Source of the DNA: Acidobacteriota bacterium
GTDB taxonomy: Bacteria; Acidobacteriota; Terriglobia; Bryobacterales; Bryobacteraceae
Direction of reading: 5' to 3'
Assembly: GCA_005808475.1 (NCBI GenBank)
Contig: SYLY01000017.1
Coordinates: forward strand, 1 to 64,000
DNA: 64,000 bases
The position numbers were made by a program, and so were the translations under genes. Under the pieces are notes generated by a model that did not search any database, had not been told where the DNA came from, and saw only the letters and a list, made by a program, of their open reading frames with translations. The number at the start of each line of letters is the position of its first letter. The first letter of the stretch is position 1. Positions 1 through 64,000 of the stretch are shown here, one piece after another.

Positions 1-2
1 GC

Positions 3-545
3 TACCCGCTGCGGCTGATCCTGCCGGGTTGGGAAGGCAATATCAACGTGAAGTGGCTGCATCGTCTGCACGCCGCCGATCAGCCTTTCTACACCAAGGA
101 CGAAACCTCCAAGTACACGGATCTGCTTGCCGATGGCAAGGCTCGCATCTTCACCTGGGAGCTGGACGCCAAGTCGGTGATCACGGCGCCTTCGGGCGGA
201 CACAAGGTGGCGGGAGCGGGATTCCTCGAGATCTCGGGACTTGCCTGGTCGGGCCGCGGCCGAATCGAAAAAGTGGAAGTGACGACCGACGGCGGCAAGA
301 CGTGGGCGCAGGCGCAACTACAGGACCCGCGCCATCCGAAAGCGTTCACGCGGTTCCGCCTGCCGTTCACCTGGGACGGTTCGGACACCGTGCTGGCGTC
401 TCGCGCGACCGACGAAACCGGTTACGTGCAGCCGGACCGCAAAACGCTGGTGGAAGCGCGCGGCCTCAATTCCAACTACCACTGCAATTCGATCAAGGCG
501 TGGAAGATCGGTTCCGACGGGAGCGTGACCAGTGTCGAGGCTTAG
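3..545 (+). CDS. soxC: SoxC-like sulfite/sulfane dehydrogenase molybdenum subunit, C-terminal part (5' end outside window)
   Basis: The reading frame is already open at base 3 and begins YPLRLILPGWEGNINVKW, a stretch typical of the end of the molybdopterin domain in the sulfite oxidase family. What follows is the Mo-co dimerisation domain (EISGLAWSGRGRIEKVEVTTDGGKTW, read as two pieces around the GRG), ending at the TAG at 543-545. The Mo-binding half lies upstream of the window, so catalytic residues cannot be checked. A GTG at 48 is only an internal codon. The stop overlaps the start of a one-haem cytochrome by 14 bp, the arrangement of soxCD or sorAB. In that family the enzyme works in the periplasm and passes electrons to the cytochrome. 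SoxC versus another sulfite dehydrogenase cannot be separated from this fragment. Confidence 0.8.
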   Translation, partial: YPLRLILPGWEGNINVKWLHRLHAADQPFYTKDETSKYTDLLADGKARIFTWELDAKSVITAPSGGHKVAGAGFLEISGLAWSGRGRIEKVEVTTDGGKTWAQAQLQDPRHPKAFTRFRLPFTWDGSDTVLASRATDETGYVQPDRKTLVEARGLNSNYHCNSIKAWKIGSDGSVTSVEA

Positions 546-1077
546 TCTGGCGTTGCTGTTCGCCTTCGCGTCGATGGCGCAGGATCCGAAATACAAGATC
601 GGCCGCGCCGCCGGCGCCGAGGACATCGCGGCAAAGGACATCACCGTTCTATCCGATGGACGCGGTCTTCCGCCCGGTTCCGGTACGGCCTCGCAAGGCC
701 GCGAGATCTACGAACGCCGCTGCCAGAAGTGCCACGGCAATCAGGGACAGGGCGGGGAAGAAGGGCCCGCGCTCGCCGGAGGCAACGGATCGCTGACCGG
801 ACCCAAGCCGGTGAAGACCGTCGGCAGCTACTGGCCTCACGCCACCACGCTGTTCGACTACACTCGCCGGGCGATGCCGTTCGACCGGCCCGGAACGCTC
901 ACCGACGATCAAGTCTATGCGTTGACCGCGCGCATGCTGTTCCTCAATGGGCTGATCGGCGAGACCGACGCGATGGACGCCAAGACGCTGGCTCAGGTGA
1001 AGATGCCGAATCGCGACGGTTTCGTCCGCGACAACCGGCCCGACACCAAGGGCGGCAAGGCGGTGAAGGCGAAGTGA
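532..1077 (+). CDS. SoxD-like monohaem cytochrome c, electron acceptor of the upstream molybdoenzyme
   Basis: 181 aa from a GTG start. An N-terminal hydrophobic segment (residues 2-16, ending SMAQ) looks like a signal peptide, so the protein should be periplasmic. The haem site CQKCH is at residues 64-68, preceded by GLPPGSGTASQGREIYERR, which matches SoxD-type cytochromes; an axial Met may lie in RRAMPFDRPGTL. It overlaps the upstream SoxC-like gene by 14 bp and its TGA overlaps the next GTG by 4 bp, so the genes are translationally coupled. Known members accept electrons from the molybdenum subunit during sulfite or sulfane-sulfur oxidation. The lysine-rich tail (KGGKAVKAK) is unremarkable. 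Confidence 0.82.
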   Translation: MSRLSLALLFAFASMAQDPKYKIGRAAGAEDIAAKDITVLSDGRGLPPGSGTASQGREIYERRCQKCHGNQGQGGEEGPALAGGNGSLTGPKPVKTVGSYWPHATTLFDYTRRAMPFDRPGTLTDDQVYALTARMLFLNGLIGETDAMDAKTLAQVKMPNRDGFVRDNRPDTKGGKAVKAK

Positions 1078-3397
1078 AGCGGTTGCTGGCGATCTTGCTG
1101 TGCGCGGCCGCGCTCGCCGCCCAGAGCGGACCCGAGGTGCTGCGCGCCAAGTGCCAGGGTTGCCACAACGCGAAGAACCGCGCCAGCGGCCTGGCGCTGG
1201 ACACTCGCGACGCGGTGCTCGCCGGCGGAAATCGCGGTTCCGCCGCGGCCCCGGGAAAGCCCGGCGAGAGCCGTCTGGTGAGCGCGATCCGCCACTCCGG
1301 CGAGTTGAAGATGCCGCCGGGCGGCAAGCTGAGCCAAACCGAGATCGCCGCCGTGGAGCGCTGGATCGAATCCGGACTGGATGGAATGAACGGCCCCGAG
1401 GCGAAGTCCGCGCCGAAGCATTGGGCGTTCACGCCTGCGTCGCGTCCGGCCGAACCTGCGGTTGGCGACGCCGGGTTCGCTCGAAATCCGATCGACAAAT
1501 TCGTGCTCGCCCGGCTCGAAAAAGAGGGGCTGGCGCCATCCGCCGAGGCGAGTCGCGAGACGCTGTTGCGGCGCGTGTCCTTCGACCTGACGGGGCTTCC
1601 TCCCACGCCCGCCGAGATGGCCCTGTTCGCGGCCGACCGGTCCGAGGGCGCCTACGAGCGCGCCGTGGAGCGGCTGCTCTCGTCGCCTCACTACGGCGAG
1701 CGCTGGGCGCGCCATTGGCTGGATCTCGCCCGCTATGCCGATTCCGACGGCGGCAGCCGCGACGAGCCCCGCCAAATCTGGAAGTACCGGGATTGGGTGA
1801 TTCGCGCCATCGGTTCGGACATGCCGTTCGACCGGTTCGTGGTGGAGCAGATCGCGGGCGACTTGATTCCCGGCGCATCGCCCGATCAGATCGTGGCCAC
1901 CGGGTTCCAGCGCAATTCACTGCTACAGATCGAGGCCGGGACCGATCGCGAGCAGTATCGCGTGGAAGCGGTCTCCGATCGCGTGGATACCTACGGCACC
2001 GTGTTCCTGGGGCTTTCGGCCGGTTGCGCGCGCTGTCACGATCACAAGTTCGATCCGCTCGCGCAGCGCGAATACTACCAGCTTTTCGCCTTCTTCAACA
2101 ACGTCGACGAGTACGGTCCGGCGCTTCCGCCGTTTTCCGAAACCAACGACCTCGAGGTGACGCACCGGCCCTTGCTCGCGCTCGGAAAACCGGCGGACAC
2201 GGCGCGGTACGACGCGCTCCGCGAGCAGATGCTGGCGCTGTACAAGGAGCGGTTCGACTACAAGGAACGCGCCAAGCCCAAGGGCGGCGACGCCGGACTG
2301 GCGGCGCGCAACGAGACCATCGCCGCGCTGAAGAAGCAACTGCCAAAAGTGGAACTGTCGCTGGTAATGCGCAACCTTCCGGAACCGCGCGAGACGTTCA
2401 TCCATTTGGGCGGAGACTTCCTGCGCCGCGGCGTTCGCGTGTTCCCATCCATGCCCGCCGGGTTTCATGCCGCGCCGGTTTCCAAGGATCCGCTCACCCG
2501 GCTCGATCTGGCGAAGTGGACGGTGAATCCGGCAAATCCGCTGCTGGCGCGGGTGACGGTGAACCGGATTTGGAGCCACTACTTCGGGCGCGGAATCGTC
2601 GAAACGGAGAACGACTTCGGCACGCAAGGCGCCAAGCCGTCGCATTCCGAACTGCTCGATTGGCTGGCAACCGAGTTCGTGGCGCGCGGCTGGAGCCAGA
2701 AGGCGATCCACCGCCTGATCGCGACATCGGCGGTCTACCGGCAGTCGTCGGCGTTCCGCGCCGATGCCGCGCGCGTGGATCCTCGCAACACGCTGCTGGC
2801 GCGGCAGAACCGGCTGCGCTTCGATGCCGAGATCGTGCGCGACGCGGCGTTGGCCGCCAGTGGCCTGCTGGAGCCGAAGACCGGTGGCCCGAGTGTGTTC
2901 CCCCCGCAGCCCGATGGCGCCATGGACGCGAGCCAAGTGAAGAAGTCGTGGAAAGAGAGCAAGGGCGCGGATCGTTTCCGGCGCGGCATGTACACGCACT
3001 TCTGGCGGATCACGCCGCATCCGGCGCTGGTGGTGTTCGACCAGCCGGGAGCGATGATGGCCTGCACGCGGCGGTCGCGCACCACCACGCCGTTGCAGGC
3101 GCTGACGCTGCTGAACGACGCGGCGTTCCACGAACTGGCGCGTGGCTTCGCGTCGCGCATCGTGAAGGAAGCGGCGCCCGATGCCCGGATCGGCTTGGCG
3201 TTCCAACTGGCGCTGGCTCGCGATCCGCTCGCGTCCGAGCGCGACCGGCTGGCGCGGCTCTACTCGGTGGAACTCGACGACTTTCGCACCAGGCCCGAGG
3301 AGGCCGCCAAGATGGCCGGCGCCGCCGATCCCGAACTCGCCGCTTGGACCAGCGTGGCGCGCGTCCTCATGAACACGGACGAATTCATCACGAGGGA

Positions 3398-3401
<4 letters not shown>
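1074..3401 (+). CDS. PSD1 / DUF1549 / DUF1553 planctomycete-type cytochrome c protein
   Basis: 775 aa from a GTG at 1074 that overlaps the preceding stop by 4 bp; open frame further upstream is a shadow of the cytochrome gene. The signal peptide is at residues 1-17 ([14 protein letters not shown]). A PSCyt1 haem motif, CQGCH, is at residues 27-31. The DUF1549 domain starts near [16 protein letters not shown] and contains the hallmark [11 protein letters not shown]; the C-terminal DUF1553 domain carries [14 protein letters not shown] and ends in the usual MNTDEF. Members are almost always followed by a DUF1501 gene, as here, and abound in Planctomycetes and Acidobacteria. Their biochemical role is unproven; an extracytoplasmic redox or degradation role is inferred from the haem site and the neighbouring sulfatase. 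Confidence 0.9.
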
Positions 3402-4783
<1,382 letters not shown>

Positions 4784-4792
4784 GGAGCCCGC

Positions 4793-6217
4793 ATGAACCG
4801 GCGCCATTTTCTAACGGCGGCAGCCGCCGCTCCGTTCGTTCACACCTCTTCCAAGGGCGCCACGCGCCGGCCCAACGTCGTCATGTTCATGACCGACGAT
4901 CACGGCGCCTGGACGCTGGGAACGTACGGCTGCGGCGCCGCGCACACTCCGAACATCGACGCGCTGGCGTCCGGCGGCGCGCGATTCGACCGCGCCTTCG
5001 CCTGCACGCCCGTCTGCTCGCCCAGCCGCATGACGTGGATCACCGGACGGGTTCCTTCCACCCACCGCGTGCAGGACTGGCTCCGGCCGGAGGACAGCTT
5101 CCAGGCGAATTCGCGCAAATGGCTGGACGGCCATCCCACCTACTCCGAGCATTTGGCGGCCAGCGGCTACAAGCTCGGCATGTGCGGCAAGTGGCACAGG
5201 GGCGACGACCATCTGGCGCAGAAGGGCTTCGACTATTGGGCCACGATCCCCGGCGGCGGCGGTCCGTACAAGGATCAGGAGTTCGTGGTGAACGGACGCA
5301 AGGTCCAGACCAAGGGCTTCAAGACGGATCGCGTCACCGACTTCGCGCTCGATTTCCTGGACGGCCGCCGCGGCAAGGAGGATCCGTTCTACCTGCTGGT
5401 TCCCTACTACGCGCCGCACACGCCCTTCGAGTTCCAGCCGGACGAATATCGCAAGCCGTTCGAGAACTCGACGTTCCCCTGCGCTCCCGATACGCCGGCG
5501 CATCCATGGCAGAACCGCGGCTTGCGGGCCCATCACGGCAATCGCGCGAGCAAGCACGCCTACGCGGCGCTGATTCGCGGCGTCGACCAGAACGTGGGCC
5601 GCGTGGTCAAGCGGCTCGAGGAGATGGGCGTGCGGGACGACACGTTGATCGTGTTCACCGCCGACCAAGGCTGGAACGCCGGGCAGCACGGAGTGTGGGG
5701 CAAGGGCAACGGCACCTGGCCGTTCAACATGTACGAGGAGTCCATCCGCGTTCCGCTCGTCTGGAACCACCCGCGCCGCATCAAGCCGGGCCAGCGCATG
5801 AACGCCATGGTGTCGTCGTACGACTACTTCCCGACAATTCTCGACTACGTGGGCGTGAAGGCTCCGGCCGATCCCAAGCGCGTGGGCCGCAGCTACGCGG
5901 ACTTCCTCCGGGGCAGAAATCCGAAATGGCGCAACCGGCTGTTCTTCGAATACGCCTACGTCCGCGGGCTTCGCACGGAGAACGTGAAGCTGATCCAGCG
6001 GATCGAGAAGTGGCCGAGCGAATTCTACGATCTCGAGGCCGATCCCGGCGAGACGAAGAACCTGATCTCCGGCGCGGCTCACAAGAAGCAGATCGATGCC
6101 ATGCGGGCGGAGATCGCCGGCTTTTTCGGCAAGATCGGCGCGCCGGATATCGAGGCGTGGCAAAACACCACGCACCAGCAACTGACCGGCTACGCGGCCG
6201 CCAATCCGCGGAATTGA
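4793..6217 (+). CDS. Tat-exported type I sulfatase
   Basis: 474 aa, starting 9 bp after the DUF1501 stop, with MNRRHFLTAAAAAPF as a Tat signal. The N-terminal metal motif MFMTDDHGAW and the sulfatase signature with Cys75 in CSPSRMTWITGR are intact; Cys75-x-Pro-Ser-Arg79 is the site normally converted to formylglycine, which needs an FGE enzyme encoded elsewhere. FTADQGWNAGQHGVWGKG carries further metal and sulfate ligands. It is the last gene of the operon beginning with the Sox-like pair. The family hydrolyses sulfate esters, often of polysaccharides. The operon context raises the possibility, as inference only, that released sulfur or organosulfur chemistry links to the sulfite dehydrogenase at its start. 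Confidence 0.92.
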   Translation: MNRRHFLTAAAAAPFVHTSSKGATRRPNVVMFMTDDHGAWTLGTYGCGAAHTPNIDALASGGARFDRAFACTPVCSPSRMTWITGRVPSTHRVQDWLRPEDSFQANSRKWLDGHPTYSEHLAASGYKLGMCGKWHRGDDHLAQKGFDYWATIPGGGGPYKDQEFVVNGRKVQTKGFKTDRVTDFALDFLDGRRGKEDPFYLLVPYYAPHTPFEFQPDEYRKPFENSTFPCAPDTPAHPWQNRGLRAHHGNRASKHAYAALIRGVDQNVGRVVKRLEEMGVRDDTLIVFTADQGWNAGQHGVWGKGNGTWPFNMYEESIRVPLVWNHPRRIKPGQRMNAMVSSYDYFPTILDYVGVKAPADPKRVGRSYADFLRGRNPKWRNRLFFEYAYVRGLRTENVKLIQRIEKWPSEFYDLEADPGETKNLISGAAHKKQIDAMRAEIAGFFGKIGAPDIEAWQNTTHQQLTGYAAANPRN

Positions 6218-6227
6218 GGTCGAGAGT

Positions 6228-6257
6228 CTGACGCGGGGGGCCGTTTGGCTGTAGAAT
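6228..6257 (+). promoter_or_regulatory. Candidate sigma-70 promoter of the Rrf2-clpP operon
   Basis: CTGACG at 6228-6233 (4/6 to TTGACA) and TAGAAT at 6252-6257 (5/6 to TATAAT) are separated by 18 bp. The predicted start near 6264 would place the 37-bp dyad at the very beginning of the transcript. Assigned by eye. Confidence 0.4.
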
Positions 6258-6260
6258 TAA

Positions 6261-6297
6261 GGACAAGCATATCGGTTTTTTACCGAGGGGCCTGTCC
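6261..6297. promoter_or_regulatory. 37-bp imperfect dyad directly upstream of the Rrf2 gene (operator or RNA hairpin)
   Basis: The left arm 6261-6276 and right arm 6282-6297 pair at 12 of 16 positions around a centre of five T (6277-6281). The inner perfect pair is TCGGT/ACCGA and the outer pair GGACA/TGTCC. It sits between a candidate -10 box and the ATG at 6301 and contains the GAGGGG ribosome-binding site (6285-6290). It could be the autoregulatory operator of the Rrf2 protein, or in RNA a hairpin that masks the binding site. Confidence 0.5.
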
Positions 6298-6300
6298 AAC

Positions 6301-6786
6301 ATGATCTACTCACGCTCGGCCGAGTACGCGATTCGCGCTTTCGTGCACTTGGCCTCGGTTCCGCCAGGCAAGTTCGCCATGGCGAAGCAGATCGCCGGAG
6401 AGGCGGATATTCCGGCGCATTTTCTCGCGAAGATCCTGCAGCAGTTGGCGCGCAAGGGACTCCTGCGGTCGAGCAAGGGGCCGACGGGAGGGTTCACGCT
6501 GGCGATCGCGCCGCGCGACATTTCGCTGTGCCAGATCGTGGACGCCGTGGACGGCCTGAGCGACTACAAACGCTGCCTCGGCGGCCGCACCGAATGCCGG
6601 GACGACGCGCCGTGCGGACTGCACGATAGCTGGAAGCGGATGCGGTCGTCTATCATAGATTATTTGGAGGGCACGTCGATCTTGGTGGTGGCCAACTCCC
6701 TGGAGCAGAAGCGGCGCGCTCTCGGGCAGTTGCCGGCGCAAGAGGCTCCGGCGCCCCGCAAGAACGGTTCCCGGAAGAAACAATAA
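6301..6786 (+). CDS. Rrf2/IscR-family transcriptional regulator with three conserved cysteines
   Basis: 161 aa. It opens [18 protein letters not shown], the standard Rrf2 winged-helix start, followed by the recognition-helix region ([19 protein letters not shown]) and the wing GPTGGFTLA. Cys92, Cys99 and Cys105 (C-x6-C-x5-C) match the Fe-S ligand spacing of IscR/NsrR-type regulators within one residue, so a cluster-sensing role is plausible. The C-terminus is a basic tail (RKNGSRKKQ). The RBS GAGGGG is 10 nt upstream, inside a large dyad. clpP starts 7 bp downstream, suggesting one transcript and possibly redox- or iron-linked control of ClpP. No isc or suf genes are adjacent. Confidence 0.9.
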
Positions 6787-6793
6787 AACCTTT

Positions 6794-7465
6794 ATGTTGA
6801 TTCGTACACCCAAGCGCACACTCGATCCCTTTCAGGGAGCCGAACGACAGGTGGAGGCGCTGAACTCCGTCCTGGTTCCGATGGTGGTGGAACAGACCGC
6901 CCGCGGCGAGCGCGCGTTCGATATCTACTCGCGTCTTCTCAAGGAGAACATCATCTTCCTCGGGACGCCTGTCGACGATCAAGTGGCCAATCTGGTCATC
7001 GCGCAGATCCTGTTCCTGACGGCCGAAGATCCCGAAAAGGACATCTCGCTCTACATCAACTCGCCGGGCGGGTCGATCACCGCCGGGCTGGCGATTCTCG
7101 ACACGATGAATCTGGTGGAGCCCGACATCGTCACCTACTGCGTCGGCCAAGCGGCGTCGATGGCCGCCGTGCTGCTCGCCTGCGGAACCAAGGGCAAGCG
7201 GTTCAGCCTGCCTCATTCGCGCATTCTGATTCACCAGCCGTCGATGAGCGGACTGGCCGGGCAGGCCGCCGACATCGATATCTACGCGCGCGAGATTCTG
7301 CGCATGCGGGAGATCCTCAACGGCATTCTCGCCAACGCCACCGGCCAGTCGGTGGACCGCATCGCGCGCGACGTCGACCGCGACTACATCATGGAGCCCG
7401 ATCAAGCGCTGGCGTACGGCATGATCGACCGCATCGTGGTGAATCGCGACTCGATGCCCAAATAG
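6794..7465 (+). CDS. clpP: ATP-dependent Clp protease proteolytic subunit ClpP
   Basis: 223 aa from the ATG at 6794. Catalytic residues by alignment with E. coli ClpP are Ser122 ([12 protein letters not shown]), His147 (SRILIHQP) and Asp197 (DVDRDYIM). [14 protein letters not shown] is also conserved. The N-terminus is about 25 residues longer than the usual VPMVVEQT start, so either there is a long propeptide or translation begins nearer VLVPM; no strong RBS decides it. No clpX or clpA follows. ClpP forms tetradecamers that degrade proteins unfolded by Clp ATPases. Placement directly behind an Rrf2 regulator rather than beside tig/clpX is unusual and may mean this is a second ClpP. Confidence 0.93.
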
Positions 7466-7472
7466 CGCCCAC

Positions 7473-7503
7473 GGGGGCGGCCGCCGTCCGGTGGTCCGCC
7501 CCC
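7473..7503. terminator. Hairpin between convergent clpP and MFS genes
   Basis: GGGGGCGG (7473-7480) pairs perfectly with CCGCCCCC (7496-7503) across a 15-nt loop. It lies 7 nt after the clpP stop and 11 nt from the MFS stop on the other strand, so it could serve both. There is no long T tract, so its efficiency as an intrinsic terminator is uncertain. Confidence 0.55.
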
Positions 7504-7514
7504 TTGACGATCGA

Positions 7515-8891
7515 CTATTCCGGAAGCGGCTTGCCCTTGGTTTCCGGCGCGAACGGCAGCACCGCCAACCCCACCAGGAACACCAGGCACATGGTGACCC
7601 CGGCGTAGCGCATGGGCTCCGGCTTGTCCACGTAGAAGCGGCTGGTGAGCAGCCCGAGCGTCAATGGGCCGAGCGCCGCCACGAACCGGCCCACGTTGTA
7701 GCAGAACGACGTGCCCGTGCTGCGCAGCCGCGTCGGGAACAGCTCCGGCAGATAGATGGCGTAGCCGCCGAACAGCATCAACTGGGAGAAGCCCATCAAC
7801 GGGATCATCCAGAAGATGTCGGAGAAGTCTTTCAGGTTCCAGAACGCGAACGCGGTCGCCATCATCGCCGCGACAAAGGCGGCGGCGAACGCTTTCTTCC
7901 TGCCGGTGATGGCGGTGAGATAGGTGAACGCGTAGACTCCGAAAAATCCGCCGGCGTTTTGCAGCAGCGACGTGATGCCGGTCCACATCGTCTTCCGGCC
8001 CGCGATCTCGGCCTCTGGCATTCCCTGCGCGCGGAACGTTTTGTCGAGCACCGACCCGATGAGATCGAAGCTGAAGAAGCCGATGCCCCAAAGTCCCACT
8101 ACGCCGGCGAAGGCGAGAATCATCCCCACGATCGCGTTGCGGCGCCAGCGCTGGTCGGAGAACAACTCGCCCATCGAGCCGAGCTTCTGTCCGCCGGCCG
8201 CGCGGGCGGCTTGCCACTGCTCGGGCTCCTTCAGCTTGCGGAATACGACGATCGCGAGCAAGGCCGGCAGCGCGCCCACCAGGAACATCGACCGCCAAGC
8301 CGATCCGATCGCGCCCGATTGTTCCAGCTTGCCGAGCCCGATGCCGACCATCGCCGCCATCATGTTGCCGATGGCCGAAGTCGCCTGTAAGGTTCCGAGC
8401 GCGTACGGCCGGGCCGCCGCCGGCACCACTTCCGCCACCAGCGCCACGCCGACCGCGAACTGTCCGCCCACGCCGAGTCCGGTCAGGAATCGATAGATTG
8501 AGAAATCCCACACGCCCGTCGACAGAGCGCTCAGGCCCGTGAACATCGAATAGAGAATGATGGTGACGATCATCGTCTTGGCGCGGCCGATGCGGTCGCC
8601 CAGCACGCCGAAGAACAGGCCGCCCGACGCCCATCCGATCATGAAGATCATGGTCGCGTAGCCGGAAAATTCGGCGATGCGGCCTGCCGCGGCGGGATCT
8701 CCAGGGCGCGCGCCCAGCAGCTCGGTGATGGCCGGACGGCGGGCCAGGTTGAACAGTTGCTGGTCCATCGTATCGAACAGCCATCCCAGGCTGGCCACCA
8801 CCAGCACCAGCCAGTGGTAGCTATTGAGTTGGCGGTACCAGGGGAGGCCGGACGAATCCGGCGCGGGCGCGGAAGGCGTGTCGAAGTTCAT
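7515..8891 (-). CDS. MFS transporter (sugar/aromatic-acid proton symporter type)
   Basis: 458 aa with about 12 hydrophobic segments. The MFS signature between TM2 and TM3 is present as GVLGDRIGRAKT, and IYRFLTGLGVGGQFAVG plus the preceding long cytoplasmic N-terminus resemble the SHS/AAHS group of proton symporters (sialate, shikimate, aromatic acids). A second signature-like segment, KPLPE at the C-terminus, is preceded by PFAPETKG, a typical MFS ending. It is transcribed convergently with clpP and lies downstream of the two-component genes on the same strand (36 bp gap), so it may be co-transcribed with or controlled by them. The substrate cannot be read from the sequence. Confidence 0.85.
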   Translation of the reverse strand: MNFDTPSAPAPDSSGLPWYRQLNSYHWLVLVVASLGWLFDTMDQQLFNLARRPAITELLGARPGDPAAAGRIAEFSGYATMIFMIGWASGGLFFGVLGDRIGRAKTMIVTIILYSMFTGLSALSTGVWDFSIYRFLTGLGVGGQFAVGVALVAEVVPAAARPYALGTLQATSAIGNMMAAMVGIGLGKLEQSGAIGSAWRSMFLVGALPALLAIVVFRKLKEPEQWQAARAAGGQKLGSMGELFSDQRWRRNAIVGMILAFAGVVGLWGIGFFSFDLIGSVLDKTFRAQGMPEAEIAGRKTMWTGITSLLQNAGGFFGVYAFTYLTAITGRKKAFAAAFVAAMMATAFAFWNLKDFSDIFWMIPLMGFSQLMLFGGYAIYLPELFPTRLRSTGTSFCYNVGRFVAALGPLTLGLLTSRFYVDKPEPMRYAGVTMCLVFLVGLAVLPFAPETKGKPLPE

Positions 8892-8927
8892 GGAACAGCC
8901 ATTGTACCTGCCGGCAGCGCCGGTCCA

Positions 8928-10277
8928 TCAAGCTTCGATGCCCATTTGCGTCAGACGGTAGCGCAGCGCGTTGCGCGTCAGCCCCAGCATCCGCGCGGCC
9001 TGGCTTTTGTTGCCGCCGGCGCGGCGCAGGGCTTCGCGCAGGATCGCCTGCTCGTATTCGTCCAGCGTCATGCCTTCCGGGATGAAGTGCGAACCCAGAT
9101 CCGGCCGCGGCTTTCGTTCGGTGTCCAGCTTGATGTCGGAGGCTTCCAGCCGCGCGCCCTGGGACAGCAGCATGCTGCGCTCGATCACGTTCTCCAACTG
9201 CCGGACATTGCCTGGCCAGCGGTACTCGCGCAGGATCTGCATCCCTTCGGCCGAGATGGAGTCGGCCGCCGATCCCAGTTCGCGCGAGAACTTCGCCACG
9301 AAGCGGCGGGCCAGCGCGGGGATATCTTCCGGCCGCTCGCGCAGTGGTGGAATCTCGATGGGCATCACGTTCAACCGGTAGAACAGATCCTCGCGGAACG
9401 TGCCCTGCTCGAGCGCCTGGCGCAGATCCACGTTGGTGGCCGCGATCACGCGCACGTCGATCTGGCGCGTCTTGTTCGAGCCGAGCCGCTCCAACTCGCG
9501 CTCCTGCAGGATCCGCAGCAGCTTCACCTGCACGGCCATCGGCACGTCGCCGATCACGTCGAGGAACGCGGTGCCGCCGTCGGCCTGTTCGAACTTGCCG
9601 GGCTTGGACACGTTGGCGCCGGTGAACGCGCCTTTTTCGTAGCCGAACAGTTCGCTCTCCATCAGATTCTCGGGGATCGCGGTGCAGTTGATCTTCACGA
9701 ACGGCTTGTCGCGCCGCGTGGATTGGAAGTGGATCGCGCGCGCGATGAGATCCTTTCCCGTGCCCGATTCGCCGGCGAGCAGCACCGTGGACCGCGTGGG
9801 AGCGATGCGCTTCACGGTTTCGAAGATCGCCTGCATCTGGGTGGATTCGCCGACGATGTTGGCGATGTCGTACCGCGCGCCGAGCTGCTCCCGGAGATTG
9901 CGATTTTCGGCGCGCAGTTCCCGGTAGTCGAGCGCCTTCTGGATCACCGTCATCATGTGATCCATGGAGAACGGCTTGGGCAGGAAATCGGCCGCGCCCG
10001 CGCGCATCGCCTCCACGGCGGTTTCCACCGACGAGTACGCGGTCATCACGATCACCGGCGCCTGCGAGTTCTCCTTGCGAAGCTGGGCGAGCAGTTCGAG
10101 CCCTGTCATTCCCGGCAGCCGCAGATCGGTGAGGATGAGCCCCACGTTCGGCGCCATGGGCACGGCCTGCTCGGCGGTGCGCGCCTGCTCCACCTCGAAG
10201 CCGGCGCCTCGCAACTGCAGTTCGATCACGCGGCGTAGTTTGTCTTCGTCCTCGACGATCAGTATTTTGGGTTTCAT
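8928..10277 (-). CDS. NtrC-family sigma-54-dependent response regulator with altered Walker B
   Basis: 449 aa from the ATG at 10277. The receiver domain is residues 1-115 (phosphoacceptor Asp51 in LTDLRLPGMTG, Lys101). The AAA+ domain is about 140-370, with Walker A GESGTGKD (169-176) and the sigma-54 contact loop GAFTGA (216-221). The C-terminal Fis-type helix-turn-helix reads GGNKSQAARMLGLTRNALRYRL. The Walker B region reads FLDVIGDVP: residue 241, glutamate in essentially all active enhancer-binding proteins, is Val (GTG at 9555-9557 on the minus strand). The start overlaps the kinase stop by 4 bp, so kinase and regulator are coupled. It should activate sigma-54 promoters if the ATPase works. 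Confidence 0.93.
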   Translation of the reverse strand: MKPKILIVEDEDKLRRVIELQLRGAGFEVEQARTAEQAVPMAPNVGLILTDLRLPGMTGLELLAQLRKENSQAPVIVMTAYSSVETAVEAMRAGAADFLPKPFSMDHMMTVIQKALDYRELRAENRNLREQLGARYDIANIVGESTQMQAIFETVKRIAPTRSTVLLAGESGTGKDLIARAIHFQSTRRDKPFVKINCTAIPENLMESELFGYEKGAFTGANVSKPGKFEQADGGTAFLDVIGDVPMAVQVKLLRILQERELERLGSNKTRQIDVRVIAATNVDLRQALEQGTFREDLFYRLNVMPIEIPPLRERPEDIPALARRFVAKFSRELGSAADSISAEGMQILREYRWPGNVRQLENVIERSMLLSQGARLEASDIKLDTERKPRPDLGSHFIPEGMTLDEYEQAILREALRRAGGNKSQAARMLGLTRNALRYRLTQMGIEA

Positions 10278-11494
10278 GCCAATGGCAGCAGCACGCGAAA
10301 CGTACTGCCCTGTCCCGGCTCGCTTTCCACGGCGATCTTGCCGCCGTGTTCGTCCACGATCTTGGCGACGATGGCCAAGCCCAGCCCGACGCCCGACGCT
10401 TTCGTCGTGAAGAACGGATTGAAAATGCTTTCTCGATTGGCGGGATCGATGCCGCCGCCGCGATCGATCACCGACACCTCCACGGCGCCTTCCGCGGAGC
10501 GCGTCTTCAGCGTCACCACGCCGCCCTCCGGACTCGCCTGCGCCGCGTTGAGCAGCAGATTGAAGAACACGCGTTCGATCAGATCGGCGTCGAACGCGAG
10601 CGCGGGCACGTCCGGCGAATAGTTGCGATGCACGCCCACGCGCGGGCTGGACGGATCCTTCTCGAGCCTCGCCGCCGCGAGGTCGAGCGTTTCGTGCAGA
10701 TCGCCCGGCGACTTCTCGAGCCGAAGCGGCTTGGCGAAATCCAGAAATCGCGTGACCAGCGTGTTGGTGCGGTCCACTTCCGCGCCGATGTAGCCGGCCA
10801 GTTCCCGCGCGACGTCGTTGCCCTCGGGAAGATTCTTCGCCAACACTTCCGCGGACGCTTTCATGGTCCCCAGCGGATTGCGCAGTTCGTGCGCCAGGCC
10901 GGCGGTCAATTGCCCGAGCGCGGCCAGACGCTCGCCGCGGCGCGCCGCCGCCTCGGCCGCTTCGAGCTTCGCCGCCGTGGCCGTGTATTGGCGGTGCTGA
11001 TCGCGAGTGGCGGCGGCGAGCTGATACGTCACCAGCGCCACCGTGGCGATCATCAGCAGCCGCAAGCAGATTTCGCGAATCTGATCGGGCGGAATCTCGA
11101 GGCGCGTGAAATCGAGAAACAACAGGAACGACAAGTACGACAACGCCGCCGCGCACGTCGCCGCGAACGCGCCCCACGCGCCCAGCGCCGTCGCCGCCGC
11201 CACCACCGGAACCATGAGGATCGGATAGTGACTGGACGCGATGCCTCCGGTCACGCCGATCAACAGATACGCCAGCCCCAGTTTGATCGCGATCGATCCG
11301 GCCACGCCGGAGCCCGACCGGAAGAAGCCGATGCGCGGTTCGGCGATCTGAAACGCGGCGATCGCCGCCAGCAACTCCATCTCCGCGTTGGATACGCGCG
11401 GACTGGCGGCGGCGAGCGAAACGAACAACAACAGCCAAGCCACGTCCTCAGGACGTACCGTCGCGCCGCGCGGTTGCTCCGGGGTTGCCGTCAT
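10274..11494 (-). CDS. NtrB-like membrane sensor histidine kinase, partner of the sigma-54 regulator
   Basis: 406 aa from the ATG at 11494; open frame further upstream overlaps the divergent rpsA and is ignored. Residues 15-160 hold several hydrophobic segments (multi-pass membrane sensor). A coiled linker precedes the HisKA domain with His202 in GLAHELRNPLGTMK. The HATPase_c domain follows with the N box (NLLLNAAQ), G1 (DRGGGIDP), the F box (IFNPFFTTK) and G2 (GVGLGLAI). All kinase motifs look intact. ATGA overlap with the regulator gene makes a cognate pair. No periplasmic ligand domain is evident, so the signal is unknown. Confidence 0.92.
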   Translation of the reverse strand: MTATPEQPRGATVRPEDVAWLLLFVSLAAASPRVSNAEMELLAAIAAFQIAEPRIGFFRSGSGVAGSIAIKLGLAYLLIGVTGGIASSHYPILMVPVVAAATALGAWGAFAATCAAALSYLSFLLFLDFTRLEIPPDQIREICLRLLMIATVALVTYQLAAATRDQHRQYTATAAKLEAAEAAARRGERLAALGQLTAGLAHELRNPLGTMKASAEVLAKNLPEGNDVARELAGYIGAEVDRTNTLVTRFLDFAKPLRLEKSPGDLHETLDLAAARLEKDPSSPRVGVHRNYSPDVPALAFDADLIERVFFNLLLNAAQASPEGGVVTLKTRSAEGAVEVSVIDRGGGIDPANRESIFNPFFTTKASGVGLGLAIVAKIVDEHGGKIAVESEPGQGSTFRVLLPLA

Positions 11495-11542
11495 GTCTCT
11501 CTTCGATTGTGCCAAAATAGACGGGAGTCTCTCGCTTCCCCA

Positions 11543-13267
11543 ATGAATCCGCTTCATCCTATTCACGCCTCCGCGGAAGAGCCCACTACCGCGGCCGGCG
11601 AAACGTCGTTCGCCGACATTCTGAACGAGTTCGAGCACGAGCACAAGAAGGTTCCGGCGCGCGCCGCCGGCGCCGAGGAGTCCATCCCCGCCACCGACGG
11701 ACGCGTGGTGTCGGTGACCCCCGGCGGCGCCTTCGTCGACATCGGGCGCAAGCACGAAGGCATCCTCGCGTTGGGCCAGTTGGCCAAGGACGCTTCCGGG
11801 CAGCCCAAGATCGCGCCCGGGCAAATGGTCAAGGTGACCGTCGGGCCGCTCGACGAGAATGGCTACCACCGGTTGTCCACGATCAAGATCTTCGTGCCCA
11901 AGGACTGGAGCGGGCTCCAGAAGGCGTTCGACGAAAAAGCCGTCATCACGGGCACGGTGCTCGAGTCAGTGAAGGGCGGCTTGCGCGTCGATGTCGGCGC
12001 GCGGGCGTTTCTTCCCGTCTCTCGCAGCGGCGCGCGCGACCAGGCCGAACTCGACAAACTGGTTGGCCAGTCGATCGAGTGCCGCATCACCAAGCTCGAC
12101 ACCGAGAAAGAGGATGTCGTCGTCGACCGCCGCTCCGTGCTCGAGGAACGCGCCTCGGCCGTCAAGCGGGCCGCGTTCGACGCGCTGCAAGAGGGCGTTG
12201 TGCTCCTGGGCGCCGTCCGGAGCGTGATGGAGTTCGGAGCGTTCGTCGATATCGGCGGCGTCGACGGACTGCTGCATGTCAGCGACATGAGTTGGGTGCG
12301 GAGCGCCAAGCCGTCCGATATCGTCAAGCAGGGCGATCAGGTCGAGGTCAAGATCCTCAAGGTCAACCGCGAGGCCCGCAAGATCTCGCTCGGAATGAAG
12401 CAGCTCCAGGACGATCCCTGGACCGTCGCTCTTCGCGAGATCAACGTGGGCGACAAGCTGCGAGGCAAGGTGGCCCGCCTCGCCGATTTCGGCGCCTTCG
12501 TCGAACTGCGGCCCGGAGTGGAAGGTCTGATCCACGTCTCCGAGAGGTCGTGGTCGAAGAAGCAACGGCGGCCGCAGGACATCTTGAAGGCGGGTGAGAT
12601 CGTGGAAGCGGTGGTGCTCGTCGTCAACCCCGCCGACCGCCGCATCGGGCTCGGCCTGAAACAGGCGCTGGGCGATCCGTGGGAGGATGCGGTGAAGCGC
12701 TTCCCCGTCGGAACCACGGTCGAACTGGCCGTGTCCACGCTCGCCGCGTTCGGAGCCTTCATCGAAATGGCGGAAGGCGTGGAGGGGCTGATCCACATCG
12801 GCGACATCACCCACGGCAAACGGCTCCAGCATCCCAAGGAGATGCTGCGCACCGGCCAGATCGTCAAGGCGCAGGTGACCGAGGTCGACCACGAGCGGCG
12901 GCGGTTCCGCCTCGGCATGAAGCAGCTCGAGCCGACTTCGGCCGACGAGTACATTGCCGAGCACAAAGTGGGCGATCTGGTGACGGGCCGCGTGGTGGAT
13001 GGCGGCAAGGAGCGGGCCAAGATCGAATTAGCCGAGGGCGTCCACGGTATGTGCCGGTTGGCCCCGGCGCGGAAAGGCCAGGAGCCGGCCCAGGCGTCCT
13101 CGGCGGATATCGGATCGTCCATCGCGGCGTTGGCGGCCAAATGGAAAGCCGGCGCGGTGGCGGCTTCCGATCCGCATCAGGGACTGCAGACCGGCCAGAT
13201 CCGCCGCTTCCGCATTTCGGCCATCGATCCGGCGCAGAAGCGGATCGACGTGGAACTCGCGGACTAA
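11543..13267 (+). CDS. rpsA: 30S ribosomal protein S1 (six S1 RNA-binding domains)
   Basis: 574 aa from the ATG at 11543 (SD-like sequence is weak). Six S1-type OB folds can be followed: about residues 48-115, 133-197, 215-290, 300-373, 388-461 and a divergent last one from 475. Domains 3-5 carry the classic FGAFVDIGGVDGLLHVSDMS-like signature (for example ADFGAFVELRPGVEGLIHVS). Length and repeat number match bacterial S1, which recruits mRNAs to the 30S subunit. The extended acidic/alanine-rich N-terminus of 45 residues is atypical. It diverges from the kinase gene across 48 bp. A general S1-domain (Tex/RNA-helper) protein is the alternative, but six domains favour S1. Confidence 0.82.
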   Translation: MNPLHPIHASAEEPTTAAGETSFADILNEFEHEHKKVPARAAGAEESIPATDGRVVSVTPGGAFVDIGRKHEGILALGQLAKDASGQPKIAPGQMVKVTVGPLDENGYHRLSTIKIFVPKDWSGLQKAFDEKAVITGTVLESVKGGLRVDVGARAFLPVSRSGARDQAELDKLVGQSIECRITKLDTEKEDVVVDRRSVLEERASAVKRAAFDALQEGVVLLGAVRSVMEFGAFVDIGGVDGLLHVSDMSWVRSAKPSDIVKQGDQVEVKILKVNREARKISLGMKQLQDDPWTVALREINVGDKLRGKVARLADFGAFVELRPGVEGLIHVSERSWSKKQRRPQDILKAGEIVEAVVLVVNPADRRIGLGLKQALGDPWEDAVKRFPVGTTVELAVSTLAAFGAFIEMAEGVEGLIHIGDITHGKRLQHPKEMLRTGQIVKAQVTEVDHERRRFRLGMKQLEPTSADEYIAEHKVGDLVTGRVVDGGKERAKIELAEGVHGMCRLAPARKGQEPAQASSADIGSSIAALAAKWKAGAVAASDPHQGLQTGQIRRFRISAIDPAQKRIDVELAD

Positions 13268-13272
13268 GTGCG

Positions 13273-13950
13273 ATGCCGGAAACGGCGCTCACTCACTACA
13301 CTCTCAAGCACAGCCCCTATTCGAGCCACTCGCTGCTCCTCGCCCGCCTGCCCGAGCCGGGACGGGGGCGGCGGGTGCTCGACGCCGGCTGCGGCAACGG
13401 CTATCTCGCCGAGATCCTGGCGTCGCGCGGATACCGGGTCACCGGGATCGAACGTCCGGAAGGCGTCACACGCCAGATTCCGGACGAGATCCACTTCATC
13501 CCCGCGGACCTCGAACGTCCACTCCCCGCTTTGGGGGAGTACGACGTGATCGTCTGCGCCGACATCCTCGAGCATCTCCGCGATCCCGCCGGCCTCCTGA
13601 CGCGGCTTCGACGGCATCTGGCGCCCGGCGGCCACTTCCTCTGCTCGCTGCCGAACTCCGCCAATATCCACTTCCGGCTCACTGTGTTGGCGGGGCGGTT
13701 CCCGAAGGAAGAGAAGGGGTTGTTCGACGCGACGCACGTCCAGTTCCTCACCTGGGACGGATGGGACGAACTGTTCCGCCGCGCCGGACTCTCCTTCCAG
13801 GCCGTCTGGCCTAGCGGCATCCCCGTGGGGTTGCGATTCCCCGCATCGGATGGTACTCCGTGGGTATCGGCCGCGGAGCGGATATGCTATGATTTAGCTC
13901 GACTCCGCAAGCAGCTATTCGCATATCAATTCGTCGTAGAGGCGCGATAA
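13273..13950 (+). CDS. Class I SAM-dependent methyltransferase
   Basis: 225 aa starting 5 bp after rpsA. Motif I is VLDAGCGNGYLAEILASRGY, with an acidic end to strand 2 (VTGIE), then YDVIVCADILEHLRDPAGLL and APGGHFLCSLPN, typical of MetW/UbiG-like methyltransferases. The substrate is not evident. It is followed at 6 bp by a DPM-like glycosyltransferase and membrane proteins, which suggests modification of a lipid or surface glycan. The region 13690-13850 encodes an FDATHVQFLTWDGWDELFRRAGL stretch (read in two pieces) common in methyltransferases beside glycosyltransferases. Confidence 0.85.
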   Translation: MPETALTHYTLKHSPYSSHSLLLARLPEPGRGRRVLDAGCGNGYLAEILASRGYRVTGIERPEGVTRQIPDEIHFIPADLERPLPALGEYDVIVCADILEHLRDPAGLLTRLRRHLAPGGHFLCSLPNSANIHFRLTVLAGRFPKEEKGLFDATHVQFLTWDGWDELFRRAGLSFQAVWPSGIPVGLRFPASDGTPWVSAAERICYDLARLRKQLFAYQFVVEAR

Positions 13951-13956
13951 AAAACC

Positions 13957-14742
13957 ATGGGGGCCGCAGTCAAAACCAAGGCGAAAGTAGTGGTCGTCAT
14001 GCCGGCGTACAACGCCGCCAAGACCCTGCGCATGACCTACGACGATCTCCCCCACCACTTGGTGGACCGGGTAATCGTGGTGGACGACGGGTCCAAGGAC
14101 GATACCGTGCGCGTGGCGCGCGAACTCGGCTTGCGGATCTTCGCGCACGACCGCAACTACGGCTACGGCGCCAACCAGAAGACCTGCTATCGCGAGGCGC
14201 TCAAGGCCGGCGCGGATATCATCGTCATGGTCCACCCGGACTACCAGTACGATCCGACGCTGCTGCCGCAGGTGATCGCTCCCATCGAACGGGGCGAGGC
14301 CGACGTGGTGCTTGGCTCGCGACTGCTGGGCGGCCAGCCGATGAAAGGCGGGATGCCCTGGTGGAAGTACGTCGCCAACCGCTTCCTCACCCGGTGCGAG
14401 AACAGCACCTTCGGGTTGCGGCTCGCCGAGTATCACACCGGTTACCGGGCTTACACACGCGACGCGCTCGAATCGGTGAACCTGGAGACCAACTCCGATA
14501 ACTTCATCTTCGACCAGGAGATCATGGCGCAGTTCGTCGAGGTCGGCTCGCGGGTGGCGGAGGTTCCGGTTCCGACCCGCTACTTCCCGCAGGCGTCCTC
14601 GGCCTCGTTCGTCCAGAGCAGCGTCTACGGTCTGTCGATCCTGTGGCTGCTTTTCCGCTACATTCTGCATCGAACCGGCGTCAGGCGGAGCCGGCAGTTC
14701 CAGTCCCTGCGCCGCCGTTACGCGGACATGGTGCATGCGTAA
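13957..14742 (+). CDS. GT2 family glycosyltransferase, dolichol-phosphate-mannose synthase-like
   Basis: 261 aa. The GT-A fold is recognisable from VVVVMPAYNAAKTL, the nucleotide-binding VIVVDDGSKDDT, MVHPDYQYDP in place of a simple DxD, and YHTGYRAYTRDAL. There is no long C-terminal membrane domain; a single hydrophobic stretch near residues 225-240 (SILWLLFRYILH) may associate with the membrane. It lies 6 bp after a methyltransferase and overlaps the next membrane protein gene by 8 bp. DPM-like enzymes load a sugar onto a polyprenyl phosphate for use by integral-membrane transferases. Confidence 0.88.
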   Translation: MGAAVKTKAKVVVVMPAYNAAKTLRMTYDDLPHHLVDRVIVVDDGSKDDTVRVARELGLRIFAHDRNYGYGANQKTCYREALKAGADIIVMVHPDYQYDPTLLPQVIAPIERGEADVVLGSRLLGGQPMKGGMPWWKYVANRFLTRCENSTFGLRLAEYHTGYRAYTRDALESVNLETNSDNFIFDQEIMAQFVEVGSRVAEVPVPTRYFPQASSASFVQSSVYGLSILWLLFRYILHRTGVRRSRQFQSLRRRYADMVHA

Positions 14743-16702
14743 GCGCGACTGCGCGCTGATCTTCCTTCTCACCGCCCTTCTGATCCGGCCCCTGTTCGGG
14801 ATCGAGTACCTGAACAATTGGGCCTCGATCGAGGCCACCTTCATCGCCGGCGCGCGCTATCTGCTGGAACGCTGGCCCCATCCCCAATGGCAGCCCGATT
14901 GGTATCTGGGCACGCGGTGGGACTATGTGTATCCTCCCGGCATCCACTACGGCCCGGCGATCCTGGCGAAGCTGCTCGGTGTTTCCGCCGCGCGCGGCTA
15001 TCACATCTACGTGGCCCTGCTGTACTGTTTCGGCGTGGCGGGCGTATACGCGTTCGTGGCCACCGCGATGCGATCCCGGCGCTGGGCGTGGATCGCGGCG
15101 GCGGCCTGCGCCACGCTTTCGCCCGCCTATCTGCTCATGGAGCACATGCGCCTGGATAGCGCCGGCAGCCGGTACTGGCCGATGCGCCTCAACGTGCTGA
15201 TCCGCTACGGCGAGGGTCCGCATATGTCGGCGTTCGCCTGGATTCCCTGGGCGCTGGCGGCCGCGTGGATCGGACTGCGGCCGGGCCGCGACCGGCATCT
15301 CGGACTTGCGGCGCCGTGCTGCGCCATGGTCGCGACGAATAACTTCTACGGCGCCACCGCGCTCGCCACGTTCTTTCCCATCGCCGTCTGGGCGGTGTTC
15401 GTGGAGACGCGGGACTGGCGCGTGTTTCCCCGCTCGTTCGCCATCGCCGCGCTGGCCTATGGACTTACCGCCGTCTGGCTCGTGCCCTCGTATGTGGCGA
15501 TCACAGCGCGGAACATGGCGCTCGTCTCCAATCCTGGCAATCTGTGGTCCGTGTGGCTGGCGCTCGGCGTAACCGCTGCAATCGCGGCGCTCACCTGGCG
15601 GTTCACACGCGACGCGTGGATCGTGTTCGTGGCCGGTTCCTCGGCTCTGTTCTCCCTGAACGTGCTGGGGAACCGATGGATCGGCTTTCGCATCTCGGGC
15701 GAGCCGGAGCGGCTGGTTCCGGAACTCGACTTGGTGCTGATCCTCCTGGCTGTCGCGGTTTGCGCCTGGATGTGGCGCCGGGGCTGGATCGCCAAGTTCG
15801 CGGTCGTCGCGCTGTTGTTCTGGTCAATCACGGTGTGCAAGGGCTGGGTCCGCCGCGCGCACACGTTTTATTCGGGGGATGCGAAGTACGCCGAACGCAT
15901 CGAGTACAAGATGCAGGACTGGATCGCGCGCAATCTTCCGGACCGGCGCGTGCTGGTGACGGGATCGATTCGGTTCTGGTTCAACGTCTGGCAAAGCCAG
16001 GCGCAGGCGGGTGGCGGATCCGAGCAGGGCGTGCTCAACATGAACACCGTGTACTCGTACTACGCCGCCGTCACCGATACGTCCCCGGACTTCGTGGCCG
16101 CGTGGATGCAAGCCGTGGGTGTTTCGGCGATCTCGGTGAACGGCAAGGCGTCGAAAGAGATCTATCACGACTGGGAGAACCCGGAGCGCTTCATCGGCAA
16201 ACTGAAGGCGCTGTACGACGACGGCAAGGACAACTGGGTTTACGAGATTCCGCGGCGCTTTCCCGAACTGGCCCGCGTGGTCGATGCCGCCGCCATTCGC
16301 GCCAACGGCCCCGCCTACGTGGCGGGCAAGGGCGAAGCTCCCCTGCGGTCGTACGTTGCGTTAATCGAGGCCGGGCCGGACCGCCGCGTCTCGGTCGAGC
16401 GGCCCGCGCCGGAACATTTTCGCCTCACCGCGTCGTTGCAGCCGGGCGACGCGATCGTCGTGCAGGAATCGTGGGACGCGCCCTGGCGCGCGTTCGACAA
16501 CGGGCGCGAGATCCGCGTGGAGCCGGACCCCGCTGGATTCATGCTGATCGACCCTGGCCCGGGCGAACGGCGGATCGAACTGCGCTGGGAAACGCCGCTC
16601 GAGAATCGCGTGGGCCGCGCCGTTACGATAGCATCGATCTTGGTCCTACTATGGCTCCTGGCCGCAAGACGGTCCTCGCCGCTCTCTGCATCTTCCTCCT
16701 GA
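14735..16702 (+). CDS. Large multi-pass membrane protein, PTPS-related type, first of two paralogues
   Basis: 655 aa. About ten hydrophobic segments are followed by a soluble C-terminal part from about residue 380 and a final membrane helix (ASILVLLWLLAAR). WYLGTRWDYVYPPGIHYG resembles the loop signature of PF10131-type (6-pyruvoyl-tetrahydropterin-synthase-related) membrane proteins, which share topology with GT39/YfhO glycosyltransferases. The start overlaps the GT2 gene by 8 bp and the end overlaps the next paralogue by 52 bp. It probably uses a polyprenyl-linked sugar made by the GT2 enzyme (inference). Confidence 0.7.
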   Translation: MRKRDCALIFLLTALLIRPLFGIEYLNNWASIEATFIAGARYLLERWPHPQWQPDWYLGTRWDYVYPPGIHYGPAILAKLLGVSAARGYHIYVALLYCFGVAGVYAFVATAMRSRRWAWIAAAACATLSPAYLLMEHMRLDSAGSRYWPMRLNVLIRYGEGPHMSAFAWIPWALAAAWIGLRPGRDRHLGLAAPCCAMVATNNFYGATALATFFPIAVWAVFVETRDWRVFPRSFAIAALAYGLTAVWLVPSYVAITARNMALVSNPGNLWSVWLALGVTAAIAALTWRFTRDAWIVFVAGSSALFSLNVLGNRWIGFRISGEPERLVPELDLVLILLAVAVCAWMWRRGWIAKFAVVALLFWSITVCKGWVRRAHTFYSGDAKYAERIEYKMQDWIARNLPDRRVLVTGSIRFWFNVWQSQAQAGGGSEQGVLNMNTVYSYYAAVTDTSPDFVAAWMQAVGVSAISVNGKASKEIYHDWENPERFIGKLKALYDDGKDNWVYEIPRRFPELARVVDAAAIRANGPAYVAGKGEAPLRSYVALIEAGPDRRVSVERPAPEHFRLTASLQPGDAIVVQESWDAPWRAFDNGREIRVEPDPAGFMLIDPGPGERRIELRWETPLENRVGRAVTIASILVLLWLLAARRSSPLSASSS

Positions 16703-18651
16703 ACGCCGCGTTGAACGCGCCGTTCTTCCTTCCGGGCGAGGGCAAGTACCGCGACTCGATCGAGGGCGGATACGCGTCGATGGCGCGTTTCTTCTCCGAT
16801 CACCCCAACCCGTTCGGCTGGAACCCGTACCAGTATCTCGGGCTGCCGGCGCACGACTGGTATCTACCGGCCGTGCCGTACGCGAGCGCGGTCTGCATCT
16901 GGCTGCTTCCGATGCTGAAGGCGGAGCACGTCTACCGGCTGGTGGTCACCACGGCGGCGTGCCTTGGCCCGGTGACGCTGTTTCTCTTCGTCTTCTACTT
17001 CACGCGGAACCGCAAGTGGGCCATCGTCGCGGCGCTGCTCTACACGTTCTTCTCGCCGTCCTACACCCTGTTCCCGGCGATTCAGAAGGATCTCGGCATC
17101 AGCTACGTGCCGTGGCGCGTGCAGGCGCTGATCAAATATGGCGAGGGGCCGCACAACACCGGACTCATGCTGCTGCCGCTCACCCTGATCGCCTGTTGGC
17201 ACGCGGCGACCCGGCGCCGGTTCTGGCACGTGTTCGCGGCGGCGGCGCTGCTCGCCGCAATCTCGCTGACCAACTGGGTGGCCTGTCTGGCCGCCGCATG
17301 GTGCTGCCTGGCGATGCTGATCGTGGGAACCACCACCCAGCACGAGCATGGCTTCGCGCCGGGGCGGTTGCTGGGGGCGGCGTTGCTCGGATATCTGTTG
17401 GCGGCGTTCTGGCTAACGCCCGGCTTCGTCCAGACCACGATGTTCAACTGGCCGGCCGACGCGTTCAACTACAAGCTCCAGACCACGCAATGGGCGCTGT
17501 TCGGCGCCGTGGCCGGGATACTGGCGGCGGGATGGATCTTCGTGTGGTGGCGCCCGGCGCGCCACTACCACGCGTTTCTGGCGATCTGTCTGGTGGGCTT
17601 CGCGTTCATCGTGTGCGGACACTACTGGTACGGCGTCGATACCATCCCCGAATCGCGCCGGTACGCGCTCGAGGTGGAGTTCTTCTTCGCGGCGGTTTTT
17701 TCGGAGGCGCTGCGATGGTTCCTTGCGCAGCCGCGGCGATGGGTGCGGGACGCCGGAATGGCGCTGTTCGGCGTCTGGATCGTGCTGTGGCCTACCCAGG
17801 CGCGGACCTACGTGGAGAGTACGTGGATCCAGCTTCGGCCCACTCCGCGCCAGAATACGGTGGAGTACCGGACTGCCGAATTTCTCGCATCGCGCGGTTC
17901 CGAGGGGCGCGTCTATCTCGGCGGCGGCACGCGTTTCCGCATCAACTCGTGGTTCCCGGTTCAGCAGGTGCACGGGACGTTCGAGTCGGGGCTGACCAAC
18001 CGGTCGGCCGTTTACTTCAACTACTTCATCCGGACGGGGCAGGGCGGCAAGCCGGAGCGCCGCGCCGCCGACGCCATTCTGCTGATGCGCGCCGCGGGTG
18101 TGGAGTATCTGGCGGTCCACGGGCCGCGGTCGAGCGAACACTGGCGCGACATCCTGAATCCGGACGCGTTCCCGGCCGCGCTGCCCAAGGTTTGGGAGGA
18201 CGGCGACAACTACGTCTATCGCGTGCCCTTCACCGGATTCGCGCATTTGGTTACGGGGAGCGAGTATCCGCAGTCACGGCCGCTGGCGGCGAACGCCACG
18301 ATCCTCGAGTGCTTCGTCAAGGCGATGGACGACCCGGCCCGGCGGCTGAAGTTCGAGTGGCTGGGGACGAGCCGGTTCCGGATTACCGGCCCTGTTCCGG
18401 AAGGGATGCTCGTCTCGACCAGAGTGGCGTGGAACAAGGGCTGGACGGGCACGCAGGACGGCGCGCCGCTGCACGCCGAGCCCGACGCGATGGACCTGAT
18501 CCTGCTGCGGCCGAAGCCGGCCGCGGCGGCGGTCATCGAATTGGCGTACCGGCCGCCGTTCGAGCAGGTCGCGTTGACCGTCGTCAGTCTGCTCGCCTGG
18601 GCGGCCTCGATCGCGCTGGTTTTGCGCGAGCGGCGGAGGCGGCGCGCATGA
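16651..18651 (+). CDS. Large multi-pass membrane protein, PTPS-related type, second of two paralogues
   Basis: 666 aa from the ATG at 16651, inside the 3' end of the preceding gene. The architecture matches the previous protein: N-terminal hydrophobic segments with WNPYQYLGLPAHDWYLPAVP in the first loop, a shared LIKYGEGPH motif (LIRYGEGPH in the paralogue), a soluble C-terminal region, and a final hydrophobic helix. The shared motif and order show tandem duplication followed by strong divergence. The last bases overlap the YihY gene (ATGA). A transferase or flippase role in surface glycan assembly is inferred only from topology and the upstream DPM-like gene. Confidence 0.7.
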   Translation: MAPGRKTVLAALCIFLLNAALNAPFFLPGEGKYRDSIEGGYASMARFFSDHPNPFGWNPYQYLGLPAHDWYLPAVPYASAVCIWLLPMLKAEHVYRLVVTTAACLGPVTLFLFVFYFTRNRKWAIVAALLYTFFSPSYTLFPAIQKDLGISYVPWRVQALIKYGEGPHNTGLMLLPLTLIACWHAATRRRFWHVFAAAALLAAISLTNWVACLAAAWCCLAMLIVGTTTQHEHGFAPGRLLGAALLGYLLAAFWLTPGFVQTTMFNWPADAFNYKLQTTQWALFGAVAGILAAGWIFVWWRPARHYHAFLAICLVGFAFIVCGHYWYGVDTIPESRRYALEVEFFFAAVFSEALRWFLAQPRRWVRDAGMALFGVWIVLWPTQARTYVESTWIQLRPTPRQNTVEYRTAEFLASRGSEGRVYLGGGTRFRINSWFPVQQVHGTFESGLTNRSAVYFNYFIRTGQGGKPERRAADAILLMRAAGVEYLAVHGPRSSEHWRDILNPDAFPAALPKVWEDGDNYVYRVPFTGFAHLVTGSEYPQSRPLAANATILECFVKAMDDPARRLKFEWLGTSRFRITGPVPEGMLVSTRVAWNKGWTGTQDGAPLHAEPDAMDLILLRPKPAAAAVIELAYRPPFEQVALTVVSLLAWAASIALVLRERRRRRA

Positions 18652-19508
18652 GTGTCCGCCGGTTTGGCACGGTGATGCGGCGGGCGTTCGTGCTCGCCTA
18701 CAGCAAGAACTGTTTCTCGATCGCCAAGGGCGCCGCCTACTCCGGTCTATTGGCGCTGTTCCCCGTGCTGAGCGCGGCGGCGGCGATCCTGGTGCAGGTG
18801 GAGGCCGCGCCCGTACAGCAGTTATTGGCGGAGTTTCTCGCCGGTATCCTGCCGCCGGGAACGCAGGATCTGGTGCTGGCGCGCTTCGCCGCGTCGGGCC
18901 AGAAGCCGGTGCTGCTGTTGATCGGCGCGGCGGCGCTGGCGGTTTACGCCGGCTCCGGCCTCATGTTGTCGCTGATGGAGGGATTCAACGCGGTGAACGG
19001 AACGCCATCCGGACGGCCGTTCCTGCGCCAGCGCGCGATGGCGGCGCTGCTCATGTTCGCCACCGCGTTGCCGGCCGTGGCCGCGTCCGCTCTGATTCTG
19101 GCGGGCGCGCGGACCGAGGCGTGGGCGATCCGGTGGCTGCAGGGCGTACCGGAAGGCGAACCGCTCACGCTGGGCATCCTGTTCGCGGGTCAGATCGCGC
19201 GGTTCGCGATCGCCCTGGCGACCATCGTGGCCGTCACATCGTTGTTGTTCAGTCTGGGACCCGCAAAGGCGCGGCCGCTGCGCGCCGTGTGGCAGGGGGC
19301 GCTGGTGTCCACGGTGCTCTGGCTGTTGGCCACCGCCGGATTTGGCTGGTATGTCCGTAACCTGGCGAACTACAACGTGATGTATGGGTCGCTGGCGACG
19401 GTAATCGCGCTGCTGGTGTGGATGTACGTGATGGCGGCGATCGCCTGCGTGGGCTGCGCCTTCAACGCGGTGCTCGAACGCCGCGGCCGCAAGGGAGGAC
19501 CCCGATGA
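18648..19508 (+). CDS. YihY/BrkB (UPF0761) family inner-membrane protein
   Basis: 286 aa with six hydrophobic segments. The N-terminal CFSIAKGAAYSGLLALFPVL and the C-terminal YGSLATVIALLVWMYVMAAI are characteristic of YihY/BrkB proteins, whose function is still unclear despite the old ribonuclease BN annotation. It overlaps the upstream membrane protein gene and the downstream zinc-ribbon gene by 4 bp each, so it belongs to the same transcript as the glycan-type membrane proteins. Confidence 0.88.
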   Translation: MSVRRFGTVMRRAFVLAYSKNCFSIAKGAAYSGLLALFPVLSAAAAILVQVEAAPVQQLLAEFLAGILPPGTQDLVLARFAASGQKPVLLLIGAAALAVYAGSGLMLSLMEGFNAVNGTPSGRPFLRQRAMAALLMFATALPAVAASALILAGARTEAWAIRWLQGVPEGEPLTLGILFAGQIARFAIALATIVAVTSLLFSLGPAKARPLRAVWQGALVSTVLWLLATAGFGWYVRNLANYNVMYGSLATVIALLVWMYVMAAIACVGCAFNAVLERRGRKGGPR

Positions 19509-19816
19509 AGACGCGGAAACTCGAGATTCGATGCCCGTTGTGCGGATCGGTTGACGTGTCGTATAGCTGCGCGCCGCATTGCTGCTTCAACCACGTCTGC
19601 GCGGAGTGCTACGCGACGTTCGAGCCGGTCACCACGCTCGCCGGCGGCAAGGTGAGGGGCGCCACGCCGCCGGACCCGTTGCCCGATCCGGCCGATCCCG
19701 CCGTCGCGTGCGCGTCTTGCGATTCGGTCGCTGTGTACATGGCGGAGGATGGCTTGGTGTGCACTGGCTGTGGTGCGCGTCTCGTGCTGGAACTCACCGA
19801 AGTGACCCCGGGGTAG
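19505..19816 (+). CDS. Small zinc-ribbon protein
   Basis: 103 aa, no family name recognised. Cysteine pairs RCPLCGS, CAPHCC, CAEC, ACASC and CTGCG suggest at least two zinc knuckles separated by a proline-rich linker (PPDPLPDPADPA). No signal peptide or membrane segment. It is translationally coupled to YihY (ATGA) and closes the operon; a GC-rich hairpin follows at 19850. Its last 27 bp recur almost exactly at 22505-22531. Confidence 0.65.
   Translation: MKTRKLEIRCPLCGSVDVSYSCAPHCCFNHVCAECYATFEPVTTLAGGKVRGATPPDPLPDPADPAVACASCDSVAVYMAEDGLVCTGCGARLVLELTEVTPG
19790..19816 (+). repeat. 27-bp direct repeat, left copy
   Basis: 25 of 27 bases are identical to 22505-22531 in the same orientation (mismatches at the third and seventeenth positions). 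This copy encodes the C-terminus of the zinc-ribbon protein. The two copies bracket a 2.7-kb segment with the membrane protein and subtilase genes. Confidence 0.6.
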
Positions 19817-19849
19817 GCGCCGGACCCGCGCCGGGCCCACAACGGGCCA

Positions 19850-19880
19850 AGCGGGCCGAGACCTCGTGGCCTGGCCCGCT
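19850..19880. terminator. Hairpin downstream of the rpsA-to-zinc-ribbon gene run
   Basis: AGCGGGCC (19850-19857) pairs perfectly with GGCCCGCT (19873-19880) across a 15-nt loop, between convergent genes. The stem and loop sizes equal those of the hairpin after clpP. No T tract follows on the plus strand. Confidence 0.5.
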
Positions 19881-19917
19881 CCCCTTCGATTCTCCGCTCG
19901 CGCAACAGAGGCCGGGT

Positions 19918-20601
19918 TCAAGCCGGCCGCGACTGCCGTTCCTCGATCCAGCTTTGATGGAACAGATACAGCGGATAGACTAGCGCGAACACGGTCAACG
20001 TGCCTGCCCATCCCAACGTGGTGCTTTCCAGCACCATCCACGCCAGGACCGCGCCGACGAAGTAACCGACGATCGAGTAGTAATTGCACAGCCGCCAGAT
20101 GGTGCGCAACGGACGGTTCTGGACGAGGCAGACCACCACGGAGACGGTGGTTGCGTTGAAGAAGTACAGGACCACCAGGGCGACACACAGCCGGGCGAAT
20201 CCAGTTCCTTCAGTGGGGGCCGACGCGGCCAGGGCGCCCGAGAACAAGTTCGCGAGGACGCCGGCCAGAGTAAGATTGGCCGCATTGAAAGCAATCTGAA
20301 ACCACTTGGGCCGCCGCTTCGCTCCAACGAGACTTTGCATCGCGCCGGCCAAGGGGCTGAGGATGGCGGTCTCCGTCCAATTCGACGTGCTCGCCGTGAC
20401 GAGAACCATGACAAAACCAGGGGAGAGCGTGGCCTCGAGGCCAGGCAGGCGCACCTTCATCGCCGATGCAATGAGGGCGAGCGTTAGATAGAGACCGAAG
20501 CGCAGTGGAGCGGGGGCTTGCCAGTTTAGCACTGACCACAGCACCAGGGCCGCCCCAGCCACGATAATGGCCGAGATATAGGCTCTTGCTTTTGTAGACA
20601 T
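19918..20601 (-). CDS. Integral membrane protein of unknown function
   Basis: 227 aa with about seven hydrophobic segments and no catalytic motif that I recognise. The start at 20601 is backed by a GAGGAG Shine-Dalgarno sequence 6 nt upstream. The topology resembles the membrane sensory modules found in front of GGDEF/HD-GYP proteins, but no output domain is attached. It lies 29 bp downstream of a subtilase-like gene on the same strand and may be co-transcribed with it. Confidence 0.7.
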   Translation of the reverse strand: MSTKARAYISAIIVAGAALVLWSVLNWQAPAPLRFGLYLTLALIASAMKVRLPGLEATLSPGFVMVLVTASTSNWTETAILSPLAGAMQSLVGAKRRPKWFQIAFNAANLTLAGVLANLFSGALAASAPTEGTGFARLCVALVVLYFFNATTVSVVVCLVQNRPLRTIWRLCNYYSIVGYFVGAVLAWMVLESTTLGWAGTLTVFALVYPLYLFHQSWIEERQSRPA

Positions 20602-20676
20602 GTCAGACTCCTCGATTCCCAGTGGCTGAATTAGCGGTCCCCCACCGCGGACAGCGCTTCCGAGAATTGCGAAGAA

Positions 20677-20730
20677 TCTCCCCAGATGATGTTGTCTCCC
20701 CAGATAATGTTGTCTCCCCAAATGACGTTG
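20677..20730 (-). repeat. Three 18-bp tandem repeats encoding the NIIWGD tail
   Basis: Copies at 20677-20694, 20695-20712 and 20713-20730 differ by one to three bases and encode DNIIWG/NNVIWG units on the minus strand. A further related unit lies near 20766. They form the C-terminal tail of the subtilase. Confidence 0.85.
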
Positions 20731-21290
20731 TTGCCGGCGACGTTTCCGCTAGTGGTCAGTAGCGTGTCTCCCCAGATGATGTTCGCGGACCAGTTGGCTG
20801 GATCGGAGGACCAGATCACCGGTTGACCCCAGACGCCGTTGGCCGCGCTGACAGACACGGTATTCGTGGCGGCATTCAACAAGGCTTTGGGGGAGTGCGC
20901 CCGGACACCGGCGGGAGCGGCCGCGGTCGAGTTGAGGGCCGCCCAGACGTCCAATTCGCCCGCGCCGACCGTGAAGATGTCGTATTGAATCGGATACACG
21001 ATCCCCGTCACCGAATCCACATAGGTCTCAGCGGCCGGCAAGCCGCCCTTGGTGGCGGTTTTCATCAGCCGCGCCTTCACTGTGTCCGGAGAGAGGCTCG
21101 GATCGCGCTGCAGCATGAGCGCCACGGCGCCCGCGACCACTGGCGTTGCCATGCTGGTTCCGCTGAGTTCCAGATACGGACCGGCGCCGGTTCCGTCCGA
21201 CCGGTAGTAGCTCTGCGCGATGACCTGATTGGGGTAGCGAGCGGCAAGCGTCGAGCCCGCGGCCATCGCCGCCACGATCCGGTTGCCCGG

Positions 21291-21340
21291 CGCCACCAGG
21301 TCCGGCTTCACGACGCCACCAGGTCCGGCTTCACGACGCC
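21291..21340. repeat. 23-bp perfect tandem duplication (frameshifting)
   Basis: 21291-21313 and 21314-21336 are identical and the match continues four bases (CGCC) into 21337-21340. As 23 is not a multiple of three, the duplication shifts the reading frame of the subtilase just after VVKPDLVA. Confidence 0.95.
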
Positions 21341-22380
21341 GTCGATGAGGCTGGGTCCTTTGGAACGGAAGCTGGCCATGCGGTCGTCGGCGCGGGAATT
21401 CGAGCGGTTGTCCTTGATGGCTCCCACGGTGATCACCCAAGGGCTGTTGCCGGGCGCGCCGATGGTGCTGTAACCCTTGTTGTTCATCGAATTGTCCCGG
21501 CCGCGGTTGCCCGCCGCCACTACCACCACGATGCCGGCCTGCCAGGCTCGCTCCACCGCTTGGCACAGCGGATCGAGGGTGTAGGACTCCCGAATCGGCC
21601 GGCCAAGCGAAAGGTTCATCACGCGGATGTTGTACTGGCTTTTGAGCTCGATGGCCCGGTCGATCGCGGAGATCACGGCGATGTCGTCGCCACTTCCGTT
21701 CTGATCGAGCACTCGGAGGTTGATGATATTCGCGCGCGGCGCGATTCCCTGGAACTTGCGCGTAGTCCCGGTTCCGGTCGATTGGGTCGCGTCGCCGGCG
21801 ACGATGTCGGCGACATGAGTGCCGTGGCCGTAGGCGTCCGCCGCGCTCGTGGTTCCCGCGACGAAGTTCTCCGAGTAGACGACCCGGGATGCGCCGCCGT
21901 ATGTGAGGTCCCCATGCGGGGTGACTCCGCTGTCGATGACCGCCACGCCGACTCCGGCGCCGTTGTAGCCGTTCTGATAGGCGATGTCTGCGAACACACC
22001 GGGTTCGGCGAACTCGAGCTTCTTTTCGACCTTACGATTGACCGAGACATATTTGACGCCAGGCACCGTGGCAAGCGCGGCGGCCGCATTGGCCGGGAGG
22101 CGCAACGCAATGCCGGTAAATACTCGGAACTCTTTTTTCGTCTGTCCTCTGAGCTTCAGGATATTGGCGATGGTCTTGTTGGACGGGTCGAATTGTACGA
22201 TGACATCCACGAGTGCGGATGGCTGCGTGCCGTGCAACTCCTTGGACAGCTTCTTGGGGTCCGCGTCCGCCGATGCCGCGAATAGCGCGAGCATGACTGG
22301 AATGATTGCTGGGCGAGTCATGAACCGGATTGAAGCAAGCGTAGACCCATTTCGCTAACATGATGAAAAAACAGCTTTTT

Positions 22381-22433
22381 CGGTCACAAGCCCGGTGGCA
22401 CAGCCGGACAAGACGATCGGTCACAGGCTCGGT
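22381..22433. repeat. Pair of 16-bp direct repeats upstream of the subtilase
   Basis: CGGTCACAAGCCCGGT (22381-22396) and CGGTCACAGGCTCGGT (22418-22433) match at 14 of 16 positions and start 37 bp apart. They lie 60-112 bp upstream of the subtilase start (minus strand), a position suitable for activator or repressor sites. Nothing else was recognised in the 177-bp gap 22322-22498. Confidence 0.35.
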
Positions 22434-22498
22434 CTCGGACATTCTGGCGGCTTTCCAAAACGGCGCCGCCCGTGGAGTATCGGACCGCGGCGCGTCCG

Positions 22499-23011
22499 CT
22501 ACGCGAGCTCACCGAAGTGACGCCGGGGTAGCACATCGGACGCGTCCGGCGCGGTGGCGACGCGCTGCAGTTCGCGTTCGTCCAGCCAGTTCAACTCGCA
22601 CACGGCGCAGTTGTCGATCACGATGTTGCCAGGGCCGCAGTAGCGATGCGTGTGCATGTGAGCGCCGCAGCCGGGGCAGAAGAGGCGTCGTTCGAGTTCG
22701 GCCGGATCGGGCGGTTCCGGCGCCTCCTCCGATTTCCGCGATACCGACCGGAGATGGCCCGCCAGCTTGGCGAACGACCGCATCGACACGAGCAGCCCCG
22801 CGCACCGCGGGCAGACCGCCACCGGGAAACGGCCCGCGGCCCCCGCCACCAGCGGGATCGAACAAATCGGACAATCCCGCCCCACCGGTCCGCCGGTGAC
22901 GCGCACTCCGTCTTGTCCGATGGCTGGCGCGTGTGTCGACCGGCAGTATCCGCACTCGGGAAGGCGGCCCTGTTCCACCCTCACCGCCGCGCCGCAATTG
23001 GAGCAGTTCAT
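22499..23011 (-). CDS. Zinc-ribbon protein with several CxxC motifs
   Basis: 170 aa. MNCSNCGAAVRVEQG plus CGYCRS form an N-terminal ribbon, CPICS...CPRC a second (TFIIB-type zinc-finger style), and FCPGCGAHMHTH...CAVCELNWLD a third. No signal peptide. It lies 25 bp downstream of the acyl-CoA-reductase-like gene on the same strand. Function unknown; redox or metal scaffolding is possible. The 27-bp repeat at 22505-22531 covers its C-terminal codons on the opposite strand. Confidence 0.7.
   Translation of the reverse strand: MNCSNCGAAVRVEQGRLPECGYCRSTHAPAIGQDGVRVTGGPVGRDCPICSIPLVAGAAGRFPVAVCPRCAGLLVSMRSFAKLAGHLRSVSRKSEEAPEPPDPAELERRLFCPGCGAHMHTHRYCGPGNIVIDNCAVCELNWLDERELQRVATAPDASDVLPRRHFGELA
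22505..22531 (+). repeat. 27-bp direct repeat, right copy
   Basis: Matches 19790-19816 at 25 of 27 positions. It overlaps the 3' end of the minus-strand zinc-ribbon gene (22499-23011). Confidence 0.6.
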
Positions 23012-23036
23012 CCGCCAATAGATCGGCGCCGCGGCG

Positions 23037-24584
23037 TCAAATCTTGAACGAACGTCCCTTGCTCGACTCTTCCTGCACCCATTTCTGGATGCCGCGCACT
23101 TCGTTGTCGAGCCAGTAGCGCTTCCAGTCGATCTTTTCCGGCGTCCAGGGCAACCGTTCGCGGTCGGCCGGCGACAGCATCGCGTGGGCGCGCCGGATGT
23201 TGCCCGCCTCGAACACGAACCGGTTGTCGTGCATGAAGGGCTGGTACAGCGCCAACGCCTGCTCGCGGATATTCACCTGGATCCCGAGCGTGCGGAACGA
23301 CCGCGTCAGCCGTTCGATCGGCTTGCGTCCCGGCAGGTTCGACTTCTGCGCCAGCTTCTTGATCCCGTTGGCGATCTCATGCACCGTCTGGATGCGCGAC
23401 AGCAGCTTCTGGCCCCTACTGCGCGACCGCGCGGGAGTCAGGATGCGGACGCCGGGCATCAGCCAGTGCGGACGGCCCGCCGCTTTGCAGTAGTCCTCGT
23501 ACATCCACTCCACAAGCTTTTGCAGCGGGATGGGATTCACTTCCGCCGTGCCGATCTGGTAGACGCGGTCGCCTTCGCCCGCGAGCAGCAGCGCGCCGGC
23601 GATCAGAATCGCGCTGGCCACCTGATCCACCGGAACCACCTCGAGCGGAGCCTCGGCGCGCAGCGGCCAGTGACGCAATCCGCTCATCGCCATCATGATC
23701 AACGGCGCGGCGGTGCGTCCGCCCTCCACCCAGCCGGGAAAGGGAAACGAGAGAGCCGCCTCCACGATGGCCGGCCGCACGATCGTATAGTCGATGCCGG
23801 GCTCGGTCGCCAGCAACTGCTCGCCCAGGCTCTTCGAGTACGTGTAGGTGTTGACCCATCCCCACTGGGCCGCGCGCTGCACGCCGAGATCGGAGAGCCG
23901 CTGTTTGGTGTCCTTGGAGTTCTCCGTGCCCTTCTGTTTGGCCACCGCGTAGACCTCGCGGACCCGCTCGCGCATGAAGCGGATCTCGTCGTGGCATTCG
24001 AAGCTGTGGTCGTCTCGGTTCTTGCGGCGGGGATAGAATCCGGGCACGGGCTCGTCTTCCTCCACCAGGCCGTCGCTTTCGCCGCATACGAAGCAGGTGG
24101 AGATGTGGCAGATCCTGGCGCCCAGGCGCTTGGCCAGCGCGATGGTGTTCTCGACGCCATCCACGTTCGACTTGAAGGACTCGTCCACCGGCGGCGTGAA
24201 CTCCACCAGTCCCGCGCAGTTGATGATCAGCTTCACCCGCCCGTCGAGTTCGGCGATCTTATCCTCGCTGAATCCCCAGAATGGTTCGCCGACGTCGCCT
24301 TGGTGCACCGTGACGCGGTCGCGCAGAACCGCCGGGTCCAGCCGCTCGATCACCGGCTTGAGCGGCGGCGACTTCAGCACGTCCTTGTCGAAGCGTTCGC
24401 GCGGCGCGAATCCCCGCTTGGCGCGCACCACCACGTGCAGGTGCTTCAGGTCCGGGTAACGGTCCAGCAGCAGTGCCAGCGTTACCTTGCCGACGAAACC
24501 GTTGGCGCCGGCGAACAGGATCTCGTTTTCCCGGAAAGCGGCGGACGCGTCGATGGAGGGGGAGGAGGTCGGAGTGGCGGGCAA
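23037..24584 (-). CDS. Fatty acyl-CoA reductase-like / extended SDR protein
   Basis: 515 aa. The Rossmann motif GANGFVG is at residues 26-32, followed by VVVRAKRG and VHQGDVGEP; the active-site YxxxK is in YTYSKSLGEQLL, followed by IVRPAIVEAALSFPFPGW. This order matches the NAD_binding_4 domain of alcohol-forming fatty acyl-CoA reductases, with a C-terminal FAR-like domain. Such enzymes reduce acyl-CoA to fatty alcohol, used for wax or ether lipids. The divergent neighbour is a lysophosphatidate acyltransferase, supporting a lipid role. Confidence 0.82.
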   Translation of the reverse strand: MPATPTSSPSIDASAAFRENEILFAGANGFVGKVTLALLLDRYPDLKHLHVVVRAKRGFAPRERFDKDVLKSPPLKPVIERLDPAVLRDRVTVHQGDVGEPFWGFSEDKIAELDGRVKLIINCAGLVEFTPPVDESFKSNVDGVENTIALAKRLGARICHISTCFVCGESDGLVEEDEPVPGFYPRRKNRDDHSFECHDEIRFMRERVREVYAVAKQKGTENSKDTKQRLSDLGVQRAAQWGWVNTYTYSKSLGEQLLATEPGIDYTIVRPAIVEAALSFPFPGWVEGGRTAAPLIMMAMSGLRHWPLRAEAPLEVVPVDQVASAILIAGALLLAGEGDRVYQIGTAEVNPIPLQKLVEWMYEDYCKAAGRPHWLMPGVRILTPARSRSRGQKLLSRIQTVHEIANGIKKLAQKSNLPGRKPIERLTRSFRTLGIQVNIREQALALYQPFMHDNRFVFEAGNIRRAHAMLSPADRERLPWTPEKIDWKRYWLDNEVRGIQKWVQEESSKGRSFKI

Positions 24585-24649
24585 AGTACGCTAGAATAGC
24601 CTAGCCACCCGGTGCGCGCCGTGTCAAGCTCCGGGTGCCTACAGCAGCG

Positions 24650-25393
24650 ATGTCCTGGGCGTTCATCCGTTCCACATTCCTGATCGTGCCCCTCGTGTTC
24701 GCGATCACCGCGGTCTCCAGCACCGTCGGCGTGATCCTGTCGTATTTTTCAGCGACGGGGCGCACCCACCACCGGATCGCGAAGTTCTGGGCGCGGTGGA
24801 TCTTGCGCGCCTCTGGCGTTCACGTCACCGTCGAGGGCGCGCAAAACGTGCCGCCCGGCGGCAACTACGTGTTCATCGCGAACCACCGGTCGTTCTACGA
24901 CATCCCGTTGGCGCTGCCGTTCATCAACGCGCAGTTCCGGTTCCTGGCGAAGAAGAGCCTGTTCTACTGGCCCTTTATCGGCAACTATCTGCGCAGCGCC
25001 GGGCATCTTCCGGTTCACTACGACAACCCGCGCGAGTCGCTGAAGACGATGTCGGCCGCGGCGCGGGTGATCGGCGAGAAAGAGATCTCGATCCTGCTGT
25101 TCCCCGAGGCCGGGCGCACGGAGGGACCCATGGATCCGTTCAAGGATGGCGCGGCCTACATCGCCATCAAGGCGGGCGTTCCGGTGATTCCGATGGGCTT
25201 CATCGGCGCGCGCGAATTGCTCCCCCTGCATGGACGTGTGATCCGCCCTGGCGCCGTGACCATCCGGATCGGCGCGCCGATCCCCACCATCGACATGACG
25301 CTCGCCGACCGTACGCGCTTGACGCAGATGCTGTTTCAGCGGGTCTGCGAGCTGTGCGACTACAATCCGCCCGCCGAAAAGCGGGTGGCATGA
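24650..25393 (+). CDS. plsC: 1-acyl-sn-glycerol-3-phosphate acyltransferase (PlsC family)
   Basis: 247 aa from the ATG at 24650 (a GTG 15 bp upstream is an alternative). An N-terminal hydrophobic anchor is followed by the acyltransferase block I NHRSFYD (NHx4D) and block III FPEAGRTEG (FPEGTR-like with an Ala inserted), then VPVIPMGFIGA. The family transfers an acyl group to lysophosphatidic acid at the inner membrane. It diverges from the acyl-CoA-reductase-like gene across 65 bp. Confidence 0.88.
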   Translation: MSWAFIRSTFLIVPLVFAITAVSSTVGVILSYFSATGRTHHRIAKFWARWILRASGVHVTVEGAQNVPPGGNYVFIANHRSFYDIPLALPFINAQFRFLAKKSLFYWPFIGNYLRSAGHLPVHYDNPRESLKTMSAAARVIGEKEISILLFPEAGRTEGPMDPFKDGAAYIAIKAGVPVIPMGFIGARELLPLHGRVIRPGAVTIRIGAPIPTIDMTLADRTRLTQMLFQRVCELCDYNPPAEKRVA

Positions 25394-25481
25394 AGCCGCG
25401 CCGGCAGGGTCCGACAGCACCCTCCGCAAACGGGGTTCGAGTTTTTGCTACGATTAGGCGTGGAATCCAGCGATTGCGGGG

Positions 25482-25487
25482 TATAAT
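25482..25487 (+). promoter_or_regulatory. Perfect -10 box TATAAT upstream of the PP2C gene
   Basis: TATAAT lies 12 bp before the first ATG (25500), which would leave a very short or absent leader. No good -35 hexamer is seen at 16-18 bp, so support is limited to the -10 element. Confidence 0.35.
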
Positions 25488-25499
25488 TCCGAAAGACTC

Positions 25500-26216
25500 A
25501 TGATGGAGGCCTTTGGACTTACGGATGCGGGCTGTGTCCGTAAAAATAACGAGGACAACTTCCTCATCGATGCGAAAGCAGGTCTTTACCTGCTCGCCGA
25601 CGGTATGGGCGGGCAGCAGGCCGGCGAAACCGCGTCCCAACTCGCGGTCGACACCGTCGCCGACTTCGTTCGCGCAGCCCCGCTGAGAAATGAGTCGACC
25701 CTTCTGTCCGCCTTCGAGGAAGCCAACCGCCGGGTGCTGGCCAAGGCGTCCACCGACATCGGGCTCAATGGAATGGGCACCACGTTGGTCGGAGTGCTCG
25801 ACTTGGGCGACCAGATGGTGGTCTGCTCCGTTGGCGACAGCCGCGTCTACCTGTTTGAGGCGGGGCGGCTATCCCCCATAACGGAGGACCAGACTTGGGC
25901 TCACGAGGTCGGGCGGCGGCTCGGGCTCGACGACGAGCGGCTGAAGACCCACCCGATGCGGCACGTGCTGACCATGGCAATTGGCGTGGATAGCCCACTT
26001 CGGGTTCATTCCTATACCGTACGGCCTACGCCCGGCGTACTACTCCTGCTGTGCTCGGATGGGCTACACGGGGTGGTGGATCAAAAAAATATCGCCGATG
26101 GGCTAAAAAACCCTGCAACATTAGAAGCGAAATGTCACTATCTAATCGAGGCCGCTCGTCGAGCCGGTGGTCCCGACAACATTACCACGGTGGTAGTGGA
26201 AATCAAGCGGGATTAG
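25500..26216 (+). CDS. PP2C-type serine/threonine protein phosphatase
   Basis: 238 aa; two ATGs (25500 and 25503). Metal-binding motifs are LTDAGCVRKNNEDN, LLADGMGGQQAGE, VGDSRVYLF, LLLLCSDGL and GGPDNITTVVV, all in order and intact for the Mn/Mg-dependent PPM family (PrpC/Stp type). It has no transmembrane segment. It should dephosphorylate Ser/Thr kinase substrates, but no kinase is adjacent; three secreted-protein genes follow after 39 bp. Confidence 0.92.
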   Translation: MMEAFGLTDAGCVRKNNEDNFLIDAKAGLYLLADGMGGQQAGETASQLAVDTVADFVRAAPLRNESTLLSAFEEANRRVLAKASTDIGLNGMGTTLVGVLDLGDQMVVCSVGDSRVYLFEAGRLSPITEDQTWAHEVGRRLGLDDERLKTHPMRHVLTMAIGVDSPLRVHSYTVRPTPGVLLLLCSDGLHGVVDQKNIADGLKNPATLEAKCHYLIEAARRAGGPDNITTVVVEIKRD

Positions 26217-26255
26217 GTCCCCGCGTTCGGGTGGGCGGAGTCTCACCCATACTTC

Positions 26256-26861
26256 ATGCGATGGCAACTCGCCGTCGCGATCCTCACGTCGTTGGGGACG
26301 CGGCACGGGGCGGCGTCTGATTCCGCCATTCTGCAACTGCAAGTAGTCGAGGGAGAGGGCGCGGTTCAGACCGCCGGGTTCAAATCGGGCCGGCCGGTCA
26401 CGATTCAGGTGAGCGACGAGACGGGGAAGCCCGTTGCTGGAGCGGCGGTCAGTTTCCGGCTGCCGGATACCGACGCCACGGGCCTGTTCAAGTCGGGGAT
26501 GAAGACCGATGTCGTCGTGACGGGTCCCGATGGCAAGGCTTCGGTGTGGGGCATTCACTGGGGGCGCTTTCCCGGTCAGGTCCGGATTCGGGTCACCGCC
26601 GCCAAGGATCAGGCGCGCGCCGCAACGGTGGTCAACCAGTACGTATCCGAGCCTGCCGCGGCCAAGGGCGCCAAGCGGCTGACGCCGTCGGCCCGGCCTC
26701 CGGGATCGAGGTGGAAATGGGTGGCGATCGCAGGTGCGGGCGCTGGAGCCGGCGCGGCGGCGCTGGCGTTCGGTGGAAAGGCGGCGGCGCCCTCGACGCC
26801 GGCGGCGGCTGGCGTTCGCGTGCAGGTGGGACCTCCCACCGTCACCGTGAGGTTGCCATGA
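26256..26861 (+). CDS. Secreted or anchored protein with an Ig-like (invasin/Big) domain
   Basis: 201 aa. A short signal peptide (MRWQLAVAILTSLG) is followed by an Ig-like fold with GRPVTIQVSDETGKPVAGA and VVVTGPDGKASVWGI, resembling bacterial Ig-like (Big/invasin) modules. A lysine/arginine patch precedes a C-terminal hydrophobic Gly/Ala segment (VAIAGAGAGAGAAALAFGG) that may be a membrane anchor. It is coupled to the next gene by ATGA. Specific function unknown. Confidence 0.65.
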   Translation: MRWQLAVAILTSLGTRHGAASDSAILQLQVVEGEGAVQTAGFKSGRPVTIQVSDETGKPVAGAAVSFRLPDTDATGLFKSGMKTDVVVTGPDGKASVWGIHWGRFPGQVRIRVTAAKDQARAATVVNQYVSEPAAAKGAKRLTPSARPPGSRWKWVAIAGAGAGAGAAALAFGGKAAAPSTPAAAGVRVQVGPPTVTVRLP

Positions 26862-27334
26862 GGCCCGCCGTGTTGTTAGCGGCGATCGCCTGTTTCGGCG
26901 AGACCGGAACTGGCTTGCCGAAGATCGGCTGTCTGCTGGACTCCGAAGGGCAAAGCCTGACCGTCTGGGGCGTGCGTGGGGCCTTCGTCGTGGGCGGCTC
27001 CGATTGCACCGTGGACCGCCGCGACGATGGCTGGTCCGTCCGGCGGGAGAATGGAAGGCTCTGGCGCGTGCGGGTGGATCCGGATTCGGGCGGCGAGACG
27101 GCGCGAGCGGCGCTGCCTGCCGGCGTCACCCAGGCGCTGGTGCTCGATGACACCGCCACGCTCGAAGCCTACGGCGCGGAGTTGCGAATCGGCGACTGGC
27201 GCCACGAACTGCCGTCCGCGGTGACGGAGCTTCGATGGATGGCCGGCGACTGGATCCAGGCGGTCACGGCGGAGGGATCGTGGGCGATCCACCGGTCGCG
27301 CGAGATCTACATGCTTCCAGGAGGTGTCCGATGA
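26858..27334 (+). CDS. Small exported protein of unknown function
   Basis: 158 aa. An N-terminal hydrophobic stretch (RPAVLLAAIACFG) looks like a signal peptide. The rest is beta-rich with many Trp residues (TVWGVRG, DGWSVRR, RLWRVRV, MAGDWIQ, GSWAIH), suggesting short propeller-like or repeat strands, but no family was recognised. ATGA overlaps on both sides tie it to the Ig-like and the choice-of-anchor-D-like genes. Confidence 0.55.
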   Translation: MRPAVLLAAIACFGETGTGLPKIGCLLDSEGQSLTVWGVRGAFVVGGSDCTVDRRDDGWSVRRENGRLWRVRVDPDSGGETARAALPAGVTQALVLDDTATLEAYGAELRIGDWRHELPSAVTELRWMAGDWIQAVTAEGSWAIHRSREIYMLPGGVR

Positions 27335-28668
27335 GAGCCGCGCTAGCCCTTCTGCTCGCGGCGGCGGCTCAGGCGCAGGTCGAGGTGTATCTGCTCGACG
27401 CGGCCGGCCAGGAAGCTCCCGCTCCGGCGCTGATCGACATGGGCTCGGTCCCGGCCGGCGACTTCGCCGACCAGCGCATGCGCCTTCGAAACACGGGCGA
27501 TCGCGCGGTGGTCGTCCAGACCCTGCGCATCGCCGGTGCGGGCTTCTCGCTCCAGGGCAATCCGAGCGGTCAGCCGCAATTGGCGCCAGGCGTGAACCTC
27601 GACTTCCGCGCGCGCTTCCAACCGGCCGCGTTCGGCGTCTATGGCGCCACGCTTCAGGTCAACGAGCGATCGTTCGTCGTCCGAGGATTGTCGCCCGCCG
27701 GGTTGCTGCTTAGCGTCGAGACCGGGGAGGGGCCGCGGCCGGTTACCAACGGCGGCTTGGTCGACTTCGGCTTGGTCGAGGTTGGCGTCGTCAAGCCGCT
27801 GCGTTTCCGGTTGCGCAACGAATCGGCCGAGCCGGCGCGCCTGCGGCAACTCCGCGTGACGGGGAGCTTCGAGGGGCCGGCCGGTTTCGAGGCGCCCGCC
27901 GACATCCAGCCCGGCGGTGGATCCGAGTTCGAAGTCCGGTTCGTGTCCCGGCGGTCTGGCGTCTTCGATGGCACGCTGCTCGTCGACGACCGTGTGTACC
28001 GCCTCCAGGGGACCGCTTCCGATCCGCCGTTCCCCGAGGCGGATCTGCTGACGGGAAACGCGGGTAGCGGCCAGCAGGCGACGCTGGTAGTCCGGTTCCG
28101 TGAACCGAGCCGTACGCGCGGTTCGGTGACGTTGCGGATGGCCTTCGCGCCGGCGAACGGCGCCCCGGACGATCCCGGCGCGATGTTTCTGGCATCGTCC
28201 TCGCGAGCGTCGGATCTTGCGATCGCCGTGGGTGACATCTCCAAAAGCGTGACGTTCCAGACGGGAACTACCGCGGGGACGATCTCGTTTCGCCTGGAGG
28301 CGGGCCGCCAGTTGCAAGAGGCCTCGGTGGCGATTCCGCCGGTGCAGATCCGGGTGGATCAGGCGAAGCTGAGCCGGTCGGCCACCGGCGTCGAGATCGA
28401 ATTGCGGGGGTTCGACAACACCCGGTCGGTGCGAGAGGCCGCGTTCACATTCCACGACCGCGAGGGGAAGGCGTTGACCTCCGAACCGGTCCGCGTCGAC
28501 GTCTCGGGCGCATTCTCCCGGCTGTTCCAGGAGTCGCGGATGGGCGGGCTGTTCCTTTTGCGAGCGTCGTTCCCGGTGGCAGGCGACGCCAGCCTGATCG
28601 GAGGGGCGCAAGTGGAACTGGTGAATTCGGTGGGAACGGCGCGGCCGGAGCGGATCGGTCCACCGTGA
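27331..28668 (+). CDS. Secreted protein with ASH/choice-of-anchor-D-like beta domains
   Basis: 445 aa with a signal peptide (RAALALLLAAAAQAQ). Two consecutive immunoglobulin-like repeats share the pattern LIDMGSVPAGDFADQRMRLR and LVDFGLVEVGVVKPLRFRL, characteristic of ASH/MSP-type and choice-of-anchor-D domains, followed by a longer beta-rich C-terminal part from about residue 230. No catalytic motif seen. It is the third gene of an overlapping set and ends 2 bp from the convergent ilvA stop. It may be a surface or appendage component. Confidence 0.65.
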   Translation: MRAALALLLAAAAQAQVEVYLLDAAGQEAPAPALIDMGSVPAGDFADQRMRLRNTGDRAVVVQTLRIAGAGFSLQGNPSGQPQLAPGVNLDFRARFQPAAFGVYGATLQVNERSFVVRGLSPAGLLLSVETGEGPRPVTNGGLVDFGLVEVGVVKPLRFRLRNESAEPARLRQLRVTGSFEGPAGFEAPADIQPGGGSEFEVRFVSRRSGVFDGTLLVDDRVYRLQGTASDPPFPEADLLTGNAGSGQQATLVVRFREPSRTRGSVTLRMAFAPANGAPDDPGAMFLASSSRASDLAIAVGDISKSVTFQTGTTAGTISFRLEAGRQLQEASVAIPPVQIRVDQAKLSRSATGVEIELRGFDNTRSVREAAFTFHDREGKALTSEPVRVDVSGAFSRLFQESRMGGLFLLRASFPVAGDASLIGGAQVELVNSVGTARPERIGPP

Positions 28669-28670
28669 CG

Positions 28671-29888
28671 TCAGGTAATGCGGTCGTGCTCGTAGCCTGC
28701 GTTCCGCAGCGACTCCATCAGCGATTCGACGTGATCGCGTCCGCGGGTTTCCATGGTGATGTCGATCACCGTGTCGCCGAGGTTGACGCCGTAGTAGGCG
28801 CGGTCGTGATTGGTCTCGACGATATTGGCGTTGCCCTCTTCGATGATCTGGCAGAGCTTGCGTAGCGCTCCGGGGTGATCCGGCAGGTGGATCCGAAGCC
28901 GCACCCGGCGGCCGTCCTTCACCAGACCGCGTTCGATGATGCGCGAGAGCAGCGTCACGTCGATGTTCCCGCCGCAGACCACCGCCGCCACGCGCTGGTT
29001 CTTCAGCGTCGTCTTGTGGTGGAGCAGCGCCGCCACCGCCGCCGCGCCAGCTCCCTCGGCGAGCGTCTTCTCGCGTTCCAGCAACAGCAGGATCGCGCTG
29101 GCGATTTCCTCTTCCTCCACGGTGACGATCTCGTCGACGTACTTGCGCACCAGCGGCAATGTCCGCTCCCCGGGGCGCCGCACCGCGATCCCGTCGGCGA
29201 TCGTGCTGGCCGGGGGGAGCGTGGAGATCTCGCCCGATTCTAGGGCTTGCAACATCGAAGGCAGTCTCGCCGTCTGGACGCCGACGATCCGTACGCGCGG
29301 GTTGGTCTCCTTCACGGCGCAGGCAATGCCTCCGAGCAGTCCGCCACCGCCGATTGGGGCGATGATGGCGTCGACTCGCGGCTGCTGGCGCAGGATCTCG
29401 AGGCCGATCGTGCCCTGGCCGGCGATGACCTCGTCGTCGTCGAAGGCGTGCACCAGCACCCGCCCCGATTCGGCGGCGCGGCGGCCCGCCTCGGCGAACG
29501 CGTCGTCGTAGTTGAGCCCGTGGAGCACCACGCGGGCGCCGTACCCGGACGTCGCCGAGACCTTCACCAGCGGCGTGTGGAGCGGCATCACGATTTCGGC
29601 ATCCACGCCGAGCCGCGCCGCGTGATAAGCCAGCCCCTGCGCGTGATTGCCAGCCGAGGCCGTGATCACTCCGCGCGCGCGTTCGTCCGGCTGGAGCGTC
29701 AGCAGCTTGTTCAGCGCCCCGCGCTCCTTGAACGAACCTGTCATCTGCAGGTTCTCGAGCTTGAGGAAGACCTCGTTTCCCGCGAGGTCGGAGACGGTCC
29801 GGGATTCGACGCAGGGTGATTCGGCGACTTCTCCGCGAATGCGGTCGTGCGCTCGTTCGATGTCGCGGACTCCGGTCATTTCCTCCAT
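28671..29888 (-). CDS. ilvA: Threonine ammonia-lyase with C-terminal ACT domain
   Basis: 405 aa from the ATG at 29888; a second ATG at 29879 is possible. The PLP lysine is Lys54 in [10 protein letters not shown]; the phosphate-binding loop is [17 protein letters not shown] is conserved. The last 80 residues ([15 protein letters not shown]...) form an ACT domain, which fits the short ACT-containing threonine dehydratases. It converts threonine to 2-oxobutanoate and ammonia for isoleucine synthesis or threonine catabolism. It diverges from rpmI across 68 bp. Confidence 0.92.
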
Positions 29889-29916
29889 GGTATACTCAAA
29901 AAGTTCGCATTCCACC

Positions 29917-29937
29917 CGGACACTATTCTTGTGTCCG
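29917..29937. promoter_or_regulatory. Perfect 7-bp inverted repeat in the ilvA-rpmI gap
   Basis: CGGACAC (29917-29923) and GTGTCCG (29931-29937) flank TATTCTT. The element ends 19 bp before the rpmI ATG. It may be an operator for one of the divergent genes, or an RNA hairpin in the rpmI leader. Confidence 0.4.
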
Positions 29938-29956
29938 CACCCATCGAAGGACAATC

Positions 29957-30151
29957 ATGCCGAAGCTGAAGACCCACAAGGGAGCGGCGAAGCGTTTCAA
30001 GAAGACCGGAACTGGCAAAATCATGCGCCGGATGGCGTTCGCGCGCCACATTCTGACTTCCAAGTCGCGCGGCCGCAAGCGGAAACTGGGCCAGTCGGTC
30101 GTGTTGGACGATACCAACGTAGCCGCGATCAGGGAGATGCTGCCGTACTAA
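29957..30151 (+). CDS. rpmI: 50S ribosomal protein L35
   Basis: 64 aa starting [20 protein letters not shown], the unmistakable L35 N-terminus, with the basic core [19 protein letters not shown]. Length matches the family. rplT follows 72 bp downstream as usual; infC, which normally precedes rpmI, is absent and replaced by divergent ilvA. Confidence 0.97.
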
Positions 30152-30223
30152 CGGCGAACGGCGTGGACGGGCCATTCCAGCACGTGCCCGATCCGCCCGG
30201 CGATTCAACGCAAGGAGAAAAAC

Positions 30224-30589
30224 GTGCCTAGAGTAAAACGCGGTACTAACCGCACCGATAGCCGGAGGAAGACCCTCAAACTAGCGAAGGGCTACTTCCT
30301 TACCAAGAGCAAACTGTACCGGTCCGCGCAGGAGGCCGTCGAAAAGGCGCTGCGCTACGGATACGTCGGGCGCAAGCTCAAGAAACGCAGCTTCCGCTCG
30401 CTGTGGATCCTGCGCATCAACGCGTCCTGCAAGGCCAAGGGTATCTCCTACAGCCGGTTCATGGACGGGCTCAAAAAGGCCGGTCTGGATCTGAACCGCA
30501 AGATGTTGGCCGACATCGCGGCGCGCGACGACGCGGGCTTCGCACAGTTGGTCGAGAAGGCGAAAGCCGCCATCGGGAAAGCCGCTTAG
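30224..30589 (+). CDS. rplT: 50S ribosomal protein L20
   Basis: 121 aa from a GTG start preceded by AAGGAG at 8 nt. [20 protein letters not shown] and the later [19 protein letters not shown] are diagnostic of L20. It is needed for early 50S assembly and in several bacteria represses its own operon. It ends in a stop codon that is part of a perfect hairpin. Confidence 0.97.
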
Positions 30590-30597
30590 CGGCTTTC
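30577..30597 (+). terminator. Perfect 9-bp hairpin containing the rplT stop codon
   Basis: GAAAGCCGC (30577-30585), loop TTA, GCGGCTTTC (30589-30597). The TAG stop (30587-30589) lies in the loop. No T tract beyond the stem's TTT, so it may be an attenuator or mRNA-end stabiliser between ribosomal and zap genes. Confidence 0.5.
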
Positions 30598-30633
30598 CTC
30601 CCGCCCTAGCCGGGGCGCGGAGGAGGGACGAAC

Positions 30634-30861
30634 ATGGAATCCCTGGAAGCACTCGAGTCGAGAATCCGCAAGGCCGTCGAGATCGTCGGCCAGTTGCGCG
30701 CCGAGAACGAGAGTCTCCGCAAGGAGCTTGGCGAAGCGCGCGGGCAGGGCCACAAGGCCGCCGAACTGGCCTCGGAGGTGGAGACGCTGCGCGCCGAGCG
30801 GGAATCGGTCCGGAAGCGGCTCGAGAAGCTGCTCGACACGATCGACCAAATGAACGCCTAA
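30634..30861 (+). CDS. zapB: ZapB-like coiled-coil cell division protein
   Basis: 75 aa, almost entirely heptad-patterned (LESRIRKAVEIVGQL, then LRKELGEA and VRKRLEKLLDTIDQM), matching the size and composition of ZapB-type proteins. ZapB bridges ZapA at the Z-ring to the chromosome in characterised species. A zapA gene lies 15 bp downstream, which is the best evidence. An RBS GAGGAGGG precedes the ATG. Confidence 0.78.
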   Translation: MESLEALESRIRKAVEIVGQLRAENESLRKELGEARGQGHKAAELASEVETLRAERESVRKRLEKLLDTIDQMNA

Positions 30862-30876
30862 GGCCGGGGCTGTACG

Positions 30877-31173
30877 ATGGACGGCGAAGGCGAGAAAAAG
30901 CAGGTCCGGGTCACGGTCCTCAACCAAAGTTTCACGCTAATCACCACTGGCGATCCGCGTGAGATGGAGGAACTCGCCAATCAGGTGGACGATTTGATGA
31001 ACTCGATCGCCCGCCGTTCGCCGAACCTCGACTCGACCCGTGTGGCCGTGTTCGCGGCGCTGCATCTGGCCGATCAGATTCGCATCCGCGAAGAGAAGCT
31101 GCAGTCGAGGATCCGCGAGATCGGCGCGGTGCTCGAGGATGCGATCAAAGCCGGCGAGGACGCGGACGGCTGA
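30877..31173 (+). CDS. zapA: Cell division protein ZapA
   Basis: 98 aa. KQVRVTVLNQSFTLITTGDP followed by MEELANQVDDLMN is the canonical ZapA N-terminal globular part, and the C-terminal helix (LADQIRIREEKLQSRIREI) is the dimerisation coiled coil. ZapA cross-links FtsZ protofilaments. It forms an operon with zapB and the L35/L20 genes. Confidence 0.9.
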   Translation: MDGEGEKKQVRVTVLNQSFTLITTGDPREMEELANQVDDLMNSIARRSPNLDSTRVAVFAALHLADQIRIREEKLQSRIREIGAVLEDAIKAGEDADG

Positions 31174-31186
31174 CCGCCGGCCGGAC

Positions 31187-31993
31187 ATGCCCATCCTGGT
31201 CACTCGCGAACTCGCGCTTTTGCTGGAAGCCACCGAAGTGGCGGCATCGGAAGCCGCGATCGGCGCGATCAAAGACAGCGCGCCTCTGAGTGGCGCCACA
31301 TCGTTCCCCGCCGCCGGAGGCCGGGCGCTATTCTTTGGCGCCGGATCGCCGCTCTCCCAGGCTCTGTCGCTGGGGCTCCGGGGCCCGGTGGCGCGCGCCG
31401 GGCTCGATGAGCTCGAGGCTTTTTTCTCGGCTCGATCCGCTCCCGTCGTCATTTCGCTGTGTCCCTACGCCGACCCGTCGCTGATGGCGGTCCTCGCGCG
31501 CCGCTCCTACCGCATCACCCATTTCGAGAACACGCTGGCGCGGGAGCTCCGCGCCGAGGATTGGGTTACCATGCCCAGCGGCGTTCGCCCGGCCACTCCG
31601 CTGGACGCGGTCCACTGGTCGAAAATGGTAACCGAGGGCTTCTCCGACACAGGCGAATCCGATCCGGCGACGGCCGAGCTATTCCAATGCCTGTTCGCGG
31701 CCGGTGGGGCCACTCCGTACTACGCTTACTCGGAGGGAGAACCGGGCGGCGGGGGAGTCGTCGGGATCTGGGGCGGGGCAGCCATGCTATACGGCGATTC
31801 GACGCTGACGCGTTTCCGCGGGCGCGGCCTGCAATCGGCGCTGATCCGGGCGCGCCTGCGCAAGGCGCTGGACGCCGGCTGCGGCTGGGCGTTCGCATGC
31901 ACAATGCCCGGGTCGATCTCGCAGCGCAACTACGAGCGCGCCGGATTCCAGGTCGCCTACACCAAGACGATGCTGGTCAAGGATTGGACTTAG
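31187..31993 (+). CDS. GNAT-family N-acetyltransferase
   Basis: 268 aa from the ATG at 31187. The C-terminal GNAT domain carries motif A as LTRFRGRGLQSALIRARL (RGxGLQ), followed by ISQRNYERAGFQVAYTK. The N-terminal 120 residues look like a degenerate second GNAT half, so it may be a tandem-GNAT protein. It starts 13 bp after zapA. Substrate unknown. Confidence 0.82.
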   Translation: MPILVTRELALLLEATEVAASEAAIGAIKDSAPLSGATSFPAAGGRALFFGAGSPLSQALSLGLRGPVARAGLDELEAFFSARSAPVVISLCPYADPSLMAVLARRSYRITHFENTLARELRAEDWVTMPSGVRPATPLDAVHWSKMVTEGFSDTGESDPATAELFQCLFAAGGATPYYAYSEGEPGGGGVVGIWGGAAMLYGDSTLTRFRGRGLQSALIRARLRKALDAGCGWAFACTMPGSISQRNYERAGFQVAYTKTMLVKDWT

Positions 31994-32140
31994 CCGGGGC
32001 GTCGGAGCCGAAAGGCCAGCTTGATATCTTCCTGGCACCCCGTGCGCACGAAGGAAAGCGCCTGGACCGCTGACATTTTCAGCAGTCACTTTGCGTTGAC
32101 TGGTCTGCCGGGCCGAGAGACTCGGGGTGGGGGACGTGAG

Positions 32141-33204
32141 ATGAGAACCATCATCGGTTGCCTGGCGGTGGCGGCGTGTTGCCATTCCCAAGATGTCGCG
32201 ATCCTGTCGACGACCGCGTTCTCCATCGACGGCACGGCCCAGATCGCACGGGGCGAGGTCTTCGATATCGCGGTGCGGCCGTCTCGTGAGGTCTTGGCCA
32301 AGTTCTACGAGCGAAGTCACCCCAAGTACGAAGTGGTCCCGGAATCGGTGTGGCCCACCGAACTCGAGGGATTCCGGATTCGCGCGACCGTCGATGACAA
32401 GTCGTACGATCTGCCGATCGGCAAGGTTTTTGGCCCCCGGCAGCCGCTGGGCGGCAGAGCATTTGGGCCTGCAACCAGAGGTGGGCGAGCCCGGCGAGGT
32501 AGTCTGCCCGGAATCGAGCCTTAGTGAGAAGGTCCTCAATCTATGCGATGCGATCATCCTGACGACGCAGTTCCCCTACGAAGCGCCGGTGTATGTGGGC
32601 TCTGGCGGCGCCGGTCAGCAGTTCTTCCCGGAGACATATCCGATCGCGCGATTCGTCGTGGTGGCGGGCGGGGTCGAAAGCCCCGCCGTCTCGGCTTACT
32701 CGATGCCGTGGCAAATCCGGCCAGCCCGAAACGCCCGGCTGCTGGCGAACGAATCCTGGGACGCTCTGCTGCGCGCGGACGGATCCCCCGTCAGGGATGG
32801 GCGCGTGCGCGCCGGCGAGAGCCTCGCGTTTCTCGTTACCGGGCTCGGTTTGACCACGGATGCCGCGGGTCAAACGGTTGCCGTCGCCGGGCGGCCGGCG
32901 CCGAGTCCCGCGCGCCTGTTACAGCGCGAGTTCGTCCAGGCCTATGTGGAGTTCGCGACGCCATGGCTGCCGGCCCAGCCCGGTGCTCAGGTCGTTCGGG
33001 AGGTGCGGCGTCCTCCCGACGCGATCGCCTTGCGGCCCGGTGCGGTGGGTATCTATCTACGAGGTCCGTTTCACCCTTCCCTACGTGCCATTTTCCACCG
33101 CGCCGTTCGGCGCCAATGCGCGAATCACGGTGGGGGTTCCGGTGGAGTCCCAGTTTCTCCGCAATTCCGCGTCGGCCGTGTTCTGGGTGGCTGTCGAACC
33201 CTGA
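32141..33204 (+). pseudogene. Secreted protein with TIGR03437-like C-terminus, interrupted by two indels
   Basis: The start codon at 32141 opens a signal peptide (TIIGCLAVAACCHSQ). The frame is lost between about 32427 and 32450, near a T5 run (32427-32431) and a C5 run, continues one frame over (PESSLSEKVLNLCDAIILTT), and is shifted again at a TATC duplication (33050-33057). After that it reads IYEVRFTLPYVPFSTAPFGA and ends at 33204. The tail resembles the TIGR03437 domain of Solibacter exported proteins (VGxYxVxFxVP). The span is 1064 bp; deleting one base and one 4-bp unit gives 352 aa. Either a decayed gene or a gene with homopolymer sequencing errors. Confidence 0.7.
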
Positions 33205-33221
33205 TCCGCGACTTAGAGCTG

Positions 33222-36200
33222 TCAGAACCGGAACGTCAAGGTAATGTTCATCAGGCCCTGGCCCCCGGCGTTGGCCGTGGTGCCTTCGTCGGACGTGCTG
33301 GTGGATACTTTTCCGAAGGCCGCCGGATTGGTGAAATTGACCGTGGTGACCGGCGCCGACAGGTTGTACCACTTGAACGGGTTCTGGAAGTCGAACCGGA
33401 ACTCGGCGGTGGCCCGTTCCTTGATCCGCCACTGCTTGGAGGCCGAGAATTGGGTATCGATGAACCGCTGCCGGTCGAACGTGTTGCGGCCCACGTTGCC
33501 CAATGTGAACGCCGCCGGGTACGAAAAGTAACTCATCGACTGGATCAGGCCGTTCTGGTTGGCCTGCACGAACCGGTCGCCGCCGATATCCTGCCAGTTG
33601 TCACGCAGACGAGCCCGGTCTCCAGTCGAATTGGGCCGCCACGCCCGGTTGGCGACGACGCCGGGCATGTACTGGAAGGGACTGCCCCCGAATCCGAACG
33701 TCAGCGCGTCGCCGCTCTGGATCCGGTAGAGATAGACCATGTCGAAGCCGCCCACCAATGCGTTGATCCAGCCGCCGCGATTCATCCACTTGCGGCCCTT
33801 TCCGAACGGGATCTCGTAGTTCATGCTGCCCGTGTACTGGTGCGTGCGGTTGTTGGACGCTTCCGCGCGGTCCAGGTTGCGGGGGAGCAGGTTATTGCCG
33901 CTGCTCGAGTCGATCAATTTCGAGTAGGTATAGAAGGTGAGGAACGACAGGCCGTGCGAAAACCGCTTGTCGAGCTTGACCGTGCCCGCGTGATAGTTGG
34001 ATCTGGCGCCGTTGGTGCGGAACACGATGCCGCCAAAGTTGGGATACGGCCGGAAGATCTGCGAGTTGCCCTGGAACGCGCTGAATTGGGCCGGATTCGA
34101 GAGCCGTAGATCGTTGGCCCAGTCGTAGGAAACCGAATTGATCTCGCGGTTCTCGAATCCGTTGACCGAGGCGTTGCCGGTATAGGTGGCCTCCACCAGA
34201 TAGTTGGTGGCGAAGCCGTGCTGGATTCCAAAGTTCCAGTTCATGGTGTAAGGCGACTTGCGGTTCCGGTCCACCCAGGTCGCGCCGCGGCCCCCGAAAT
34301 TGGTTCCGGCGAACGGGATGGTGCCGTCGGGGCGGATGGCGGGAAGCCGGAGCAGCGAGGCGACTGGCCCCTGGGCCAGTTGGAAACGCGGCCGGAAGTC
34401 ACCGTTCGGCGTGTCGATGCGGCCCGTCGCCGCTCCGTACTCCTCGGTGGGCGCGACCGGGAGCCGCTCGTCGACCGTGGATAGCGCGAAGCCGGTCCGT
34501 ATGACGAACTTGCGCGGCAACGACCATGCCAGGCCTACCCGCGGCTGGAAGTTATTCCAATCCTGATTGTGCAGTTGCTTCGGGTGCGTGATCACGCCGA
34601 TGCCGCCCGGCGCGATGTTATCCGGAGCGGTGGGATCGAAACTCGAAACCTGGCCGTACTTGTTGTTCTCCGTGCTCTGGAACTGGTAGCGCACGCCGAT
34701 GTTGAGAGTGAGGTTCGGCGAGAATTTCCAGTCGTCCTGGAGATACCAGGACTGGATCCAATTACGAGGCAGGTTGCTGAGCAGGTTCCGCGTGATGGCG
34801 TAACTCGAGACCGCGCCGGTCATCAACTGGCTGAGAGCGTTTCCGCCGGTGTTCGGAATCCCGGCTCCGTTGGGATTCAGCCCGTTCGTGCCGGCGAGGG
34901 TGAACGTTCCGGCGTTGTTATCGCGCGTGTAGTTGTTGCGGCGGAGCCGCATCAGGTCATAGCCGAACTTGAAGGCGTGCTTGCCGGACAACTTGCTCAC
35001 GTCCTCCTTGAAATTGAGCGTCTCCTCGACATTGAGGCTGGGATTGGCGACGTTCGGGATGCCGGTGATCACGGGCATGCTGCCGGCTCCGATATTGGGG
35101 ATCCCGAGCACCTTGCCGAAGTCGGTTCCGAAGCCCGGCCATGTGGTGTCGTTGCGGAACCGGTAGTAGCTGAGCCGGGTCTCGCTGAGCATGGCGGGGC
35201 TGATCGTATAGGTAGCGCCGATGCCGGTGGTCGTCTGCGCATCCCTGGAGATGCGCTGGGAGGCGTTGTACACCGGATTCACGATGTCGAGCGTGGGAGT
35301 GAAGGAGGTCCGCGTGTTGAAGCTCCAGTTGTAGAACATCTTGAAGCGGCTGGCGAACTGTTGGTCGAGGCGAAGGCTGTAATTGGCCCAGTCGACCGTT
35401 TTCTGCCGCGGCAGTTGCAAGTTGCCGGTGAGGCCGGTGGCGGTCGGAGTGCCTGGGAGGTTCGGGAGTTGCCACACCTTCTCGCTCAGGAATTTCGAGG
35501 CCACCGGATCCCATTGCGCCTTCGGGATGATGTTGCCGGGGAACGGTGAACGCGACCAGACGCCGTTGTTGACGGCGGTGGTGCGCGGGTCGTAGATGGC
35601 GTTGACGCCATTGCGTCCGCCAAAGCTGAAGTTGCCGTTGAGCTCGTCGGCGGTCGGCACGCTCCAGGAGATCTGCTCGCCCTGTCTCTCCATCAGATAC
35701 TGGCCGGCGAACATGAAGAACGTCTTGTTGCGTCCGTCGTGGAGCTTGGGGAGATAGACGGGTCCGCTGACGTTGAAGTCCGGCTGATAGAAGTGGAGGC
35801 TGTTGCCGGTCTGTTCGAACCGCGCCGGCTGCATGAAGCGCCGGTGCTGCATCGGACCTTCGCGGAACAGCATGCCGCCGCCGCCGTGGAGTTGGTTGGT
35901 TCCGCTCTTCTTGACGATGACGATCGCGCCGCCGGCCGAGTGTCCGTATTCGGCGGGCAGAACCGTGGTGATGACCTTGGCTTCCTCGATCGTGCTGAGG
36001 ATCGTGTCGGTGGTGTTGGTTCCGCTCGGCTGCACGCCGTACATCCCGTCCTCGAAGAAACCGATGTTGGCGGTGGCGCCGCCGTTGATCGAGAACCCCC
36101 CGAGCGATCCGGCGTAAGCGAGGCCGCCGACGTTGACGCCCGGCGTGAGATAGAGGACCGCGCGCGAGTGGCGCTGGTAGAGCGGCATGCGCTGGAAAAA

Positions 36201-36620
36201 GTCGCCGGTGACGACGGTTCCGGTGGTGGAGGTCTCGGTTTCGAGCAGCGGCACGGCGGCGTTGACCTGCACCGATTCGGCGACCGCGCCCAACTCCATC
36301 GAGGCGTTGATGGGCAGAGTCGCGCCGATGCGCAGTTCGACGTTCTCGCGAATGAAGGTCTTGAATCCTGGCGCGGTGATGCGGACGCGGTAGGTCCCCG
36401 GGCGGAGGAACGGGATGCGGTAGAGTCCTTCCGCGTTGGTCGACGCGGTGGACTCGAAGTTGTTCGAGACGTTCACGGCGCTGATCTGAGCTCCCAGAAC
36501 CACGGCCCCGGTCACGTCGATGACGGTTCCCGTGAGGACTCCCGTATCCTGCGCCCACGCCGGGATCATGGCGCACATGGCCAACGACAAGGCAAAGCGC
36601 CGGATCACCTTGGACGACAT
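33222..36620 (-). CDS. TonB-dependent (Oar-like) outer-membrane receptor 1
   Basis: 1132 aa. A signal peptide ends AWAQ; a carboxypeptidase-regulatory-like beta sandwich (LTGTVIDVTGAVVLGAQI, then YRIPFLRPGTYRVRI) spans about residues 25-110; the plug (GGFSINGG, EEAKVITTVLPAEYGHSAGG) is followed by a long C-terminal beta-barrel ending NITLTFRF. The acidobacterial Oar-like family is usually about 1100 aa, as here. Ligands are unknown; the nearby carbohydrate-type genes suggest oligosaccharides. It diverges from receptor 2 with a candidate -10 (TATACT, minus strand, 36681-36686). Confidence 0.9.
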   Translation of the reverse strand: MSSKVIRRFALSLAMCAMIPAWAQDTGVLTGTVIDVTGAVVLGAQISAVNVSNNFESTASTNAEGLYRIPFLRPGTYRVRITAPGFKTFIRENVELRIGATLPINASMELGAVAESVQVNAAVPLLETETSTTGTVVTGDFFQRMPLYQRHSRAVLYLTPGVNVGGLAYAGSLGGFSINGGATANIGFFEDGMYGVQPSGTNTTDTILSTIEEAKVITTVLPAEYGHSAGGAIVIVKKSGTNQLHGGGGMLFREGPMQHRRFMQPARFEQTGNSLHFYQPDFNVSGPVYLPKLHDGRNKTFFMFAGQYLMERQGEQISWSVPTADELNGNFSFGGRNGVNAIYDPRTTAVNNGVWSRSPFPGNIIPKAQWDPVASKFLSEKVWQLPNLPGTPTATGLTGNLQLPRQKTVDWANYSLRLDQQFASRFKMFYNWSFNTRTSFTPTLDIVNPVYNASQRISRDAQTTTGIGATYTISPAMLSETRLSYYRFRNDTTWPGFGTDFGKVLGIPNIGAGSMPVITGIPNVANPSLNVEETLNFKEDVSKLSGKHAFKFGYDLMRLRRNNYTRDNNAGTFTLAGTNGLNPNGAGIPNTGGNALSQLMTGAVSSYAITRNLLSNLPRNWIQSWYLQDDWKFSPNLTLNIGVRYQFQSTENNKYGQVSSFDPTAPDNIAPGGIGVITHPKQLHNQDWNNFQPRVGLAWSLPRKFVIRTGFALSTVDERLPVAPTEEYGAATGRIDTPNGDFRPRFQLAQGPVASLLRLPAIRPDGTIPFAGTNFGGRGATWVDRNRKSPYTMNWNFGIQHGFATNYLVEATYTGNASVNGFENREINSVSYDWANDLRLSNPAQFSAFQGNSQIFRPYPNFGGIVFRTNGARSNYHAGTVKLDKRFSHGLSFLTFYTYSKLIDSSSGNNLLPRNLDRAEASNNRTHQYTGSMNYEIPFGKGRKWMNRGGWINALVGGFDMVYLYRIQSGDALTFGFGGSPFQYMPGVVANRAWRPNSTGDRARLRDNWQDIGGDRFVQANQNGLIQSMSYFSYPAAFTLGNVGRNTFDRQRFIDTQFSASKQWRIKERATAEFRFDFQNPFKWYNLSAPVTTVNFTNPAAFGKVSTSTSDEGTTANAGGQGLMNITLTFRF

Positions 36621-36680
36621 TCGGTTTCTCCCTTACGATTCACTGATCCGCGATTTCATCCCGTTTCGCACGGTCTGGAA

Positions 36681-36686
36681 AGTATA
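36681..36686 (-). promoter_or_regulatory. Candidate -10 box for TonB receptor 1
   Basis: TATACT on the minus strand, 61 bp before the ATG at 36620. No clear -35. The 218-bp divergent gap 36621-36838 holds nothing else recognised. Confidence 0.3.
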
Positions 36687-36838
36687 CAGCACCGCGCGGC
36701 GCGGCGGCCGGAACCGCCCTTCGACCATTGTTCCAGTCTCCCGGCACGTCCAACTCCCGCCGGAGTGGCCTGTTTGTGGTAGACTTCCATGCCAGGAAGC
36801 CGCGCGCTTTGAAGTGCGCTGGCGCTGGGAGGGAAATC

Positions 36839-39800
36839 ATGTTCACGAGACTCGCGAGCCGGTTTGTACTCCTCTTGGCGATCGCCGCCACCGCGTGGAG
36901 CCAGCGTGTCAAGTCGACGCTCAGCGGCGCCGTCACCGACCCGTCCCGCGCCGCAGTCTCGGGCGCGCAGGTCACGCTGTTCAACGAGGGCACCAACGCC
37001 GTGCTCGAGTTCCGCACCGGAACCGATGGTTCGTTCGCCTTTCCGTTCCTCGATCCCGGCGCCTATAGGGTCGAGGCCGTCATGGAAGGCTTCAAGAAGT
37101 CGGTGCAGCGGGAAATCACGATCCGGGTCGCAACCGACCAGCGCCTCGACATACGGCTCGAACTCGGCCGCGTCGCCGAGCAGATCGAAGTCGCCGCGCA
37201 AGCGCCGCTGCTCGAGAGCGTGAGCTCGACACTGGGGCAGGTGGTGGACAACAAGAAGATCGCCGACCTGCCGATCGGCGGCCGCAACGTGCTCAGCCTG
37301 CTGACCATCATCCCGGGCTCGTCCGGCGGCGGCGGGGGCGTCGGCACCACCAGTTCCAATCCGAGCATCAATGGAAACCGCGCGACGTCGAACAATTTCA
37401 ACATAGACGGCGTGCCGGTCAATCAGGAGTTCAGCGGAACCACAGGCGGTGCGGGGGTGGCCTACGTTCCCCAGATCGACGCGATCGGCGAGTTCAAGGT
37501 GATCACCAGCAACTACTCGGCCGAGTACGGCCGCGCGATGGGAGCCGTGGTCGCCATCAGCATCAAGTCGGGAACGAACCGGTTGCACGGAACCGCGTTC
37601 GAGTTCCTCCGCAACGACAAGCTCGACGCCAAGAACTTTTTCGCCGCGCCGGCGGCGAGAAAGCCGGTGCTTCGCTACAACCAGTTCGGCGGTTCGGTGG
37701 GCGGCCCGATTCGCAAGGATCGCCTGTTCTTCTTCACCAACGCGGAATGGACGAGGAACTTCGGCCAGGCCGTCCGGATCTCCACCGTGCCGACGGTGCG
37801 CATGCGCGCCGGTGACTTCGGCGAGGACGCCAATACGATCTACGATCCCCGGACCACGCGCCGCGAGGGCAACGCCGTCGTGCGCGATCCCGTCGCCAAC
37901 AATACGATCCCCGCGGCCATCATCGACGAGGCATCCCGCAAGATCTCCGCCTTCTGGCCGGCGCCGAACGTCGCCGGCGCGCTCGGCAATAACTTCAACC
38001 TGCAGACCGGCACGAGCAGCACGTCGGTCCGGACCGACACCAAGATCGACTGGGTGGTCAACTCGTCGAACACCGTGACGGGCCGCTACAGCGACAACCG
38101 CACTCACAGCTTCTCCGGATTCAATCTGCCCGGTCCGGCGAACCCGAACGCACAGGCCCTTAGCGAATCGGCGAACCCGGGGTTCCAGGTGAGCCACCTG
38201 CACACGTTCTCGCCGGTGCTGATCAGCGAACTGCGCGTTGCGTTCCAGAAGCGCAGCAATCCGCAACTGGCCGAACCCAGCGCGCTCGACGACTGGCGCA
38301 CCAAGCTCTCGCTGCCCGCCTTGCACCAGGACACGCGGCTGCAATGGGGATTCCCGAACATCACGCCCACGGGAATGACCGCGCTGGGCACGCCGTATGA
38401 CCGCTTCCTGTTCGAGCAGCGCAACTGGAACGTCGTGGAGACCGTCAGTTGGACGCGCGGCGCGCACTTCGTCAAGTTTGGCGGCTCCATCAGCAGGCTC
38501 CACACGGTCGACTACATTCCGAATTTCCCGGCGGGAGGCTACATCCAGTCCGGGGTGTTCACGAGTGTTCCGGGCCGCGCGCGAACCGGTCGCGGATTCG
38601 CCGACTTCCTGATCGGATGGTCTGACACCGCCTACGCGGGCCTGGCCTCGGGCGGCGGCATGCAGCCGATCACCAAGGAGGCGGCGCTGTTCGTGCAAGA
38701 CGACTACCGCATCACGCGCAAGCTCACGCTCAACCTCGGCCTTCGCTGGGACGTCTCCACCGCGCCTACCACCAAGGCCGGACTGTTCTGGGCCTTCAAC
38801 CCATCGTGCAACTGCAACCGCCGGCAGGAACCGCCGTTCCCGACCGACTGGATCAATTTCGGTCCGAGGATCGGGCTCGCCTGGCAGATCCTGCCCACGT
38901 TCGTGCTTCGCGGCGGATACGGGATTGCATATTTCCCGCAGTTCAAGGGCCTGTCGGGCTTCGGCGTGTTTCCGCCGGCGCTGCAGCAGAACGCCTTCCT
39001 GTCCGCCGACCAGGTGACGCCCGCCCGCACCTTCCGCGACACGTTCGGCCGCTTCCTCGACATCAACGCCACCAAGGAAGTGCCGATCTCCGTGAACAAC
39101 TCCACTGGAGGCTTCGACCCGGGGAGTTCCAAGGCGCCCTACATCCAAAGCTGGAACCTGACGCTGGACAAGAGCATCGCGCCGCACTTCGTTGTGGGCG
39201 CCGGATACGTGGCCAACAAGTCGACCAACCTCCACATCAATCGCGACCGCAACACGCTGCCGACGGCGCTGTTGGGTCCGAACGACCGTTTCGGCGGACT
39301 GGCGGCGCAGCAGCGGCGTCCGTTTCCCGCCGCGGGCCGCGTGACCTTCATCACCAACGAGGGCAATTCCAACTACCATTCGCTGCAAGCCAGGGCCGAG
39401 TGGCGGTCCAACGGCGGGCTCTCGTTCCTCACCTCGTACACGTGGAGCAAGGCGATCGACGAACCGTATCCGCAATTGATGGACCCCACCTTTCGCAGGA
39501 GCGCGCGCGGGGAGTCGCCCGCCGACGTTCGGCACTACTTCGCGCACAGCGTCAGCTACGATCTTCCCTGGGGTCCCGGACGGCGGTGGCTGACTGGAAA
39601 CAGCGTCGCGCAATATGTGATTGGCGGCTGGCAGAGCAACGCGATCTTCATCGCGCGGACCGGCTATCCGTTCTCGGTGCTCGCCCCGTCCAACTTGTCC
39701 GGCAGCTTTTCGGTCGGACAGGCCCGCGCCGACCGCTTGCGGGACGGAGCGCTGGGCGTTGACAAGCGGTCGATCAACCGCTGGTTCGAGGCGGAGGCGT

Positions 39801-40069
39801 TCGCCCAGCCCGCCCCGTTCACGTTCGGCAATTCGGCGCCGAACGTGGTCCGCGGTCCGAGGATGGTCAACATCGACGCATCCATCTTCAAGGGCTTTGC
39901 GCTGTCCGAGAAGGCGGCGCTACAGTTCCGCGCCGAGGCTTTCAACTCGAGCAACACGCCGGGATTCGGGCTTCCCGCGGCCACTATCGGTACGCCCACC
40001 GTGGGCCGCATCACAAGCCTCGCGAAGGGGAACCGGACGGTTCAGCTCGCGCTGAAGATCATATTCTGA
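36839..40069 (+). CDS. TonB-dependent (Oar-like) outer-membrane receptor 2
   Basis: 1076 aa from the ATG at 36839, with GGGAGG 7-12 nt upstream deciding the start. The signal peptide ends TAWSQ; the regulatory sandwich has LSGAVTDPSRAAVSGAQVTL, and the plug has IGEFKVITSNYSAEYGRAMG. The barrel ends NRTVQLALKIIF, the aromatic C-terminal residue expected for outer-membrane insertion. The TGA overlaps the start of the SGNH hydrolase gene, so receptor and esterase are coupled. Similar in architecture to receptors 1 and 3 but not a close copy. Confidence 0.9.
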   Translation: MFTRLASRFVLLLAIAATAWSQRVKSTLSGAVTDPSRAAVSGAQVTLFNEGTNAVLEFRTGTDGSFAFPFLDPGAYRVEAVMEGFKKSVQREITIRVATDQRLDIRLELGRVAEQIEVAAQAPLLESVSSTLGQVVDNKKIADLPIGGRNVLSLLTIIPGSSGGGGGVGTTSSNPSINGNRATSNNFNIDGVPVNQEFSGTTGGAGVAYVPQIDAIGEFKVITSNYSAEYGRAMGAVVAISIKSGTNRLHGTAFEFLRNDKLDAKNFFAAPAARKPVLRYNQFGGSVGGPIRKDRLFFFTNAEWTRNFGQAVRISTVPTVRMRAGDFGEDANTIYDPRTTRREGNAVVRDPVANNTIPAAIIDEASRKISAFWPAPNVAGALGNNFNLQTGTSSTSVRTDTKIDWVVNSSNTVTGRYSDNRTHSFSGFNLPGPANPNAQALSESANPGFQVSHLHTFSPVLISELRVAFQKRSNPQLAEPSALDDWRTKLSLPALHQDTRLQWGFPNITPTGMTALGTPYDRFLFEQRNWNVVETVSWTRGAHFVKFGGSISRLHTVDYIPNFPAGGYIQSGVFTSVPGRARTGRGFADFLIGWSDTAYAGLASGGGMQPITKEAALFVQDDYRITRKLTLNLGLRWDVSTAPTTKAGLFWAFNPSCNCNRRQEPPFPTDWINFGPRIGLAWQILPTFVLRGGYGIAYFPQFKGLSGFGVFPPALQQNAFLSADQVTPARTFRDTFGRFLDINATKEVPISVNNSTGGFDPGSSKAPYIQSWNLTLDKSIAPHFVVGAGYVANKSTNLHINRDRNTLPTALLGPNDRFGGLAAQQRRPFPAAGRVTFITNEGNSNYHSLQARAEWRSNGGLSFLTSYTWSKAIDEPYPQLMDPTFRRSARGESPADVRHYFAHSVSYDLPWGPGRRWLTGNSVAQYVIGGWQSNAIFIARTGYPFSVLAPSNLSGSFSVGQARADRLRDGALGVDKRSINRWFEAEAFAQPAPFTFGNSAPNVVRGPRMVNIDASIFKGFALSEKAALQFRAEAFNSSNTPGFGLPAATIGTPTVGRITSLAKGNRTVQLALKIIF

Positions 40070-40950
40070 TGCGCGCGTTTCCACTCATCGGAAGTCTGCT
40101 GCTCGCCTGTCCCCTCCAGGCTGATCGCATCGTGCTCCACGGCGACAGCATCGTAAAGGGCTACGCGTTCGGAAACTACACCGATCCGTCTCCGCTTCGA
40201 ACGCTGCACGGGATCTTCCGGATTCTCCTTCAGGCGAACGTGCCGGACCCTCCCGAACTGCCGGTGCTCACCTACCTTTGGCGCGTTCCCGTGGGGCCCG
40301 TCGATTCCGTCGCCAAGGAAATCGCGGCACAAGCGCGGCGCGGCGACATCCGGCGCGGCGACTGGCTGGTCTACGAGGACGCCGGCGGGATCGACGACTC
40401 CGTCCACCCGGCGCCATATCCGGATGCCACACGCATGTACGAGCGGTACCGCGCCTCGCTGCGCGACATGATCGGCGAGGCGTCGCGGACGGTGGGTCGC
40501 GACCGCCTCGTGCTGATGACGATGTTCGACTACGAGCCCAGCGCCAAGTGCAGGTGGTGCCGCTGGGACTCGCCGCTCGACGACGGCGCGCATACCGGCA
40601 ACGACGCCATTCGCGACGAGGCCGCCGCCCAGAGCGTGCGGCTGATCGACATGAATCGCATCATGGACGCGGCGAACCAACACGCGCTTGACCGCGGATT
40701 CGGGCGCATGGTGGGCCCCGACGGAATCCACCCGAACGTCTACGGAAACTACGTCATGGTGCTGGCCATCGCGCGGGCCATCGGCTACGACACGGGGCGC
40801 TGGGATCTGGCTCTGCTTGCGGCGCGGTTTTCGCATCCCGCGCCGGGCGGCGACGTCGAGCGCGTGTGGGGCTTCTCCAAGGATCCATCCGATTCCGAGC
40901 GGCGCGAACTGCTCGAGTCGCTGAGGAATATCGTCAATTCGATTCCATGA
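40069..40950 (+). CDS. Secreted SGNH/GDSL-type hydrolase
   Basis: 293 aa. Signal peptide MRAFPLIGSLLLACPLQA. Block I carries Ser27 in LHGDSIVKGYAFGNY; block V is GPDGIHPNVYGN with the Asp-x-x-His pair. Family members are esterases acting on carbohydrate-linked acetyl or other esters. A second, longer homologue with the same GDSI-(V/A)-(K/R)-GYAFGNYTD signature is encoded at 52312. It is coupled to TonB receptor 2 and followed at 7 bp by a GH43-like protein. Confidence 0.88.
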   Translation: MRAFPLIGSLLLACPLQADRIVLHGDSIVKGYAFGNYTDPSPLRTLHGIFRILLQANVPDPPELPVLTYLWRVPVGPVDSVAKEIAAQARRGDIRRGDWLVYEDAGGIDDSVHPAPYPDATRMYERYRASLRDMIGEASRTVGRDRLVLMTMFDYEPSAKCRWCRWDSPLDDGAHTGNDAIRDEAAAQSVRLIDMNRIMDAANQHALDRGFGRMVGPDGIHPNVYGNYVMVLAIARAIGYDTGRWDLALLAARFSHPAPGGDVERVWGFSKDPSDSERRELLESLRNIVNSIP

Positions 40951-40957
40951 CCGGACC

Positions 40958-42520
40958 ATGATTACCAGACGCGCGTTCCTCCACACCCCCGCATTGCTCT
41001 CCGCGCTTCCGGCAACCGCCGCGAAGACCTTCCACTTCTTCGACTGGTTCCACGTCAAGAAAGGCGAACTCGGGGTCAGCCTGGATCCGGCGCGCATGAG
41101 CCCGGAGGGCCGGACGCTGCGAGACAGCATCTCTCGTGACTTCGGCCGCGACTTCCCGCTTGACGGCCACGCGCTTCGACCCGTCGATGTGCCGTTCGGG
41201 ATTCGGCTCGCCATCGAGCCCGCGAGCAAGTCCGCTCCCTGGCTCGGGCCGGACCTGCCGTGGGAGGAGTCGACGAACTTCGTCCGCGTGATCCAGGAAC
41301 AGGGGAAGTTCCGCTGCTGGTATACGGCGCGCGTCAAGAAGGCGAAACAGCAGCTCGCCTTCTCCGATGGCCGCGGCATGGAACTCAGCGGCTCCGTGCT
41401 CGGCTATGCGGAAAGCGTGGACGGGCTGCGCTGGACGAAGCCCGAACTCGACGTGACGCGCATCGACGGCAAACGCACCAACGTCGTGGCGGCGAACATC
41501 AATGGCGGCGGGGTGTTCCGCGACGACCACGGCCCGCCCTCGGAACGCTATAAGTTCTTCCATTTCGCCGAGCGGCCCAAGGAACTGATCCCGCCCAACG
41601 CAACGACGCACGAACGCTACGGGTTGTTCGCCTTCGTGTCGCCGGACGGTCTTCGCTGGGAGCAGCGGCCGAAGCTGCTGATCCCGTACTTCTCCGACAC
41701 CGACAACATCGGCGCGTGGGATCCGGCGCTCGGCAAGTACGTCGGCTACTTTCGTCACCACATCAGTGAGCGCAGCATTTCCCGCGCGGAAACGGACGAT
41801 TTCTGGAACTGGCCCCAACCGGAGCCGATCCTTTATGCCTCGCCGCTCGACGGACCCGCCGACGACTACTACACAAGCGGCTATACGACCTATCCGGACG
41901 ATCCGTCGTTGCGTTTGCTGTTCGCCTCGATCTACCACCGGGACCGCGACTCGATCGATGTGCGGCTGGGGATTTCGCGGAACGGCCGCCTGTTCCAGTG
42001 GGTGTCGCTCGATCCTATCCTTCCCCGCGGCTCCCATGGCGAATGGGATGCCGGGGCCGTCTACGTGTCGCCAAATCTGGTGAGGCTGCCCGATGGACGG
42101 ATCGCGGCGCCATTTTCAGGAAGGTCCATCAGCCACAACGAGCATTGGTTCGGCGCCTTCTACGGTGATCGGGCGGACCGGACCGGGGCCGCGTGGGCCA
42201 CGTGGGCCGATGGTCGACTGGCGGGAATCGAAGCGGCCGGGCATGGCGAGTTCACCACCAAGGCCGCCGAGTTCGGTGGCGACGCGATTCTAGTGAACGC
42301 GCGGACAGGCCGCGCCGGAGCCGTGGATGTGGAGCTTCGCGAAAAAGGCCGCCCGATTCCGGGGTTCGCGTTCGACCAGTGCGTGGGGTTGGAGGGAGAC
42401 CACATTTGGTCGCCGATGCGGTGGCGCGGGAAGGACTCGCTGGCGATGCTGAAGGGCAGGCGCCTGGAGCTTCGGTTCCGGCTGCGTTCGGCGAAGGTGT
42501 TCGGGCATCGGTTCGGCTGA
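40958..42520 (+). CDS. Tat-exported GH43/GH32-like beta-propeller protein
   Basis: 520 aa. MITRRAFLHTPALL is a Tat signal. Repeated blade motifs such as GYAESVDGLRWTKPEL, FAFVSPDGLRWEQRP and GISRNGRLFQWVSLDP are typical of five-bladed glycosidase propellers (GH43/GH32/GH130 group). I could not assign the three acidic catalytic residues. Likely acts on a carbohydrate in the periplasm. It lies between the SGNH hydrolase and an MFS transporter. Confidence 0.72.
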   Translation: MITRRAFLHTPALLSALPATAAKTFHFFDWFHVKKGELGVSLDPARMSPEGRTLRDSISRDFGRDFPLDGHALRPVDVPFGIRLAIEPASKSAPWLGPDLPWEESTNFVRVIQEQGKFRCWYTARVKKAKQQLAFSDGRGMELSGSVLGYAESVDGLRWTKPELDVTRIDGKRTNVVAANINGGGVFRDDHGPPSERYKFFHFAERPKELIPPNATTHERYGLFAFVSPDGLRWEQRPKLLIPYFSDTDNIGAWDPALGKYVGYFRHHISERSISRAETDDFWNWPQPEPILYASPLDGPADDYYTSGYTTYPDDPSLRLLFASIYHRDRDSIDVRLGISRNGRLFQWVSLDPILPRGSHGEWDAGAVYVSPNLVRLPDGRIAAPFSGRSISHNEHWFGAFYGDRADRTGAAWATWADGRLAGIEAAGHGEFTTKAAEFGGDAILVNARTGRAGAVDVELREKGRPIPGFAFDQCVGLEGDHIWSPMRWRGKDSLAMLKGRRLELRFRLRSAKVFGHRFG

Positions 42521-42522
42521 CG

Positions 42523-43740
42523 ATGGCCTATCGCTGGAAGCTCGTCGCGCTCCTGTTCTGCTGTGGCGCCCTGAACTACGGCGACCGCGCCGCCACGTCG
42601 GCGGTGTTCCCCCTGTTCCGCGTGACGCTCGGCATCACGGACTTGCAGATCGCGGCGGTCGGATCGCTGTTCCTGTGGGCCTACGCCATCGGATCGCCGC
42701 TGGCTGGCGTACTTGCGGATCGCAAATCGCGAAGCCGGCTGATCGTGGGGAGCCTTGCGGCGTGGAGCATCGTCACCGCCTGCACCGCGCTGGTCACGAC
42801 TGTGAACCAACTGCTGTTCACGCGCGTTCTGCTCGGGTTCGCCGAATGCCTCTATCTGCCTGCCGCGATTGCGCTGATCGCCGACCACCACGACAGCGGC
42901 TCGCGAGCCTCCGCGATCAGCATCCACACGGCCGGATTGAGCGCCGGACTCGTCGGTGGCGGCACCCTTTCGGGCTACCTCGGCGAGCACCACGGATGGC
43001 AGGTCCCGTTCCTGTCCCTGGGAGTGGCGGGGATCCTGCTCGCGGTGGCATGCGCGCTGTTTCTGAAGGATGGGTCCGGCGAGCGGCCGGCGCCCAAGAA
43101 ACCATCGGTCCGCGCGTTCGGCGAGCTGATCTCGATCCCGAGCATCGCCTTGCTCATTGCCGCGGCGATGTTCTCCGCGGCCGGCATGAACATGTTCACC
43201 AACTGGCTGCCGTTGTATTTCCGCGAGAGCTACGGGTTGAGTTTGGCGGGCGCGGGATTCTCGGGGACGTTCCTGGTCCAGTTCTCCGGCGTGCTCGGCG
43301 CGTTGTTTGGCGGCGTCGTCTCAGACCATGCCGCCAGGGCATCCAAGCGCCGGCGGATGTTGCTCCAGAGCGCTGCCATGGCGCTTTCCGCTCCCGCGCT
43401 GATTCTGTTTTTGTGGCGTCCGGCGTTCGCGGTGCTCGCTGTCTGCATCTTCTTTTTTGGCCTCATGCGCGCGGCGGGGGTGGCGAACGAGAACCCGATG
43501 TTGTGCGATCTGCTCGAGCCTCGCAAGCGCTCCACCGCGATCGGATTGATGAACGCCACCAATTGCCTGGCGGGAGGAATCGGCATCTTCGCCGCGGGTC
43601 TGCTCAAGACCTCGTACGGATTGAACACGGCCTTCGCCGGAATCTCGGTGCTGATGCTTTGCGCCGCATCGTTGACGATCACCGGCTACCTGATCTTCCT
43701 CGAGAGGGATCTGGCGCGCGGGACCGCGGCCGGGAATTGA
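42523..43740 (+). CDS. MFS transporter (sugar phosphate/organic anion type)
   Basis: 405 aa, about 12 hydrophobic segments. The signature GVLADRKSRSRLIVG follows TM2. NYGDRAATSAVFPLFR near the N-terminus resembles the anion:cation symporter/hexuronate group (DRxxxS). It starts 2 bp after the propeller gene and precedes the phyH gene by 14 bp, so it probably imports the product released by the SGNH/propeller enzymes. Confidence 0.85.
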   Translation: MAYRWKLVALLFCCGALNYGDRAATSAVFPLFRVTLGITDLQIAAVGSLFLWAYAIGSPLAGVLADRKSRSRLIVGSLAAWSIVTACTALVTTVNQLLFTRVLLGFAECLYLPAAIALIADHHDSGSRASAISIHTAGLSAGLVGGGTLSGYLGEHHGWQVPFLSLGVAGILLAVACALFLKDGSGERPAPKKPSVRAFGELISIPSIALLIAAAMFSAAGMNMFTNWLPLYFRESYGLSLAGAGFSGTFLVQFSGVLGALFGGVVSDHAARASKRRRMLLQSAAMALSAPALILFLWRPAFAVLAVCIFFFGLMRAAGVANENPMLCDLLEPRKRSTAIGLMNATNCLAGGIGIFAAGLLKTSYGLNTAFAGISVLMLCAASLTITGYLIFLERDLARGTAAGN

Positions 43741-43754
43741 TATGATCCTATCCA

Positions 43755-44546
43755 ATGTCAGCCGAACACCTCCACGCTCAGTTCATCCGTGACGGTCATT
43801 GTTGCATCGAGGGCGTGATCGGTCCAGACGAAATCGGGGCGATCCGCGAGAATGTCGCTCGCGATGTTCGCGAGCACTCGATCCTTCCGCCTCCGCAAGG
43901 CTACGTACCCGGATTCCTGCGATTCAACCAGGCGCTGGCGCCGTACCTCGCCTCGCCGAAGCTGATGGAAGTGGTCGAGACACTGTTCGGACCCCATTCA
44001 CGAATCTCGATGGTAACCGGCAGCATCAACGGGCCCGGCATCCCGCGCGGAGACCTCCACGCCGACTGGCCCTTCAACCAAAAGAACGCCTCGCACATTC
44101 CCGCTCCGTATCCCGATGCGCCCATGCACGTGCTCACCATGTGGATGCTGACGGACTTCACGCACGACAACGGCGCCACCATCATCATTCCGGGCTCGCA
44201 CCGGCTATCCGACCATCCGCGCAAAGGCGGAGAGATCGACCCGAGGCAACCGTATCCGGGCGAGCAGCGGCTGCTCGGGAAAGCGGGCTCCGTGGCGATG
44301 CTGGACACGCGCATGTGGCACGCGATCGCGCCGAACGTGACGAGCGAAGATCGCGTCGCGGTCATCGTGCGCTATGCGCCGTGGTGGCTGAATCTGGATC
44401 CGTTGCGCCCAGGCACGGTCGACCGCGCGGATATCGTCGAGGCGAACAATGGCGTGGAGTCGCCGGTTCCACCTTTGCCGCGAGAGGTTTTCGACCGTTT
44501 GCCCGCGGAGGTCAAGCCGCTGCTCCACTACTCGGTTGAGCAGTAG
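43755..44546 (+). CDS. Phytanoyl-CoA dioxygenase (PhyH) family Fe(II)/2-oxoglutarate oxygenase
   Basis: 263 aa. The iron facial triad is visible: His102 and Asp104 in LHADWPF and His189 in MWHAIAPN, with a following Arg (VRYAPWW) to bind 2-oxoglutarate. The family hydroxylates small organic molecules. A truncated homologue (the last 121 codons) lies at 46600-46965. It is in the operon after the MFS gene, and converges with an NHL gene fragment. Confidence 0.88.
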   Translation: MSAEHLHAQFIRDGHCCIEGVIGPDEIGAIRENVARDVREHSILPPPQGYVPGFLRFNQALAPYLASPKLMEVVETLFGPHSRISMVTGSINGPGIPRGDLHADWPFNQKNASHIPAPYPDAPMHVLTMWMLTDFTHDNGATIIIPGSHRLSDHPRKGGEIDPRQPYPGEQRLLGKAGSVAMLDTRMWHAIAPNVTSEDRVAVIVRYAPWWLNLDPLRPGTVDRADIVEANNGVESPVPPLPREVFDRLPAEVKPLLHYSVEQ

Positions 44547-44819
44547 GACTCGCCATCACCGCGAGACCGGCACGAACTTCTGGACTGTTCCGCTCAACAG
44601 TCCAAGGTAGACTTCGCCGGATGCGCCCACGGCGATTCCGTGGGCGCCGCCATCTCCTTGTGGCAGCTGGCCCAGCGCCTTGCCGTCGAGATCGTACAGG
44701 GTCGATCCCGCCCACAGGCGTTGCTCCTTCGTCAGGAACAATCCGGATACTCCGCCGTCGGTCCGCCACTGCCTGAGGAACTTGCCCTGGGGGTCGAACA
44801 CTTGAATCCGCCGGTTGTC
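44181..44819 (+). repeat. Left copy of a 640-bp duplicated phyH-NHL segment
   Basis: Aligns without gaps over 366 bp of phyH (36 mismatches by hand count) and, after a 1-bp shift, over 264 bp of the NHL gene (about 13 mismatches) with 46600-47239. Same orientation. Left end is inside intact phyH; right end is where the NHL fragment stops. Confidence 0.9.
44556..44819 (-). pseudogene. NHL-repeat protein, C-terminal fragment
   Basis: Encodes the last 88 residues of the intact NHL protein at 46976-47947 (shared WAGSTLYDLDGKALGQLPQG and KFVPVSR end) but has no 5' part: homology stops at 44819, just inside the preceding NHL blade. It is a remnant of a second copy. A short GTG/ATG-started frame persists at 44556-44801 but would lack a signal peptide. 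Confidence 0.85.
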
Positions 44820-44841
44820 CGTTTGCTCCGCGTCGGGAGGC

Positions 44842-44965
44842 GATGCAGGAGTTCATCGCAACGCTCAACCAGGAGCTGGCGGCGCGCGTCGTTCGTGTCG
44901 AGCCGCAGGAGCAGAACTCGCTCGTGCCGGTACGCCCGATGGTGCTGGAGGCGGTCCGGGCCGGA
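44842..44965 (+). repeat. 124-bp repeat element, copy 1
   Basis: Matches 45869-45992 with 8 mismatches and one indel, including 49 identical bases in a row. It encodes EFIATLNQELAARVVRVEPQ in one frame. It starts 22 bp after the truncated NHL fragment. Origin unknown. Confidence 0.8.
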
Positions 44966-44989
44966 GGAAGCGCCGACCGTGACTCGGAA

Positions 44990-45166
44990 CTACACGAGCC
45001 AACCGGTACAGGACAGGAGATCAATGAGGGCCAACAAAACCTGCACGAGAGACGAGATAGCCAAGCGAACGAGGTCCTTGAACCCGATCACGACGTAAAT
45101 CGATGCGCCCAAAAGCATGGCCAGTGTCAGGTGCGCGTGCCAGGGCCCGTGGCCGTGTCCTCCCAC
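44990..45166 (-). CDS. Possible small membrane protein behind the RHH gene
   Basis: 58 codons from a GTG at 45166. The peptide has a histidine-rich start (GGHGHGPWHAHLT) and two hydrophobic stretches (LAMLLGASIYVVIGF and VQVLLALIDLLS). No Shine-Dalgarno sequence is apparent, and the frame is open well upstream without ATG/GTG/TTG between the RHH stop and 45166, so the true N-terminus may be longer or lost. No family recognised. Confidence 0.3.
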   Translation of the reverse strand: MGGHGHGPWHAHLTLAMLLGASIYVVIGFKDLVRLAISSLVQVLLALIDLLSCTGWLV

Positions 45167-45252
45167 GACAATCCAGACGCTTTGAATGAAATCCGCAACC
45201 TCTCCTAGGTGAAGCAGGCCAGGGGACGCTCTATGGATGAACGACTTGCTGG

Positions 45253-45552
45253 TTAGGCGGGTTGTTCCACCACGTGTGGGGGTGTGACCCTCGGCCGACG
45301 CATTCTCTTGGAGGCCGCCCTCTCCAGGCTGTTCATCAGAAGCTCCTTGTAGCCCTGGGTCGCCAGATCGATCGAGCCGATCATCCGCCCCGCTTTCCTC
45401 TCCCCGACTGCCCACTCGAACAGCGTCAGGGCGTCGTTGATCAGGTCCTTCTGAGTTGCGAGATCCGCTTCCTCCATCAACTCCTTCAGTTCCTGGTACC
45501 GCTCCTCTCGGATTTCCAGTTGGATCCGCTTTAACAATTTCAATATCCCCAA
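45253..45552 (-). CDS. Ribbon-helix-helix domain protein (antitoxin- or regulator-like)
   Basis: 99 aa, TTG start likely because a stop codon lies two codons upstream and no ATG is available. The beta strand KRIQLEIREERYQELKELME and the helices TQKDLINDALTLFEWAVGER fit a MetJ/Arc/CopG-like RHH fold, with a C-terminal extension (MIGSIDLATQGYKELLM). Such proteins repress promoters, often of toxin-antitoxin pairs. No toxin was recognised beside it. The gene lies in an AT-rich insert. Confidence 0.55.
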   Translation of the reverse strand: MGILKLLKRIQLEIREERYQELKELMEEADLATQKDLINDALTLFEWAVGERKAGRMIGSIDLATQGYKELLMNSLERAASKRMRRPRVTPPHVVEQPA

Positions 45553-45567
45553 TAACTATGTTGTCAA
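45540..45567 (-). promoter_or_regulatory. Candidate promoter at the 5' end of the RHH gene
   Basis: Minus-strand TTGACA (45562-45567) and TATTGA (45540-45545), 16 bp apart. The predicted transcript would start inside the annotated TTG-started frame, so translation may begin at a TTG a few codons downstream. Confidence 0.35.
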
Positions 45568-45780
45568 AAAATGGCTTAGAATCAAGGCGAATAGTACCGC
45601 GCCTGGACATCAGTTCGGTCCGGCAGTAGTTTGATTAATACTCCACGGTAGGGACCGATCTATAACAAAAACAAATGCATTGATAATTTTATGTGATGAT
45701 TTGGATGAATGGTAATAGTAAAGTCGATACATTGATCGATGTTTTGCCATCTGGTTCCATTATGCGCTCATTTTACGGAG
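45541..45780. other. AT-rich island without recognised genes
   Basis: About 39% GC over 240 bp by hand count, and 23% in 45661-45720, against well over 60% in the neighbouring genes. No coding frame is supported between the RHH gene and the second 124-bp repeat. Composition suggests foreign or non-coding control DNA. Confidence 0.75.
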
Positions 45781-45848
45781 GTGTCAACACCGTTTTTAGG
45801 GATTCTTGACCCAATCCTGGTGGGGCCGTCAGACAGTACAGGGCGCGC

Positions 45849-46012
45849 ATGGCGGCCCTGCGGGAGCAGATGGCGGAGTTCATCGTCACGCTCAACCAGG
45901 AGCTGGCGGCGCGCGTCGTTCGTGTCGAGCCGCAGGAGCGAACTCGCTCGTTCCGCTGCGCCCGGTGGTGCTGGAGGCGGTCCGGGCGGTCCGGCGCAAG
46001 CGGCGCGGATAG
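45849..46012 (+). pseudogene. Remnant of an unknown gene carrying 124-bp repeat copy 2
   Basis: Reads MAALREQMAEFIVTLNQELA, continues to EPQE, then needs a +1 base to continue as NSLVPLRPVVLEAVRAVRRK up to a TAG at 46010-46012. The repeat copy is 45869-45992. The first copy (44842) keeps the undamaged frame through this point, so the missing base is a deletion here. Parent family unknown; looks like the C-terminal tail of a larger protein. A short AG repeat follows the stop. Confidence 0.6.
45869..45992 (+). repeat. 124-bp repeat element, copy 2
   Basis: Direct repeat of 44842-44965 (8 mismatches, one indel). The two copies enclose the RHH gene, its possible partner and the AT-rich island. 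Confidence 0.8.
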
Positions 46013-46027
46013 AGAGAGAGAGCCTGT

Positions 46028-46600
46028 CTAATCGTCCCGCCACGGCCTGCTCGGCAACCGGGCTCCATCGCTGCAGAGCGGCTTGGCGACGAAATCGTCC
46101 ATGCCCGTGTCGAGGCAGACGTCCCGGTCGGCCCGAACCCCCCCGGTCAGCGCGACGCGTGGTGCGGTGCCCGGGTTGGGTTCCTCCCTCCGGCGGACCA
46201 TCTCGGTGGCCGTCACGCCGTCCATTTCCGGCATCTGGATGTCCATCAGCACCAGCTCGAACCGGCGTCCTAGGATCGCGTCCATCGCCACGCGGCCGTT
46301 CTCCGCCACCTGGACGCTGCAGCCTTCACGCTCCCGCAATTGCCGCGCCAGGCTTTGGTTGATCGAATTGTCCTCCACCACCAGGATGCTGGCGGACAAC
46401 GCCCGACGCTTCCGGCCGACTGCTGCGGTTCGGCCTTGGAAGGCGCGGGCGCGCCAGAGATTTCGGCGGATGTCAGCGTGCACCATAACCTCGATCACCG
46501 TCCCGCCTGGCTCTCGACGCCGATCTGGCCGCCCATCGAATCCACAAGCTGCTTGCTGGTTCGCCAACCCAGCCCCGACCCGCCGTACTTTCGCTTGATA
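46028..46600 (-). pseudogene. Decayed hybrid sensor histidine kinase (HATPase end plus receiver domain)
   Basis: From 46600 the minus strand encodes a G2-box remnant (RKYGGSGLGWRTSKQLVDSM) that stops; a shifted frame then encodes a receiver domain with ASILVVEDNSINQSLARQL, VLMDIQMPEMDG (phosphoacceptor Asp) and DDFVAKPL (Lys). The kinase core, dimerisation helix and sensor are missing: the fragment is cut exactly where the phyH fragment begins. The G2 box also has WRT in place of LAI. Not functional. Confidence 0.8.
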
Positions 46601-46965
46601 TCATCGTTCCGGGCTCGCATCGCCAGTCCGACCATCCGCGCAAAGGCGGAGGGATCGATCCGAAGCAACCGTACCCGGGCGAGCAGCGGTTGCTCGGGAA
46701 AGCGGGCAGCGTGGCGATGCTGGACACGCGCCTGTGGCATGCGATCGCGCCGAGCGTGACCAGCGATGACCGGGTCGCGGTGATCGTGCGCTATGCGCCC
46801 TGGTGGCTCAATCTGGATCCGTTGCGCCCAGGCACGATCGACCGCGCGGACATCGTTGAGGCAAACAACGGAGTGGAGTCGCCGGTTCCGCCTCTGCCGC
46901 GGGACGTCTTCGATCGTTTGCCCGCGGAGGTCAAGCCGCTGCTCCACTATTCGGTTGAGCGGTAG
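46600..46965 (+). pseudogene. phyH C-terminal fragment
   Basis: Encodes the last 121 residues of a PhyH protein about 90% identical in DNA to 44181-44546. Many differences are at third codon positions, so the copy evolved under selection as a complete gene before truncation. It retains His (LWHAIAPS) but lacks the HxD pair and any start codon in the right place. Confidence 0.85.
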
Positions 46966-47239
46966 GACTCGCCATTCACCGCGAGACCGGCACGAACTTC
47001 TGCACCTTGCCGCTCAACAAGCCAAGATAGACTTCGCCCGATGCGCTCACGGCGATTCCGTGGGCGCCGCGATCTCCTTGTGGCAGCCGGCCCAGCGCCT
47101 TGCCGTCGAGATCGTACAGAGTCGATCCCGCCCACAGGCGTTGCTCCTTCGTCAGGAACACTCCGGATACTCCGCCGTCGGTCCGCCACTGCCTGAGGAA
47201 CTTGCCCTGGGGGTCGAACACTTGAATCCGCCGGTTGTC
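46600..47239 (+). repeat. Right copy of the 640-bp duplicated phyH-NHL segment
   Basis: See the left copy at 44181-44819. Left end is the junction with the kinase remnant; right end lies inside the intact NHL gene. Confidence 0.9.
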
Positions 47240-47947
47240 GCGGTCCGTCACGTAGACGAGTCCACCGGCATCCACCGCCAAGTTGTGTGGCAACCCGAAC
47301 TCTCCCGGACCCGTGCCGCGCTTTCCGAACTCGAGCAGGTACTCGCCGCGTTGGGAGAACTTGACCACCCGCGCGCCGCCGTATCCGTCGGTCACATAGA
47401 TTTCACCGTTCGGCGCGAACGCCACGTCGGTGGGGAGGTTGAACTCGCCGCGGCCTGTGCCGGACACTCCCTTGCGTCCGAGGGTCAGCAGGACCTTCCC
47501 TTGCCCGCTCGTCTTGTAGATCGCGTGGGCACACGCATCCACAAGCCACACGCTGCCCTGGCGATCCGTGCGCACGGCGTGTGCGCCGCACGAGTCGCAC
47601 CCTGCTGGCCCGTACACTGCTGAATAGCCGGACCCTCCCGGAACGCGGCCGCCTGGAGGGATAGCAACCACTTTCCCGAAACTGAACAACCCATCGCCCC
47701 AGGAACGACGGAACGTCCCGTCTCCGTCAAACTCCAGCACTGGATGGGCGCCACGATGCAGCACGATCACCCGGCCGGCGGGGTCGACGGCGATTCCGGG
47801 CGCTTGGATGAAGTTCCAAGCTCCGGCTGGCGTTCCGGCAGCCGACTTCATCTGCGTGGGCCACTCCTCGACAAGGCGATACGGCAGTTCGGGCGGCTGG
47901 CCGGACGCGATGCACGCGATTAGGAGCAAGAGTAGTGCGCGGTTCAT
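46976..47947 (-). CDS. Secreted NHL-repeat beta-propeller protein
   Basis: 323 aa with a signal peptide (ALLLLLIACIASG). Blades carry the NHL pattern: APGIAVDPAGRVIVLHRG, LPTDVAFAPNGEIYVTDGYG, LPHNLAVDAGGLVYVTDRDN, AHGIAVSASGEVYLGLLSG. A CDSCGAH segment with further Cys (DACAH) could bind metal or haem loosely but matches no CxxCH. Probably binds ligand or protein in the periplasm. It starts just downstream of TonB receptor 3 on the same strand (3 bp gap). Confidence 0.82.
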   Translation of the reverse strand: MNRALLLLLIACIASGQPPELPYRLVEEWPTQMKSAAGTPAGAWNFIQAPGIAVDPAGRVIVLHRGAHPVLEFDGDGTFRRSWGDGLFSFGKVVAIPPGGRVPGGSGYSAVYGPAGCDSCGAHAVRTDRQGSVWLVDACAHAIYKTSGQGKVLLTLGRKGVSGTGRGEFNLPTDVAFAPNGEIYVTDGYGGARVVKFSQRGEYLLEFGKRGTGPGEFGLPHNLAVDAGGLVYVTDRDNRRIQVFDPQGKFLRQWRTDGGVSGVFLTKEQRLWAGSTLYDLDGKALGRLPQGDRGAHGIAVSASGEVYLGLLSGKVQKFVPVSR

Positions 47948-47950
47948 GGC

Positions 47951-50900
47951 CTAAAACGAGTACTTGATCCCCGCTTGCAACTGCCGCGGGTCGAGCGCGG
48001 CGCCGATCACGCCGAACGCACCGGTGCCGAAGCTCTGCCCGGGAATGCTGAAGTTGGCGCGGTTCGGCAGATTGAACGCGTCGAGTCTCAACTCGAACTT
48101 GTGCCGCTCGGCGACGAGGAACACGCGCTGGATCGAAACATCGAAATTGATGATTCCCGGGCTCTCCACCGGCGCGCGGCCGGCGTTGCCGTACCGCGGA
48201 CCGGTTGGCCGCGCGAAGGCGGTCGTATCGAACCAACGAGTGGGCCTTCGCTCCGCGGGCGGCAGATTCGGACTGCGCAGCAAGTCGGGCCACTGGGAAA
48301 GCGCGCTGCCCGTGTCGATGGCATCGCCGGGCAGGAGCGCCGTGATGAACGATCCGTCTTGGACCACGGTGATTCCCTGGAACTGCCAGCCGCCGATCAC
48401 CTTGCCGGCGGCCGAGTTCGTCAGGAACGGCTTGCCCTTGCCAAAAGGCAGTTCGTAGCCGGCCGTGAGCACGAGGCGGCGCGGGATGAAGACGTCGCTG
48501 GTCGCCCTGTTCAGATTGAGCGGCATGTTGACCGACCGTTGTCGTTGCACGCCGAGGACCGCCGAATTCACCGCGGCATTGTCGAGTCCCTTGGACCATG
48601 TGAAGGCCGCGAGCAAATAGATCCCATCCGAGCCGGGCCGCTTCTGGACCTTCACCTCCAGGCCGTTGTAGGTCGCATCCACCGAAGGTGTCGTCACCCA
48701 GACATCCTGGAGCTGCGGAAAGGGCCTCCGGGCTTGTCGCGGACCCGTGCCCGGCCGCGCATCATTCACCGACACCGTCTCCAGGCGGTTCGACGTGTGC
48801 GAGCCTTGGTACCCGAGATCGATCGAGAGGTTCCGGCGGATCTCGCGCTGGATCGACAATCCCCAGGAGTGCGTGGCCGTGAGTTTCAGAGGTGTCTGCA
48901 CGCCGTTGTAGCGGGCCACCGCGGTGGTCGCCAGCGCCGCCGGGAAAGGATCGGAGAGCGAGATGTTGGGCGTGCGGGCATCCGCCAGGAACGACGCGAC
49001 CTGTGCGTTGGTGCGCGGCTGGTTGCCCAGGTCCTGCAGGATCGCGACGTCGATGTCGTTCGCGTAGATTCCGTAGCCCGCGCGAACCACTGTCTTGTCG
49101 TTTGCGCGGAACGCCAGGCCCACGCGAGGCAGGAATCCGGTCTTCTCCCACTGGATCAGCGGAATGCCAGGCTGGAAACGCCCTGTCTGCCACGGCTGCA
49201 GCGTCAGATTCTGGACCGGCGCGATGAAGGCGGCCGCGTAGGGACTGTAGTTCGACATGAATCCTGACCTGTCTTTCCAAGCGCCGCGCAGTTCGTAGCG
49301 CAAGCCCAAATTGAGCGTCAACTTCTGGTGGACCTTCCAGTCGTCCTGCAGGTAGAGGTAGTAGCCGTTCTGCGCGAACCGGCCGCGGTTGGACTCGCCA
49401 CCCGTGCGCGTCGCCGCCGGAGTGCCGAGCAGAAAGTCGGCGAACGCATTGCCGGAATAGCGCGGCTGGAAATCGATCCCCGGACTCGCGCCGATGTTGT
49501 AGAAGTTGTAGTGGCGCCGGTACTCGATGCCCGCCTTGAGGAAGTGCGATCCCCGCTGGAAGGAGAAGTCGTCCTTGGCTTGCCAGTTGCCGATATGAAC
49601 GGCGCCGCCCGGAGGACTGCCGCTGTCGCCGATCGCCAGGAATCCGGTTACCGACACGCGCGGCAATCCTCCGCTCGGATTCACGCGACCCAAACCCAGG
49701 GCCGGGATTCCGAGCGCGGCCGCATCGGCGGTATGGGGCGACGGCACGCCGAGGAAATACGGGCGCCGGAAGAAATGGAACGACGCCACATTGACGTAGG
49801 CGGACTTCAACGTCCGGGTATTGGTGATTTCCTGCGCCCAGGTGTTGAGCGGTTGCTCATAGGAGAACTCCTGGATCGGATCGGTGAACAGCGTCACCGC
49901 CGAGTTCTGCGCGAACCGCCCCGACCAGCGGTCGTTGTCGGACGCGCGCACGTCCATTCGCGCGATGAACTGCGGGTTGTCGGAATTGGCGGACGAGTTC
50001 GGACTCGTGAAATTGAGCGCGCCGGACGTGTTCGGCTCGGGCCAGTACTTCAACAGTTTCGACGCGACCGGGTTGATGCGCGCGGCGGGAACCAGATTGC
50101 CGGGGAACGGTTGCCCGGTGAGAGGATCGCGTACCGTTGTGGCGAACTGGCCGCTTCTCTGGGCCGCCGTCGGGACGATTCCCGTCAGCGGAAGGAAGTT
50201 GCGAATCACCTCGTCCTGAAACGCGACGAAGAACCACGCGCGATCCTTGCCGCTGGTGACCTTCGGAATCGTCATCGGGCCGCCGAAGGTTCCGCCCACT
50301 TGTTGGCGGCGAAACGAAGTCTTCGTCCGCGCGAAGAAGTTGCGGGCGTCGAGCGCGTCATGCCGCGAGAACCAGAACGCGTTGCCGTGGAACTGATTGG
50401 TCCCGCTCTTGGTCACGGCGATGATCTGGCCTCCGGGACGCACGCCGTACTCGGCGCCGTACAATCCGGTCTTTACTTCGAACTCCTGCAGTGCGTCCAG
50501 GTTCGGCCGGAACGTGGTCGCTCCGTTGCCTTCCGAAATCATGCTGCCGTCCAAGTGGTAGACGTTGTCCGCCCGGCTCATGCCCCGAACGAGGATCCCG
50601 GTGGCCGTGCCCGAAGCGACGCCGTTGCCATAAATGGTTCCGCGCGGCGAAACGACTCCCGGAGACAGCGCGGCCAGCGTCGCGAAGTCGCGATTGTTCA
50701 CAGGCAGGCCCACCAGCTTCTGATGGTCGATGATCTGACCCATGCCGGCGCTCTCGGTGTTCAGCAGCGACGCCCTGCTGGTCACTTCCGTTGTCTGCGA
50801 CGTCTCGCCGACCGCCAGCGTGAAATCGACGCGCTCGATGCGGCCCACCTCGAGGACGACGCCCGTTCGGATCTGCGTCTGGAATCCGGTGAATGACGAG

Positions 50901-51130
50901 CGCACTTCGAACGCGCCCAACGGCAGCGGGAAGACCCGATAGTCGCCGGTCGAGTTCGTCGTCGCGGTGAATGTCTCGTTGGTCGCGATCTTGCGAATCG
51001 TCACGGTTGCGCCCTGAATCGCGGCGTTGGATTGATCGGCGACGCTGCCGACCATCGTCGCGCTATCCCTCTGCGCGGCCAACGGCGCGGCGAGCAGCAG
51101 ATACCGGACAACCGCGTGGACCCTTTTCAT
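47951..51130 (-). CDS. TonB-dependent (Oar-like) outer-membrane receptor 3
   Basis: 1059 aa from the ATG at 51130, preceded by a GGGGG-type RBS. The signal peptide ends PLAAQ; the regulatory sandwich includes VGSVADQSNAAIQGATVTIR, and the plug QEFEVKTGLYGAEYGVRPGG. The protein ends IKYSF. The NHL gene follows at 3 bp, so the two may function together at the envelope. Divergent from the UxuA-like gene. Confidence 0.9.
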   Translation of the reverse strand: MKRVHAVVRYLLLAAPLAAQRDSATMVGSVADQSNAAIQGATVTIRKIATNETFTATTNSTGDYRVFPLPLGAFEVRSSFTGFQTQIRTGVVLEVGRIERVDFTLAVGETSQTTEVTSRASLLNTESAGMGQIIDHQKLVGLPVNNRDFATLAALSPGVVSPRGTIYGNGVASGTATGILVRGMSRADNVYHLDGSMISEGNGATTFRPNLDALQEFEVKTGLYGAEYGVRPGGQIIAVTKSGTNQFHGNAFWFSRHDALDARNFFARTKTSFRRQQVGGTFGGPMTIPKVTSGKDRAWFFVAFQDEVIRNFLPLTGIVPTAAQRSGQFATTVRDPLTGQPFPGNLVPAARINPVASKLLKYWPEPNTSGALNFTSPNSSANSDNPQFIARMDVRASDNDRWSGRFAQNSAVTLFTDPIQEFSYEQPLNTWAQEITNTRTLKSAYVNVASFHFFRRPYFLGVPSPHTADAAALGIPALGLGRVNPSGGLPRVSVTGFLAIGDSGSPPGGAVHIGNWQAKDDFSFQRGSHFLKAGIEYRRHYNFYNIGASPGIDFQPRYSGNAFADFLLGTPAATRTGGESNRGRFAQNGYYLYLQDDWKVHQKLTLNLGLRYELRGAWKDRSGFMSNYSPYAAAFIAPVQNLTLQPWQTGRFQPGIPLIQWEKTGFLPRVGLAFRANDKTVVRAGYGIYANDIDVAILQDLGNQPRTNAQVASFLADARTPNISLSDPFPAALATTAVARYNGVQTPLKLTATHSWGLSIQREIRRNLSIDLGYQGSHTSNRLETVSVNDARPGTGPRQARRPFPQLQDVWVTTPSVDATYNGLEVKVQKRPGSDGIYLLAAFTWSKGLDNAAVNSAVLGVQRQRSVNMPLNLNRATSDVFIPRRLVLTAGYELPFGKGKPFLTNSAAGKVIGGWQFQGITVVQDGSFITALLPGDAIDTGSALSQWPDLLRSPNLPPAERRPTRWFDTTAFARPTGPRYGNAGRAPVESPGIINFDVSIQRVFLVAERHKFELRLDAFNLPNRANFSIPGQSFGTGAFGVIGAALDPRQLQAGIKYSF

Positions 51131-51259
51131 AAGCCCCCTTTCCCAAGAACTCGCGCAAAGCGGAATGCCGGCGCCGCGGCGCGAATCGGCGAAATGCTGG
51201 CGCATCGGGGCCGTGTCCGGCGGCCTTGCGCTTTCGACGTATTGTATTCTATACCAGCA

Positions 51260-52315
51260 GTGACACACAGCCGGAGAGCACTCTTAGGCGGGGCCGCCGC
51301 CCTCGCGACAGCCCCCGCGCAGGGAGCCAAGGCTACCCGGATGCACGTCAATCTGCTGCCGCGCGATCTTTCCGATCCCAGCCTCCGCTACGTCAGGCAG
51401 ATCGGGGTCGGCCATGTCTACGTGTATCTGCCGCGGATTCCCCGATACCTGAAGCACGGATTTCTCACGCCGGAAGACTTGGCCACCACGCGCAAGCGGG
51501 TCGAGTCGTTCTGGCTGCGCATCTCGGGCGTACACCTCGACAGCCGCGCGTACGCGAATTTGCTGCTCGGACTCGACGGCTGGGAGAAAGAGCTCGACGA
51601 CATCTGCCGGACGATCGACACGCTTGGCAACGGCGGTGTCCCGCTGCTTTTGTTCAACCTTCTTGTGTCCCGCGTGCTGCGGGACAAGCTGGCCCGCGAA
51701 CTGCCCGGCCACTACGTCGATCCGGACGGACGTGGAGGCGTGGGCCTCCAGAGTTATGACGACGCTCGCGCCAGGCAAGTGGCCGATGAACCGGGCGGCG
51801 CCATCACCGCGGACCAGATGTGGGAGCGAATCACGCGCTTCCAGAAGCGATGCGTGCCCGCCGCCGAGCAGGCCAAGGTCCGGCTGTCCCTGCATCCCGA
51901 CGACCCGCCCGTCGCGCGATTCTGGGGCGCCGAGCAGGTGTTGAACAGCGTCGCCGGCATCGAACGCTATCTCGACATCGTCCCCAGCCGCTACAGCGGC
52001 ATCACGCTCTGCCAGGGCACTCTCCAGGAGGCGGGCATCGACGTGATCCAGTTCATCCGGCGATTCGGGAGGCGGGGCAAGATCTTCGAAGCGGAACTCC
52101 GCGGCGTTCGCGGAACGATTCCGAAATACTCGGAGACGTTCATGGACGATGGCGACCTCGACTTGGTGAAGGTTGTGCGGGCGCTGAAGGACGTGGGTTT
52201 CGAAGGCATGATCCAGGTGGGCCACGTCCCGAGGTTTCCGAACGATCCGGATCGCGCGGTGTCGAACGCCTGGTCGGCCGCGTACTTGAAAGGAATGCTG
52301 GCGGCGATTCAATGA
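51260..52315 (+). CDS. Tat-exported mannonate dehydratase (UxuA)-like TIM-barrel protein
   Basis: 351 aa from a GTG; VTHSRRALLGGAAALATAPA is a Tat signal, unexpected because UxuA is cytoplasmic. LSLHPDDPP (His212), ITLCQGTLQEAG (Cys251) and GDLDLVKVVRALKD align with UxuA, but the HLRN motif is ELRG (Glu279) and the final Asp-His-Gly is Gly-His-Val. Two of four metal ligands are thus changed, so a different isomerase/dehydratase activity is likely. It overlaps the SGNH-fusion gene by 4 bp. Confidence 0.7.
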   Translation: MTHSRRALLGGAAALATAPAQGAKATRMHVNLLPRDLSDPSLRYVRQIGVGHVYVYLPRIPRYLKHGFLTPEDLATTRKRVESFWLRISGVHLDSRAYANLLLGLDGWEKELDDICRTIDTLGNGGVPLLLFNLLVSRVLRDKLARELPGHYVDPDGRGGVGLQSYDDARARQVADEPGGAITADQMWERITRFQKRCVPAAEQAKVRLSLHPDDPPVARFWGAEQVLNSVAGIERYLDIVPSRYSGITLCQGTLQEAGIDVIQFIRRFGRRGKIFEAELRGVRGTIPKYSETFMDDGDLDLVKVVRALKDVGFEGMIQVGHVPRFPNDPDRAVSNAWSAAYLKGMLAAIQ

Positions 52316-54471
52316 TGAAGTCCCTTTACGCGATTCTCCTCGGTGCGTCGATGTGCGCGGCCGCCGCCGACCCGCCGTTCGAAGTGCTGCCCGGACAAAG
52401 GATCATGCTCAAGGGCGACAGCATCGCGCGCGGCTATGCGTTCGGCAACTACACCGATCTTTCGCCTTTGCGCCGGATCCCCGGTATCGGCAACATCCTG
52501 CTGCGCGCCAATCAGGCGAGGCCGCCGGAGTTCCTGCGGCTCGAGAACTACTGGCAGGGTCTCGAGGCGGACGGTAGTCCGAAGACGACCGACAGCCTCG
52601 CCGCCGAGATCCGGATGAACATCGCGCGCGGTGAATTGCGGACGGGCGATTGGCTGATCTTCGAGGACGCGGGCCCGATCGACAAGGCCGTTCATCCCGC
52701 GCCGTGGCCGTGGACAAAGGACATCTATCGGAACTACCGCCAGCTTCTTCGCGACATGGTCCAGGCGGCGGAGTCTACCGTGGGACGCGATCACATCGTG
52801 TTCATGACGATGTTCGACTACGATCCGAAATGCGCGGAATGCGCTTGGGATGCCGTGCTCGATGACGGCAAGCACTCGGGCAATGACGCCATCCGCGACG
52901 AGGCCCGCGCACTCGGAATCCGCGTGATCGACATGAACGCGATCATGGACGCCGCGAACGCGTACTTGTCTGAGCGAGGTTGGGGACGCGCCGTTGGACC
53001 CGACGGGATCCATCCGAACGTGTACGGCAACTGGGTGATGGCACTCGCGATTCTGCGGGAAGTGGGCGCGGACATTGCGCGGTGGAAACTGGAAGCGATC
53101 GATCCGCGCTTCGCCCCGCGGACAGCGGGTGGAGACGTGGATACCGTGTGGGGCTTCGACAAGGATCCGAACGGCGCCGATCGCCGCCGGATACTGCGGG
53201 ACCTTCGCGGCATCGCCGCCGCCCGGCCGCGCGCCACCGATGGCATCCAGCGCATCATCCGTCACGGGCGCCTGTTGTCGACCGCCGTCAAGCAGCCGGA
53301 AGCAACGTCGAACACCGTGGTCTACGAGTTGGGAAAGTTTTTCCAACTCGATCGCTCGCACCTGCTTCTCGTCGCAAGCATGCGCGAACAAGGCGGTCAC
53401 GATTTCTGCGTTGGCAACGACGGCTTCATTTTCGAAAAGCTCTCCGGGATCGATCCGGGTAAAGCGATTCCGATCAACCGCCTGGATCCGGCCTATCGCT
53501 TGAAGTCGAACGGCGCGCCCGCGGTGCAAGGCCGCTTTCCCGCGAGCGGAGGCTTTGTCCCGTTGCGGGCGAAGCTCGCGAATGGCAAACCGCACCCGGG
53601 CGCCGGAACCGGATTCCTGTTCTCCGGTGCGCTCACGTTTCTGCCGGACCGCTCCAACGGCCATCCACAGGCGGGCCGCGAGGATCGCACCATAGAGTTC
53701 ATCCAGCTTCGTTGGGACGGCAAGGCGCTCCACAGGACCGGCCGTGAGTTCGTTGACAAGTTCCACGGCATCGGCGTGGGCCGCGTTCCATTGTCCAATT
53801 GCCTGGAACAGGACCAGGGGTTCCTCTGTCCATTTCCGGCCGACGACGGATCGCACATTGTTGTGGTCCGGTTCGATTGGGATGGCAAGCGATGGAAGAC
53901 GGCCGCCGCGGGCAAACCGTTTGGATCCGCGCCCGAGCCAAAGGCCACCGGCTCGGCCTACGTGTATCGTTATCGCGAGACGGAACCGTCAATCCAGTTC
54001 GTCGACGGCCGGTATCTCCTGCACACGCGCGGCCGCGATCCGAAAGGGCGGATCTATTCGTCAAGCGACGGGCTTGACTACACGCTGGTCTTCGACCATC
54101 CCAACCATACCGTTCCTCAAGTGATGAACCAGGGCTTGGACGGATCGCTGTACGTTTCCACCAACACGGGACCGGGCTACCTTCGCAATCCGCTGCTCGC
54201 CTTCCCGATCATGGGACAGAAGCTCGCCGAGCCGCTGGTTATCCACGACGAGAAGGGACTCCGCGATCCGAAAGGCAACGAAGTTCCCTTCGCCGACCAC
54301 GGCGTTGGCGGCAACTTCTTCCTCGATGGACGCTGGCGGCACTTGTTCCTCTACCGCGTCTGCGATCTGCGGGAGACCAACGGCGATGGCATGGCGCCAC
54401 GCCCTCACACGGGCCTTTATCTGGCTGAGATGGAGTACAGCCGGACCACGAGTGTGCCCTTTCGTTTCTGA
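52312..54471 (+). CDS. SGNH hydrolase with a long C-terminal beta-rich extension
   Basis: 719 aa with a signal peptide (SLYAILLGASMCAAAA). Residues 25-310 match the SGNH protein at 40069: Ser37 in LKGDSIARGYAFGNY, GPDGIHPNVYGN with Asp-x-x-His. Residues about 330-719 are unlike the shorter homologue; repeated WDGK and D-G-x-Y-L stretches suggest a propeller or sialidase-like fold with no motif I recognise. Overlaps the UxuA-like gene; converges head-on with the sialate-esterase-like gene with no spacer (TGATCA). Confidence 0.82.
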   Translation: MMKSLYAILLGASMCAAAADPPFEVLPGQRIMLKGDSIARGYAFGNYTDLSPLRRIPGIGNILLRANQARPPEFLRLENYWQGLEADGSPKTTDSLAAEIRMNIARGELRTGDWLIFEDAGPIDKAVHPAPWPWTKDIYRNYRQLLRDMVQAAESTVGRDHIVFMTMFDYDPKCAECAWDAVLDDGKHSGNDAIRDEARALGIRVIDMNAIMDAANAYLSERGWGRAVGPDGIHPNVYGNWVMALAILREVGADIARWKLEAIDPRFAPRTAGGDVDTVWGFDKDPNGADRRRILRDLRGIAAARPRATDGIQRIIRHGRLLSTAVKQPEATSNTVVYELGKFFQLDRSHLLLVASMREQGGHDFCVGNDGFIFEKLSGIDPGKAIPINRLDPAYRLKSNGAPAVQGRFPASGGFVPLRAKLANGKPHPGAGTGFLFSGALTFLPDRSNGHPQAGREDRTIEFIQLRWDGKALHRTGREFVDKFHGIGVGRVPLSNCLEQDQGFLCPFPADDGSHIVVVRFDWDGKRWKTAAAGKPFGSAPEPKATGSAYVYRYRETEPSIQFVDGRYLLHTRGRDPKGRIYSSSDGLDYTLVFDHPNHTVPQVMNQGLDGSLYVSTNTGPGYLRNPLLAFPIMGQKLAEPLVIHDEKGLRDPKGNEVPFADHGVGGNFFLDGRWRHLFLYRVCDLRETNGDGMAPRPHTGLYLAEMEYSRTTSVPFRF

Positions 54472-55866
54472 TCAGGGCGCGGGAAGAGCTGGCGGCCTTG
54501 GCGGCACAGGCACGGGTCCGAACGCCGGCGCACCCATTCCGGCTTGATCTCGTAGGTTGGCTGGCGAATCCATTCCCTCGCCGTATCGCAGGAACAGCGG
54601 CTCTGGAACCGGCCACTGGTGGTTTACTTCGAGGATCACCTCGTTGCCGGGCTCGGGTGGAATCCACGCGCGATAGACCACGCGCCGCAACTTCGAATCC
54701 TGATCGTACAGACCGAATCCGAGAAGCCGGCCCTGCGCGCTCAGCAGGCCGTTGACTCCGCGGAAGCGGACTCGCAGGCGCCGGTCGGAATCCCAACTCG
54801 CCGACTCGAAGCGCGGACCCGGCAGTACTCCAGGGCACGCTTGCGGAAACACATCCTTGCACGCGAGCATCGCGAGCCGCCGGCCAAGCCGCTGAAGTCC
54901 TTCCGTGTTGATGTGAACCGCATCCTCCAGCTCGAGGTCGATCGCGGCGGCCATGCCCGAGTGCGGGACGGTCAGTTCGGCCTGGCGCTGCGCTTCCCGC
55001 ACGGCGTTCCATCCCCGCTCGTTCCGCGGAGGCGGCTCTTCGTTGGAGGAGCGCCCCAATTGCACGAAGTAGAACGGAAGCGCGGGGTTGCCGAGATCCT
55101 GGCGCACACGGCGAATGAAGCTCTGGAACTGCTTTAGATACTGGGGCGCGCGGTCATCGCGGCAATCGGCCTCGCCTTGGTACCAGAGCACTCCCCTCAC
55201 CTTGCCGCCCGCCGATCGGAACTGCTCGAGCATCGGCGCGTAGTAGTTTTTCGGGCCGCCCTGGATCAGATCCGGATGCCACTCCCAAAGCGAAGTGGCG
55301 CCCACCGCCGTGGGAATCAGACCGATCGGAATGCCGGTCCGGCGCACCATCTCTTTCGCGAACGGCAATCCCAACCCAGCCCCAACCATCACTCCCTTGA
55401 ATCCCATTCTCTTTTCGTGGACTGGCTCGCGCGCCACCTCCCACCCGGTCTTCGGGCGCAGCAGGTGGACTCGCTCGTCGGGCTGTTCGATCGCCTCGAG
55501 GTTCGCGCGGCCAACCATGTTCGATTGCCCGGCGAGGATCCAAAGGTCGCCAACATAGACGCCTTCCGCTTTGATGCTCGAGTTCCCGCCGCTGATCTCG
55601 ATCTTGTACGGACCTCCCGTGGGAAGCTCGAGATTCGCCGACCGGTCCGCGCCACAGCGCAGCGGAACGTCCGTCAGTCCGCGAAGCACACCTTCGGAGC
55701 CGAAAACACTCGCGCGCAAGTCTCCGTCGCAGGGCAACGGCAACGTCCCGCTCGAATCGCTGGTTCTCTGAATGACCTGGTTGCTGGCGAGCTTCGGAGT
55801 CTGACTCTGGGCGAGAAGTGGAATCGAAGCGAGGAGGACTGCGGGCAGGATGGCGGCGGGCATCAT
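54472..55866 (-). CDS. Sialate O-acetylesterase-like SGNH carbohydrate esterase
   Basis: 464 aa with a signal peptide (LPAVLLASIPLLAQ). Nucleophile block LWILAGQSNMVGRANL, then GVLWYQGEADC and AVHINTEGLQRLG (catalytic His) match the SASA family, which removes acetyl groups from sugars. A C-terminal Ig-like part and proline-rich end (PVPVPPRPPALPAP) follow. The product fits the region's SGNH and propeller enzymes. Confidence 0.88.
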   Translation of the reverse strand: MMPAAILPAVLLASIPLLAQSQTPKLASNQVIQRTSDSSGTLPLPCDGDLRASVFGSEGVLRGLTDVPLRCGADRSANLELPTGGPYKIEISGGNSSIKAEGVYVGDLWILAGQSNMVGRANLEAIEQPDERVHLLRPKTGWEVAREPVHEKRMGFKGVMVGAGLGLPFAKEMVRRTGIPIGLIPTAVGATSLWEWHPDLIQGGPKNYYAPMLEQFRSAGGKVRGVLWYQGEADCRDDRAPQYLKQFQSFIRRVRQDLGNPALPFYFVQLGRSSNEEPPPRNERGWNAVREAQRQAELTVPHSGMAAAIDLELEDAVHINTEGLQRLGRRLAMLACKDVFPQACPGVLPGPRFESASWDSDRRLRVRFRGVNGLLSAQGRLLGFGLYDQDSKLRRVVYRAWIPPEPGNEVILEVNHQWPVPEPLFLRYGEGMDSPANLRDQAGMGAPAFGPVPVPPRPPALPAP

Positions 55867-56036
55867 ACCGGGTACGACGGCTCTTGAATGCTACCATGCC
55901 GCTTCGAATTGGACTCTTGTCTCACGCAAAACGAGCCTCGAGCCGGGGAGGCCGAGTCCGGCATCGACTGATTGGCTATGCGGACAATGGCGCTCAGGGC
56001 CAACTACGGAGCGGCGCGCCACGCGACACTGAGAGC

Positions 56037-56942
56037 ATGAACCATTCTCTTCGCGCGATCGCGGCGATCGCCTTTCCCGCGGTGCTCGCCGTTCCGTCCT
56101 TCGCCGCCATTTCCGAAGCGCAGCGCAGCGCTATCGATCAGGCTACGGGAGCCAAGGGCGCCTACACGGAGGCCGAAGACGTGTACCGGGTCAGCTTCCC
56201 CCGAACCGACGTCAAGGTCGCGGTGGAGGGGCGATCGCTGCATCCGTTCCTGGGACTCACCTCGTGGGCGGCCTTCACCCCGCACTCGGCGTCGGAACTC
56301 ATGGTCATGGGCGACCTCGTCCTGTTCGAAGACGAGGTGAATGCGGCCATGTCCGCCGCCCTCGACAACGGACTCGAGGTCACCGCGCTTCACAATCATT
56401 TCTTCTTCGATTCGCCCCGGGTGATGTTCATGCACATCGGTGGCAGCGGCAGCGCGGAACGTCTGGCGGCGGCGGTGGCGCGCGCGCTCGCCAAGGTCAA
56501 GGCGATCCGCAAGGCGTCCCCTCTGCCCGGGGCCCGCTTCGACGCCTCCGCCATTCCCGAGACGAATTCGATCCCCGCGTCCGTCATCGACGGAATCCTC
56601 GGCGTGAAGGGACAGGTGAACGCGGGAATGTACAAAGCGTCGATCGGCCGCAAGGCGTCGATGCATGGCAAGGCGGTCGGCAACCAAATGGGAGTCAATA
56701 CCTGGGCCGCGTTTGCCGGAACCGGCGGCGCGGCTTTCGTCGACGGCGACTTCGCCATGCTCGAATCGGAGTTGCAGCCTGTGTTGAAGGCGCTTCGCCG
56801 CGCCGGAATCGACATCGTCGCGATCCACAATCACATGACCCACGAAGAGCCGCAGTTCGTATTTCTGCACTATTGGGGCAAGGGACCGGCCGCCGATTTG
56901 GCCAAGGCGCTGAAAACCGCGCTCGACGCTCAGGGACGCTGA
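56037..56942 (+). CDS. DUF1259 (LppY/LpqO-like) exported protein
   Basis: 301 aa from the ATG at 56037, with a signal peptide (IAAIAFPAVLAVPSFA). It has two similar halves: EVTALHNHFFFDSPRVMFMH in the first and DIVAIHNHMTHEEPQFVFLH in the second, the duplicated HNH-F/MH motif of DUF1259. Metal binding by these histidines is likely. Function not established. The 170-bp gap upstream (55867-56036) has no gene. Confidence 0.85.
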   Translation: MNHSLRAIAAIAFPAVLAVPSFAAISEAQRSAIDQATGAKGAYTEAEDVYRVSFPRTDVKVAVEGRSLHPFLGLTSWAAFTPHSASELMVMGDLVLFEDEVNAAMSAALDNGLEVTALHNHFFFDSPRVMFMHIGGSGSAERLAAAVARALAKVKAIRKASPLPGARFDASAIPETNSIPASVIDGILGVKGQVNAGMYKASIGRKASMHGKAVGNQMGVNTWAAFAGTGGAAFVDGDFAMLESELQPVLKALRRAGIDIVAIHNHMTHEEPQFVFLHYWGKGPAADLAKALKTALDAQGR

Positions 56943-56951
56943 GCCGCCGAA

Positions 56952-57110
56952 ATGGGAGATCGTCGCCGGCGCGGCGGGCCCACTGGCGGATCCGTCAGCG
57001 TGCGGTTCCAGCCGGTATCTGGCGAGCGGGATCAGGCGGCGGGGATCGTTTGGCGGTCTCGGGATCCGAACAACTACTCCGGCGATTTCCGCATCGCGAG
57101 GGGCCGCTAG
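56952..57110 (+). pseudogene. Relic of a secreted concanavalin-like domain (DUF1080-like)
   Basis: A 52-codon frame reads GGSVSVRFQPVSGERDQAAG, then IVWRSRDPNNYSGDF and a TAG. This is the central strand pair of a family found in exported glycosidase-like proteins (DQAGGIVWRYRDPDNYY type). The beginning and end of the domain are missing. The rest of the 57111-57215 gap shows nothing. Confidence 0.55.
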
Positions 57111-57215
57111 AGAGGATCCCGCCAACATCCACCGAACCGGCGGGCCGCGCTACAGTGGAGGATCTCCGCGTCCGGTGTAGGCCGCGAACAGGACGGGACC
57201 GGAGAATCACACTCC

Positions 57216-58079
57216 ATGCAAACCGGCAACTCGACCCGGGCCGAACTGGCCGCCATTGTCGCCTTCCTGGAAGGTCCCACCGTGGACCGTGAAGGCAACG
57301 TCTACTTCACCGAGACCAAGACGCACAAGATCATGAGGATGGCGCCGGACGGGACGTTGTCGGTGTTCCGCGACAATTCGAACGCGGCCAACGGGCTGGT
57401 CTTCGATCTCGAGTTCCGGCTGATCGCGTGCGAGGGCAACCCGTCGAACCCGCGCGTGACGCGCACCGATACGAAGACGGGGCGCGTCGAGGTGCTGGCC
57501 AGCCGCGCGATGGGGCTCACCCTCACCGCTCCCAATGACGTCACCTTCGATAACCAGGGGCGGCTCTACTTCACCGATCTCCCCGGCGGCGCCGTGCACC
57601 GCATCGACCCGGACGGCAAGGTGACTCGCATTCTCTCGGCGCCGGCGATCCAGCGGCCCAACGGCATCACCATCTCGCCAGACGACAAGATCCTCTATCT
57701 GGTGGAGGCGAATCAGGCCCAGGGTGGCGCCCGCATGTTGCGCGCCTATGACCTGCAGCCGGACGGCACGCCCACCAACATGCGCGAGTTCTTCAACTTC
57801 TATCCGGGCCGCTCCTCGGACGGCATCACGATGGACTCCAAAGGCAACGTGATCTGCGCCGCCGGACTCAACGCGCCGCGCGGAACCAGCGAAACGCTCG
57901 ACACCAAACCCGGCATCCACGTGATCTCGCCGGCGGGACAGCGCATCGACTACGTTCCCATCAACGAGGACACGATCACCAACTGCGCGTTTGGCGGAAC
58001 GGATCTGCGGACGCTCTATGTCACCGCCGGCAAGTCGATCTTCAAAATCGCGATGGATGTGCCCGGAACCCGCCGATGA
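57216..58079 (+). CDS. SMP-30/gluconolactonase-like beta-propeller protein
   Basis: 287 aa. EGPTVDREGNVYFTETKTHKI, NGLVFDLEFRLIACE, APNDVTFDNQGRLYFTD and PNGITISPDDKILYLVE are SMP-30/GlcL blade motifs; metal ligands Glu (EGP), Asn (PNDV, PNGI) and Asp (SSDGIT) are all present. The family hydrolyses lactones. No signal peptide is visible; the gene may have lost one, since it is placed among exported proteins. Confidence 0.88.
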   Translation: MQTGNSTRAELAAIVAFLEGPTVDREGNVYFTETKTHKIMRMAPDGTLSVFRDNSNAANGLVFDLEFRLIACEGNPSNPRVTRTDTKTGRVEVLASRAMGLTLTAPNDVTFDNQGRLYFTDLPGGAVHRIDPDGKVTRILSAPAIQRPNGITISPDDKILYLVEANQAQGGARMLRAYDLQPDGTPTNMREFFNFYPGRSSDGITMDSKGNVICAAGLNAPRGTSETLDTKPGIHVISPAGQRIDYVPINEDTITNCAFGGTDLRTLYVTAGKSIFKIAMDVPGTRR

Positions 58080-59497
58080 CGCGGTGGCTGGCCGCCGCCG
58101 CGGTGGCGGCGTTGTATCTGTACGGACTCGACGGATACGGCCTGATCAACGCCGACGAGCCGCGCTACGCCGCGATCGGGCAGGAAATGGCGCGGTCCGG
58201 CGATTGGATCACGCCGAGACTGTGGGGGCAGCCTTGGTTCGAAAAGCCGGTGCTGTTGTTCTGGATGGTGAGCGCGGCCCACTCGGCCGGGCTGGGCGGC
58301 GAACTCGCGGCGCGGCTTCCCGTCGCTCTGCTGTCGATCGCGTTCCTCGCGTTCTTCGGCTGCTGGATGCGGCGCCTGTTCGACGCCGCGGCGGCGTGGC
58401 ATTCCACGGCCGTGCTGGCGACCTCCGTTGGCTGGTTCGCGTATAGCCGCACCGCGGTCACCGATCTTCCGCTCGCCGCGACGTTCTCGGCCGCGATGCT
58501 GGTCGGGATCTCATGGCTGACGCGCGGCGAGCGGCGCTGGCTCCCGGCGGCGGGCGCGCTGCTCGGCGTGGCGATGCTCGCCAAGGGGCTGGTGGCGGCT
58601 GTCCTGGTGCTGCCGCTGGTTTGGCTGGGCCGCGCCCGATGGCGTGAGTTGGCCGCGCCGGCCGCGATCGCCTTGGCCGTGGCCTTGCCGTGGTACGTGG
58701 CGGAGGTGATGCGCCACGGCTGGCATTTCGTGGACGTGTTGTTCGTGCAGCATCATTTCGGACGGTTCGCCTCCGGCGAACTGCAGCACGGGCAGCCTTT
58801 CTGGTTCTACGCGCCGGTGTTTCTGGCGGGGCTGTTCCCCTGGACTCCGTTCGCGGCGCTGCTGTTCCGCCGTGTCAACCTCGAGGATCCGGCGTTGCGC
58901 GCCCTATCGATGTGGCTCGGATTCGGGCTGCTTTTCTTCTCCGCGATGAAGAACAAGCTGCCCGGGTATCTGCTGCCGATGATGCCCGCCGCGGCCGCCT
59001 TGATCGGATATCATTCGTCGCGCACCGGGCGGCCTCGATGGCTGGCCCCGCTGTCGGCGGCATTGCTCGGATGCGTGGTTCCGCTGGCGATCGCGATTCT
59101 GCCCAAGGCGCTCGACGAAGGGCTCAGCCGCGCCAGCCTGCAATGGCCGCCCGCGTTCTACTTGGCCGCCGCCATTCCGGTGTTGCTCTACGAGTTCGGC
59201 CGGCAGCCGGGGCGGGCGTTCGCGGCGGTGGTGGTGCTGTTCGCCGCTGGTCTGTGGCTGAGCGTCCCACGTCTGGCGCCGCGATTGGACGAGGTCACCG
59301 CGCGGCCGTTCTGGAACCAGGAGGTGGCGGCGCGGCGCGGCGCGGTGTGCGTCGAGCCCTGGCTGCGGCGCTCGTGGCGGTACGGGCTGAACTACTACGC
59401 CGGCGAGGAACTGCCCGATTGCGAGAAGTCGCCTGAGCCCGCGCGCGTCACGCCCGTCGAGGGAACCCAGCGCCCACGTCTTATAATGGCCGAATGA
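58076..59497 (+). CDS. GT39-type (ArnT/PMT-like) glycosyltransferase
   Basis: 473 aa, about 11 hydrophobic segments. The first luminal loop has NADEPRYAAIGQEMARSGDW, the ArnT/PMT signature with its catalytic Asp-Glu pair, and GQPWFEKPVLLFW. It should transfer a sugar from a polyprenyl phosphate in the periplasm, perhaps to lipid A or protein. It overlaps the SMP-30 gene by 4 bp and the HIT-like gene by 4 bp. Confidence 0.85.
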   Translation: MTRWLAAAAVAALYLYGLDGYGLINADEPRYAAIGQEMARSGDWITPRLWGQPWFEKPVLLFWMVSAAHSAGLGGELAARLPVALLSIAFLAFFGCWMRRLFDAAAAWHSTAVLATSVGWFAYSRTAVTDLPLAATFSAAMLVGISWLTRGERRWLPAAGALLGVAMLAKGLVAAVLVLPLVWLGRARWRELAAPAAIALAVALPWYVAEVMRHGWHFVDVLFVQHHFGRFASGELQHGQPFWFYAPVFLAGLFPWTPFAALLFRRVNLEDPALRALSMWLGFGLLFFSAMKNKLPGYLLPMMPAAAALIGYHSSRTGRPRWLAPLSAALLGCVVPLAIAILPKALDEGLSRASLQWPPAFYLAAAIPVLLYEFGRQPGRAFAAVVVLFAAGLWLSVPRLAPRLDEVTARPFWNQEVAARRGAVCVEPWLRRSWRYGLNYYAGEELPDCEKSPEPARVTPVEGTQRPRLIMAE

Positions 59498-60036
59498 TTC
59501 GATGGGTGATGGCGGCGTTTCTCGCCGCGGGTCTAGGATTCGGCGATGTGACCAAGTGCGCGTGCGATATCGGCAATCCCGGCGGGATGCGCGCGCGCGA
59601 GTGCAGTCTGTGCGCGGAGGCCGAGAAGCAGCCCGCCGACGCGGAGATCTTCTTCCTGAAGGACATCAATCCGCGCAAGCCGAACCGGTGGCTGGCGCTG
59701 CCTCGCGTTCACGGGACGGTGGGCCATCCGCTGCACGAACTGGACCGGGCCGCGCAGGCCAAGCTGTGGAACGCGGCGATCGCCAAGGCCAAGCAGGTTT
59801 GGGGCGGGGAATGGGGCATCGCCTACAACAGCGAGAAGCACCGGACGCAGTGCCACGGCCACGTCCACATCGGGAAGCTGCTGAAGGGGCTCGCGCCGGG
59901 CAAGTTCTACGATGTGGATCGTGTGGAGCAGATCCGCGTGCCCACCGACGGCACGGGGATCTGGTTCCATCCCGTGGGGCGGAAGATTCGGGTCCACACG
60001 GGCGAAGGGATCACGGAAACCGCGTTGCTTCGGTAG
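59494..60036 (+). CDS. HIT-like / CDP-diacylglycerol-pyrophosphatase-like exported protein
   Basis: 180 aa with a probable signal peptide (RWVMAAFLAAGLGFG). The HIT-type motif CHGHVHIGK (His-x-His-x-His) and upstream RWLALPRVHGTVGHP match HIT and Cdh proteins. Four cysteines at the N-terminus (CACDIG, CSLCAEA) resemble the zinc-binding HIT subgroup. It is coupled to the GT39 gene. Confidence 0.72.
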   Translation: MIRWVMAAFLAAGLGFGDVTKCACDIGNPGGMRARECSLCAEAEKQPADAEIFFLKDINPRKPNRWLALPRVHGTVGHPLHELDRAAQAKLWNAAIAKAKQVWGGEWGIAYNSEKHRTQCHGHVHIGKLLKGLAPGKFYDVDRVEQIRVPTDGTGIWFHPVGRKIRVHTGEGITETALLR

Positions 60037-60058
60037 CCAAGAGCGAAGCGGCCGGCGG

Positions 60059-61012
60059 TTATCGCGGAACCGCCCAGACGCTGATCGTCTTGTCGTAGTC
60101 GGCCACCGCCACCATCGATCCGTCGGGTGAAAACACCGCGCCGGCCGCGCGGTGATCGGCGCTCATCGAGCGGACCTGCCTGCCGGTCGCCACTTCCCAC
60201 AGGATCACCTTCACCGGCGCGCCGAACGCCAACTCGTTCATGCCGCCGGTGACGATCAGCTTGCCGTCGGGCGAAAAGTCCATCGCCGAGATCATCTCCG
60301 GTTGTCCCTCGATCTTCCGGACCAGTTTCCACGTCCGCGTGTCCCACAGGTAGACGATTCGATCCACGCCAGCGGCCGCCAGCAGCTTCCCATCGGGCGA
60401 GAACGCGATTTCGAACATCGACACCGGAAGCTCGGTGATCAGCCGCTTCAACTCGCCGTTGTCAGCGCTCCACACGCGCAGGTCCGTGTCATAGGCGCCG
60501 GCGACCAGAGTCTTGCCATCGGGCGAGAAGGCCATCGCGGAGACGCCGCCGATGCCGGCCGGGAGCTTCAGCTTCTCCTTGCCCTCCGCGTTCCACACGC
60601 GCACCAGATTCTCGCTCGAACCCGCGTAGGGACGCCCGGACGCGGCCAGCGCGCCGCCGTCCGCCGTGGAGACGAATCCGCCCGCGCGCGGCGTGGGACC
60701 GTTCCACTGCTGCGTTTGGGCGCCGTTCTCGAGGTCGCGGATCTTGATGCGGCCTTCGGCGTCGACGGTGGCGTAGCGGCCCCGCGCGGCGAGGAACGAA
60801 GTGCCCGTCTCGCCCTTGGCGCCATCCAGCGTCCTGGACAACGCACCGGATGCGAGGCTCCAGACGCGAATCTTGCCGTCGCGCCCCAAGGCGGCCAGTC
60901 CGCCGTCGGCGGTGAAAGTCACCGCTGAAATCTCGGAGTCGGCCTGCAACACGCGATCGCCCGGCGCGGCCGCCGCCAGTCCGGCGCACAGCAACAGGAT
61001 CGAGGCGCGCAC
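60059..61012 (-). CDS. Secreted WD40-repeat protein
   Basis: 317 aa from a GTG at 61012. Signal peptide ASILLLCAGLAAAAPG. About six blades end in WD-like pairs: KIRVWSLASG, LVRVWNAEG, DLRVWSADNG, IVYLWDTRTW, VILWEVATG and TISVWAVPR. FSPDGK(T/L) strands alternate. Presumably a protein-interaction scaffold in the periplasm. Upstream dioxygenase stop overlaps by spacing only (2 bp). Confidence 0.88.
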   Translation of the reverse strand: MRASILLLCAGLAAAAPGDRVLQADSEISAVTFTADGGLAALGRDGKIRVWSLASGALSRTLDGAKGETGTSFLAARGRYATVDAEGRIKIRDLENGAQTQQWNGPTPRAGGFVSTADGGALAASGRPYAGSSENLVRVWNAEGKEKLKLPAGIGGVSAMAFSPDGKTLVAGAYDTDLRVWSADNGELKRLITELPVSMFEIAFSPDGKLLAAAGVDRIVYLWDTRTWKLVRKIEGQPEMISAMDFSPDGKLIVTGGMNELAFGAPVKVILWEVATGRQVRSMSADHRAAGAVFSPDGSMVAVADYDKTISVWAVPR

Positions 61013-61014
61013 CG

Positions 61015-61653
61015 TCAGGCACTTTCCAGGACGAGATCGAACGAAACGGCCGCGTGCGGCGTGGACGCTTCGTCGAGCAACGTGACCGGACGGATGGACT
61101 CGCGATGCGACACCACGCCGCGTTTGCCGCGATTCTTGTCCGGGTCGCCTTCGAAGAAGGGATCGGTGGCGAAGTAAAGTTGCGTCACCAGCGGTTTGCA
61201 ACCCGGCGCCGTGATCAGGTAGTGAATGTGCTGCGCGGGGCGGTCGGGATAATGGCCGGGCATGATCGTCTTGACCTCATAGGTGGCGCCCGATTCGATC
61301 GCCAACTTGGTGCGGTACCGGCTGCCGTGCACGTCGTAAATGCCCTTGTGATCGGCGTGCCACATATCGATGCGCGCGCCAGGGACTGCGTTGCCGCGGG
61401 TGTCGACGATCGCGCCGGAGACCTGGAGGAGCATGCCCGGTTCGCCCGCGACGCGCATGTCGCGGTTGTCGGGCGCGCCCTTCTTGAAGAACGGGCCCAA
61501 CACTTCGGGCGCGGTGGGTTTGCGCGCCGCGGCTTCCGCTTTCTGCCAGAATCCGAACAACTGGTTGGCCGTCATCGGAACGCCGGCGATCAGGCCGCCG
61601 CGCACGATGCACTTTTCCAGGAACTCGCGCCGCCGCCATTCCGGTTTCGTCAT
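61015..61653 (-). CDS. Tat-exported intradiol ring-cleavage dioxygenase-like protein
   Basis: 212 aa from the ATG at 61653 (GGAGGG RBS); the N-terminus has RRREFLEK, a Tat signal. Ligand motifs: DMWHADHKGIYDVHG (Tyr), MPGHYPDRPAQHIHYL (Tyr, His, His), as in protocatechuate 3,4-dioxygenase/catechol dioxygenase. Exported versions are known in lignin-attacking organisms; the substrate is unknown. Same strand as the downstream WD40 gene. Confidence 0.85.
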   Translation of the reverse strand: MTKPEWRRREFLEKCIVRGGLIAGVPMTANQLFGFWQKAEAAARKPTAPEVLGPFFKKGAPDNRDMRVAGEPGMLLQVSGAIVDTRGNAVPGARIDMWHADHKGIYDVHGSRYRTKLAIESGATYEVKTIMPGHYPDRPAQHIHYLITAPGCKPLVTQLYFATDPFFEGDPDKNRGKRGVVSHRESIRPVTLLDEASTPHAAVSFDLVLESA

Positions 61654-61752
61654 TGGTCCCTCCATCGGCGGCGATGGTAGCACAGCCGGCGTCCGCCTGG
61701 ACTCGGCGGCTGGCGCGCAACGCACGGGTCCCGGCCAAGATAGAGTTCCGAT

Positions 61753-62397
61753 TCACTCGAACTGTTTGCGGAACCCGGCGAACGCCGCCTTCAACTCCGC
61801 GATCTCCTCCTCGAGCTTCGCCACGCGATCCGCCAATTCGTCGCGCCGCGCGCCGGTGATGGGCGCGGCCGCCGGCGCGGAGTGATCCACCATCGCGGAC
61901 ACGTCGATCGGGCCCGACATCAGATGCGCCCAGCGAGCCTCCCGCATGCCCGGTTGGCGCGGCAGTTGCAGCGCGGTGTCGCGCTCGGCCAGCCGCCGCA
62001 GCACCACTTCCACCGAGTCGAGGTCGTCGAACGGCTTCAACCGCTCGGTGCGCGTCTTGAGTTCGCCCACGGTCTGCGGACCCCGCAGCAGCAGCACGCA
62101 CACGATAGCGAGTTCCCGATTGTCGAAGTTCAGGATCTCCGACGCCCGGTGCCCGTACTTGGGCACCCGGTTCTCGCCGCCGGTGAGCACCGTCACTAGA
62201 TTGCGTCCGCGGAGCAGATCCACCGCGGCCAGCACGTCGTCCTCCGAGTAACTCACCACCGGCTCGCGGTTCGACTTCTGATTGCACGCGTTCAACAACG
62301 CGTTCAGCGACATCGGGTAATACTCCGGAGTCGCCATGTCCTTCTCGATCAGCGAACCCAAGACACGGGTTTCCTCGAACGTCAAATCTAACGCCAT
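61753..62397 (-). CDS. YceH/DUF480 family protein
   Basis: 214 aa starting MALDLTFEETRVLGSLIEKD, with EYYPMSLNALLNACNQKSNR and LRGPQTVGELKTRTERL, diagnostic of UPF0502/YceH (double winged-helix). A coiled-coil C-terminus (DELADRVAKLEEEIAELKAA). It overlaps the RNase R stop by 10 bp. Function unclear; probably DNA-binding. Confidence 0.92.
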   Translation of the reverse strand: MALDLTFEETRVLGSLIEKDMATPEYYPMSLNALLNACNQKSNREPVVSYSEDDVLAAVDLLRGRNLVTVLTGGENRVPKYGHRASEILNFDNRELAIVCVLLLRGPQTVGELKTRTERLKPFDDLDSVEVVLRRLAERDTALQLPRQPGMREARWAHLMSGPIDVSAMVDHSAPAAAPITGARRDELADRVAKLEEEIAELKAAFAGFRKQFE

Positions 62398-64000
62398 GAT
62401 TTGCTTTTTCTCTTGCCCTCGGGTGGAACGGCCAGCGAAAATTGGAGCTTTCTCTCCACGCCGTCGATCCGGTCCAGCCGCACGCGGATAGCCTCGCCGA
62501 TGCGGAATTCCCGCCGGGTTCTCGCGCCCACGATACGTCTAGTATTCTCATGATACCCGTAACGGTCGCCCGGCAGCGTGTCGATGGGCACAAGACCCTC
62601 GACGAAGAACTCCTCCAGTTCCACGAAGAAGCCGTCTTTGGTGGTGCTGATAATCAAGGCGCCGAACTCGCCGCCCACGTGGTCCGCCATGAACTTGACT
62701 TTCTTCCACTCCACCAACTCACGTTCGGCGTCGGCGGCGGTGCGCTCCGTTTGCGACGATCGCGCGGCCAGTTCGTTCAACCGCGCCTCGTCGTAGGGCG
62801 GTGAATGCCCGTCCAGCAGCGCTCCCAGGGCGCGATGCACCAGTAGATCGGGATAGCGGCGGATCGGCGACGTGAAGTGGCAGTAGCATTCCGATGCCAA
62901 CGCGAAGTGCCCCTGGTTCTCCGCGCTGTAACGGGCCTGGCGCAACGACCGCAACATCAGGTACGACAGGATCCGCTCCAGCGGCGTCCCCTCGATCTTG
63001 GCGATCAGCCGCTGATAGTGCCGCGGTCCGATATGGATCTCGGAGCCCGCGATGTCCATGTGGCCCGCGCTCTTGCGCCCATCGCGATGCTTGCTGGTGA
63101 ACCGGATCCGGCGGCTCGGCGCGGTGACGCCCAGCGAGGCGCCGAACTGCGACGCGATCTCCTCGAACTCCACCACCTTCTTCGGATCGGGCTCTTCGTG
63201 GATGCGATACACCATCGGCGCGCCGGCCGCGGTGATGTGATGGGCCACCGCCTCGTTGGCCGCGAGCATGAATTCCTCGACGATCCGGTGCGCGATATTG
63301 CGAGGGCTTTTTCGAATTCCCGTCATCTCGCCCAGGTCGTCGAACTCGATGAGCGGCTCGGGCAAATCGAAGTCGATGGAGCCGCGCCGGACCCGCTTGC
63401 GATTCAGCAGCAGCGCCAGTTCCTTCATCAGTTCGAACCGCGGCGCCAGCGGCGCGTATCGCGTGCGCATCGACGGATCGCCCTCGAGCACCGCGTGGAC
63501 CGCCGTGTACGTCATGCGCTCCACGCTGTGGATCACGCCTCGGCAAAACTCCTGCGAGACGATGTCGCCGCGATGATCGATCTCGAGCAGCGCCGACATC
63601 ACCAGCCGGTCCACCTTCGGCTTCAACGAGCAGATGCCGGTCGACAGCTCGAGAGGCAGCATCGGCACCGCGCGGTCCGGGAAATAGACGGACGTGCCGC
63701 GCACGGCGGCCTCGCGATCGATGGGCGAGCCCGGCCGCACGTAGTGCGACACGTCGGCGATGTGCACCTGCAGCGCGTAGTTGCCGTTTTCGAGCTTGGC
63801 GGCCCACACCGCGTCGTCGAAGTCGCGCGCCGTCTCGCCGTCGATGGTGACGATTTCGAACTCGCGGAAATCCCGGCGGCCGGTGGGATCCACGGTGAGC
63901 GGAACCGACTGGGCTTGCTCGATGACGTCGGGCGGGAATCGGTGCGGGATGTGGAACTTGCGGATGATCAGTTCGACATCGACGCCGAAATCGTCCGGAT
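62388..64000 (-). CDS. rnr: Ribonuclease R (3'-5' exoribonuclease), C-terminal part; 5' end outside window
   Basis: At least 537 codons; the frame is open to the window end (VDVELIIRKFHIPHRFPPDV). The RNB catalytic domain has IDGETARDFDDAVWA with the Asp cluster and HIADVSHYVRPGSPIDREA; CHFTSPIRRYPDLLVHRAL is typical. A C-terminal S1 domain starts at GGEFGALIISTTKDGFFVEL. The basic tail (GKRKSKSWR) fits RNase R rather than RNase II. It degrades structured RNAs. YceH follows on the same strand. Confidence 0.95.
   Translation of the reverse strand, partial: PDDFGVDVELIIRKFHIPHRFPPDVIEQAQSVPLTVDPTGRRDFREFEIVTIDGETARDFDDAVWAAKLENGNYALQVHIADVSHYVRPGSPIDREAAVRGTSVYFPDRAVPMLPLELSTGICSLKPKVDRLVMSALLEIDHRGDIVSQEFCRGVIHSVERMTYTAVHAVLEGDPSMRTRYAPLAPRFELMKELALLLNRKRVRRGSIDFDLPEPLIEFDDLGEMTGIRKSPRNIAHRIVEEFMLAANEAVAHHITAAGAPMVYRIHEEPDPKKVVEFEEIASQFGASLGVTAPSRRIRFTSKHRDGRKSAGHMDIAGSEIHIGPRHYQRLIAKIEGTPLERILSYLMLRSLRQARYSAENQGHFALASECYCHFTSPIRRYPDLLVHRALGALLDGHSPPYDEARLNELAARSSQTERTAADAERELVEWKKVKFMADHVGGEFGALIISTTKDGFFVELEEFFVEGLVPIDTLPGDRYGYHENTRRIVGARTRREFRIGEAIRVRLDRIDGVERKLQFSLAVPPEGKRKSKSWR

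Follow-up and report, generated by a model that had tools for sequence, protein, structure and literature searches.

Organization of the rrf2-clpP Locus

The window analyzed here, a stretch of 64,000 nucleotides from a member of the Bryobacteraceae, was found to contain a gene for an Rrf2-family regulator directly followed by clpP (Table 1). ORF reading and Pfam searches bore out what the first-pass annotation had said of this pair, namely that clpP, beginning at 6794, follows 7 nt after the stop of an Rrf2 gene with a C-x6-C-x5-C motif. The intergenic region upstream of rrf2 is 83 nt long. As had also been proposed, it contains a 37-bp dyad between a -10 box (TAGAAT, 6252–6257, a good candidate with CTGACG 18 nt 5′ of it) and the ATG of the ORF starting at 6301. 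TAAGGA at 6258–6263 is the counterpart of the -10 sequence of relatives, and purine-rich tracts were seen by eye at a place comparable to that of the candidate Shine-Dalgarno sequence upstream of rrf2 in many relatives. Further upstream (1074–6217), a PSCyt1/PSCyt2/PSD1 protein, a DUF1501 protein and a sulfatase are encoded in series, a set familiar from Planctomycetes.

Table 1. Features of the rrf2-clpP region, in window coordinates.
Feature	Position	Strand	Basis or remark
Candidate sigma-70-type promoter, CTGACG-N18-TAGAAT	6228..6257	+	Sequence reading
Diverged copy of the family promoter/operator element (TTAAGGACAAGCATAT; relatives TTAAGATAAnnGnGTA)	6255..6288	+	Leave-genus-out matrix
Imperfect dyad with arms of 16 bp (12 paired) and a loop of 5	6261..6297	.	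Sequence, confirmed
Candidate Shine-Dalgarno sequence of rrf2, GAGGGG	6285..6290	+	Within right arm of dyad; sequence reading
Rrf2-family regulator, 161 aa	6301..6786	+	Pfam PF02082, E 2e-31
Ligand codon C92	6574-6576	+	
Ligand codon C99	6595-6597	+	
Ligand codon C105	6613-6615	+	
Ligand codon H108	6622-6624	+	
clpP, 223 aa	6794..7465	+	Pfam PF00574 CLP_protease, E 1.8e-77

An rrf2 orthologue (E ≤ 1e-28) was found in 117 of 237 genomes of the family, representing 54 of 76 genera. Of the loci, 115 extended 300 nt or more past the rrf2 stop, and 113 of these had clpP on the same strand at most 250 nt after rrf2; five loci with less sequence were set aside for this count, and L120 was retained. 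The two loci without clpP were L097, where the contig runs on for 472 nt, and a second copy, L114. At least one linked locus was present in all 54 genera holding an orthologue, and rrf2 is shown to head a conserved two-gene operon with clpP in this family. No orthologue was detected at this cut-off in the other 120 of 237 genomes (it was present in 74 of 148 well-assembled ones), and control by it is therefore dispensable. For motif and ligand counts, 119 of 124 loci (L008–L131) were used, leaving out L120, whose start lies past the contig end, and L126, L127, L130, and L131, which are distant paralogues without clpP. A few near-copies or second copies from one genome (L058/L064, L065/L114, L071/L116) are included among the loci. 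A search of viral contigs gave no relative. No published account of an rrf2-clpP operon was found among the titles and abstract openings listed, a coverage outside which preprints and most subscription papers lie.

Features of the Rrf2 Protein

The protein scored above the curated cut-offs of the general Rrf2 profiles (PF02082, 109.3 vs. 30 bits; TIGR00738, 110.5 vs. 73.3 bits) and did not reach those of the IscR equivalogs (TIGR02010, 69 vs. 207.55 bits; NF008110, 43.3 vs. 275 bits). By NCBIfam it belongs to the superfamily and lies far below the equivalog cut-offs for IscR, RirA, CymR, and NsrR; all 21 proteins of alignment A1 matched the same models. The solved structures nearest to it by sequence were Rrf2 regulators, IscR included (PDB 4hf2 and others). 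Its IscR-like ligand set, C92-x6-C99-x5-C105 plus H108, was highly conserved among the 119 orthologues (C92 in 112, C99 in 113, C105 in 113, and H108 in 112). Three conserved cysteines with a conserved fourth ligand are what marks the Fe-S-binding Rrf2 subgroup, and the protein is probably an iron-sulfur-sensing regulator, as predicted from these residues. Besides, P38, H40-F41-L42-A43-K44, and K59, which by IscR numbering we take to form the DNA-contacting helix and the wing, were 97–100% conserved in the 119 orthologues.

The full ligand set was present at 77 of 77 loci bearing the upstream element described below, vs. 34 of 42 loci lacking it, a tie that is partly phylogenetic, by descent. 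At the loci of G005 and G027 and at six more, at least one ligand was lost and the element was absent, and clpP still adjoined rrf2.

A Promoter Element Shared by Relatives

An unsupervised motif search of the 119 upstream regions gave one strong motif. This element, ctTTTAAGATAAcgGaGTA, was common to 77 of the regions, from 40 of 54 genera (99% null), the median distance from its start to the start codon being 48 nt. The first matrix was fitted with the genus of the window included and was later refitted without it, which gave the consensus ctTTTAAGATAAcgGaGTAnttTtAccccgantt. The element carries a -10-like TAAGAT, and TTGC or TTGA was found at -35 spacing in 63 of the 77 element-bearing loci, compared to 19 of 462 control positions. 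In 11 of the 40 element-bearing genera the 3′ part forms a palindrome around CGGAGTARCNTTACTCCG, the best locus of each pairing at 7–10 of 11 arm positions; the remaining genera retain the left half, and the partner half is variable. Over all loci, symmetry showed a modest excess compared to permuted arms (z 2.4 at the CGGAGTARCNTTACTCCG centre, 3.9 at another). A single palindrome centre for all genera was ruled out, as the centre varies by genus. Four loci of one genus (L103, L104, L106, and L107; g42) showed a different conserved upstream pattern containing a palindrome, GAATAAGG-T-CCTTATTC, some 80 nt upstream of rrf2, which is possibly another type of operator.

Since TAAGAT resembles a -10 sequence and TTGC, at the correct spacing, a -35 sequence, the element might be a promoter alone, made up of these two and the surroundings of the start site, without a bound regulator. 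However, conservation continues beyond the -10 sequence into GnGTA, and the palindrome lies there in 11 genera. Moreover, the exact core of the element, TTTAAGATAANNGNGTA, gave 27 matches in the 237 family genomes, one in each of 27 genomes, and all 27 were located 42–73 nt before rrf2 on the same strand; the reversed control gave no match in the 237 genomes. Since the exact core occurs solely at rrf2-clpP, it is not a general promoter, and we consider the promoter-only explanation unlikely.

The Window Copy of the Element and the 37-bp Dyad

The dyad at 6261–6297 reads GGACAAGCATATCGGT-TTTTT-ACCGAGGGGCCTGTCC, with 12 of 16 positions complementary around a T5 centre, just as first described. 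When the 83-nt intergenic region was shuffled 400 times by dinucleotides, three shuffles gave an equally good dyad; 55 placements in the 64-kb window were of similar quality (loops 3–10), and 6 of 118 other rrf2 upstream regions had a dyad of equal quality within their last 83 nt. It is a real and locally unusual structure, yet an ordinary one that is private to the genome of the window, and it exceeds chance only partly.

Lack of the dyad in relatives had been named at the outset as a finding that would count as refutation, and for the dyad this is what was observed. At the same place and with the same loop, none of the 118 other orthologous upstream regions exceeded 8 of 16 pairs, two congeners included; the best dyads of these congeners (8 and 9 of 16) were at other positions. 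A search widened to starts from -50 to -35 and loops of 3–7 gave 12 of 16 pairs in L066, 14 in L099, and 11 in four others. The dyad is not conserved, and its suggested role as a conserved operator was ruled out on these counts.

What is conserved is the element that lies beneath the left arm. Scored with the leave-genus-out matrix (77 loci of 40 other genera), position 6255, which is 46 nt before the rrf2 start codon, ranked second among 127,934 positions over 34 columns and first among 127,964 positions (both window strands) over the 19-column core. The dyad left arm, which makes up the larger part of TTAAGGACAAGCATAT, is therefore a diverged copy of the element. At the expected place only, 1 of 2000 shuffles of the upstream region scored as high as this copy; for the best site anywhere, the first matrix gave p 0.02. 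The copy scored 0.5 under the first matrix, below the 99% null, which counts against the explanation that we favor. Among the congeners, L009 showed a weaker copy at -46, and matrix scoring revealed no recognisable element in the L010 upstream region.

The dyad might instead be the Rrf2 operator of this particular species, a new inverted repeat (TCGGT-N5-ACCGA inside GGACA…TGTCC) having replaced the former site in this lineage. The few shuffles that match its quality and its position astride the expected start site, where the palindrome of relatives sits, are in keeping with this. On the other hand, the two congeners, whose Rrf2 is about 80% identical, have no such dyad, the 55 placements in the window are equally good, and the presumed DNA-contact residues are so conserved among the 119 orthologues that a wholly new target is not to be expected. 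We regard a lineage-specific operator of this kind as quite improbable.

Search for a Wider Regulon

The exact palindrome GGAGTARNNTTACTCC was found in 19 of 237 genomes, in 15 of them at rrf2-clpP, and its reversed control in 11 genomes. The other sites were in G081, at a contig edge, and in G088, G191, and G221, which have no rrf2 orthologue at the cut-off. Allowing up to two mismatches, in 24 genomes hand-picked for carrying or adjoining the palindrome type, the palindrome was detected at rrf2-clpP in 21, together with 11 other sites, all with two mismatches, compared to 11 control matches. The element was also sought around sufB, in 22 stretches that included 1.5 kb on either side (21 genomes, the fragment L313 left out); there was no copy of it (best score 2.0 vs. 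a threshold of 3.54) and no rrf2 homologue (E ≤ 1e-3). IscR/SufR-type regulators of Fe-S assembly are marked by isc or suf genes encoded with them or by an operator at suf; here the neighbour is clpP (113 of 115 loci), and the sufB stretches, the part of isc/suf that was scanned, gave no operator. A wider regulon was rejected on these scans, given that the two-mismatch sites in the 24 genomes equal the control and nothing was found at the 22 sufB stretches. These results point to a site that serves a single operon; a scan for the exact core could miss diverged copies in other places.

Several characterised Rrf2 regulators act on isc/suf or iron genes, according to two reports (PMC9973013, PMC9338935). 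The adjacency of rrf2 and clpP could be an inherited accident; Rrf2 would then have its targets elsewhere, among iron or Fe-S genes, and clpP would be transcribed by incidental read-through. Linkage in every genus with an orthologue, the lack of a second exact core in 237 genomes (which diverged sites would escape) and the empty sufB stretches speak against this, and we find it very doubtful.

Folding of the Leader RNA

Control of translation by RNA folding had been suggested as well, and as RNA the 6261–6297 segment, with the purine stretch included, folds at -16.8 kcal/mol (z -3.9), so that a hairpin could hide the GAGGGG Shine-Dalgarno sequence. A leader from about 6264, the start assumed 7 nt after TAGAAT, folds at -9.5 kcal/mol (z -0.85) with the outer stem mostly lost, while one from 6261 would retain -18.5 kcal/mol; the leaders of 77 relatives showed no excess folding (mean z -0.10, two below -2). 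Because of these values for the window leader and for the relatives, and with the dyad itself unconserved, an RNA gate is highly improbable and, under the assumed start site, is ruled out by leader folding.

History of clpP in the Family

The ClpP protein scored above the cut-offs of PF00574 (259.8 vs. 20.2 bits) and NF001368 (308.3 vs. 249 bits) and slightly below that of TIGR00493 (297.9 vs. 308.6). In its own genome, the assembly of which is 77% complete, it was the one clpP match at E ≤ 1e-20, no clpX match was detected, and clpP (contig C113) does not lie beside tig (contig C376) and clpX as in a tig-clpP-clpX operon. Among 32 genomes sampled outside the family but within its order and class, 30 had clpP, which was adjacent to tig in all 30 and also to clpX in 12. 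Among 49 sampled genomes of the window family, clpP was found in 47 and was single in 45, and it was adjacent to tig in one; tig and clpX were directly adjacent without clpP in 21 of the 49. In 13 family genomes without an rrf2 orthologue (L161–L173), clpP was found after other ORFs and not after tig. A response-regulator-like ORF on the opposite strand was seen by eye to be common to the clpP surroundings in four of these (L161, L162, L163, and L165).

A tree of 64 chosen ClpP sequences, midpoint-rooted and with many weak inner branches, placed the tig-linked ClpPs, with the second copies of G005 and G027 among them, apart from lone and rrf2-linked ones, with a support of 100/98. Linkage to rrf2 requires about 10 changes on this tree, which we read as repeated losses. 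As a tentative reading, somewhat short of probable, the ClpP of the tig operon may have been replaced in Bryobacteraceae by a paralogue under a dedicated one-operator Fe-S switch, which would later have been lost in several lineages. If true, the only ClpP of the cell, and hence all ClpP-dependent proteolysis, would be set by Fe-S cluster status. The locus also documents the departure of a housekeeping clpP from its classical operon.

G005 and G027 (L128, L125, L314, and L315) contain an rrf2-linked clpP and a second clpP, by tig in G005 and by clpX in G027; their Rrf2 copies have lost Cys ligands, and the promoter element is absent. Keeping both paralogues is what would be expected of intermediates in such a replacement. 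In the sister family f2, one genome (L178, G049) was found to contain tig-clpP-clpX and a second, divergent clpP elsewhere, which was placed at the base of the rrf2-linked side of the ClpP tree on a long branch, so that its placement is unsure.

Proposed Regulation and Comparison with Known Systems

A conserved single-locus element is present at the promoter of the regulator gene and is a candidate for the specific site that an autoregulated operon would have. The operon with its private element would be a case of autoregulation by an Rrf2 protein, unusual in its target, clpP. We find it fairly likely that the product of the first gene controls rrf2-clpP by way of an operator private to this operon, Rrf2 being a one-site autorepressor that would tie ClpP supply to Fe-S status. 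An Rrf2 dimer with an Fe-S cluster on Cys92, Cys99, Cys105, and His108 would bind the element, overlapping the -10 sequence and the presumed transcription start and so blocking RNA polymerase. Loss or alteration of the cluster, for instance under iron shortage, oxidants, nitric oxide, or high cluster demand, would relieve repression, and Rrf2 would then be made together with ClpP, the proteolytic core common to the Clp proteases. We infer repression from the position of the element and from the analogy with RisR (see below); Rrf2 proteins can act as activators too. In the genome of the window, the operator would have drifted and be partly overlain by the unconserved dyad. The earlier suggestion of a possible Fe-S or redox control of ClpP is compatible with the conserved IscR-like Rrf2, the operon and the element; the part of it that made the dyad the operator is not supported.

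In Escherichia coli, IscR is a [2Fe-2S] autorepressor of the isc operon. Like IscR, the regulator described here belongs to the Rrf2 family, is encoded by the first gene of the operon under its presumed control and has three cysteines with a histidine three residues past the third. It differs in having clpP instead of isc as partner, in C-x6-C instead of C-x5-C spacing, in an operator that does not resemble the type 1 site of IscR and in its low score against the IscR equivalog.

For RisR of Myxococcus xanthus, the report (PMC9973013) describes a holo form that represses isc and suf with a [4Fe-4S] cluster, at sites that overlap promoter hexamers; RisR belongs to Rrf2 group IS6, in which Acidobacteria are included. 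As given there, its imperfect palindrome, T(t/g)GAC-N7-GTCC(t/a), is close to the GGAG-N8-CTCC seen here, the spacing being different by one base. RisR is described as acting on isc/suf, whereas the present Rrf2 gene has clpP attached, and the scanned sufB stretches contained no site.

The tig-clpP(-clpX) operon likewise contains the housekeeping clpP, but clpP of the window family was tig-adjacent in only 1 of 47 genomes. General proteolysis in bacteria centres on ClpP. Its control by heat or by protein-stress regulators is known, CtsR and HspR-type proteins being dedicated repressors of clp protease genes. The rrf2-clpP operon would resemble these systems in having a dedicated, here putative, repressor for clp genes, and would provide a very simple circuit of one regulator and one site. 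CtsR/HspR-type repressors sense heat or protein stress, whereas a family-wide operon headed by an Rrf2 protein with an Fe-S ligand set, and with an exclusive operator, would tie proteolytic capacity directly to the Fe-S/redox state in these acidobacteria.
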